From Candidatus Thalassarchaeaceae archaeon (GTDB lineage Archaea > Thermoplasmatota > Poseidoniia > Poseidoniales > Thalassarchaeaceae): a stretch of 41,909 bases of DNA. Under the pieces are notes generated by a model. That model was not told the DNA's origin and did no database searches. It worked only from the letters and a program-made list of their open reading frames with translations. The first letter of the stretch is position 1; every line of letters begins with the position of its first letter. The stretch is taken from assembly GCA_030747395.1 (NCBI GenBank), contig JASLKT010000007.1, forward strand, positions 1-41,909. Direction: 5' to 3'. Made by a program: the position numbers and the translations under genes. Below are positions 1-41,909 of this stretch, piece after piece.

Positions 1-589
1 TGGTGATGGATTCATCAAGGAATAGGCCGACAATGTCGTCCTTTCCATCATCGTTGATGTCTGTAACTTCCATTCCGTAGAGGTTTGGAGATACTGAGAT
101 TGGTGCCGAGCGAGTCCAATCTTGGACGCGCTCACCACATTCGCCCCAAATCACCGTCATGTTCCCCAAGGGGGGAGTCGCACTACCGGCAACCCAAACA
201 TTCTGGCGGAAGAAGATAAGGTCGTTGGCACCATCATCATCGATGTCACCAATTCCAACATCGTTGGCGTTTGCCATATCAAACCAGTGTGCGCGGCGAG
301 ATGTGTTGGCTGAGACCCACAAATCTTCTCGATCTGAAAAGTCGCCATCCTCGTTGTAGAGGACGGAAATCAGCATTCCCATTTCGCTGGCAGATACGAT
401 ATCGGCATCGCCATCACAATCCAAGTCTCCCGATGCAATCGATACCGGATTTCTCTGTGCGGGGTACGTTTCAACGTGACTTGCACTGACTGCAGGGACC
501 ATTGCTACGAATAGCGACCCCAACATCAAGATGACAAGTCCTAGACCGCGCACGCGTGCTTTGTTCAAATTATTCTCATGAGCTAACAT
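1..589 (-). CDS. Secreted FG-GAP/VCBS-type repeat protein, N-terminal part (runs off left edge)
   Basis: Missing from the ORF track because it is open at the edge. Reverse complement from ATG at 589 reads MLAHENNLNKARVRGLGLVILMLGSLFVAMVPAVSASHVETYPAQRNPVSIASGDLDCDGDADIVSAS...IGDIDDDGANDLIFF...VTDINDDGKDDIVGLF: signal peptide plus repeated D-x-D-x-D-G-xx-D blades. Confidence 0.85.
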   Translation of the reverse strand, partial: MLAHENNLNKARVRGLGLVILMLGSLFVAMVPAVSASHVETYPAQRNPVSIASGDLDCDGDADIVSASEMGMLISVLYNEDGDFSDREDLWVSANTSRRAHWFDMANANDVGIGDIDDDGANDLIFFRQNVWVAGSATPPLGNMTVIWGECGERVQDWTRSAPISVSPNLYGMEVTDINDDGKDDIVGLFLDESIT

Positions 590-754
590 GTTGACCACTC
601 TACCTGCCCGTCATGACGACTCTATTCAATAGTTACTCTCGCGTGCGCGCTACCTGCGCACGAGAAATATGGCGCAGTATCACGATTATTGAACAAACAA
701 ACAGTTCAACACAATTATTGCCAAATGACGCTGAAATTGGACCCGCAATAAGGG

Positions 755-1429
755 TCAATCTGCCTCTAACCAACGCGGACTTGGACCATACCCAAATCGG
801 TCCCCGCCATGTACTTTGACGAGTTTGCCAAGACGCCACATTCCCTCAAGCCATAGTTCGAGTTCAGTTCCAGACCGGTCAAGTTGTTCACAAGCGGCAC
901 TATCGATGACTGAAATTGGCAAGGCGGTCACTCCAAATTTCCGTACCGCAATTCGCATCAGACGTTGTAACCACGCTTCAGCGATTGGATCGGTAGAAAC
1001 CTGTGACATAATCGGTTCGGGTTCATCCATTTCACTGATGATTTCTGACAATTCTTCTGCTGAAGGAGAGCGCGGATGCTCAATGCCCAATTTCTCCATT
1101 TCCGCATCTAAATCCATCTCACCAATGACTCGGCGTACTGTGGGGATTCGGCTTGGATCGGGTGGTGGGCCCGGTAGTTCAACGACCTCATCAGATTGTA
1201 GCAAAATGGGATCTTCGCCATCCGATTCATCGAGTTCGTCGTCACTGTTACCATCCTGCTCTCGATGGACGCGGCCCGTTGTCGCCATTGGTTGAACCCA
1301 ACCGACATCCGTTAAACCTAGGTCCTCACGTAGTGAATGCACCCATTCTGCATCACCTTGGATGAGTACATCTACATCCTCCTCGGGGACGCGAAATCGG
1401 AATCGAACCGGGCCCTTGAGTGTGGACAT
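755..1429 (-). CDS. Conserved hypothetical protein, acidic linker between two small domains
   Basis: ORF 755..1633; the 5' part overlaps the aconitase end, so ATG 1429 (MSTLKGPVRFRFRVPEEDV...) is the likely start. No family recognised. Confidence 0.7.
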   Translation of the reverse strand: MSTLKGPVRFRFRVPEEDVDVLIQGDAEWVHSLREDLGLTDVGWVQPMATTGRVHREQDGNSDDELDESDGEDPILLQSDEVVELPGPPPDPSRIPTVRRVIGEMDLDAEMEKLGIEHPRSPSAEELSEIISEMDEPEPIMSQVSTDPIAEAWLQRLMRIAVRKFGVTALPISVIDSAACEQLDRSGTELELWLEGMWRLGKLVKVHGGDRFGYGPSPRWLEAD

Positions 1430-1464
1430 CGGAACCACTTGGTTCTGACCGGTCTTTGAACCAC

Positions 1465-1481
1465 ACGGCCCGTAGGGCCGT
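1465..1481. repeat. Perfect hairpin ACGGCCC-GTA-GGGCCGT, between aconitase stop and start of the 755..1429 gene
   Basis: Direct reading: 7-bp perfect stem, 3-nt loop. Confidence 0.85.
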
Positions 1482-1493
1482 AGAAAATTGAGT

Positions 1494-4190
1494 TCAGGAC
1501 TGAGACAAATTACGCAGAACAGTTTGCAAAATGCCACCATTGCGATAATATTCAACCTCAACAGGGGTGTCCAAACGAACCGTTGCACCAAAGATGACTT
1601 GGGTGCCATCGCTCTTTGTTGCAGTGACAACAATTGAACTCATAGGTACAAGGTCTGCACTCGCTGGAATGTCGAATGTTTCAGTTCCGTCTAAGCCTAG
1701 AGATTCCGAATTCTCTCCTTCCGGGAAAGTGAGGGGGAGAACACCCATGCCCACAAGATTGGATCGATGAATTCGTTCAAAAGATGTGGCAATAACTGCC
1801 TTGACGCCAAGCAAGAGAGTGCCTTTGGCGGCCCAATCACGGCTGCTACCCGTACCGTATTGTTCTCCAGCGAGAACGATGAGTGGTGTGCCGGCTTCTT
1901 GGTATTTCATCGATGCCTCGTAAATGGATTCAACAACACCTGTGGGGAAATGTGTCGTGAGTCCGCCTTCCGTCCCAGGTGCAATTCGATTTCGAATTCG
2001 GACATTGGCAAATGTACCTCGCATCATCACCTCATGATTGCCTCGACGGCTGCCAAACGAATTGAAATCCCGAGGAGATACGCCATTGTCAACCAGATAT
2101 TTGCCAGCAGGCCCAGTGTGAGGGAATGCGCCAGCGGGGCTGATGTGGTCCGTAGTGACTGAGTCACCTAAATTCAGCAGAACATGGGCACCTTCAATTG
2201 ATGAAATTGGTTCAGGTGTGGGTTGTATACCTTCAAAGAATGAAGGTAAGCGGACATAGGTGCTTTCTGGTGCCCATGGATAGAGGTCACTCGCTTCGCT
2301 TGGAATCGCATCCCAACGCGGCTCACTCATTACCGTTGAATAACGTTCATTGAACATCTCTGGAGTAATGGCGGCACCCATGACTTCACGGATCTCAGAA
2401 TCGGTTGGCCAGATGTCCGCAAGCATCACTGGTTGACCCTCTGAATCTGTGCCAATTGGATCTTGTTCAAAGTCGATATCCAGTGTTCCAGCAATCGCAT
2501 ACGCCACCACGAGAGGTGGGCTGGCCAGATAATTCGCCTTCACCTTTTGATGAACACGGCCCTCAAAATTTCGATTGCCAGAAATTACCGAACCTACGAC
2601 GAGGTTTCCGTCATCAATTGCAGCTTCGATTTCAGGTTCTAATGGGCCTGAATTACCAATGCAAGTCGTGCATCCATAACCGACATTGTGGAAACCCAAT
2701 TCATTGAGAAATTGAGTCAATCCTGCAGCATCGTAATATTCAGTGACAACCCGACTGCCGGGTGCCAAACTAGGCTTGCTCCACGGAGCAACTTTGAGCC
2801 CCTTTTGAACGGCATTTCTTGCTAGAATTCCCGCGCCCAGCATCACGGATGGATTCGATGTATTGGTGCATGATGTAATGGCTGAAATGACGATGTCTCC
2901 GTGTTTGAGATTGTAGGTCTTGCCATCCGAACCAACCACCTCGACTTGATGCCCACCATGGGATGAATCAATGCCATGCCCCGAGTGACCAACAGGAGCC
3001 GTCAAACTGTCGTGCCAATGCGATTTCATCGCTGATAAATCAACGCGATCTTGGGGGCGCTTCGGACCCGCCATTGCTGGTTCGACATCGCCCAAATCAA
3101 GAGTAAGATTTGAAGTGAATTCAGGGGTTTCTGAGTCAGGCGTATAGAACATCCCTTGAGCGCTCAAATAACGCTTGACATTTTCGACATGTTCAGGATC
3201 TCTCCCTGACAATCGCATGTATTCCAACGCGGTCTCATCGACAGGGAAGAATCCGCATGTAGCGCCATATTCTGGTGCCATATTGGCGATGGTTGCACGG
3301 TCGGGTAAAGTCAGAGATGTAAGACCCGCCCCATGGAACTCGACAAATTTGCTGACCACTCCATGCGCGCGTAGCATTTCGACGATACGGAGAGTCATGT
3401 CTGTGGCCGTGACACCCGGCCTCAATGTTCCGGTTAATTCGAATCCGACGACCTCGGGCAAGAGCATGTAAATTGGTTGACCGAGCATCACTGCCTCGGC
3501 TTCAATTCCACCCACGCCCCATCCAAGAACCCCCAGTCCGTTGATCATCGTCGTGTGGCTATCGGTACCGACCAAAGAGTCGGGCATCCACATGCCGTTT
3601 TCTCCACGAGCAACACTGGCAATCCACTCAAGATTGACTTGGTGGACAATTCCACGACCAGGTGGAACAGCACGGAAATTATCGAGGCTTTGTTGGCCCC
3701 ATTTGAGGAATTGATATCTCTCCATATTGCGTTGATATTCAATCTCCAAATTGCGTTCTCTCGCATCTGGGAAAAGACCGGAAACATCGACCTGAACTGA
3801 ATGGTCAATCACCAAATCAACGGGAACCTGCGGATTGACCTTCTTCGGATCTCCACCCAACGCCACCATGGCATCTCGTAAGGCGGCGATATCGACGACT
3901 GCGGGCACGCCAGTGAAGTCCTGTAGAATCACGCGAGAGGGCATGAAAGGAATCTCTGCAGGTATTTGGGTTGGGGACCAAGCCGCAATTCGTTTCACAT
4001 CTTCTTCGGTCACCAGAAAGCCATCGCACTTGCGTAAGGCGGCCTCGAGTAGAACACGGATTGTGCAGGGCAATTTGTTGAGTTGACAGAGGTCTGCAGA
4101 TTCAAGTGAATGTAGACTGGCAAAGTGCCCCATATCACCGTTCGACATCTCAAATGTCGCCGCGGCAGAGAAGGGGTCTTCACTCGCCAT
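1494..4190 (-). CDS. acnA: Aconitate hydratase (AcnA type)
   Basis: 898 aa; SRVILQDFTGVPAVVDIAALRDAM, VGTDSHTTMINGLGVLGWGVGGIEAEAVMLGQP, SAITSCTNTSNPSVM, YGCTTCIGNSGPL, GDSVTTDHISPAG, GEQYGTGSSRDWAAKGT are AcnA signatures. Confidence 0.97.
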   Translation of the reverse strand: MASEDPFSAAATFEMSNGDMGHFASLHSLESADLCQLNKLPCTIRVLLEAALRKCDGFLVTEEDVKRIAAWSPTQIPAEIPFMPSRVILQDFTGVPAVVDIAALRDAMVALGGDPKKVNPQVPVDLVIDHSVQVDVSGLFPDARERNLEIEYQRNMERYQFLKWGQQSLDNFRAVPPGRGIVHQVNLEWIASVARGENGMWMPDSLVGTDSHTTMINGLGVLGWGVGGIEAEAVMLGQPIYMLLPEVVGFELTGTLRPGVTATDMTLRIVEMLRAHGVVSKFVEFHGAGLTSLTLPDRATIANMAPEYGATCGFFPVDETALEYMRLSGRDPEHVENVKRYLSAQGMFYTPDSETPEFTSNLTLDLGDVEPAMAGPKRPQDRVDLSAMKSHWHDSLTAPVGHSGHGIDSSHGGHQVEVVGSDGKTYNLKHGDIVISAITSCTNTSNPSVMLGAGILARNAVQKGLKVAPWSKPSLAPGSRVVTEYYDAAGLTQFLNELGFHNVGYGCTTCIGNSGPLEPEIEAAIDDGNLVVGSVISGNRNFEGRVHQKVKANYLASPPLVVAYAIAGTLDIDFEQDPIGTDSEGQPVMLADIWPTDSEIREVMGAAITPEMFNERYSTVMSEPRWDAIPSEASDLYPWAPESTYVRLPSFFEGIQPTPEPISSIEGAHVLLNLGDSVTTDHISPAGAFPHTGPAGKYLVDNGVSPRDFNSFGSRRGNHEVMMRGTFANVRIRNRIAPGTEGGLTTHFPTGVVESIYEASMKYQEAGTPLIVLAGEQYGTGSSRDWAAKGTLLLGVKAVIATSFERIHRSNLVGMGVLPLTFPEGENSESLGLDGTETFDIPASADLVPMSSIVVTATKSDGTQVIFGATVRLDTPVEVEYYRNGGILQTVLRNLSQS

Positions 4191-4255
4191 GACACGACGA
4201 CCGGTCGGTTATCCTTGAACGTCACTCTCAAATTGGGTCACTGTAGATAACCGAT

Positions 4256-5245
4256 TCAAGAGATGATTACACTTTCCAAAACGATTGCATTCATCGGCAA
4301 ATCATTCTGGCCAGTCGCAACTTCACTCATTTGAGTCACAAATCCACATCCAGACGTGATCGTCCCAAAGACGGTGTGAACGCCATCCAGCCAATCAGGT
4401 TCACTATCCTCTGGAATGAGGAAGAATTGACTTCCACCTGTGTTTTCAGCAGATGTTTTTGCCATCGAAATGACGCATGAATCATGAAGGAGTCCATTGT
4501 CTGCTTCATCGGGAACGGTGTAATCAGTCTCTGAAGAACAATCCACCACGGAAGATTGACCATTGCAGTAACCGTAGAATTCGGTAGCATATCCACCGGT
4601 TCCATCAGAGTTCTCGAAATCGCCACCTTGAATCATAAAATCATCTATCACACGATGGAAAATCGTACCATCATACAGGCCGCGTTCTGCCAATTTAACG
4701 AAATTGTCCACATGAAGTGGTGCGGCATCCCGATTCAACTCAATCGTGACATTTACAGATTCTCGGCTTGCACCACTGGATGATTGGAAAGAGATGGTCA
4801 TATGCGCAATGTCGTTTGTTTCGCCTGAGAGATGTTCGGGAATGACCTTGAGACCCACCAACACCAAACCAATGGCCACTACGATGCTAACAATTCCAAG
4901 GAATGTTGGTGCACCATCGTCAATGAACATCGACATGCCACCGGCGCGAATGCCTAGGCCATCCATCTCTGATCGAAGACTGTTGAGGCTGCGACGAGCT
5001 TTCTTGTCATTGGGATTTGATTTGAGGGCACTCTCGTAGTGTCCGACCGCTTCTTTGAACAATCTCTTGTCATTGTTCGATAATCGTGCCAGCATGACTT
5101 TGGCTTCACCAGCAAGTCTCCATGTTTTCGATTCACCCGCATCCGCATCTGCTTTGCGCAAAACCTCTAGGGCTCCGATTGGGTTTTCCAGTTTCATTTG
5201 CTTCTCAGCTTCGAGCCATCCTTGCTCAATCTTCTTGGACACCAT
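4256..5245 (-). CDS. Membrane-anchored cyclophilin-type peptidyl-prolyl isomerase with N-terminal TPR-like region
   Basis: ORF 4256..5272; ATG 5245 preferred (MVSKKIEQGW). TPR-like N-terminus, one TM (FLGIVSIVVAIGLVLVGL), then cyclophilin domain (AAPLHVDNFVKLAERGLYDGTIFHRVIDDFMIQGGDF...GGSQFFLI...VFGTI). Confidence 0.88.
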   Translation of the reverse strand: MVSKKIEQGWLEAEKQMKLENPIGALEVLRKADADAGESKTWRLAGEAKVMLARLSNNDKRLFKEAVGHYESALKSNPNDKKARRSLNSLRSEMDGLGIRAGGMSMFIDDGAPTFLGIVSIVVAIGLVLVGLKVIPEHLSGETNDIAHMTISFQSSSGASRESVNVTIELNRDAAPLHVDNFVKLAERGLYDGTIFHRVIDDFMIQGGDFENSDGTGGYATEFYGYCNGQSSVVDCSSETDYTVPDEADNGLLHDSCVISMAKTSAENTGGSQFFLIPEDSEPDWLDGVHTVFGTITSGCGFVTQMSEVATGQNDLPMNAIVLESVIIS

Positions 5246-5432
5246 GCGCCCGCCGAGTCGGGCCTCCTTCAAAACCGCAGCGGAAGGTGGGAATATGCCA
5301 AAACATACCTCTTGAACGGTGAAAATAACATCTCATTCGATGCACTGCATGGTGATTAAATCAATGTTGAAAGAAGCCGATGACGCAGCAATGCCTATTA
5401 TCGGCACGACTCGGGGGCCACTTAACGCGCAA

Positions 5433-5449
5433 GGGGGGCTACGCCCCCC
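5433..5449. repeat. Perfect hairpin GGGGGGC-TAC-GCCCCCC, 17 nt before korA start
   Basis: Direct reading: 7-bp stem, TAC loop. Confidence 0.85.
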
Positions 5450-5466
5450 CCGCACCCAAGGAGACA

Positions 5467-7269
5467 ATGTCACCGATGGAACGGATTGTCAACGACTTCC
5501 AACTGAATATCGCCACAGCAAATGGAACGGGTTCGCAGTCTGCGAACTTGATTCTACTGCACACTATGTTCAATATGGGCGTCCCAGTCAGTGGCAAGAA
5601 TCTATTCCCAAGCAATATCTCAGGATTGCCCACTTGGTATATTCTCAGGGTGAGTGACCATGGTTACCAGGCCCCTAGCGATCGAACCCACATTCAAATC
5701 GTTATGAACAAAGCGACATGGGATGATGATGTTGCAAACTGCCTACCTGATACACTCATTCTGTACAACACAGATGCCAAGATGACTGTCGAACGCGAAG
5801 ATTGCACAACCATTGGTGTGCCGATGACTAAAATGGCACGAGGATTGAACCCTAAATTGGCCAAAATGATGTCCAATATGGTGTATGTCGGCCTTCTCGC
5901 TGAAATTCTCGGCCTTGATGATGCCGCCCTCGATGCGGCTTTAGCACAACAATTCAAGGGCAAGGCACGGGCAATTGAACTCAACTTAGAAGCGGTAGAC
6001 CTTGGTCGAAATTTCATCAAAGAGAATGTCAATACCGATGAAATTCCATTCCGAATTGAAGGTAGAGAGGTCGACGATGACTTGTTTTTGATGGAAGGCA
6101 ACGAGGCCGTTGCTCTCGGAAGTCATTACGGAGGAGTTGGTTTACTTTCATGGTACCCAATCACACCGAGCAGTGGACTTGCAGAATCACTCATCGCTTA
6201 CATCCCTGAACTTCGTGTCGATGAAAATGGCGACCACATGTGTGCTGTGGTTCAGGCTGAAGATGAATTGGCAGCCGCTGGTATGATCATCGGTGGTGGA
6301 TGGTCGGGTATTCGTGCAATGACTGCCACAAGTGGACCCGGTATTTCCCTAATGTCTGAATTCATTGGACTGGCTTATTTCGCTGAAGTTCCTTGCGTCA
6401 TTTGGGATGTAAATCGTACAGGACCATCCACGGGTTTGCCTACGCGAACACAGCAGGGCGATTTGGCGATGCTCTACGAGGCTAGCCATGGAGACACAAC
6501 ACATCCAGTTCTCATCCCCGGTACGATGGAAGAGTGCTTTGAATATGGCTGGAAAGCCTTTGATATCGCCGAGAGATTGCAAACTCTTGTCTTCGGTTTT
6601 AGTGACCTCGATTTGGGAATGAACCGTTGGCCTTGCAAAGGATTTGAATATCCAGATACACCCATGGATCGTGGAAAGGTCTTGCGTACACAGGCTGAAA
6701 TCGATGCGGTTGAGAATTACGGTCGATACAGGGATGTTGACGGAGATGGCATTCCTTACCGTACACTCCCCGGTTCAGGCCTAGACCCGATTCTTTATCG
6801 TGGAACTGGGCACGATGAGGATGGAATTTATTCCGAAAAACCTGAGGTCTATCAAGCACTTATGATGCGCCTCAAGAGAAAGATGGACAATGCCCGAACA
6901 TGGCTACCTCAACCCGTTCTTCGAGAAGAAGTTGAGAAAGAAGTGGGTATCATCTATTACGGTTCCATGGAAAATTCAATCCAAGAGATTGATGATATTC
7001 TAGAAGATGAAATCGGTCGTAAGGTGAGCCAATGCCGTGTTCGTTCCCTACCCTTGTCACCTGTTGTTGAGCAATTCATCCGCGATCATGAAACAGTGAT
7101 TGTGCTTGAAATCAATCGTGATGGACAACTCTACGGGATTCTCCGCCGGGAATTGCCAAACGATCTAATCCCTAGAGTTCACAGCGCTGCTTATTCGGAT
7201 GGAATGCCACCGCGAGCACGTCTCTATTCTGAATTGATTAAAGGTGTATTGAAGGAGGTGGGTGAATGA
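5467..7269 (+). CDS. korA: 2-oxoacid:ferredoxin oxidoreductase, fused gamma-alpha subunit (2-oxoglutarate type likely)
   Basis: ATG 5467 preceded by AAGGAG. N-terminal gamma-like domain; alpha domain GNEAVALGSHYGGVGLLSWYPITPSSGLAESL, AEDELAAAGMIIGGGWSGIRAMTATSGPGISLMSEFIGLAYFAEVPCVIWDVNRTGPSTGLPTRTQQGDL. Confidence 0.9.
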   Translation: MSPMERIVNDFQLNIATANGTGSQSANLILLHTMFNMGVPVSGKNLFPSNISGLPTWYILRVSDHGYQAPSDRTHIQIVMNKATWDDDVANCLPDTLILYNTDAKMTVEREDCTTIGVPMTKMARGLNPKLAKMMSNMVYVGLLAEILGLDDAALDAALAQQFKGKARAIELNLEAVDLGRNFIKENVNTDEIPFRIEGREVDDDLFLMEGNEAVALGSHYGGVGLLSWYPITPSSGLAESLIAYIPELRVDENGDHMCAVVQAEDELAAAGMIIGGGWSGIRAMTATSGPGISLMSEFIGLAYFAEVPCVIWDVNRTGPSTGLPTRTQQGDLAMLYEASHGDTTHPVLIPGTMEECFEYGWKAFDIAERLQTLVFGFSDLDLGMNRWPCKGFEYPDTPMDRGKVLRTQAEIDAVENYGRYRDVDGDGIPYRTLPGSGLDPILYRGTGHDEDGIYSEKPEVYQALMMRLKRKMDNARTWLPQPVLREEVEKEVGIIYYGSMENSIQEIDDILEDEIGRKVSQCRVRSLPLSPVVEQFIRDHETVIVLEINRDGQLYGILRRELPNDLIPRVHSAAYSDGMPPRARLYSELIKGVLKEVGE

Positions 7270-8300
7270 CCATCAAATTGAATGTAATCGATTTGCCTAA
7301 AGAGGACTATGCTGGTGGAAAATCAACACTGTGCCCCGGTTGTGGCCATGACCAAATCAGCAGTGTCATCATCAATTCAGCTTGGGAAAATGGACTCCAA
7401 CCAGAGAAAATCGCCAAAATGAGTGGGATTGGATGCTCCTCAAAGACACCTGCATATTTCCTTGGTAAATCTCACGGGTTCAACACCGTCCATGGTAGGA
7501 TGCCATCGGTTACAACAGGGGCAGCAATGGGCAATCGTGATTTGACATTCATCGCTGTATCTGGTGATGGCGATTCAGCCAGCATTGGTATTGGCCAATT
7601 CATCCACGCGGTTCGACGAAATTTGGATATGGTCTACGTTCTGGAAAACAATGGAGTATACGGTTTGACCAAGGGCCAATACAGTGCAACTGCGGTCAAA
7701 GGTAGCAAGAAGAAGAAAGGGGCAATCAACCAGCACCAACCCATCGATCTATGCAAACTGGCAGTGAATCTCGGATGTACATTCGTTGCCCGTTCATTCA
7801 GTGGCTCAAAGAAGCAACTAACCGCTCTAATGAAGGCAGCCATGAGCCACAAAGGATTCGCACTGGTCGATGTCATCTCACCATGTGTGACATTCAACAA
7901 TAACGATGAGAGCCTGCGCTCCTACACCTACGTCAAGGACAACGATGTTGAGTTGCACGCCTACGATTACATTCCAACTTACTCACCCATTGAAGGGGTT
8001 GAGGTTCCAGAAGGTGAATTCCATGACATCACATTGTTTGACGGCAGCACACTACGACTGGAAACCATTGGTTCAGATCATGACCCGACGGATGCTGTCG
8101 CTGCTTTGGGCGCACTTCACAAGGCCGAACTAGAAAATAAACACGTGACTGGTTTACTTTACTTCGACCCGACCAAAGCAACCGCAGCTGAAGATCAGTG
8201 TCTGGTAGAAACTCCACTCTCTGAAGTCGATGACGAGGTTATGCGACCAAATTCAGCCAGTCTTGACACACTGAATGCCCGATTCCGTGGCAAGGCTTGA
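7266..8300 (+). CDS. korB: 2-oxoacid:ferredoxin oxidoreductase, beta (ThDP) subunit
   Basis: 4-nt ATGA overlap with korA; LCPGCGHDQISSVI, GIGCSSKTPAYF, HGRMPSVTTGAAMGN, AVSGDGDSASIGIGQFIHAVRRN, LENNGVYGLTKGQ. Confidence 0.93.
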   Translation: MTIKLNVIDLPKEDYAGGKSTLCPGCGHDQISSVIINSAWENGLQPEKIAKMSGIGCSSKTPAYFLGKSHGFNTVHGRMPSVTTGAAMGNRDLTFIAVSGDGDSASIGIGQFIHAVRRNLDMVYVLENNGVYGLTKGQYSATAVKGSKKKKGAINQHQPIDLCKLAVNLGCTFVARSFSGSKKQLTALMKAAMSHKGFALVDVISPCVTFNNNDESLRSYTYVKDNDVELHAYDYIPTYSPIEGVEVPEGEFHDITLFDGSTLRLETIGSDHDPTDAVAALGALHKAELENKHVTGLLYFDPTKATAAEDQCLVETPLSEVDDEVMRPNSASLDTLNARFRGKA

Positions 8301-8324
8301 GACAGCGAGACCTCTGCGCGTAAT

Positions 8325-9641
8325 GTGCGCGCCACAGCTTTACTCCTCGTCCTGTTGATGCTTGTGCCATTGGCACACGCGCAGAATCTAGGGGAAACGT
8401 TGCAGGAATGTCCGGGTACAATGACCGGTAGCACACAGCCGCAGCAAATTCACTTACAGATGACTGATGATGCCACTATCATGAATGTCATGTGGGCTAC
8501 TGAAGGTCGCGCAACGGGGGAGGTGGAATGGAATGGGCAAACATCTCCGAGTACGGATTATTGTTACAATCACGACATGGCTTTTCACATGGCCTCTATG
8601 ACTGGAATCGAACCCGGTGAAGATGTGACTTATCGAGTCAGCAGTGGTGGTGATTGGTCCGACGAATTCACCTTTACTCCAATCGATACATCCGCAGACA
8701 ATTTTGAGTGGATTGCAATTGCTGACCATGGTGATTCCAGCGAAGGAATGGATGTCAGTGAAGCGATTATCGCCGATACTACAGCTCAGATGGTAACCAT
8801 TTCGGGTGATATTGCATACGCAGATGGTGAACAATCAGCTTGGGATGGTTGGTTCAACTTTCAGCAAGACAGTATGACAAGAATCCCTTGGGTGACAGCG
8901 GTTGGAAATCATGAGAATGAGCCGGGTTACGAATTCGCCCCATACGAACATCGCTTCGATTCGGATGGGCAAGCGGAGTCTGAGATTTTCTGGTATAGTC
9001 GTGATTTTCCCGGTGTTCACATGGTTTTCATGTCAACAGAACACGACTATTCTGCAGGTAGCGTACAATTTTCGTGGCTAGAACAGGATTTGTCTACGGT
9101 TGATCGAGATGTCACTCCGTTTGTGATAGTGTATGGGCACAAACCGATGTATTCCAGTAACAGTTACCACGGTTCGGAAGTTGAACTGCGAAGCGCTCTT
9201 GAAGCCCTATACGTCAATCATGAAGTTGATTTGGTCATCGCAGGTCACGACCACTTCTATGAAAGAACGTGGCCTGTAGCGGGAGAAACTGTGGTGAACA
9301 ATGGCAAGGATGGGCGTTTTGCCAGAGGATACGCCCCCATCCATCTTGTCATCGGAATCGCCGGACGCTCTGCATACGAGGAGTTGGATGAACCGCAACC
9401 GGGGTGGAGTGCCTATCGAGAGAACAGTTCCTATGGATGGACGCGATTGGTGTATGATGGGGATGCGAGAGAAATTTCATTCACACATTACCGAATTGAT
9501 GGAACGATTGGGGACCAATTCATCTTGCAAGAAGCACCACTTCCACATGAATCGGGAGATGGATTCCTAGGAGTTCCGGGCTTTGGAACCCTGTTGCCAA
9601 TTGTGGCTATGTTTGGTGCTGCCGTGCGTCGGTTGCGTTGA
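8325..9641 (+). CDS. Secreted purple-acid-phosphatase-like metallophosphoesterase with PGF-CTERM-like tail
   Basis: GTG start; signal peptide RATALLLVLLMLVPLAHA; metallophosphoesterase motifs IADHGD, SGDIAY, AVGNHEN, YGHKPMY, IAGHDHFYERT; C-terminus GVPGFGTLLPIVAMFGAAVRRLR. Confidence 0.85.
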   Translation: MRATALLLVLLMLVPLAHAQNLGETLQECPGTMTGSTQPQQIHLQMTDDATIMNVMWATEGRATGEVEWNGQTSPSTDYCYNHDMAFHMASMTGIEPGEDVTYRVSSGGDWSDEFTFTPIDTSADNFEWIAIADHGDSSEGMDVSEAIIADTTAQMVTISGDIAYADGEQSAWDGWFNFQQDSMTRIPWVTAVGNHENEPGYEFAPYEHRFDSDGQAESEIFWYSRDFPGVHMVFMSTEHDYSAGSVQFSWLEQDLSTVDRDVTPFVIVYGHKPMYSSNSYHGSEVELRSALEALYVNHEVDLVIAGHDHFYERTWPVAGETVVNNGKDGRFARGYAPIHLVIGIAGRSAYEELDEPQPGWSAYRENSSYGWTRLVYDGDAREISFTHYRIDGTIGDQFILQEAPLPHESGDGFLGVPGFGTLLPIVAMFGAAVRRLR

Positions 9642-9670
9642 AATACGGGTGGCTAATCGCAGGTTTGCTT

Positions 9671-9743
9671 AGGCCCCTGGTGTAGCGGTCCATCATGTGG
9701 GGTTCTGGATCCCACGACCCTGGTTCGAATCCGGGGGGGCCTA
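9671..9743 (+). tRNA. tRNA-Gln (anticodon CTG)
   Basis: Acceptor AGGCCCC/GGGGCCT; anticodon stem GTGGGG-loop TTCTGGA-TCCCAC; T arm CCTGG-TTCGAAT-CCGGG; discriminator A; no intron. Confidence 0.93.
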
Positions 9744-9765
9744 CTTCCGCTGTAATTTGATGAGT

Positions 9766-12480
9766 TCACTCATCCGATTCGTGTTGAATCCAAAGGCGAG
9801 ATTCTTGGTCACGTTTGTACCAAGTACCACTGCCAGCCGGTTCTTCCAACCATTCCTCACCCTCATTCCAAACCCCATCCAAGTAAGAATCTGGACCTGT
9901 GACCAAATCGAATACTGACTCATCTGGTATAACTGGAGAATGAACCTCAGACGGCCTTTCCCTACGCGTCAAGCTGATGGCGAGAATCGATAGTAGCGCA
10001 ACCAAAAGAATGGCTGCAAGGGCCACTCCGCCCTGCATCATCACAGAATCAGTTTGACCTTCAGTTTCTTTGCCAATGAATGAATCACAGCCATCTGGAA
10101 TGTTGTCCATGTCCTCATCGATGTTGTCGTCGTGCCCATTACAAGCGTCGGCGAAGTCAGCACGACCATCACCATCTGTATCGATCAATGAATCGCAACC
10201 ATCTGCAATGCCATCCAGATCCATATCGATTAAATCATCAAAACCTGGGCAGAGATCATCGACATCTGCCACATCATCATAATCACTGTCTACGAGAACA
10301 TCACAGGCATCGGGATAGCCATCTGCATCGATATCGATGGTGTCATCATGACCGATGCAGCGATCATCCGCATCAGAGACGCCATCGCCGTCGGTATCGA
10401 TTACGTCATCACAGCCATCGGGAATACCATCTACATCCACATCTATTGTGTCATCAGAATCAGGGCATTTGTCATCGGCGTCTGAGACACCATCACCATC
10501 CGCATCACGCTGACTGTCGCTACAACCGTCTGTGTAAACGGATTCACCTTGTGGCGTATCTGGACAATAATCTGAGTTATCCATGATTCCATCGTTGTCT
10601 GAATCAGTGGTACTACCAACTTCTCTCTGCTCTTCACTGCATCCATCAGTGAAAATATCGACACCAGATGGTGTGCCCTGACAAAGGTCATCATCGTCGT
10701 AAACCCCATCTCCATCTGTATCGAAAATCAAGTGCAGTAAATCGTTCATGGCTGTTGCAATTCGAATATCCCATCTCGCAGCATGCTCGCGTAAACCAGC
10801 CTCGTTGAAATGAATTGTATCATACCGCCATTCAGTACCATTGAGATCATCTGTATGCGGTCCAGCAAACGTTAGTGGATCTGCCTCAATGACCGCATTT
10901 TGGCCACCGACAACCCAACCCATCTTGACAGGGTCTCCATTGGGGACAAAACCAACTCGCGCAACAGCCCAAGCGATGTCATAGCCGGCATGGGCTCGAC
11001 TACCAAGAACGACCTCGCCCAGCATTTCGGCATAATCCTCTATGGTCGTGCCACCTGCATTGCTTTCCCCTTGATGCCAAAGGATGGCACGCGCTCCACT
11101 TGGTTGAACGGCATCAAGTGCTTCCGTGATTCTAGGGAAAAGGTCGTTTGCATCCGGGACCCAACGGTCGACCTTGGTGCCACCATAACCCACAGATAGG
11201 AAACCGATTGGAACATCATATCGGTCGGTAAGCAAATCTCCGAGTGCAGGCCAAGGTGAACCACTATTGCCGGTGGCAGCAGGTTGTGGATCATGTCCAA
11301 ATCGCCATCCATTGGAACTCCAAGTACTGACACGTGGGTCAGTCGGAGTCAATGGGAAGTCGCCATGATTCGCAGAATTGGATTGTCCTGCAACGATGAA
11401 AACTTCACCAACACCAACAGGTTCGATGGTTAGGAGGTCGACTTGCTGTCCTGCATTCATGAAACGGAAATCAAGGCTGTGCCACCCCGTGGGAACATCA
11501 AGTGTACCGTAGAAATTTGAGCTGAGAGGAACTGCAACCTGTGTCCAATCAGAGGGTGTTCCATTGTCTAAAGAGGTATAGCGACCTTCAATCAAATCAA
11601 CGACGTGCTCGGTTGAACCACGAACAGGGAATGTACCCATACTGTATTCGTTCCTCTGTACGATTTGATGAGAATCTGGAGATTCCAAGTTGACCATGAG
11701 GCCGGTAGGCGTCGGCCCAGGGTGAACCATTACAGTCAGCGTTTTGACTTCATATTCACCACAATTTTGAGAAAATGTCCAATCTGGATTCCCTTCTGAA
11801 TCAGGATTGTTGCCAATGCCGAGATCATCGCCTGAACCCGCGCTAGCGTAGCCCCAAGCACTGTATGAAAACAAGGTCTCTCCGGACTCATAGTCATGGA
11901 TTTGCATGCTCCCATAACCTGCGCTGCCCTCAGCACTTTGGATGTCGCCAAAATCATACACAGAACCATCCGCATTGGGTACGGCGTTGCCATTACTAGT
12001 GCCGTAATTTGTGCCCCAGAATTCAATCACACCAGTGTCAATCGACCCCATGCCGGTGAGGTTTGGATGATTCGATTCAATCTGTACTTCGTCTAGGAGT
12101 TGCTTGAATTCGACGCCTGAGGAAAATGTAGGCACACCCAATTCATTGGCATACATGGTGGGGCTCGGAAATGAGATAAACACCCAAATTCGGTCTTCGC
12201 CAGGTTTCTTCAACTCGAGGTGGTAAGCAACTCGATCGAATGTGAAATTGATGGTTTCAGCATCATTGATTGAATAGGGAATTGCATCATTGTTGAACTT
12301 CCCATCATCAGGGATATTCAGTTGATACACCGTTGTGTAATTGGCAGATTCTGAAACATCGTTTCCAACGGATGTGCGAATCGACATGTCGTGTGGGATG
12401 GAATGGAAATTTCCAAATCCTACCCATGGAACTGCAAGCAGTAAGAGGGTCAGGAGAAGAGCCGTCTTACGCGCGCGCAT
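9766..12480 (-). CDS. Membrane-anchored SASA-family (sialate O-acetylesterase-like) esterase with thrombospondin type 3 repeats and Trp-rich cytoplasmic tail
   Basis: 904 aa; signal peptide; VFIVAGQSNSANHG and ILWHQGESNAGG; repeated DxDGDGVSDADDxC; TM VALAAILLVALLSILAISL; tail EEWLEEPAGSGTWYKRDQESRLWIQHE. Confidence 0.85.
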   Translation of the reverse strand: MRARKTALLLTLLLLAVPWVGFGNFHSIPHDMSIRTSVGNDVSESANYTTVYQLNIPDDGKFNNDAIPYSINDAETINFTFDRVAYHLELKKPGEDRIWVFISFPSPTMYANELGVPTFSSGVEFKQLLDEVQIESNHPNLTGMGSIDTGVIEFWGTNYGTSNGNAVPNADGSVYDFGDIQSAEGSAGYGSMQIHDYESGETLFSYSAWGYASAGSGDDLGIGNNPDSEGNPDWTFSQNCGEYEVKTLTVMVHPGPTPTGLMVNLESPDSHQIVQRNEYSMGTFPVRGSTEHVVDLIEGRYTSLDNGTPSDWTQVAVPLSSNFYGTLDVPTGWHSLDFRFMNAGQQVDLLTIEPVGVGEVFIVAGQSNSANHGDFPLTPTDPRVSTWSSNGWRFGHDPQPAATGNSGSPWPALGDLLTDRYDVPIGFLSVGYGGTKVDRWVPDANDLFPRITEALDAVQPSGARAILWHQGESNAGGTTIEDYAEMLGEVVLGSRAHAGYDIAWAVARVGFVPNGDPVKMGWVVGGQNAVIEADPLTFAGPHTDDLNGTEWRYDTIHFNEAGLREHAARWDIRIATAMNDLLHLIFDTDGDGVYDDDDLCQGTPSGVDIFTDGCSEEQREVGSTTDSDNDGIMDNSDYCPDTPQGESVYTDGCSDSQRDADGDGVSDADDKCPDSDDTIDVDVDGIPDGCDDVIDTDGDGVSDADDRCIGHDDTIDIDADGYPDACDVLVDSDYDDVADVDDLCPGFDDLIDMDLDGIADGCDSLIDTDGDGRADFADACNGHDDNIDEDMDNIPDGCDSFIGKETEGQTDSVMMQGGVALAAILLVALLSILAISLTRRERPSEVHSPVIPDESVFDLVTGPDSYLDGVWNEGEEWLEEPAGSGTWYKRDQESRLWIQHESDE
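10080..10730 (-). repeat. TSP3-type acidic Ca-binding repeat array inside the esterase gene
   Basis: Recurrent DNA block (cat/catca/gatcatc-rich) encoding DTDGDGVSDADDxCxxxDDTIDxDxDGxPDxCD units. Confidence 0.8.
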
Positions 12481-12512
12481 GGTTACGGGGAGACGTGTTT
12501 CTCTATAATCGG

Positions 12513-13640
12513 TTACGACTCAAAGCGTGTGTAATTTCTTTCATATTCGGTAGCACTATTTTGATCCCATTCTACCAACTCTTTTGCCATTATTTTTTTG
12601 TATAAAAATGGCGTAATTAATACTAGATATAGCATGGATAAATATCCATAAGGCAATAGTGGTGCATCTTTATGAGTTGGATTTAGTTCCCAAAAATTCA
12701 AACTTGCAGATCTATGATGGTCAGAATGTCTTGTTACATTACACAAATAGATGCTACTGAGTAAATGATTGGAATTCCATGAATGCCTCATACCTACAGG
12801 TTTCCCCTTTTCCCTTACTAGGCCATAATGTTCAATATAATTAATGGATTCCAACAATATCTTTGCTATTAATGCACATAAAAGGAAACATAACATCCCA
12901 ATTAGGCCACCAAAAATAAACGCTAATACTGTAAGAAATAGGCTCCTTGAATATCCAATTATCATTCTATTATGGATACTCAATAGACTTTGATTTCTCC
13001 TTTTCAATCGACCTGCTTCAAGTTTCCAACCACTGATTTGTTCTTCAAAACTGGCTCTAATGATAAACAGATAGATATTTTCACCTCTTTTCGCTGAGGC
13101 CGGATCTTCATCTAAGCACACGTCTTTATGATGCCCATAAACATGTTCGATTGCAAAAGTACAATCCCAAGAAAAAGCAAGCATCCAATTTCCGATGAAC
13201 ATGTCAATTTTACTCTGCTTTCTATGAGTTAACTCATGACCCGGTACCGTACCAAGTATTCCGATAAGTAGCGTATTTTGGATAATTATAGAGATTTTAT
13301 CCACTAGGGTAAAAGAACCTATTAGTTGGATAATATCAATATTAAACGTAGAATACAATCCTTCAATATACCAATTCGGAGAATTATTACCAAAAATGGA
13401 CACGACAAAAAATGTCAAGCAAAATAATATTGGTAAATTGATGTAAATTGAAAAATTCAATATGGCTGGATATGAAAAATGTTGAATCTCCTTGTCTCTA
13501 GGTAAAACATGATCCCCAATAATCAGAAATAATGACCAAGCGATGATAAAATAGGTCGGGTAATTCTGTCCCTGCAAAACAAATATGATGAACAAAATAC
13601 CTGTTAGAGCAGGAATATAATGTTTGAAATATTTCAGCAT
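12513..13640 (-). CDS. alkB: AlkB-family alkane 1-monooxygenase (membrane di-iron)
   Basis: 375 aa, multi-TM. Four AlkB motifs: GHELTHRK, EHVYGHHKDV (followed by EDPASAKRGENIY), NYIEHYGLVRE, RHSDHH; also HSWNSNHLLSS and DAPLLPYGY. Confidence 0.9.
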   Translation of the reverse strand: MLKYFKHYIPALTGILFIIFVLQGQNYPTYFIIAWSLFLIIGDHVLPRDKEIQHFSYPAILNFSIYINLPILFCLTFFVVSIFGNNSPNWYIEGLYSTFNIDIIQLIGSFTLVDKISIIIQNTLLIGILGTVPGHELTHRKQSKIDMFIGNWMLAFSWDCTFAIEHVYGHHKDVCLDEDPASAKRGENIYLFIIRASFEEQISGWKLEAGRLKRRNQSLLSIHNRMIIGYSRSLFLTVLAFIFGGLIGMLCFLLCALIAKILLESINYIEHYGLVREKGKPVGMRHSWNSNHLLSSIYLCNVTRHSDHHRSASLNFWELNPTHKDAPLLPYGYLSMLYLVLITPFLYKKIMAKELVEWDQNSATEYERNYTRFES

Positions 13641-13679
13641 TTTTCATCCCACTATTCTTCTTTCACATGTCTTCACTGA

Positions 13680-14792
13680 TTAGGATAGAATGTCACTCAA
13701 GCAATCCCTGTCAATTGCCTTGCGAATGCAGCGAGCAATTCGCTGCCCGGTAGAAAGTCCTGGCTCGTTGATATCCGAGTAAGGTGAACCGCCGACCGCG
13801 ACATTGGAACCGGCAACAATTCGAGCGCTGACTTCAAAGACACGGAATTCGAGTTTGTCAGTGACAATGGTCTCAAGGCAGAAGGGTCCAATCATTCCGC
13901 GTGCGTCATCCTCTAATTCAAGCGAGGCCGCAACTGCACCTTCGCCCAAGCGGAAAGCTTCGGGAAGCAAAGATTCGCGGAGAACGGCAGGCGTATTTCC
14001 TGTGACGACGAAAGATGGCTCTAAGCCCATATCTCGAATGTCACGCAGACTTCCCAATTTGTAGAACTCATCGACATTCGCCTCGTCTCGACGGTCTATG
14101 CTCATCAACTCCAATCTGCCACAGTTCTGGCCTTCACGACTGCCCATGCCTTCGACTTGATAGCCATCTTTAGCAATCGGGTCGAAAAAGAACTGGAAAT
14201 AGTAACGTGTCCCAAGAACGTACTCTTGGATGGTGAATTCTTCTTCTAAGTCGACGTTTCGTCGGAAGTCACGGAAGTTGCGCGCAATGAAGTAACCACG
14301 TCCCCCTTTGGCACCTGCATACTTGACAATCACAGGGCCATCGATATCGTGTGGATCTTCAATCACTTTGGGCATGGTGCAGCCACCGGATTCAAGCCAT
14401 TGGCGCTGCAATTCTCGACTGCCCTCCCACTTCAGAATCTGACGATTGCCGAAAGTGGGTACTTCAAGTGCGATGAAATTGGTTGGACTGAGGTATTCAA
14501 CCAATGATCCATGTGGGATAATGATGACATTGCGCTTGCGCAATTCTTCCGCTTTGTCTAGAAGTTCCAGATAATTGTCCAAAATCATCCATTCATCGGG
14601 TTCTGCCCCTGGAAATGCCTTGTACATCTTTTGGCGGTCTTTGCCAACACAAATACCGAGGGTCCGGAATCCTTCTAGACGGGCTCCATGAAGAATCTGA
14701 AGCGATGAGTGCGAGGCGATTACACCAATCGTAATCTCGGCAGGATTGTACTCCGCGAGCCAGTCAGGCAGGTGCGGGTGTGTGGTCGCCAT
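13680..14792 (-). CDS. purP: Formate-dependent FAICAR synthetase PurP (ATP-grasp)
   Basis: ORF to 14882; ATG 14792 (MATTHPHLPDW) preferred. IGVIASHSSLQILHGARLEGFRT, IIPHGSLVEYL, PVIVKYAGAKGGRGYFIA, MGSREGQNCGRLELMSIDRR, GPFCLETIVTDKLEFRVFEVSARIVAGSN. Confidence 0.93.
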   Translation of the reverse strand: MATTHPHLPDWLAEYNPAEITIGVIASHSSLQILHGARLEGFRTLGICVGKDRQKMYKAFPGAEPDEWMILDNYLELLDKAEELRKRNVIIIPHGSLVEYLSPTNFIALEVPTFGNRQILKWEGSRELQRQWLESGGCTMPKVIEDPHDIDGPVIVKYAGAKGGRGYFIARNFRDFRRNVDLEEEFTIQEYVLGTRYYFQFFFDPIAKDGYQVEGMGSREGQNCGRLELMSIDRRDEANVDEFYKLGSLRDIRDMGLEPSFVVTGNTPAVLRESLLPEAFRLGEGAVAASLELEDDARGMIGPFCLETIVTDKLEFRVFEVSARIVAGSNVAVGGSPYSDINEPGLSTGQRIARCIRKAIDRDCLSDILS

Positions 14793-14972
14793 TAGGGACG
14801 GCTCCGATGCCCGGTAATTATCGGTTGCGGAAATAGCACCCACTCTTGAGGGGTGATGGGTGCAATAATTCGCATGGTTCATATAGGTGAAGATACAACC
14901 TAAGACCTCGTGATTCTGTTGTCTTAGCGAACCTGATCTGCACCAAATTGGTCACAGGAGCGAAAGCGCTAG

Positions 14973-15263
14973 ATGGATATTACAAAAGAGAACAAGAACA
15001 CGAAGCAAGCAAGAGAAATTCAGAAAATGGTCATGGAACTAATACAACTTTGGATACCAACACTTGAGGATGAACTGCACGGACAGAAGAGCGCACTTAG
15101 AAGTCGAGCAATGAAACTGATGGGGCTTTGGATTACAAGATTGGAATACGAAAATGCGGAAGACCTTCTGAGAAAAGAAATTCAAGAGTGGGAATACGAG
15201 AACAACGAATTGAATTATGGTGAGGACAAATACAATTGGGAATTCAGAGAAGAGCATGTTTGA
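14973..15263 (+). CDS. Small charged hypothetical protein with an internal repeat
   Basis: 96 aa ORF with no competing gene; internal similarity MELIQLWIPTLEDE vs MKLMGLWITRLEYE. No family recognised. Confidence 0.5.
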   Translation: MDITKENKNTKQAREIQKMVMELIQLWIPTLEDELHGQKSALRSRAMKLMGLWITRLEYENAEDLLRKEIQEWEYENNELNYGEDKYNWEFREEHV

Positions 15264-15281
15264 GGGTGTCAAAACCCCCTG

Positions 15282-15318
15282 TGAAACCTAACGGTGGAGG
15301 GGGGGCAAGACATTCAAG
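15282..15318. repeat. Direct repeat copy 1 (tgaaacct-aacggtggagggggggcaagacattcaag)
   Basis: Matches 16668..16703 apart from one G deletion before AACGG and two extra G in the G-run. Confidence 0.9.
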
Positions 15319-15342
15319 TGCCGCCTTGTAACAAGTCGACCC

Positions 15343-15726
15343 ATGGAACACACACTGGCAATGCAAATCGTCGGGGTCGTCATGATCCTCGTCGGGATAA
15401 TGAAGAATTGGGATCCTGTTGGATTCAACAAGAACCTCTTTGGAGAGGTGGATGGCGTAGAAGGTGGGCCTGCTGCATCAATGAGGATGCTCATCGGAGG
15501 AGCCTTTGCCGGACTTGGGGGATTGAATCTCTACTGCAGCTTCACGATTAATGAACACGCAAGCGAGGGTGATTTTATCCTCATCGGCAACGTAATTGCT
15601 CTGGTGGTAATATTGAGCACTCTTCTGGGAGCCAAATTCAGGGGCTTTTTGGAAGAGATACCCGTGCCCCCGCTGGTAATTTTTCCGACACTGATCGCAA
15701 TTTGCCTGTACGCTGCGACATACTAA
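15343..15726 (+). CDS. Small integral membrane protein of unknown function (3-4 TM)
   Basis: 127 aa; hydrophobic segments IVGVVMILVGIM, MLIGGAFAGLGGLNLY, GNVIALVVILSTLLG, LVIFPTLIAICLYAA. Confidence 0.75.
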   Translation: MEHTLAMQIVGVVMILVGIMKNWDPVGFNKNLFGEVDGVEGGPAASMRMLIGGAFAGLGGLNLYCSFTINEHASEGDFILIGNVIALVVILSTLLGAKFRGFLEEIPVPPLVIFPTLIAICLYAATY

Positions 15727-15780
15727 CTACATTAATGAGAGAAATTGAAGCACTGTCAAGATTTTCCATCGGGTGCTGAA

Positions 15781-16677
15781 ATGGAATTCAATGTTGAAGA
15801 GGAGGGGCTTCTTCTTCCTACATTGGCATTGATGTATCCTGATTCAACAAAGTCAAAATTGCGGAAAATGCTGACTGAAGGTAGAGTATTGGTCAATGAG
15901 ATACCTGTTTACAAAGCCAAAGAGATTCTTGTGAAAGGTGACAAAATTGCAATCATTAATCGTTCGGAAGCAATGAAGAAATCACCCCCACCTGAACCGA
16001 AAAAGCAATTTTCAAGGTTGAAAATTCTATTTGAAGACGACTATATTTTGGTTGTTGAAAAACCAGCTGGCTTGCTTTCTGTCGCCACAGATAAACTTGA
16101 GAAAGACACACTACACAGTCGCTGTGTCGATTATGTAAAACGTCAATCTGCACGAGCCTGGTCGCATATTGTGCATCGATTAGATCGCGATACTTCTGGT
16201 GTAATGGTATTCGCAAAAGATCGTGAAATCAAAGAACATTTGCAAACTCAATTCGCTCAAAGGGATGTAGAACGAATGTACCATGCTCTTGTGGAGGGGG
16301 TGCCTGAATCTTCTGAAGGAACGGATTCATCTTGGCTTGTGGAAGATAAAAATCTTCACGTGAAGCGTGTTAAATCAACATTCAAGGGGTCCAAACAATC
16401 GATTACACATTGGCGAGTTGAAGATCAAGATGAGTTTGTATCTTTGATTGAAATCAAAATAGAAACTGGGCGTCGTCATCAAATAAGGATGGCAATGCAA
16501 GTTCTCGGTTGTCCAATTGTCGGCGATCTCGTGCATGGGGCTACAACAAATCCCCTCAATAGAATCTGCTTGCATGCAACTGCACTCGGTTTTTTGCACC
16601 CATCAACCAATGAGTTTGTGCGCTATGAAACAAATGTGCCCTTCGTAAATCAGGTCAAAATTGATTTTGAAACCTGA
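15781..16677 (+). CDS. RluA/RluD-family pseudouridine synthase with N-terminal S4-like domain
   Basis: ATG 15781 preferred over TTG 15745. S4-like RKMLTEGRVLVNEIPVYKAKEILVKGDKI; catalytic HRLDRDTSGVMVFAKD; EIKIETGRRHQIRMAMQVLGCPIVGDLVHG; RICLHATALGFLHP. Confidence 0.9.
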   Translation: MEFNVEEEGLLLPTLALMYPDSTKSKLRKMLTEGRVLVNEIPVYKAKEILVKGDKIAIINRSEAMKKSPPPEPKKQFSRLKILFEDDYILVVEKPAGLLSVATDKLEKDTLHSRCVDYVKRQSARAWSHIVHRLDRDTSGVMVFAKDREIKEHLQTQFAQRDVERMYHALVEGVPESSEGTDSSWLVEDKNLHVKRVKSTFKGSKQSITHWRVEDQDEFVSLIEIKIETGRRHQIRMAMQVLGCPIVGDLVHGATTNPLNRICLHATALGFLHPSTNEFVRYETNVPFVNQVKIDFET

Positions 16678-16703
16678 ACGGTGGAGGGGGCAAGACATTC
16701 AAG
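16668..16703. repeat. Direct repeat copy 2 (tgaaacctgaacggtggagggggcaagacattcaag), spans the RluA-family gene stop codon
   Basis: See copy 1 at 15282..15318. Confidence 0.9.
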
Positions 16704-16713
16704 CGTCAGGGCG

Positions 16714-17826
16714 ATGCGAAACAACATGGGCGGAGGATATTCAGGCGCTGGAGGCGGTTCTAATCGGACATATGGAGGCTATCTAGGCCTACATGAATTG
16801 CTCTCCTTGCAACGGGAAGATGAAGGGGTCAGCAACGATGAGATGCATTTCATTGTCACACACCAAACCTTCGAACTTTGGTTCAAACAGGTCATTCGAG
16901 AACTCAGAGAAATTCGAGATATTCTCGCTACGGAACATGTTCCAGAGGCTGAAGTGCCAAAAGCCGTGGAACATCTGGGTCGCGTGACTGAAATCTTCCG
17001 CCTTCTGGCCAATCAATGGAAGGTGATGGAAACACTCACTCCACAAGGATTCCTTGCATTCCGGGATGGTTTGGGTACTGCTAGCGGATTTGAATCGTAT
17101 CAAATGCGCGAAATGGAAATTCTCCTCGGCTTGGAACAGGTTGGCCGTGTTTCTGATATGGATCCATTGGGTCATTTCCGAAAACTCGCTACTCGCAGTG
17201 AAGCAGATGCGGCTGCTTTGGCTCGTTTGGAAGCTACTTTAGAAGAAACAACACTGGAATCCGCATTGACCACTTGGTTATCACGAACGCCCATCATGGG
17301 CTCATTCTATGGTTCAAATAAAGACGATGAAATCGTCGAATCATATGTCGATGCCCATCTCGCTGCTTACGCGAGTATAGGAGATGCAGCAAGTGCGCGA
17401 ATGGAAGCACAGGGTGTAGACAATATCGAAGCCGTCAAGGCTCGCTTTGCTGCAGCAAGCCAAGGTGCACGTGATTTCCTCAAACCCGATGGTGATGTGA
17501 ATCGAGCACGCGCTGGATTGCTTTTCATCGAGTCATACCGAGAACTCCCGTTACTCGCTTGGCCCAGAGTACTCATCGATGCCGTGGTTGAACTAGAGGA
17601 GAGCATGGTTCTTTTCCGAACATACCATGCACGAATGGTTGAGCGAATCATTGGACGACGTGTTGGTACAGGTGGTTCTTCAGGTGTCGATTACCTCGAT
17701 GCTACGACCAAATATCGAATTTTTGGAGATCTCTGGGGTGTCCGAACAATCCTCTTGAAACCAGAGCTTCGACCTTCATTGAAAAATGGAGATATCTATG
17801 GATTCGCAGGCGATGGAACAGATTGA
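16714..17826 (+). CDS. kynA: Tryptophan 2,3-dioxygenase
   Basis: YGGYLGLHELLSLQ...DEMHFIVTHQTFELWFKQVIRELREI, GFLAFRDGLGTASGFESYQMREMEILLG, GTGGSSGVDYLDATTKYRIFGDLWGVRTILL are TDO signatures. ATG 16714 preferred over GTG 16681 in the repeat. Confidence 0.93.
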   Translation: MRNNMGGGYSGAGGGSNRTYGGYLGLHELLSLQREDEGVSNDEMHFIVTHQTFELWFKQVIRELREIRDILATEHVPEAEVPKAVEHLGRVTEIFRLLANQWKVMETLTPQGFLAFRDGLGTASGFESYQMREMEILLGLEQVGRVSDMDPLGHFRKLATRSEADAAALARLEATLEETTLESALTTWLSRTPIMGSFYGSNKDDEIVESYVDAHLAAYASIGDAASARMEAQGVDNIEAVKARFAAASQGARDFLKPDGDVNRARAGLLFIESYRELPLLAWPRVLIDAVVELEESMVLFRTYHARMVERIIGRRVGTGGSSGVDYLDATTKYRIFGDLWGVRTILLKPELRPSLKNGDIYGFAGDGTD

Positions 17827-17852
17827 TACACATCAGCAGGAGACGGTGGAAT

Positions 17853-18992
17853 ATGGTAGAGGTTGTCATCTGCGCTGTAGCGCGCACACCTGTCGGTCGC
17901 TATCGGGGTGCATTGGCCAACCAAACAGCAGTCGAACTAGGAATTCATGCTGTCAGAGGTTTACTTGAACGGGTCAACATTGACCCAACCAGTGGAATCA
18001 TCGACGATGTTCTATTCGGTCAGGTTTTGCAAGCCGGTGCGGGACAAGCACCTGCAAGACAGGTTGCATTGGGTGCTGGGATGCCCGTCAGTACACCTGC
18101 GACGACCATCAACAAAGTCTGTGGGTCATCACTGAAAGCGGTCATGATGGCAGCCAATAGCATTCGAGCCGGAGAATACAACGTGATTGTAGCTGGTGGG
18201 ATGGAATCGATGACCAACGCCCCATATTTCGGACAAAAAATTTCGAAGACTGAATTTGGTGAGATGAAACCTACAATGATTCACGATGGCCTATGGGATG
18301 TTTACAATGATGAACACATGGGCAATACTGGAGAAACAGTATCAGAAGAATTTGACATTTCTAGGGGCACTTCAGATGCCTTTGCTTCACGTTCGCATGA
18401 TCGCGCACTTGCCGCTTGGGAACAAGGGTGGATGGACTTCGAAGTCATCAGTACACCTGGAATCCAACGAGATGAGGGCATTTCACCAGGTGGGAATCTT
18501 AGTGAAATGAGAGCGGTATTCCAAGAAGATGGGAGAATTACTGCAGGCAATGCATCGCAACTTTCAGATGGTGCTGCTGCTGTTCTAATCGCCAGTCAGG
18601 AAGCAGCCAATGCAAACGGATGGCCAGTGCTTGGAACCGTAATCGATTATTGCACATCAGGGGTTGAGCCGGCAAGAGTGATGGCTGCACCGATTCCTGC
18701 AATCGAACTATTGCTCAATCGAAATGGATTGACGATGAATGATTTGTCTTTTGTTGAGCACAACGAGGCGTTTGCAGCGGCTTCATGTGCGATTGCAAAG
18801 GCATGCAACATTCCCGATGAGAAACTCAACCCACACGGCGGGGCCGTTGCGATTGGACATCCGTTGGGGGCAACCGGTGCCCGTTGTCTGATGACACTCA
18901 TCAATGCACTTCGTCGCACCGGCGGCGGGAAGGGGATTGTGACCCTGTGCCTCGGTGGTGGCAATGCTGTTGCCATGCTTGTTGGTGCCTAA
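17853..18992 (+). CDS. Acetyl-CoA C-acetyltransferase (thiolase)
   Basis: NKVCGSSLKAVMMAANSI, GGMESMTNAPYF, ITAGNASQLSDGAAAVL, EHNEAFAA, NPHGGAVAIGHPLGATGAR, TLCLGGGNAVAML. Confidence 0.94.
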   Translation: MVEVVICAVARTPVGRYRGALANQTAVELGIHAVRGLLERVNIDPTSGIIDDVLFGQVLQAGAGQAPARQVALGAGMPVSTPATTINKVCGSSLKAVMMAANSIRAGEYNVIVAGGMESMTNAPYFGQKISKTEFGEMKPTMIHDGLWDVYNDEHMGNTGETVSEEFDISRGTSDAFASRSHDRALAAWEQGWMDFEVISTPGIQRDEGISPGGNLSEMRAVFQEDGRITAGNASQLSDGAAAVLIASQEAANANGWPVLGTVIDYCTSGVEPARVMAAPIPAIELLLNRNGLTMNDLSFVEHNEAFAAASCAIAKACNIPDEKLNPHGGAVAIGHPLGATGARCLMTLINALRRTGGGKGIVTLCLGGGNAVAMLVGA

Positions 18993-21900
18993 TCAACGGA
19001 AATTATGACCAATCATCTGTGGCAAGCCAGTGGGAGCCGGCCGCATTGGAGGGGGAGGGGGCGTTTTTCGCCGCCCCGTAAACAAGACAATGATGGCGAG
19101 TAAAGCAACGGTTGAACCAAGACCGATGATTATTTTCGTATCAGGATTAATCGAAAAACCACCACTTGTCGAAGTGTTTGCACCATCATCTGATTCGTCT
19201 GGATTGGGTGTTGGTTCTGGCTCAGGTTCTGGTTCGGGTTCTGGTTCGGGTTCTGGTGGATGCCAAACCATGTATTTCACCGACCACGTATGTGTGATGA
19301 CCTCGTAGCCATCGGAAATTGAAACAATCACGGAATACGTTGGTGTCGTTCCATTGTAAGAACAAATCTCAGCAACATATCCAGATGTGATTGACTCACA
19401 ATAGAATGGCCCTATTTCAAGCCAAGAATTGTTAGATAGATCCACAGTCCAATTTTCTTGAATGATTAGTTTCCAACTCGTTTGGATTTCTAAAACCGAA
19501 TTTTCTGAGATATTCACAAACGTCTGTAGGAAAAGGAAGTCTGAAGTCGCATTCAGTGTGAATTCGGTTAGGGTGGGCAATACTGAAATTTGACCTGCAC
19601 GATTGACCATTTCATCAATCAAATCATTGCAATTTTGATCTAATCCGTCCCAAATTTCAGTTGCATTCGGGTGAATATTCGAATTATTATCTTCGCAATC
19701 CTCGTACCACCGGAATCCATCCCCATCTGAATCTGGGTCGGGGATGAGTGGATTGGTGAATGTGACATTTAGTTCGATACCGTCGTCAAGTCCATCGTCA
19801 TCCGTGTCGTTGTCAAGAGGGTCAGTGAGGTGTATATTGTATTCATCCAAATCGAACAAGCCATCGGAATCAGAATCGAGGCCAGCATAATCTTCGTCAA
19901 TTAAGTCATCACAATCATTGTCAATTCCATCAAGTAGCTCAGGCATGGATGGATTCATCCAGGGATCTGATTCATTGCAATCTTGGAACCAATACCAACC
20001 ATCTGCGTCCGCATCGGCATCGGGAATCAGAGGGTTTGTCCCATGAATTAAGATCTCATCACCGTCTGAAAGGTTGTCACCGTCAGTATCTGAATTGGTC
20101 CAGTTGGTGCCATAGATATGGTACTCAGGGTAATCGGTGATGCCATCGTTGTCAGAATCTGTAACATTGAAACCTTCATCCCAAGCACCGTTACAATTGT
20201 CATCAATCCCATTGAGTAATTCAGACATCCCTGGGTGAATTTGCGGATTGGAATCATTGCAATCTTGGAACCAATACCAAGCATCTGTGTCCCCATCCAC
20301 ATCGAATACCAATGGATTACTCCCAAAGAACAGAATCTCTTGTGCGTCCGTCAAACCGTCTCCATCTGTGTCATTGGACAGTGGATTGGTCCCATACAAA
20401 TTGACTTCTGCACCATCGAGTAATGTGTCATTATCACTGTCTGGGTCGAGTGGGTCTGTGTTGTTGATCATTACTTCTTCATAATCACTCAAGTCATCAT
20501 TATCTGTGTCGATATCATAGGGGTCTGTTCCGTATACATCTGTCTCATTATCATTGGTCAAACCATCTCCATCCGAATCCAATATGGCTGGAATACCATG
20601 AATGACGAGTTCCCAATCATTCCAAGTTCCTGTATCTCCATTGCCATCATCCTCTACTTTGAGGGTCCAATTTCCAGCAGATGATTCATCCCAATTGTGC
20701 ACAGTTGAAAACATCCAATCTCGATAATTATTGTTCGAATCACTTTGTTTCTGTGCCAATGTACTCTCTGTACCGGATGGAGATGTTAGTGTGATAATCA
20801 AATCACCTCGATAGACGTGATCAATATCAACGTAAACCTCGACGTGTTCAATGCGCAGTCCATCGTTGATGGTGACTGTATCTTCTAGACCCTGTGGGTC
20901 ATTATCTGGTATGCCTGTATTGATTGTGCGGGTATTGGTGGTAACGTTGATTGCAGGATCTACAATGGTCCAATTTTCAGCCATTGCAACTGCAAGACCA
21001 GCGTCCACAGCACCAAATCCGTACTTGTGAGATACATCATGACCGACACCATTTACATTCCACGAACTGTCGCTGGGGTCATTTTTTCGGGCGCTGTTTA
21101 CCAATATATGTTGCACATCGCGCCAAGTCAAATTCGCATTGGCCTCAAGCATTAGGGCGATGACACCACTGGCCAGTGGGGTTGCGGATGATGTGCCACC
21201 GAAATTATCGGTGTAATCGTTGCTGGTGTAGCCAGATGAACCTTCAATATCGGTGGTTGTGATGCCTTCACCGTCTCCATCGCTGTGTGCTGCAACGAGG
21301 ATGTTGGCACCAGGTTCTGCATACCATGACTGGTCTCCAGCATGGGTAATCGCAGTGACTGCGATGGTTTGTCGTGCATTGGCGTATCCATCCTTGTTGG
21401 AATCGTCATCGGAGTCCAATCCATTACCGGCTGCCCATGTGATGATATTTCCAAGGCCTCCGCGGCCATTGGCAACATCATCTTCGAAGGCTGCTATGGT
21501 GAGGGGGCCGGGTGCTTCGAGTGTGCTTCCATCATCACTGGGCCCCCAAGAATTACTGTAGATGTCAATAATTTGATTTTCATGTGTCAACGCATCGGCT
21601 TCTGTAGAATCAGGGGTCCCACAAGCAATCAGTAACAAACCAGCAAGATTGGCATCTGGCGCAGCACCAGATACACCGACGCTGTTATTCCCAGTTGCAG
21701 CAGCAACTCCGCCAGCCGCAGTACCGTGAGCATTCCAATTGGAAGGTGATGGGTTTCCATCATCTCCACAAAAATCGTAATCGTTGGTTGAATCGTAATT
21801 GGTCGTCAAATCGGGATGATTGTGATCAAGCCCATCATCGACAATACCGATGGTCACACCTGTGCCTTGGTAGGATGCCCATGCCCCGGTGAGATTTGCA

Positions 21901-22301
21901 TCTTCACCCGAAAGCCCACCGCTGGTTTGACCTGTGTTTTCCAAGTGCCATTGATCGCCGAATTTTGGGTCATTTGGCACCCATCTCGGTTCCTGTTGGC
22001 GTTCAATTTCAGGGCATGCAATTTCAATTCGGTTGGAATTGAGCCACAAATTAATCTCGGAGGGATTGGCATCCACCAACCACGCATTTTCCAGAAGGGG
22101 GGCTTGCTTACCTATCGGATACGGACTGACTACCAACCAAGTGCCATCGTGAGGAGTCAGTTCAGAGCAACGAGAAAATGCAGATTGAACTGCAATTGAA
22201 TACTCGGAAAGCTGGTTTGTTTCTTCGTAAACCTCTGCTGCAGAAACAATTGGTGACAAACTTGCGAAAATCATCACAATTGTCAGTCCAAGCCACTTCA
22301 T
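18993..22301 (-). CDS. Secreted kexin/subtilisin-like serine protease with P domain, EF-hand/TSP3-like and MopE-like repeats, C-terminal TM
   Basis: Catalytic motifs TIGIVDDGLDHNHPDL, WNAHGTAAGGV, FGGTSSATPLASG; P domain IEHVEVYVDIDHVYRGDLIITLTSPSGTES...NWTLKVEDDGNGDTGTWNDWELVIHG; three DCNDxNPxIHPxxxELLxGIDxxCxxxIDE-type units; PEPEPEP linker; TM; RRK. Confidence 0.92.
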   Translation of the reverse strand: MKWLGLTIVMIFASLSPIVSAAEVYEETNQLSEYSIAVQSAFSRCSELTPHDGTWLVVSPYPIGKQAPLLENAWLVDANPSEINLWLNSNRIEIACPEIERQQEPRWVPNDPKFGDQWHLENTGQTSGGLSGEDANLTGAWASYQGTGVTIGIVDDGLDHNHPDLTTNYDSTNDYDFCGDDGNPSPSNWNAHGTAAGGVAAATGNNSVGVSGAAPDANLAGLLLIACGTPDSTEADALTHENQIIDIYSNSWGPSDDGSTLEAPGPLTIAAFEDDVANGRGGLGNIITWAAGNGLDSDDDSNKDGYANARQTIAVTAITHAGDQSWYAEPGANILVAAHSDGDGEGITTTDIEGSSGYTSNDYTDNFGGTSSATPLASGVIALMLEANANLTWRDVQHILVNSARKNDPSDSSWNVNGVGHDVSHKYGFGAVDAGLAVAMAENWTIVDPAINVTTNTRTINTGIPDNDPQGLEDTVTINDGLRIEHVEVYVDIDHVYRGDLIITLTSPSGTESTLAQKQSDSNNNYRDWMFSTVHNWDESSAGNWTLKVEDDGNGDTGTWNDWELVIHGIPAILDSDGDGLTNDNETDVYGTDPYDIDTDNDDLSDYEEVMINNTDPLDPDSDNDTLLDGAEVNLYGTNPLSNDTDGDGLTDAQEILFFGSNPLVFDVDGDTDAWYWFQDCNDSNPQIHPGMSELLNGIDDNCNGAWDEGFNVTDSDNDGITDYPEYHIYGTNWTNSDTDGDNLSDGDEILIHGTNPLIPDADADADGWYWFQDCNESDPWMNPSMPELLDGIDNDCDDLIDEDYAGLDSDSDGLFDLDEYNIHLTDPLDNDTDDDGLDDGIELNVTFTNPLIPDPDSDGDGFRWYEDCEDNNSNIHPNATEIWDGLDQNCNDLIDEMVNRAGQISVLPTLTEFTLNATSDFLFLQTFVNISENSVLEIQTSWKLIIQENWTVDLSNNSWLEIGPFYCESITSGYVAEICSYNGTTPTYSVIVSISDGYEVITHTWSVKYMVWHPPEPEPEPEPEPEPEPTPNPDESDDGANTSTSGGFSINPDTKIIIGLGSTVALLAIIVLFTGRRKTPPPPPMRPAPTGLPQMIGHNFR
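19207..19259. repeat. Low-complexity tandem repeat (ggttctggttcg)n encoding the Pro-Glu linker of the protease
   Basis: Direct reading; minus-strand product PEPEPEPEPEPEPTP. Confidence 0.9.
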
Positions 22302-22318
22302 GGCCCATAGGGCCATGA
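22298..22318. repeat. Perfect 9-bp hairpin TCATGGCCC-ATA-GGGCCATGA at the protease start
   Basis: Direct reading. Confidence 0.9.
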
Positions 22319-22347
22319 CTAGGTTATTGAAACCATGTTTGAACCGT

Positions 22348-23604
22348 TCAATTGGAGAGGAAATCTTGAACGGCCAATTCTACTTCGGAATCAGGCATTA
22401 AACGGCGTTGACTCTTGGCGACTTCAAACAAATGTGCCACCAATTCATCACTCACTTCATGTCCGTGTTGTTCAAGCCACCAAACGATGTTTGAGCGGCC
22501 ACTCATGTGGCCAATCCGAATGATTTGTTGCAGACCATAATCTTGTGCAGGTACTCCAGAATAAACTCGATCTGCAAGCCAATGATCACCTTTCTTCATG
22601 GCCTTGATGACAGCACTTGCATGAACTCCTGTTCCTGTTTCAAAGGCGTCTTCTCCAAACACGGGATAATTTCGTGGCAAGGCCACTTCCACGTAGTCAT
22701 GTGCTTTCTGCATGTATTCATTGAGTAGAGTCAAATCATTTTCAATGACGCCCATTAAACTCAGATTGACAAGGGTTTGATCCAACGGAGCGTTGCCCGC
22801 GCGTTCACCAACACCCAATGCGGTTCCATGGATGACATCTGCACCAGCTTCAGCCGCCGCCAAATTGTTGGCCACACCGAGACCACGATCTTGATGGCCG
22901 TGCCAATTGACTTCAATATCGCGACGTTTGACGCCCGCGTCTGGAATGACCTCTTCTTGGATGTAGGTGAGCAGTTGCTTGACTCCATTGGGTGTCACGT
23001 GACCACAAGTATCGCAGACACAGATTCGATCTGCACCCAATTCGATGGCCCGAGTGTACACTTCCTTGATTTCCTCTGGCTTTGAACGAGTCGTGTCCTC
23101 TGTGACAAACATCACGGGGATATCATTGTCAACTGCAAATGAAACCGCTTTCTCCGCAGTGCTAAGAATTCGCTCCATTGTCCAATTTTCAGCAAATTGA
23201 CGGATTGGACTTGTACCTAAGAAAGCACTTGCCTGAATTTTCATTTCGTGCTTGGCTTGTAAATCGACAAGGGGTTCAATATCTGAAACAACTGTCCTAA
23301 CCGCACAACCGGGTCGAATGCTGTAGTCATTCTCTACGATGTGTGATAACATAGCATCGATGTGATTGACATGGAATGGTCCGGCCCCAGGTAGGCCAAG
23401 ATCGACCTTCTGGATTCCGAGACGTTCCATGTAGGACAACAATTCGATTTTCTCTTCAATCGTAGGATTTCGTGCACTTGGGCTCTGCAAACCATCTCGC
23501 AATGTTTCATCATCAAACCAAATTTCATGGGGATGATTTGCGGCATTTCGGTTGAATTCATAATCGACTACGTTCCAGTCATAAATCAGGTCGCTTTCCT
23601 GCAT
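22348..23604 (-). CDS. DRE-TIM metallolyase family: 2-isopropylmalate/homocitrate/citramalate synthase-like
   Basis: IWFDDETLRDGLQSPSARNPTIEEKIELLSYMERLGI, VTEDTTRSKPEEIKEV, ICVCDTCGHVTPNGV, VNWHGHQDRGLGVANNLAAAEAGADVIHGTALGVGERAGNAPLDQTL. ATG 23604 preferred. Exact substrate not assignable. Confidence 0.88.
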   Translation of the reverse strand: MQESDLIYDWNVVDYEFNRNAANHPHEIWFDDETLRDGLQSPSARNPTIEEKIELLSYMERLGIQKVDLGLPGAGPFHVNHIDAMLSHIVENDYSIRPGCAVRTVVSDIEPLVDLQAKHEMKIQASAFLGTSPIRQFAENWTMERILSTAEKAVSFAVDNDIPVMFVTEDTTRSKPEEIKEVYTRAIELGADRICVCDTCGHVTPNGVKQLLTYIQEEVIPDAGVKRRDIEVNWHGHQDRGLGVANNLAAAEAGADVIHGTALGVGERAGNAPLDQTLVNLSLMGVIENDLTLLNEYMQKAHDYVEVALPRNYPVFGEDAFETGTGVHASAVIKAMKKGDHWLADRVYSGVPAQDYGLQQIIRIGHMSGRSNIVWWLEQHGHEVSDELVAHLFEVAKSQRRLMPDSEVELAVQDFLSN

Positions 23605-23628
23605 TGGCTGTCCCTCTCGCACCACGTG

Positions 23629-23648
23629 CACCACCCGAAGGGGTGGTG
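23629..23648. repeat. Perfect 8-bp hairpin CACCACCC-GAAG-GGGTGGTG upstream of the DRE-TIM gene
   Basis: Direct reading. Confidence 0.85.
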
Positions 23649-23675
23649 GGGTGTATCAATCCGACGCCAATGAGT

Positions 23676-24734
23676 CTACGAAATAGACAATTTGCGGTTT
23701 TTCTTTGACAGAATTTTAAACATGACTAAAACGAGGAATAAAATTGTCAACTCAGGACTGAATAATACGCAAACTAACGAGATGAACATCAACGCCAAGT
23801 AATACAATGAAATGAAAAACGAACGAGCTGCGGAAGGTATTCTGCCTTCGGCATCACGCGGTTCATGTATGTCAATCGAAATCACTGATTGGTTGTACCA
23901 AATACCGAGCACCAATACGATGAGTGTGTAAACGTAAGCGGCGAGTTCTCCCACCTCTGCTGGATTCAACCAAGGCATCGCAGCAATTCCAATGAGAATG
24001 AGGGCATAAACGCGCATCTCAATCAAGGTCCGGTGCGGACCATGAACCCAAGGCATCATTGGAATTCCCGCTTCTTTGTACTGATCACTGCGATACAATG
24101 CAAGTGCCCAGAAGTGAGGTGGGGTCCAGATGAAGATCAATGAGAACATGAGCCATGGAAGGGCACTTCCCAAATCAAATGGATTCGAAATCGATGCTGC
24201 ATCACCCATGGCTGCGGCCCAGCCAACCAATGGAGGAGTGGCGCCAGCAATTCCGCCAATAACGATATTTTGAACACTGCTACGCTTCAACCATAGTGTG
24301 TAAATAAAAACGTAAAACAAGATGCTGAAGGCGGCCCAAAATGCTGCAACTTCATTCGCAAATTCGATGAGCCAAAGGGTTCCTGATAAAGATAGAAACA
24401 TTGCCCAAAGGAAACCTGCTTTTGGAGATATGGCGCCCCGAGCAATGGCCCGGTTCTCTGTTCGCTTCATTTGAGGATCAATATCTCGATCCAAGATATT
24501 GTTGAACGTGTGAGCGCCTCCTGCGGTTAGATATCCACCGATGAAAACAACACCCATTGTTTCGAGTGTGTTGAAATAATCAAAATCAATTCTCCCTGCT
24601 GCATTCCACACGATCAAATCATGAATGAGAATAGTACACATTGCTGTCACTTGCAGCAATGCCAAGACACCGGGTTTCATGAGGCGAAACCAATCGGACA
24701 AGTTGGCTGTTGCCACGTCCGTCGTTGACTCCAT
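23676..24734 (-). CDS. ctaB: Protoheme IX farnesyltransferase (heme O synthase)
   Basis: UbiA-type polytopic protein; NNILDRDIDPQMKRTENRAIARG, GATPPLVGWAAAMGD, WTPPHFWALALYRSDQYKEAGIPMMPWVHG. ATG 24734 preferred. Confidence 0.95.
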   Translation of the reverse strand: MESTTDVATANLSDWFRLMKPGVLALLQVTAMCTILIHDLIVWNAAGRIDFDYFNTLETMGVVFIGGYLTAGGAHTFNNILDRDIDPQMKRTENRAIARGAISPKAGFLWAMFLSLSGTLWLIEFANEVAAFWAAFSILFYVFIYTLWLKRSSVQNIVIGGIAGATPPLVGWAAAMGDAASISNPFDLGSALPWLMFSLIFIWTPPHFWALALYRSDQYKEAGIPMMPWVHGPHRTLIEMRVYALILIGIAAMPWLNPAEVGELAAYVYTLIVLVLGIWYNQSVISIDIHEPRDAEGRIPSAARSFFISLYYLALMFISLVCVLFSPELTILFLVLVMFKILSKKNRKLSIS

Positions 24735-24765
24735 AGAGGCATGCAAACAGACACCATCTATCAAT

Positions 24766-24784
24766 GACGCCCTTACAGGGCGTC
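24766..24784. repeat. Perfect 8-bp hairpin GACGCCCT-TAC-AGGGCGTC between rpoK and ctaB
   Basis: Direct reading. Confidence 0.9.
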
Positions 24785-24796
24785 CCAAGAATACAA

Positions 24797-25051
24797 TCAA
24801 TCATCGTGTGGATCGACGTCGATGGGGATTAATTCGCGCTCATATTCTAGAAGAGCAATCTTGAGTGGGTCTAGAACGAAGCGAACACTCGCTTCTTCGA
24901 CACCGTAGAGTGATACCAATTCTTCACGGAACTCTTCTCGCAATTTTTGTTCGGTCACATAGAGTGGAGCACCCATGCTGATTTGCAGTGCTCGAGCACC
25001 AATAATTCGGGCCTTTTCAAAACGGGTGTGTTCTCGTGCTGGTTTTACCAT
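24797..25051 (-). CDS. rpoK: DNA-directed RNA polymerase subunit K (Rpb6/omega-like) with an internal insertion
   Basis: [22 protein letters not shown]...[19 protein letters not shown]. Confidence 0.9.
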
Positions 25052-25115
25052 GTGAATCACTAACAGCGGTTCGCTGCGACCTCGCGACCTACCCGGGTGT
25101 CATAAGACCATCGGG

Positions 25116-25130
25116 AGCCCCGTAGGGGCT
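25116..25130. repeat. Perfect 6-bp hairpin AGCCCC-GTA-GGGGCT between ctaA and rpoK
   Basis: Direct reading. Confidence 0.8.
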
Positions 25131-25136
25131 ACAATT

Positions 25137-26162
25137 TCATTCATCCTCAGCCGATGTTGGCGATATTGTCGCGTTCCTTGCCAGTAATGCAGCAAATCCG
25201 ATACAAAGGAAAGAAAGTGAACCTAGCAGTAAGTGAAGCAGAGAAAGAATCTCGATAAAAGCTCCATCCCAAGTGAGGATATATGCACCACCGAGAAGGA
25301 GATTTAGAACGTAGAGGCCGATGCCAGAATGCATCAATTTACGTATGGTTCCACGCTCCATTCCACGAAGGTTCCAAATCAACCAACAACCAACCAATAT
25401 CACGGCTAAGCGATGACCAAATTGGATATTTTCAACGACGGATGCGAAGATGTTGCCACCACACAATGGCCAAGCAGAAAATGTACCGACTCCACAAGAA
25501 AGATTCTGCCCCCCTGTTGATGAAACAAAAGCCCCGAGAATGAGAACGACCAGAGTGGACAAAGACAGGTCATACAATCGAGGACGCAACCGATTGGCAT
25601 TCTTTGGATCTAACTCCATCCATTGAGGGAGTTCTCCCTCGGTATCCATCCAGCGAACCCATGCCCACAATAGAGACAAAGCAAGAGCCATTGCAAGGGT
25701 GAGGTGAGCGGCAACAGACCAAGGTATGTTGTCATACAGAACCGTAATCATACCCATCGCACCTTGAGCGATGACGAGAATCAAAGCGATTGTAGATGCC
25801 TTGAATACTCCTGGCATTGATTCTTTACGTTTGAAGGAGAAATACCATTGGAGTATACAGAGGGGGCCAAGGATTATTCCTGTGACAAAACGATGAATCC
25901 ACTCAAGGAAAATTTCCCAAGTATCGTATTGGATTTGATCTTCATTGGTTTTAATTTCTTCAGGGTTTTCAGCCCACCAATCTGCTTGTTCATCATGTGA
26001 TACATCAAATCCCCATGTTCCAAAGCACTGAGGCCAATCAGGACAAGAAACACCTGCATCATGAATGCGGACGGCACCACCTAGCGCCACTGCGACAATG
26101 GTAATCGCGAAGAGTGCAAGAGGTAGGTGATGAAGGCGGCGCCAACCACGAGAATCTGACAC
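25137..26162 (-). CDS. ctaA: Heme A synthase (CtaA/Cox15 family)
   Basis: VALGGAVRIHDAGVSCPDWPQCFG, FLEWIHRFVTGIILG, VVLILGAFVSSTGGQNLSCG, QFGHRLAVILVGC. Confidence 0.93.
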   Translation of the reverse strand: MSDSRGWRRLHHLPLALFAITIVAVALGGAVRIHDAGVSCPDWPQCFGTWGFDVSHDEQADWWAENPEEIKTNEDQIQYDTWEIFLEWIHRFVTGIILGPLCILQWYFSFKRKESMPGVFKASTIALILVIAQGAMGMITVLYDNIPWSVAAHLTLAMALALSLLWAWVRWMDTEGELPQWMELDPKNANRLRPRLYDLSLSTLVVLILGAFVSSTGGQNLSCGVGTFSAWPLCGGNIFASVVENIQFGHRLAVILVGCWLIWNLRGMERGTIRKLMHSGIGLYVLNLLLGGAYILTWDGAFIEILSLLHLLLGSLSFLCIGFAALLARNATISPTSAEDE

Positions 26163-26192
26163 ACAATCACCTCGTTTACAATATCATCGAAT

Positions 26193-27542
26193 TCAATCAG
26201 CATCCTCTTCTTCTGATGCCTCAACATGCTCTTGTTCGGACACATTAGGCCAATTTCGTTGCCATTCTGCATCGACGGCGCCACCTGACCATTCGCCCTC
26301 AATCATGATCTCTTCAACCTCAAAGTCTTCTCGCCAAATCGGTTCTCCTGAAGAACCAGAAACGATGAGGCGATTTGTGTTCTTGTCCAAACCTTTGCGA
26401 ATGAGTTTCACACCACGAGTTACAGGTAACAAATGGCCAACAGGAGTCCCAGGTGTTACAATTGGATTGTTGGCTGTGCAGATGAAAATTCCCCGGGATG
26501 GTGCGAGAATATCTACACTTTCTGATGGCCGTTGAGGATCGACAATTTTACCGATAACTTCACCGGCATCGACAAACGATCCCCGGCCTACAAAGAGGTC
26601 GACCAAACCACCTTCATCAGCACGAACCCAAGTTGAACCACTGGCGAGCAATCTGAATTTTGGCCGGGCTGCATTGCCTGGAATAACATGCAAACTTCGG
26701 AGAACGTTTAACACTCCATGAATTGCGATTTGAACCGCTTCGTGGTCAGTGAGATTGGCCCCCCCTCCTTCGTAGGTCAAAGAACCGATGTTGAGTTCTG
26801 CTGCAGCCCTGCGCATCGAACCCTTGGGACCCTTGGAATCCAAAATGACCTCGATTCCAAATGCACGAGCAACTCGATTGCTGGGTGGATGCGCAAGATT
26901 GGCTCGAACTTGTGGCAGATTATCACGGCCACGGGCCGCAGTATGCAAATCGAGGAGAAAATCAGAACCATTGATGAGTTCTTTGAGAACTCGATGGGCA
27001 ACTCTTCCAGTGGTCGAACCCATTTCTGAACCAGGGAATTCACGATTCAAATCACGACCATCGGGAAAATATCTCATTTGACGGGCGAAACCAGGGGGAT
27101 TCAGAACCGGCGCCAAGCGAACGGTTCCCGCCATCATCTCGGGATCCAATGGTCGACCAGCTCCAGTAAACACATTCTGTGAGAGTAAACTTGCGGCAAC
27201 TTGGCCCACCATTTCGTCTCCATGAACTCCACCGGTAATCGTAATCGTTGGACCGGGTCGGGAACCGTGAATGATGGTGACGGGGATGGGCCACGAATCA
27301 CCCAATTTGACATCCAGCAGTGGAAATTCAATTTGTCGAATCGAACCGGGTTTGATTCTCTTGCCGAAGAATCGGTGCTGTTTCGAACCAGAGAGGCGAT
27401 CCCATTCGGGTCTAGACGGTTCGTGTGCATCGAGCGCCTTCTCGATTTCCCGACGTCGTTTCGCGGGAATCTGATTGCTGACCTTCAGCGTCTTGGTGCG
27501 CTTTGATCGCGATTGCTTCTTTTTTTTGGCCTTTTCAGGCAT
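26193..27542 (-). CDS. Succinylglutamate desuccinylase/aspartoacylase (AstE/AspA) family protein, Lys-rich N-terminus
   Basis: ITGGVHGDEMVGQ, NPPGFARQMRYFPDGRDLNREFPG, DFLLDLHTAARG; C-terminal GSFVDAGEVIGKIVDP...LAPSRGIFICTANNPIVTPGTPVGHLL. ATG 27542 preferred. Confidence 0.88.
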   Translation of the reverse strand: MPEKAKKKKQSRSKRTKTLKVSNQIPAKRRREIEKALDAHEPSRPEWDRLSGSKQHRFFGKRIKPGSIRQIEFPLLDVKLGDSWPIPVTIIHGSRPGPTITITGGVHGDEMVGQVAASLLSQNVFTGAGRPLDPEMMAGTVRLAPVLNPPGFARQMRYFPDGRDLNREFPGSEMGSTTGRVAHRVLKELINGSDFLLDLHTAARGRDNLPQVRANLAHPPSNRVARAFGIEVILDSKGPKGSMRRAAAELNIGSLTYEGGGANLTDHEAVQIAIHGVLNVLRSLHVIPGNAARPKFRLLASGSTWVRADEGGLVDLFVGRGSFVDAGEVIGKIVDPQRPSESVDILAPSRGIFICTANNPIVTPGTPVGHLLPVTRGVKLIRKGLDKNTNRLIVSGSSGEPIWREDFEVEEIMIEGEWSGGAVDAEWQRNWPNVSEQEHVEASEEEDAD

Positions 27543-27615
27543 GGGACCATCCCCTCCTCTCAAGCGGTTGTAGTGGTTCGTGCAGACTACCCCTCTTTGA
27601 AGGAACCGTGCAAAG

Positions 27616-27630
27616 GACTCCGTAGGAGTC
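27616..27630. repeat. Perfect 6-bp hairpin GACTCC-GTA-GGAGTC in divergent intergenic region
   Basis: Direct reading. Confidence 0.8.
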
Positions 27631-27677
27631 AATTGTCGCAGTCAACCCTCAAAGACGGTCGATTGCCTGCTGATACC

Positions 27678-28145
27678 ATGGAAGGTGAAAGCGTGCAGGA
27701 GCAACACGCACCGAACAGCATCTGCTTTGGATGTGGTCCCGCAAATGACGATGGATTGAAAATTCGCTCTTTTCCAATTGAAAATGGTTTGAAAATGACG
27801 TTCAATACGTCAGAAGCACACCAAGCATTTCCGGGCATGATTAACGGTGGAATCATTGGCACTTTGTTAGACTGTCATGGGAATTGGACAGCAGCGATGG
27901 CCATCATGGCCAATCGTGGCGAGGAGATGCCGCCATGTACGGTAACGGCTCGCTATACAGTCAAATTACGACGGCCGACACCGCATGGCGTTCCATTGGA
28001 AATCACCAGCCAAGTAGAATCGTTGGATGGTGATCGGGCAGAAATCAGCATGACATTGACTGCAGATGGCGAAGTTTGTGCCCGGGGTGATGGTTTGTTC
28101 GTAGCCGTCAAAGAAGGCCATCCTGCGTGGCATCGGTGGCATTGA
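27678..28145 (+). CDS. PaaI-like hotdog-fold thioesterase
   Basis: ICFGCGPANDDGLKI...HQAFPGMINGGIIGTLLDCHGNWTAAMA...CTVTARYTVKLRRPTPHGVPLEITSQV. ATG 27678 in frame. Confidence 0.85.
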   Translation: MEGESVQEQHAPNSICFGCGPANDDGLKIRSFPIENGLKMTFNTSEAHQAFPGMINGGIIGTLLDCHGNWTAAMAIMANRGEEMPPCTVTARYTVKLRRPTPHGVPLEITSQVESLDGDRAEISMTLTADGEVCARGDGLFVAVKEGHPAWHRWH

Positions 28146-31100
28146 GAGCGGGGTCATGGTAGAATGAACCATCTTCTTGCTGCCACCACCAACGGCCTTC
28201 AGGATCAACGTATGCCATATGGCCAGTTGACTGATTGTACTCACCCCCTCCAATAAGATGAGTATGATCGGGAACATGGTAGGTTTCCAGTTGCTCTTGC
28301 GCAGAATCTTTGATTTCCGAACTGGTGGGTTCTCCAGAGTTCTCAATAGATTCATCTTCTTCCTCTTCTTCTTCAATTTCACTAACCGCCCTCAATCTGA
28401 TGGCCAAGATAGCAGCCAAGACGGAAAGGACGATGATGGCTACAACTACGAGGAAAGCAAGTAGCGTGCTAATTCCACCGCCTGAACTCGGTGACGATCC
28501 TCTTTCATTTCCTGATTCATCAGCAGTTTCAATTTCTTCAGCGGGGATGTCAATTTCGAGACTTGAAATTGTGTATAATTCTGCACCATCTGTGATGCGG
28601 ATGTATAGATTGGTATTGTTCCAATCATCCCACAAAATTAATCCCCCATCTGGATAGGAAACCCATGAAAAATTGTCACTGGACCATTCAACGGCAGATG
28701 GCCCACTACCCTCTCCATCATCGATATTCAAATTGACAACCAATTTGGATATAGGGGCGCGCTTGGCTTCGATTTGCTCTATTGAAACCACAGGCGCATG
28801 CCGGTCAACACGGATCCATGTGGCATTGGCGGGTCCAACGTTGCCAGCCTCATCGATGGCGCGGACTTCAAATGAATATCGCCCGTCCACCAACATGGAA
28901 AGGTTGACTGATGCCTGATTATCGAATACAGGAGCCCACAAACCATCAGCCCATCGAACCTCATAGTGTGATGTTCCTGAAAGTTCGTCTTCCACAGAGG
29001 GCCACTGAATGATGATCTCATCCAAATGTGTCCAACCTTCTGCCGGATAAATCTGGGGTGCAGGTGGGGGGGTCAAATCAGTCTCTGCACTGGCATCTGC
29101 TGTTACAAATCTCAATTGATAAGGGCCCCCAGGTACTGCTGGATCCCATGTTACGCGAATATGATACAACAAAGGGATACTCTCTGAATCATCATTAATT
29201 GCAGAAATTGTGACCCAACGAATCTCATCATCTACCGCACCTTGTCCTAGTGAAGTCGTTCCATTTAGAACTGCAACCTCAAGGTGAGCACCTTCGGCGC
29301 TAAGGGCTATCGATGTTTGATTGCCTGCATCAATGATAATCGCATACCAATCTTTCACATCAAGGCCTACAAGACACCCATCCAGTGTGAGATTAGGATT
29401 AGAACCTAAATGATGAGCTGATGAACGAGTAGTTGCAGCATCGGATTCAAATTCACCATCCGTTTGAGGATTATCACAACCAGGTAATGTTTCACCTGCT
29501 GGTGGAGGACTGCTGGAATCAATCGTTAGAGTAGAGTTGGATAGGCGAATATTATTGTTCTCATCATCCTCATAGTGCTCGTCACTTGCATCGATCACGA
29601 GAATTACCCACCACACACCTTCAACATCACCGGCCAGGTTCACAATCTGGGAATCTGCCAAGGTAGAGCCACTCATGAGAGATGGGACTCGAGATTGCGA
29701 AAGTCGAACATCGCCGCTACCAAGTAAACGATCCTCTGAAAGCCAAATTTCAACATCGAAACCTAAGGGCTCCTGCCCGAGATTCTCAGCACCCCATTGA
29801 ATCGTGACGGTCTGCCCGGGTTCAGCAGATAGGGGCGGATTCACCCATGATGCTAGAATATCTCTAGCAGGTGCTGAAATGGAAAATGAAACGCTGGCAG
29901 CAGCATTGTTGGTTTCGTCATCTTCATCGATTTCAGAACCCGTATCTGCAATGACAACCCAATGAAAATGACCTACGTGTTGACCGGGGATGATCACTTC
30001 ACGTGTGACTTGAATTGTAGATGCGCTGCTCAATGGACTAATGCGGAAACTGTCTACTTGTGTGTCATCAGTGCCTGCTTGTGCGTCTAGAGATAGTACC
30101 AAACGTACATCGAAAGATGCGGCATCTGAACCACCTGAATTGCTGATATTGATGTACACAGTTGTCGATTGACCACTTACTGCATTCTCTGAAATGCTGA
30201 TGGAATCAATGACCAAATCGGCCTTCTCAACACAAAATTGACCACTGGAGGGGATGGCATTGTTGTTCTCATCCATTTCGACAATCGAGTCATTCGGGTC
30301 TACAATGAGACCCCAGTACCAACAACCATCACCAAGATTGGATGGAATTCCTAGATTGATATTTCCAGACCAAGAACCACCTTGTGTGATTGAATTTATT
30401 GCATCTGAACCGATGAAGACATCATTGCCCCCTCCAGTGATGGATGAATCGCTGGATAGGTAAATGCTGTAATCAATATTGGTTGCATCGCCCATGCCTA
30501 CATTCGCGATTTGGACTGAGACTTGCGCTGTACCACCCCTAACTCCAGTTGTAGGCCCTGAAACTGATGTCGGTTCAAGATCAGGCCCACAATCTATGAC
30601 GGTTAGTTGAGCACTACTTGATGCGACGATGTTGTTATTCTCATCTGTCTCGGAAATATAGTCTCCATAGTCAACGTATAGGCCTACGTAGTATGTCCCA
30701 GGGGTGATGCTAGCTGGTAGAGTCGCAAGCATACTAGTGTGAGTATACGATGGCACGTTGGCCGTCCCACTAGCGTAACCAAGAGAGGTCCCTGTGTAGA
30801 TTGCTGAAACCGAATTTCCCGTCGAAACAAGGGCCTCGTAATAATGTGCACCAGCATTGTCAGTACCTAAATTGGTAGCACTCAATGTAATGTAAATATC
30901 AGCGCCTTCACAGACTTGCCGATAACCCGAATCCACTGAGATTGATGTTGCTTCCAAATCATAATCTGGAATTGTAATATAGATGGAATTCCCAACTTCT
31001 ACATTGTTGGTTTCATCTCCTTCGGTGACCCGGGCCGTGGTATCTACAATGATGCCGAAGTAGTAGGTTCCCTGTGGGAGGTTACTCGGAAGGGACGGAC

Positions 31101-32592
31101 TGTATGTTCCACTTCGATAAGAACCGCCAGAAATGCTGTTAGCTTGTTGTGTCGAGCCTAGTTGTGTATCACTTGTCGTAATGGTTGAATCTGTTGAGAT
31201 GTACATTTCCCAATAGAACCAACCCGATGCATCATCGCCATCATTATCAATTCTCCAAGAGATGCTAACCTGTTGGCCACCTTGGCCTGAATTGGGCCCA
31301 GATGGCGTGCTTGGAACCAAATCAGCAGGTTCCTCTATATCGATTCTAGAACTAGAGGAAACAATGTTGTTGGTCTCATCTAATTCATTTACTCCATCCC
31401 GATTATCTGCAATCATTCCGAGATAGTGGTACCCCGAACTCATACCCGTTGGGATGGCAACACTGTATTCGTAACCTGAACGATACGAACCTGCGCTGAT
31501 AGAACTTACACTGAACTCATCCACAAATGTATCAGAGGTTGTGATTGTAGAATCCGTGGACAGATATAATTTCCAATAGAATGAACCGGTGTAATCTGTT
31601 CCGAGATTTTCAATCCTGTATTGAACAGTAATGCTCTCCCCCATGACTGCTGAAGAGGAGGAGGTACTGACTGATGTGGCTTCGATATCTGGTAAATCAT
31701 CCTGCAGTGTAATTTGATTACAAGTTCGCGCATTGTTTAATTCACTAGCCTCATCAACATCCGAATCAACATCGAGTACATACCCCCAATAGTAAGTCCC
31801 TGCATTGATGTTGGAAGGGATACGAGTACTACTAGAAAGTGAATCTGTACGATAACTACCTGAAGACAAACTAGACGAGTATTGATCTGTTCCGACCTGT
31901 GTATCACTGGTTGTAATCGTTGAATCGGTGGAAAGATACATCGCCCAATAAAATGTTCCAGATGATTGCCCATGGCTGCTAGAAACGTCGTTCTCATACT
32001 GAATTGAAATGGAAGAATCAAGGTAATCACCAATTGTACCTGTCGCTGGTGTCGAACAAGACGAAGACGTGGTTCGGGGTACGAGATCAGGCAGTTCGTA
32101 GACGTGAATTCTACCTGAATCGTAATCATCATTGTTACTTTCATCAGATTCGCTGACTTGTCCGTTGATATCAACAATCATGCCGACATAGTAGTAACCA
32201 CCCGTGATGCTTGAAGGAATCGAAACCGTCTTTGTTGATGAACGAGTACTGCCAGCTGTAATGCTTGATTGAGTCCAATAATCCAATTGTATATCATTGG
32301 TTGTAATTGTCGTATCGGTTGACAAATACAATCCCCATCTGAAAGAACCTGAAGATGAATCTCCATCGTTCTTAATTCGTGTACTGATGCTCTTGGAATC
32401 ACCAGCATCTGCCGTGCTCCATGATGCTGAGAGATAGTCTACAATTAAGTCCGGCCCACTACGACCACCCGTCTCAATAGGCTTGTTAGATTCAGATAGT
32501 AAAGCCACATCTGTGGCCGGAACCAAAGCCAATAACATTGACACTAACGCCGAAATGACGGCGATTCGAAGAAGGGTTCCACTGGACACCAT
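28108..32592 (-). CDS. Giant membrane-anchored adhesion-like protein: 8 CARDB repeats, PPC-like and Fn3-like domains, TM, Trp-rich cytoplasmic tail
   Basis: 1494 aa; eight units each ending ExDExNN-like (ESDESNND, EASELNNA, ELDETNNI, EGDETNNV, ETDENNNI, EMDENNNA, EDDETNNA, EDDENNNI); YLSTDSTITTSDTQ repeated; TM ISTLLAFLVVVAIIVLSVLAAILAI; tail YVDPEGRWWWQQEDGSFYHDP. Confidence 0.92.
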   Translation of the reverse strand: MVSSGTLLRIAVISALVSMLLALVPATDVALLSESNKPIETGGRSGPDLIVDYLSASWSTADAGDSKSISTRIKNDGDSSSGSFRWGLYLSTDTTITTNDIQLDYWTQSSITAGSTRSSTKTVSIPSSITGGYYYVGMIVDINGQVSESDESNNDDYDSGRIHVYELPDLVPRTTSSSCSTPATGTIGDYLDSSISIQYENDVSSSHGQSSGTFYWAMYLSTDSTITTSDTQVGTDQYSSSLSSGSYRTDSLSSSTRIPSNINAGTYYWGYVLDVDSDVDEASELNNARTCNQITLQDDLPDIEATSVSTSSSSAVMGESITVQYRIENLGTDYTGSFYWKLYLSTDSTITTSDTFVDEFSVSSISAGSYRSGYEYSVAIPTGMSSGYHYLGMIADNRDGVNELDETNNIVSSSSRIDIEEPADLVPSTPSGPNSGQGGQQVSISWRIDNDGDDASGWFYWEMYISTDSTITTSDTQLGSTQQANSISGGSYRSGTYSPSLPSNLPQGTYYFGIIVDTTARVTEGDETNNVEVGNSIYITIPDYDLEATSISVDSGYRQVCEGADIYITLSATNLGTDNAGAHYYEALVSTGNSVSAIYTGTSLGYASGTANVPSYTHTSMLATLPASITPGTYYVGLYVDYGDYISETDENNNIVASSSAQLTVIDCGPDLEPTSVSGPTTGVRGGTAQVSVQIANVGMGDATNIDYSIYLSSDSSITGGGNDVFIGSDAINSITQGGSWSGNINLGIPSNLGDGCWYWGLIVDPNDSIVEMDENNNAIPSSGQFCVEKADLVIDSISISENAVSGQSTTVYINISNSGGSDAASFDVRLVLSLDAQAGTDDTQVDSFRISPLSSASTIQVTREVIIPGQHVGHFHWVVIADTGSEIDEDDETNNAAASVSFSISAPARDILASWVNPPLSAEPGQTVTIQWGAENLGQEPLGFDVEIWLSEDRLLGSGDVRLSQSRVPSLMSGSTLADSQIVNLAGDVEGVWWVILVIDASDEHYEDDENNNIRLSNSTLTIDSSSPPPAGETLPGCDNPQTDGEFESDAATTRSSAHHLGSNPNLTLDGCLVGLDVKDWYAIIIDAGNQTSIALSAEGAHLEVAVLNGTTSLGQGAVDDEIRWVTISAINDDSESIPLLYHIRVTWDPAVPGGPYQLRFVTADASAETDLTPPPAPQIYPAEGWTHLDEIIIQWPSVEDELSGTSHYEVRWADGLWAPVFDNQASVNLSMLVDGRYSFEVRAIDEAGNVGPANATWIRVDRHAPVVSIEQIEAKRAPISKLVVNLNIDDGEGSGPSAVEWSSDNFSWVSYPDGGLILWDDWNNTNLYIRITDGAELYTISSLEIDIPAEEIETADESGNERGSSPSSGGGISTLLAFLVVVAIIVLSVLAAILAIRLRAVSEIEEEEEEDESIENSGEPTSSEIKDSAQEQLETYHVPDHTHLIGGGEYNQSTGHMAYVDPEGRWWWQQEDGSFYHDPALNATDATQDGLL

Positions 32593-32632
32593 GGGTGGTT
32601 GGCGTAACGGGTACTAGTCGAATATGTTGTGG

Positions 32633-32649
32633 TGGGCCTATAAGGCCCA
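32633..32649. repeat. Perfect 7-bp hairpin TGGGCCT-ATA-AGGCCCA in divergent intergenic region
   Basis: Direct reading. Confidence 0.88.
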
Positions 32650-32692
32650 ATTTCTCGGTCATATTGATGAACGGCGGAGAAAAGGATGGAAC

Positions 32693-33232
32693 ATGGACAG
32701 TGAGAAGATGTTGGAAAGGATGGCAGGCTTTGTCGTCCACACGATGCATCAAATTCCTCAACTTGGCTTACTTCCAGTGGATGAATTACAAGGAATTCCC
32801 CTCGGCAGACTTCGTAGAGATGCGACAAGACTTCATGCAGTTTGTAGATACCAAAAAGGGGTGAGGAAATCAGAAATTTCCGGGCCAAGCGATGTCAGAT
32901 GTGTCGATGTTCATCCAGCAGCATTGACTGATGATTGGCAACGTTATGCTACCTTCTTACTCTACCACGAATTTTTGCATGCACTCGGATTCGCTGGCCA
33001 CGACAAAACATTTCGGAATCTTGAGGCTTTATGGCCAGATGAAGAAGCAAGAAACATGGGCAAATCATTTTCAAATTACCTCCGGAAAAGATCTTCGAAA
33101 TGGTTGTGGACTTGCCCGCAGTGCTCCAAGGAACATCCTCGTACCCGTCGAGGAATGGGTAGATTTCGCTGCCGGGAATGTAGAGCGGTTTTGATTGATG
33201 TGAAAGCCGAAGCGAATGGGCCGAAGGGCTAA
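32693..33232 (+). CDS. SprT-like zinc metalloprotease-domain protein with C-terminal zinc ribbon
   Basis: YHEFLHALGFAGHDKTF (HExxH) and CPQCSKEHPRTRRGMGRFRCREC. ATG 32693 preferred over 32624, which would place the hairpin in the CDS. Confidence 0.78.
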   Translation: MDSEKMLERMAGFVVHTMHQIPQLGLLPVDELQGIPLGRLRRDATRLHAVCRYQKGVRKSEISGPSDVRCVDVHPAALTDDWQRYATFLLYHEFLHALGFAGHDKTFRNLEALWPDEEARNMGKSFSNYLRKRSSKWLWTCPQCSKEHPRTRRGMGRFRCRECRAVLIDVKAEANGPKG

Positions 33233-33256
33233 GCAGGTTCCCCTCTGCCTAGAGTC

Positions 33257-35248
33257 ATGAATTGCAGAGTGGCCCTCATCACTCTGACACTTTTCTTCAT
33301 CTCGATGGTTCCGATTGCTAGCGCTGATTTGTCAACAGAAAATCAAACTCTGAATCTCGTTTGTTCAAATGATGATTGTTCATTGTCAACAGATGCCGTT
33401 GGAGATGCAATGTTGAGTGAGGAAGAGAGAGATGCAAATCTAGCCCAACCAGTCACGGTCACTCTTGAATTCCCAATGAGACCAGACCAGACAAGTGTGA
33501 GTCTATTGCCAAGTGTTCTAGAATCCATGATTTTTGATTTTAGAATACAAGAGGATAGTGTCGGCATGGTGCGTCCTGATTTGTACATTGAACTCATATT
33601 GGGTTCTTCGACAAATTCGTGGACAATCCCTGCACCGGGTCCAAGTTCAACACCTGGGAATCAAGATCCATACATGCTGGAAAATGAAGAATTGGATATC
33701 ACAAATGGCCGAATCCTATCTCCTCAGGATCAAGTTCTATTGCGAATTTCATTTGACATCAATCAACCCGTTACATGGGAATTGCATCTGTCAGGAGATT
33801 CCAACATTGTCTTGCCCATCGAATGGAGTATCGATGCAGATGCGGCAAATGTCGATGAACCAACCAGCCTTACTGAACCACGTTCGATTACACTCGTGGG
33901 TTCGACCACATTCGGCGGCTTGATGGGAAGTGATGTCGATTGCTATCACTTTGACGTTGATGAACAATTGAGTACGCTCACAGTAACGGTTTCATGGGAG
34001 GCAACCCCGCTCGAGGTTGAACAAGCACATGTCGTTCCGGAATTTTGGGATGACCAAGGGCATTCAGAGGATGCACCTGAAATTCGTACGCGATATGAAG
34101 GCGATATTGTCGTCAACGAATATCGATGGGGTGAACCCAAGGGTGGCGATCACACGCTTTGTTGGACGGGAACAGAAAATCACTACCAATCCTACAGATT
34201 CATCGGTTCGCAATCGATTTTGGGTGTAGGCAGTACAACACCTGAGGAATTCTCTGGAGAAGCCACTTGGGATTCAGGAACTTCGCAAGTTGGCCAGCTG
34301 GATAAATCGAGTCAAACCTCTGGAGCAGGCATTTTCACAATGGGTGTTGCTGGAATTGGAATCTTTGTTGCAATCATAGGATATCTGATGCCTTTGTCAT
34401 CTCCTTGGTTACCTCGATTCATGCTTCCAATGGCCATCATATTGCTGTTGTTTGGAGGAATCATTTCTCCTGCTGTCTCCATATCAAACGAATCACCCAA
34501 TCCAGGTGAGATGACTTTCGATGAACTTCTTGAACAGCGTTTAGAACGTGTTTATCAGGGTGTAATCAATGACGATGAAGGTGAATTCGGCCCACAGTGG
34601 TATGGTGGATTCCTGGGTGTAGCAGCCGGAGAAAGATTGCAATTAATGTTGACAATAGAATCGACTCACCCGCTCGGTGATGGAAGATGGCAAATTCAAG
34701 CTGCTGAACTTGATGGCATTGATTTGGATCGATGGGTATTTGGAAAATTGAATGACGGTCGGCTTTCAGAAGAAAATGAAGTACGCTTTATTCTCCGTTC
34801 GGGTCGACTTCTCGCCCTAGACTTATTGCTCTTGGAAGCGCTTCTTATCGTCGATGAAGAACCAAGAGGGGATGTGCTGCACATCGACTGGCAAATGGTC
34901 TCTGACCCCGGCATGGGTTCGTTCAGTTCACCGGCATGGGTCAGCCGCCCGGACACGATGACTGCAAAGGAATGGAATGATGTAACTGAAGCAGTCAAAC
35001 CAGAACTGCTGTCCGTCTCATTTTGTGATTGTGGAATTGATGCAATGGAACTTTCAATTCGTTCCAATGAAGTCTATGCAAATGACCTCATTTCCCCCGG
35101 TGGAATCGAATCATCAAACGGACTAATCTCCCATGATTTCTGGGTCACAGTACTCGGCCTAGTGGTATTGGTTTGTGCTGGGTTTGTAGAGAAAGAACGC
35201 CGAGAAAAAGGAATGGCACTCGCAGAAGAAGTGCTGAATCCGTGGTAA
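33257..35248 (+). CDS. Secreted/membrane protein of unknown function
   Basis: 663 aa; signal peptide ALITLTLFFISMVPIASA, central TM pair (IFTMGVAGIGIFVAIIGYLM, FMLPMAIILLLFGGIISPAVS), C-terminal TM (FWVTVLGLVVLVCAGFVEKERREK). Confidence 0.85.
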   Translation: MNCRVALITLTLFFISMVPIASADLSTENQTLNLVCSNDDCSLSTDAVGDAMLSEEERDANLAQPVTVTLEFPMRPDQTSVSLLPSVLESMIFDFRIQEDSVGMVRPDLYIELILGSSTNSWTIPAPGPSSTPGNQDPYMLENEELDITNGRILSPQDQVLLRISFDINQPVTWELHLSGDSNIVLPIEWSIDADAANVDEPTSLTEPRSITLVGSTTFGGLMGSDVDCYHFDVDEQLSTLTVTVSWEATPLEVEQAHVVPEFWDDQGHSEDAPEIRTRYEGDIVVNEYRWGEPKGGDHTLCWTGTENHYQSYRFIGSQSILGVGSTTPEEFSGEATWDSGTSQVGQLDKSSQTSGAGIFTMGVAGIGIFVAIIGYLMPLSSPWLPRFMLPMAIILLLFGGIISPAVSISNESPNPGEMTFDELLEQRLERVYQGVINDDEGEFGPQWYGGFLGVAAGERLQLMLTIESTHPLGDGRWQIQAAELDGIDLDRWVFGKLNDGRLSEENEVRFILRSGRLLALDLLLLEALLIVDEEPRGDVLHIDWQMVSDPGMGSFSSPAWVSRPDTMTAKEWNDVTEAVKPELLSVSFCDCGIDAMELSIRSNEVYANDLISPGGIESSNGLISHDFWVTVLGLVVLVCAGFVEKERREKGMALAEEVLNPW

Positions 35249-35983
35249 TCATTCTTCTTCGATGTGAACTTCAAGATCGTCAGGAATTCCATCACCATCT
35301 GTGTCATCTTCTTCATCAGGAATTGAACCAAGCATATCATCGAGCATGGCGCGTTCTTCGGTGTCGAGGTTATGATCTCGAAGTGCCTCGACGATTCGGG
35401 CCAATTGTTCGTCGCTTAGTCCGAGTGGACGAGCGGCTCCGACGATGAGATCCAGTTCGGCCTCGGAGACATGATCATCCTCCAACGCAGATTCGATTGC
35501 CGCTCGTGTAGCCATTCGAGCCGCGCTTCTCTCAGGAATTTGAAGGACACGCGCAAGGGCACTCAATTCGGCCATTTCATCTTCGGTAAGAATCCCATCT
35601 TCAAACGCCAAATGATAGGCATCATAGAGGAGTTGTTGATACTTGTCAGGATGTAGGAGAACGTCGCGGATTAAGCCGTAATCGATTGTGTCACTATTTT
35701 CATCCATATCTAGACGGACAATCGAAGAACGCACCTCTTTCAGAAGCATGTCTTTGATTCCATGACCTAGAAGAATGAAACCCATTGAGACGACTGCAGC
35801 ACCAAGCCACTGCATCACTCCCGTCTCAAAGAGACCACCTGGATTGAACAATTGGTGTAGGCCCATTGTCACCATTGCAGCACCGAGTGCAACCTCAAAC
35901 CAGTCGTTGATGTCCGGTTCATCATCAAAGAGAGCAAGCCGGGAGATTAACTCATTTTCGACGTCGGCAGCGGTTGCCATCAC
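35249..35983 (-). CDS. Membrane protein with TerB-like helical domain and acidic DxDGDGxPDD C-terminus
   Basis: Two TM segments then AYHLAFEDGILTEDEMAELSALARVLQIPERSA...ALEDDHVSEAELDLIVGAARPLGLSDEQ (TerB-like pattern); ends TDGDGIPDDLEVHIEEE. Confidence 0.72.
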   Translation of the reverse strand: MMATAADVENELISRLALFDDEPDINDWFEVALGAAMVTMGLHQLFNPGGLFETGVMQWLGAAVVSMGFILLGHGIKDMLLKEVRSSIVRLDMDENSDTIDYGLIRDVLLHPDKYQQLLYDAYHLAFEDGILTEDEMAELSALARVLQIPERSAARMATRAAIESALEDDHVSEAELDLIVGAARPLGLSDEQLARIVEALRDHNLDTEERAMLDDMLGSIPDEEDDTDGDGIPDDLEVHIEEE

Positions 35984-36066
35984 ACCCTCTTGATGTGCGA
36001 GAGCACTTCACACTTCCGCGACGTGACACCCGTATCCTTTTGGGCGGTGAACGATGGTCATCTGTC

Positions 36067-38622
36067 ATGGTCGACGATGTGCGAGAACTCGACCTCCCTC
36101 CTAATGTGGTGAAACTACTCACCGATGTATGGGGAATTACCCAACTTCACCCCCCACAGGCTGAAGCTGTTCCAATCGCACTTTCGGGGGAAAATCTGCT
36201 TTTGGCCATCCCTACTGCGAGTGGAAAAAGTCTGGTCGCATATCTGGCCATTCTCCAGAAACTTCTGGTCGATCAGCCTGGTAGTCGCGCGTTCTATCTG
36301 GTTCCTCTGAAGGCTCTCGCCGCAGAAAAAGTCGATGAATTACGTGAGGCGGGAGATGCCCTCGGACTTGCGGTTGGAATGGCAGTTGGTGATCGCTCAG
36401 GGGAAACTGTTTCTCTAGATGAGGCCGATATTATTGTTGCAACCAGTGAAAAATTCGATTCATTGATGCGAAATCGCAACGACTTTCTCAATCAGGTCAG
36501 TATTGTGGTTGCCGATGAAGTACACCTCATCCATGATCGAAGTCGTGGACCTACGATGGAAGTCAACTTGGCACGGGTCAAACACGAACGACCCGAGGCA
36601 CAAATTCTGGCATTATCGGCAACCGTAGGAAATGCAGAAGAAATGGCAGATTGGTTGGATGCAAAAACCGTCCAATCCGATTGGCGCCCTGTGACTCTTC
36701 GGTATGGAACCGTCTGTGATGGTTTGGTGGAGCCTCGATTACAGGTGGGGCCTGAACAGGAAAGATTGGAACTCCCTCCTCCGTTTGAACTTCCCGACGA
36801 AGGAGATGTATTGCGAAATGTCCTGCTCTCAACCATTGAGGATTCAGGACAAATTCTGATTTTTAGAGGAACTCGACGCTATGCAGAGGGCAGTGCAACT
36901 AAACTCGGCGATTGGATGTTCAAACGAATGCAATCTTGGTTGAAATCTCCGGAAAATGTGCCTGAGCATATTGATGTTGAAGCCCGCTTGGCTGCGCTAG
37001 CCGAAGTGGCTAGAGAGATCGAAGGTAGCGAAGAATCGACAATGATGGGGGATCGATTGGCAGATGCACTTCGAGGAGGCGTTGCTTTCCACCATGCTGG
37101 ATTGACCTCAAGTCAAAGACGCATCATCGAAACCGCATTCAAAGAACGAATATTGTTTGCAATTTGTGCCACACCAACACTTGCTGCAGGTGTCAACTTA
37201 CCCGCACGCCGTGTCGTTGTTCGAGATTTGACACGCTGGGAAGATGGTCTAAGTCGCCCATTGCCCCGAATGGAAGTTCACCAAATGCTGGGCAGAGCAG
37301 GACGGCCACGATACGATAACGTCGGTGATGCATGGTTGATTTCTAGGCATCTAGAACATGCGGATGAAATCGCTCATCTCTACTTTGAGCAAGATCCAGA
37401 GGCGGTCGAATCAAAATTGGCAGCAGAACCCGCCATGCGAGTGCATGTGCTTGCAGCAATTGCCACAGGAGGGCAACGTGACAGAGATGCAATAGGACGA
37501 TTCTTCCAGCAAACATTCCTTGGACATGGTGTTGAGAACGATTGGTTACAAGGCCGAATTGATGAAATCATCTCTTGGTTGGCAACACATCGATTCATCG
37601 AACGTACTGGTGAAGATGTTACCGTTCTGGAACGCCTGGCTGAAACGGAACCGGTGGAATCAGAAGAAGAGTGGAATGATGATTTGCCCATGTGGGCACA
37701 GAGTTCACAATCTGTTGAAGGTGTTGAAATCTCGGAATTTGTCGAACCCAAACCAAGGCCAAAGCGACCCGCAGTAATCGGATTCCAAAAGGCTGGTGAA
37801 CTTTCAAGCTCCACGCCAGAAGAAGTCGTCCCCGACTCTCCTGCAATGACTTACACAGCTACGGCGTTTGGTGAACGGGTCAGCCGACTATACCTGGACC
37901 CGTTGTCAGGACTCATACTACGAGAAGGGATTCGACAAGCAAGAAAAATTCTGTGCAGAGTCATTGAAGACCGATCAATTTCCCCATGGGCTTTGCTGCA
38001 TTTAATCGCCAGTACACCTGATTTCCCTCCACTTTGGCCAACCGGGAAACAAATGCAAATGATGACTCAGAAGGTAAATGCAATGTCGGACCAAATTCTT
38101 CTCGATGGTCATGAACTCAATACACTGGGATACATGCCAGAAGCAGAAAGTCTTGCCAAGAGTGCTTGGACACTGAGTCAATGGATCGATGAAAATTCCC
38201 TGCGGGAAATTGAAAAAGAATTGGGGGTCGCTCCCGGTGACCTTCGAGTTCGGGTCGATCATGCTGATTGGTTGATGAATGCAACCCGGCAAATTTGCGC
38301 GAACGATGATGATGTGGAAAATTCGTTGGAAAAAGCGAATGTCGATTTGTTAGAAATGCTTGATGTAATGCGCAAACGAGTTTCAAATGGCTGTAAAGAA
38401 GAACTTCTCGCGATGATTTCAATCAGAGGTGTAGGTCGTGTGCGAGCAAGGACATTGGCCAATCACGGTTACAGAACGCCACTCGAAATCTGTGGGATTA
38501 CAAAAAAATCTGCACAAAAACTTGCAGATGAAAGAGGGTGGAGCCCTCAATTGGTACAGAACATCATGCAAGCCGCAGACAGAGCCATCCAAACGCGCAG
38601 TCGAAGGCCGACCGATTCATGA
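36067..38622 (+). CDS. hel308: Hel308-like (Ski2-family) ATP-dependent DNA helicase
   Basis: LLAIPTASGKSLVAYLAI, LVPLKALAAEKVDEL, VADEVHLIHDRSRGPTMEV, LSATVGNAEEMADWL, VAFHHAGLTSSQRR, ATPTLAAGVNLPARRVVVRD, MLGRAGRPRYD; C-terminal HhH-like IRGVGRVRARTLANHGYRTP. Confidence 0.94.
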   Translation: MVDDVRELDLPPNVVKLLTDVWGITQLHPPQAEAVPIALSGENLLLAIPTASGKSLVAYLAILQKLLVDQPGSRAFYLVPLKALAAEKVDELREAGDALGLAVGMAVGDRSGETVSLDEADIIVATSEKFDSLMRNRNDFLNQVSIVVADEVHLIHDRSRGPTMEVNLARVKHERPEAQILALSATVGNAEEMADWLDAKTVQSDWRPVTLRYGTVCDGLVEPRLQVGPEQERLELPPPFELPDEGDVLRNVLLSTIEDSGQILIFRGTRRYAEGSATKLGDWMFKRMQSWLKSPENVPEHIDVEARLAALAEVAREIEGSEESTMMGDRLADALRGGVAFHHAGLTSSQRRIIETAFKERILFAICATPTLAAGVNLPARRVVVRDLTRWEDGLSRPLPRMEVHQMLGRAGRPRYDNVGDAWLISRHLEHADEIAHLYFEQDPEAVESKLAAEPAMRVHVLAAIATGGQRDRDAIGRFFQQTFLGHGVENDWLQGRIDEIISWLATHRFIERTGEDVTVLERLAETEPVESEEEWNDDLPMWAQSSQSVEGVEISEFVEPKPRPKRPAVIGFQKAGELSSSTPEEVVPDSPAMTYTATAFGERVSRLYLDPLSGLILREGIRQARKILCRVIEDRSISPWALLHLIASTPDFPPLWPTGKQMQMMTQKVNAMSDQILLDGHELNTLGYMPEAESLAKSAWTLSQWIDENSLREIEKELGVAPGDLRVRVDHADWLMNATRQICANDDDVENSLEKANVDLLEMLDVMRKRVSNGCKEELLAMISIRGVGRVRARTLANHGYRTPLEICGITKKSAQKLADERGWSPQLVQNIMQAADRAIQTRSRRPTDS

Positions 38623-39206
38623 GGGAGTGGCGATTCCCTCAACCCGTGTCACGCACCCCTTACCCTTGCTGGGGATTGACATTTGGCAATCCTGTTACAG
38701 ATGCTGAGCAATTGGTGGCATCTTTTCTGGAATGGCGTAGTGATGAACGGTGGCTTCTGCTAGGTGGGCCGGCCGCAGTCAGTGAAAATCAATTGTGGAC
38801 GGCTTGGTTGGGCCTAGCATCACGCCATGCCAATTCCACAATGCGCGCAAAGGCTCTCGATGCTGAATTCATTCGATTAATCGCTGGGACACATCAAATT
38901 CGGATTGGTTTCCAGCGTGCTGGATTGTCCGATGGGGATCAAACCGCTTGGTTGATTCACCTTCCTGAATTTTCGGATGGGACAATTGGCGAAATGAAAT
39001 GGCCCGAACTCAATCGGGTAGCACTGGATCAAGAGGCGGCTCGATTGATGTGTGTGTTAAATGCCAAATTATTGCCTCATGCACCCATCCCCCATGAAGA
39101 AAGTGTGCAACGCCTTGAATTGGAAATTGAAGAGGCACGGAAGTCCGATATAGATTCTATTCATCGTTCTGCCCTGGCTCATATCGCACTCGCTGATTAC
39201 AATTGA
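38619..39206 (+). CDS. Cgi121-like protein (putative KEOPS subunit)
   Basis: ATGA overlap with hel308; AKALDAEFIRLIAGTHQIRIGFQRAGLSDGDQTAWLIHLPE resembles the Cgi121 core. By-eye assignment. Confidence 0.6.
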   Translation: MREWRFPQPVSRTPYPCWGLTFGNPVTDAEQLVASFLEWRSDERWLLLGGPAAVSENQLWTAWLGLASRHANSTMRAKALDAEFIRLIAGTHQIRIGFQRAGLSDGDQTAWLIHLPEFSDGTIGEMKWPELNRVALDQEAARLMCVLNAKLLPHAPIPHEESVQRLELEIEEARKSDIDSIHRSALAHIALADYN

Positions 39207-39268
39207 ATGAAAGGTGACAGAGAAGAAGTAACGAAACCCCTTATGGCTTCGTCGTCCCGCCACGATTC

Positions 39269-39538
39269 ATGGCAAAGCATCATGCTTGGCGCAAATGCGA
39301 AGACTGTGGAATTCAATGCACACCGATGAATTTCGTCGATGTGAATAGTGAACGGATTTGCTTGGCCTGTTGGACTGCACGTGTCAACCCTGATCACCCT
39401 GAGATGGAGGCCATCATTGAGAAGGTCGAAGCAGAGGTTGAAGTATGGCGATGTCAAAAGCAGACTCGGGACGAAAATGGATTGCCTGACGGGCCAAAAT
39501 CGGTTCGTTCACAAGGAAACAGAACAAACAATCCCTGA
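39269..39538 (+). CDS. Small CxxC zinc-finger-like protein
   Basis: 89 aa; CEDCGIQCTPMNFVDVNSERICLACW. Confidence 0.65.
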   Translation: MAKHHAWRKCEDCGIQCTPMNFVDVNSERICLACWTARVNPDHPEMEAIIEKVEAEVEVWRCQKQTRDENGLPDGPKSVRSQGNRTNNP

Positions 39539-39547
39539 GGTGAAATT

Positions 39548-41230
39548 ATGGCTTCTTTCGAGGGGCTCGACGCAACAAATTGGTCTGAAATCGGGCCGTA
39601 TTATCAAGAGTTCCTGAATCGAGAAATTGATTCGGCTGAAAATCTTGAAGAGTGGTTGCTTGAATTGGGTCGATTCGATGCATACGTTGGTGAAACCGGT
39701 TCAATGCTGTATGTCAACATGACCTGTGATACCGAAAATGAAGAAATCAAACAGGCCTATCTCGACTTTGTTGAAAATGTAGAACCTGAATTGGCGAAGA
39801 TGGGAGATTCACTAAATCGAAAATTAGCCGAAAGCCCCTATGCAAGCCAACTCGATTCAGAAGAATACAATGTTTTACTTCGTGACACAAGAATGGATTT
39901 AGCATTGTTCAAGGAAGAAAATATTCCTCTAGGCACTGAACTCACAAAATTGGGTCAACGCTACAACGAAATCTGCGGTGCAATGACTGTGGAATTTGAT
40001 GGTGAGGAACGGACAATGCAGCAAATGGGAAAATTCCTCCAAGTCAATGAACGAGATGTTAGAGAAAGTGCATACAGAACGGTCGGAGAAAGGCGATTTC
40101 AAAATGCTGATGAAATTGATAATCTATATGAAAAAATGATTGCACTGCGGCAACAAGTTGCAGAAAATTCAGGATACGAAAATTATCGCGATTACATCTT
40201 TGATGCAAAGCATCGTTTTGATTATTCACCAGCCGATTGTGAAGCGTTTCACGATGCTGTTGAAGCGATTTGCGTCCCTCTGATGAGGGATGTCGATGAT
40301 GAAAGAAGAGAAAATCTCGGCCTTGATACTCTAAGAATGTGGGATTTGGGGCACGATGTGCATGGCAGGGAGCCATTGAAACCATTTACAGAGGTAGAAG
40401 AGATGGTTGCAGGAACGAGTCGAATGTTCCATCGACTATCGCCAGAATTGGGTGATTTCTTTGATAGTTTACGAGATGGTACGAGCCTCGATCTGGATAG
40501 TCGTAAAGGCAAAGCTCCAGGGGGATATCAATTGCAACGAGATCACAGTCGAAAACCATTCATTTTCATGAATGCAACTGGATTACAACGGGACCTTGAG
40601 ACGATGGTACACGAAGCAGGACACGCCTTCCATTCAATCTACGCTGATGACTTACCATTGGTGGATTATCGCAGCGCACCATTGGAATTTTGCGAAGTCG
40701 CATCAATGTCAATGGAATTGCTAACCCATGATTTCCTTGATGAATTCTACACCAAAGAAGATGCTCAACGAGCTGTGAGGGAACACCTCGAAGGGATTGT
40801 ATCAATTCTAGCGTGGATTGCCACAATCGATGCCTTCCAGCACTGGATCTACACAAATCCCGAACATTCACGAACTGAGAGGCACGAAAAGTGGCTCGAA
40901 TTGGGAGAGCGGTTTGGTTCCATATTGGATTGGTCAGGCTTTGAAGACTGGCGAAGAGTAGGATGGCAAAAACAACTTCATCTATTCTCCTATCCCTTCT
41001 ATTACATCGAATATGGTATCGCCCAATTGGGTGCGTTGCAAATGTGGCTACAGTACACAGAGAATCCTGAGAAGGCACTTACGAACTATGCAACAGCGAT
41101 GAGATTAGGTGGGTCTCGGCCACTTCCGAATCTATTCGAGGCTGGAGGGATGAGCTTTGATCTCGGTCGTTCAACAGTCGAAGAGCTCGTTGATGCGGTC
41201 AGAGACAAATTGTCTAAACTCCCGGCATGA
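39548..41230 (+). CDS. pepF: M3-family oligoendopeptidase (PepF-like)
   Basis: 560 aa; TMVHEAGHAFHSIYADDLPLVDYRSAPLEFCEVASMSMELL (HExxH...E), FSYPFYYIEYGIAQLGALQMW. Confidence 0.93.
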   Translation: MASFEGLDATNWSEIGPYYQEFLNREIDSAENLEEWLLELGRFDAYVGETGSMLYVNMTCDTENEEIKQAYLDFVENVEPELAKMGDSLNRKLAESPYASQLDSEEYNVLLRDTRMDLALFKEENIPLGTELTKLGQRYNEICGAMTVEFDGEERTMQQMGKFLQVNERDVRESAYRTVGERRFQNADEIDNLYEKMIALRQQVAENSGYENYRDYIFDAKHRFDYSPADCEAFHDAVEAICVPLMRDVDDERRENLGLDTLRMWDLGHDVHGREPLKPFTEVEEMVAGTSRMFHRLSPELGDFFDSLRDGTSLDLDSRKGKAPGGYQLQRDHSRKPFIFMNATGLQRDLETMVHEAGHAFHSIYADDLPLVDYRSAPLEFCEVASMSMELLTHDFLDEFYTKEDAQRAVREHLEGIVSILAWIATIDAFQHWIYTNPEHSRTERHEKWLELGERFGSILDWSGFEDWRRVGWQKQLHLFSYPFYYIEYGIAQLGALQMWLQYTENPEKALTNYATAMRLGGSRPLPNLFEAGGMSFDLGRSTVEELVDAVRDKLSKLPA

Positions 41231-41300
41231 GTGTAGCATCGACGACACCGGTAGGAAATGGGATAGGATTCCGATGCCGTCGAGGCCACAAGACCTACGC

Positions 41301-41909
41301 TTAATCACGCAGACCTTCTGCTGTGACGAAGAACTTCGCTTCGCCTTCCGGCAGATTAGGTGAATCGATTAGGCGTGCGATTCGTGAGCCTGCTTTCGAT
41401 TTTCTGAGGTATATTCGGAAAGTTGAAGCATGTCCAACAACGTGTCCACCCACTGGCTTGGTCGGATCGCCCCACATGGCATCAGGTTTCGACATGACCT
41501 GGTTGGTTACAAGAACCATCGCGTTATTGACATCTGCAAGCTTCTTGAGTTCTTTCAGGTGTCGATTGAGTTTCTGCTGACGATCGGCCAACATACCTCG
41601 GCCAAGGAACTCAGCACGGAAATGTGCTATCAGTGAATCAACAATAATCAATTTGACATCGATACTCTTTGAGGCTCTTTGGATTTCATCAACCAGTAAC
41701 ATCTGGTGCGCTGAATTGTACGCACGTGCAACATGTATGCGCTCGAGAGCGACATCAGGATCCATGCCAACTCCTCGTGCCATTTGTGCGATCCTCTCAG
41801 GTCGGAAGGTATCTTCTGTGTCAATATAGAATACTTCACCACCGAGTCCACCTTGCTCCTTGGGCAATAGGCAATTGACTGCGAGTTGGTGTCCAACCTG
41901 AGTTTTCCC
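41301..41909 (-). CDS. radA: DNA repair/recombination protein RadA, C-terminal part (runs off right edge)
   Basis: Reading frame extends to the edge as [40 protein letters not shown] (Walker A end); [71 protein letters not shown]. Confidence 0.96.

Follow-up and report, generated by a model that had tools for sequence, protein, structure and literature searches.

The window, that is, the whole stretch of 41,909 nucleotides that was analysed, belongs to a MAG of the order Poseidoniales (Marine Group II) with a size of 1.6 Mb, 84% completeness and 150 contigs. An alkB-like gene, referred to here as type A, was found to be located between a purP-like gene and an esterase gene, and the following features were recognised.

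12513..13640, minus strand: type A gene for an AlkB-family integral-membrane di-iron monooxygenase of 375 amino acids, with an ATG start (motifs, homology and model)
13680..14882, minus strand: purP-like gene, flanking the insertion site upstream (DUF1246/DUF1297 and PurP subfamily models)
9766..12480, minus strand: SASA esterase gene containing TSP3 repeats, flanking the insertion site downstream (domain matches and blastn)
12524..13675, minus strand: inserted segment, missing from the same-genus genomes G266 (locus L115) and G263 (locus L118), in which the gene order is otherwise the same
13641..13672, minus strand: leader of about 30 bases, common to this type A copy and the nearest copy (L083, genome G132) in the alignment

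The type A gene was found mid-contig and co-directional with its neighbours, which the earlier note had named as purP and a surface esterase, and the domain models agreed on both. The GC content of the gene was 33.5%, against 47.5% in the window and 41-51% in the other window genes that were measured, so that the AT-richness claimed in the earlier note stands; its count of 16 G/C among the 60 bases at 12601-12660 was repeated and found to be exact. Most genomes of the genus contained two PurP-like genes that are about 35% alike (e.g., G000:C78:2773-3897, G000 being the window genome). A tryptophan 2,3-dioxygenase gene of the archaeon was present at 16681-17826 of the window, followed directly by a thiolase gene at 17823-18992.

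All of the motifs quoted in the earlier note were found in the protein, namely GHELTHRK, EHVYGHHKDV, EDPASAKRGE, NYIEHYGLVRE, HSWNSNHLLSS and RHSDHH. That note had regarded the gene as a true AlkB and not a generic desaturase, and had called for an alignment of the di-iron ligands, a structure prediction and a phylogeny. In an alignment of 43 sequences the iron-ligand histidines H135, H139, H166, H170, H171, H271, H305, H308 and H309 were all aligned and invariant, and type A was found to keep the AlkB glutamate E270 and HSWNSN. The nine-histidine ligand set and a glutamate beside Fe1 (FtAlkB E271/E281) have been described previously (PMC10110569, PMC10113152). The Pfam match was to FA_desaturase (1.8e-27), which is a superfamily model, and no NCBIfam model matched type A or the related type B described below. 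The best matches in a PDB sequence search were both AlkB (9e-40 and 3e-34), and no other PDB chains were found. The AF2 model had a pLDDT of 95.5 and was confident along the whole length, and Foldseek against the PDB at E<=0.001 retrieved only 8f6t (TM 0.74) and 8sbb (TM 0.72), both of which are AlkB. The dN/dS of type A pairs without indels was found to be 0.08-0.14 and therefore indicates purifying selection; the pairs with indels (L087, L088, L090) were left out as misaligned. The FADS (non-AlkB) desaturase references were found to branch far from type A. By every feature checked, the window gene encodes an intact di-iron membrane monooxygenase of the AlkB family, its activity being predicted from the sequence and the model.

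Two trees (LG+C20 and LG+F+R5) were found to have the same topology. Type A was placed as sister to the ferredoxin-type AlkBs with a support of 89-95%, which is short of full (SH-aLRT 89 under LG+C20), and grouped with the Polaromonas ferredoxin-reductase-AlkB and the Hydrocarboniclastica AlkB, followed by XylM as the next relative. The gene next door to the Hydrocarboniclastica AlkB encodes a 2Fe-2S protein. XylM and a Sphingopyxis sequence formed a separate clade, and type A was outside it in both trees. The archaeal type A copies formed one clade. Closest to it were sequences of Neomarinimicrobiota and of a single unplaced marine bacterium, which are 49-65% identical and come from genomic regions with a GC content of about 25-29%.

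The GRYER loop, of about five residues with two docking arginines, was found to be absent from type A, from its ferredoxin-type relatives and from type B. The closest reference group, ferr_ferrR_AlkB (Polaromonas, L154), contained the same short loop without GRYER, a Y at the R169 position, the glutamate and the histidines, whereas type A is only 37% identical to it and stand-alone, no ferredoxin or reductase being found fused or adjacent to the window gene; candidate donors were present elsewhere in the genome. Activity of a ferr_ferrR_AlkB fusion has been reported (Williams et al., cited in PMC8918992). With the rubredoxin-type AlkBs (8f6t, 8sbb; Alcanivorax, Marinobacter, Rhodococcus) type A was found to have in common the fold (TM 0.72-0.74), the nine histidines, the glutamate and HSWNSN, but it occupies a separate branch, lacks the two-arginine docking loop and occurs in an order without recognisable rubredoxin. 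XylM (pWW0, pWW53) was found to be 29% identical over the full length and to contain the short loop, its gene being beside a 2Fe-2S reductase, whereas its AlkB glutamate is replaced by Q and its HSWNSN by HAW, and its branch is long.

Rubredoxin is the electron donor of canonical AlkB. The earlier note had seen no rubredoxin gene in the window while taking the need for it as a family rule. No rubredoxin-like motif was found in the window or in the genome to which it belongs, and rubredoxin (PF00301) was above the Pfam cut-off in 0/319 Poseidoniales genomes, with 7/14 control genomes positive. Since rubredoxin appears to be lacking across the order and type A groups with ferredoxin-type AlkBs, a need for rubredoxin is unlikely here. 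Motif searches next to the genes of the relatives from Neomarinimicrobiota and Proteobacteria found neither rubredoxin nor 2Fe-2S genes. Rubredoxin was also looked for in 28 bacterial genomes containing AlkBs, A-like or other, and was present in 0/9 with the nearest A-like genes and in 5/19 of the others, which is only suggestive. The rubredoxin-docking arginines of FtAlkB are R143, R148, R169, R215, R284 and R287 (PMC10113152). Type A was found to contain K, M, Y and R at the positions of R143, R148, R169 and R215, respectively, and a shortened loop in place of R284 and R287; across type A, two of the docking positions were occupied by M and Y/H. Recognisable rubredoxin was also missing from several Bacteroidota genomes whose AlkB has the long loop, and the loop is therefore an unproven marker. 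The window genome itself contained genes for an FNR-like reductase and for a plant-type [2Fe-2S] ferredoxin of 95 aa. Because of the rubredoxin absence, the tree position, the lost docking arginines and these ferredoxin and FNR genes, a [2Fe-2S] ferredoxin is favoured, on indirect grounds, as the probable donor of type A.

Type A was found in 19/319 Poseidoniales genomes, in both families and at scattered sites. The 18 genomes other than that of the window contained it at 74-89% identity with archaeal neighbours, so that the type A family in archaea is independent of the window junction. No conserved operon was found around type A, and the neighbours differed in nearly every genome, the exceptions being an ALO oxidase gene upstream in five genomes and a few close pairs. 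The type A loci L002-L005, L008, L014, L016, L085-L087, L090 and L093 were about 0.6 kb or less from a contig end, as if the site of insertion differed between members of a population and interrupted the assembly.

The gene is horizontally acquired, as the earlier note had proposed. In blastn, the window blocks 11045-12523 and 13676-15320 were found to abut in L115 (G266), and likewise in L118 (G263); in these two same-genus genomes purP is followed directly by the esterase gene and the site is empty, G263 containing a type A gene elsewhere. The nearest type A copy (89%) was found in G132, which belongs to the other family, whereas the same-genus copies were only 76-83% identical; the purP genes were 90-92% identical within the genus and 70-75% to the other family (72% to G132). 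The GC content of type A was below that of the flanks at 19/19 loci, and the sampled B genes were near host GC. The acquisition follows from the empty sites, the identity contrast with purP, the low GC and the placement in the tree next to Neomarinimicrobiota. The leader of about 30 bases apparently moved along with the gene. Target-site duplications or inverted repeats at the junction were not evident by eye in the alignment. As for vehicles, the peptide patterns had no match among the IMG/VR contigs, and the plasmid matches were only to bacterial AlkB/XylM at <60% identity. The simplest reading is that the gene originated in bacteria and was then transferred repeatedly among Poseidoniales. 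The most likely donor is a bacterium of the Neomarinimicrobiota (SAR406/Fidelibacterota) type, the direction of transfer being based on few sequences from that group. The earlier note had also advised looking for the locus in other genomes, and the result was divided, the purP-alkB junction being found in one assembly only and the type A gene in 18 others.

A second AlkB-like gene, type B, was found in 218/300 Poseidoniales genomes without type A (e.g., L143:4728-5726 and L139:4690-5724), and either type A or type B was contained in 237/319 genomes, most of them incomplete. Type B has the superfamily, the nine histidines and hosts in common with type A, whereas it is about 35% identical, has Q or R where AlkB has the glutamate, and lacks HSWNSN; the annotation of this near-core gene as AlkB is doubtful. 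It looks resident, since the sampled sequences formed a clade of their own, with near-host GC and recurring conserved neighbourhoods. Type A and type B were found together in only 1/19 type A genomes (G258), and this exclusion was significant by Fisher test (4e-9 overall, and 3e-6 when stratified by genus with approximate genus sizes).

The loci of type B were found to be empty in several type A genomes. In the window genome, SDR and PPDK abut with an alignment overlap of 8 bases, and type B is located between them in G259, G266 and G267. The type B flanks also abut in G002 and G005, the same-genus G004 containing type B there; TYW1 and PitA abut in G027 and G032, with type B between them in G028; and MsrA and the next gene abut in G221, where type B is present in other genera. 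From the empty SDR-PPDK locus and the inserted type A gene it follows that the window genome gained A and lost B. The added capacity on a blank background implied by the earlier note does not fit, since most Poseidoniales carry type B and the type A genomes lost it from its locus. The clean deletions of B in the type A genomes suggest a xenologous displacement, in which A appears to have replaced B; a precedent is described in PMC6461757, where transferred copies took the place of proteorhodopsin genes. As B was lost in nearly every genome taking up A, type A appears to assume its role, and the two may be functionally equivalent. Type B is without the AlkB glutamate and HSWNSN, and hence A and B may act on different substrates, and their exclusion might have another cause.

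The ALO/FAD_binding_4 oxidase found directly upstream of type A in five genomes was contained in 15/319 genomes, that is, in 6/19 with type A against 9/300 without it (p 7e-5), and it was never found with type B in one of the 319 genomes. The ALO genes of genomes without type A were often located at the type B locus, in several Poseidoniales genera, as SDR-[ALO]-PPDK and MsrA-[ALO]-C19 (ALO loci L192-L198 and L219, compared with the type B loci L138-L140, L147-L149 and L152). In G169 (L198/L207) the ALO gene comes after a type B remnant of 86 aa, and G025 (L217) was found to keep a remnant of 19 codons at the type B locus. The best PDB relatives of the oxidase were xylitol oxidase and galactonolactone dehydrogenase. 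It might act on the alcohol made by type A, which would not account for the replacement of B by ALO. Somewhat short of even odds, we consider that Poseidoniales may have one conserved hydrophobic-substrate oxidation step, filled by enzymes that are only distantly related or unrelated, namely type B, the rubredoxin-free type A or the ALO oxidase. If so, AlkB chemistry would be a near-core and ferredoxin-driven trait of very abundant surface-ocean archaea.

The reading that is preferred here, with a probability of about 0.72, is that type A is a ferredoxin-branch AlkB that came from a bacterium, moved between Poseidoniales families, was accompanied by the loss of B on uptake and carries out a putative oxidation of hydrophobic chains. 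Poseidoniales would have received the gene from a bacterium, with Neomarinimicrobiota as the most likely kind of source, and this would have been followed by repeated movement as a single gene between the families, sometimes with the upstream FAD oxidase, and by the loss of the resident B in nearly every genome. The enzyme would draw a hydrophobic substrate from the membrane, an n-alkane (e.g., cyanobacterial C15/C17) or another aliphatic chain, and would add oxygen to the chain end with O2 and two electrons supplied by a ferredoxin reductase and a plant-type [2Fe-2S] ferredoxin. Conversion of the alcohol to the aldehyde and the fatty acid would follow, and then the beta-oxidation of the order. 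A hydrocarbon is the presumed substrate. The presumed fate of the product is based on the fatty acid degradation reported as order-wide in PMC6461757 and on the neighbour genes, as aldehyde dehydrogenase and FadB were found beside some A-like or B loci.

An alternative is that the enzyme oxidises the lipids, quinones or isoprenoid chains of the cell itself, as a housekeeping hydroxylase or desaturase of which A and B are alternative forms. The presence of A or B in 237/319 mostly incomplete genomes resembles a housekeeping gene and not an oil-degrading accessory, the gene occurs alone without an alk operon, and type B lacks the AlkB-specific residues. However, type A keeps every AlkB-specific residue checked, the characterised enzymes nearest to it hydroxylate alkanes or aryl-alkanes (PMC8918992), and some loci adjoin oxidases, aldehyde dehydrogenase or beta-oxidation genes; this role is considered less likely, while being the strongest competitor. 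A rubredoxin-dependent alkane hydroxylase whose rubredoxin was missed in a MAG of 84% completeness would be in line with the use of rubredoxin by canonical AlkB and with the incompleteness of the assembly. The count of 0/319 Poseidoniales above the cut-off against 7/14 controls, together with the tree position and the short loop of type A, makes it very improbable.

A chimera of assembly or binning, in which a bacterial gene was misjoined to an archaeal contig, would explain the strong GC contrast, the lack of the junction in the nine other same-genus genomes that were examined at the orthologous purP locus, and the many type A copies near contig ends. It is less probable still, as type A genes of 74-89% identity are surrounded by archaeal genes in 18 further Poseidoniales genomes, one of which, AH-273-F07, has a single-cell-style name and a record that is not labelled as a MAG. 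The window copy is moreover mid-contig and co-directional and has a leader in common with L083, and type B was lost at another locus of the same genome.

The earlier note had left open whether archaeal AlkB homologues were already reported. Alkane 1-monooxygenase is tabulated for Poseidoniales genera in the legend of Fig. 4 of Rinke et al. 2018 (PMC6461757), and alkB/xylM is reported for Poseidonia/MGII MAGs in Rezaei Somee et al. 2021 (PMC8166890), and an archaeal AlkB is therefore not new. The passages concerned contain annotations only, with no split into two classes, donor or displacement. The literature search found no report of the two active-site classes, the A/B displacement, the affinity to ferredoxin-type AlkBs, the lack of rubredoxin throughout the order or the ALO exchange, and such absence from the literature searched is no proof of novelty. 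The interest is in a rubredoxin-free AlkB variant that displaces a resident relative, the family being already known in the order.

Marine Group II is uncultured and ranks with the most numerous archaea of sunlit ocean waters. The A/B exchange provides natural paired genomes, containing either gene, for the comparison of substrate and niche, and it cautions that metagenomic counts of alkane 1-monooxygenase may lump together two archaeal classes whose active-site residues differ. If the gene works as proposed, the marine oxidation of alkanes or similar chains by AlkB-type enzymes would not be exclusively bacterial and would not need rubredoxin.
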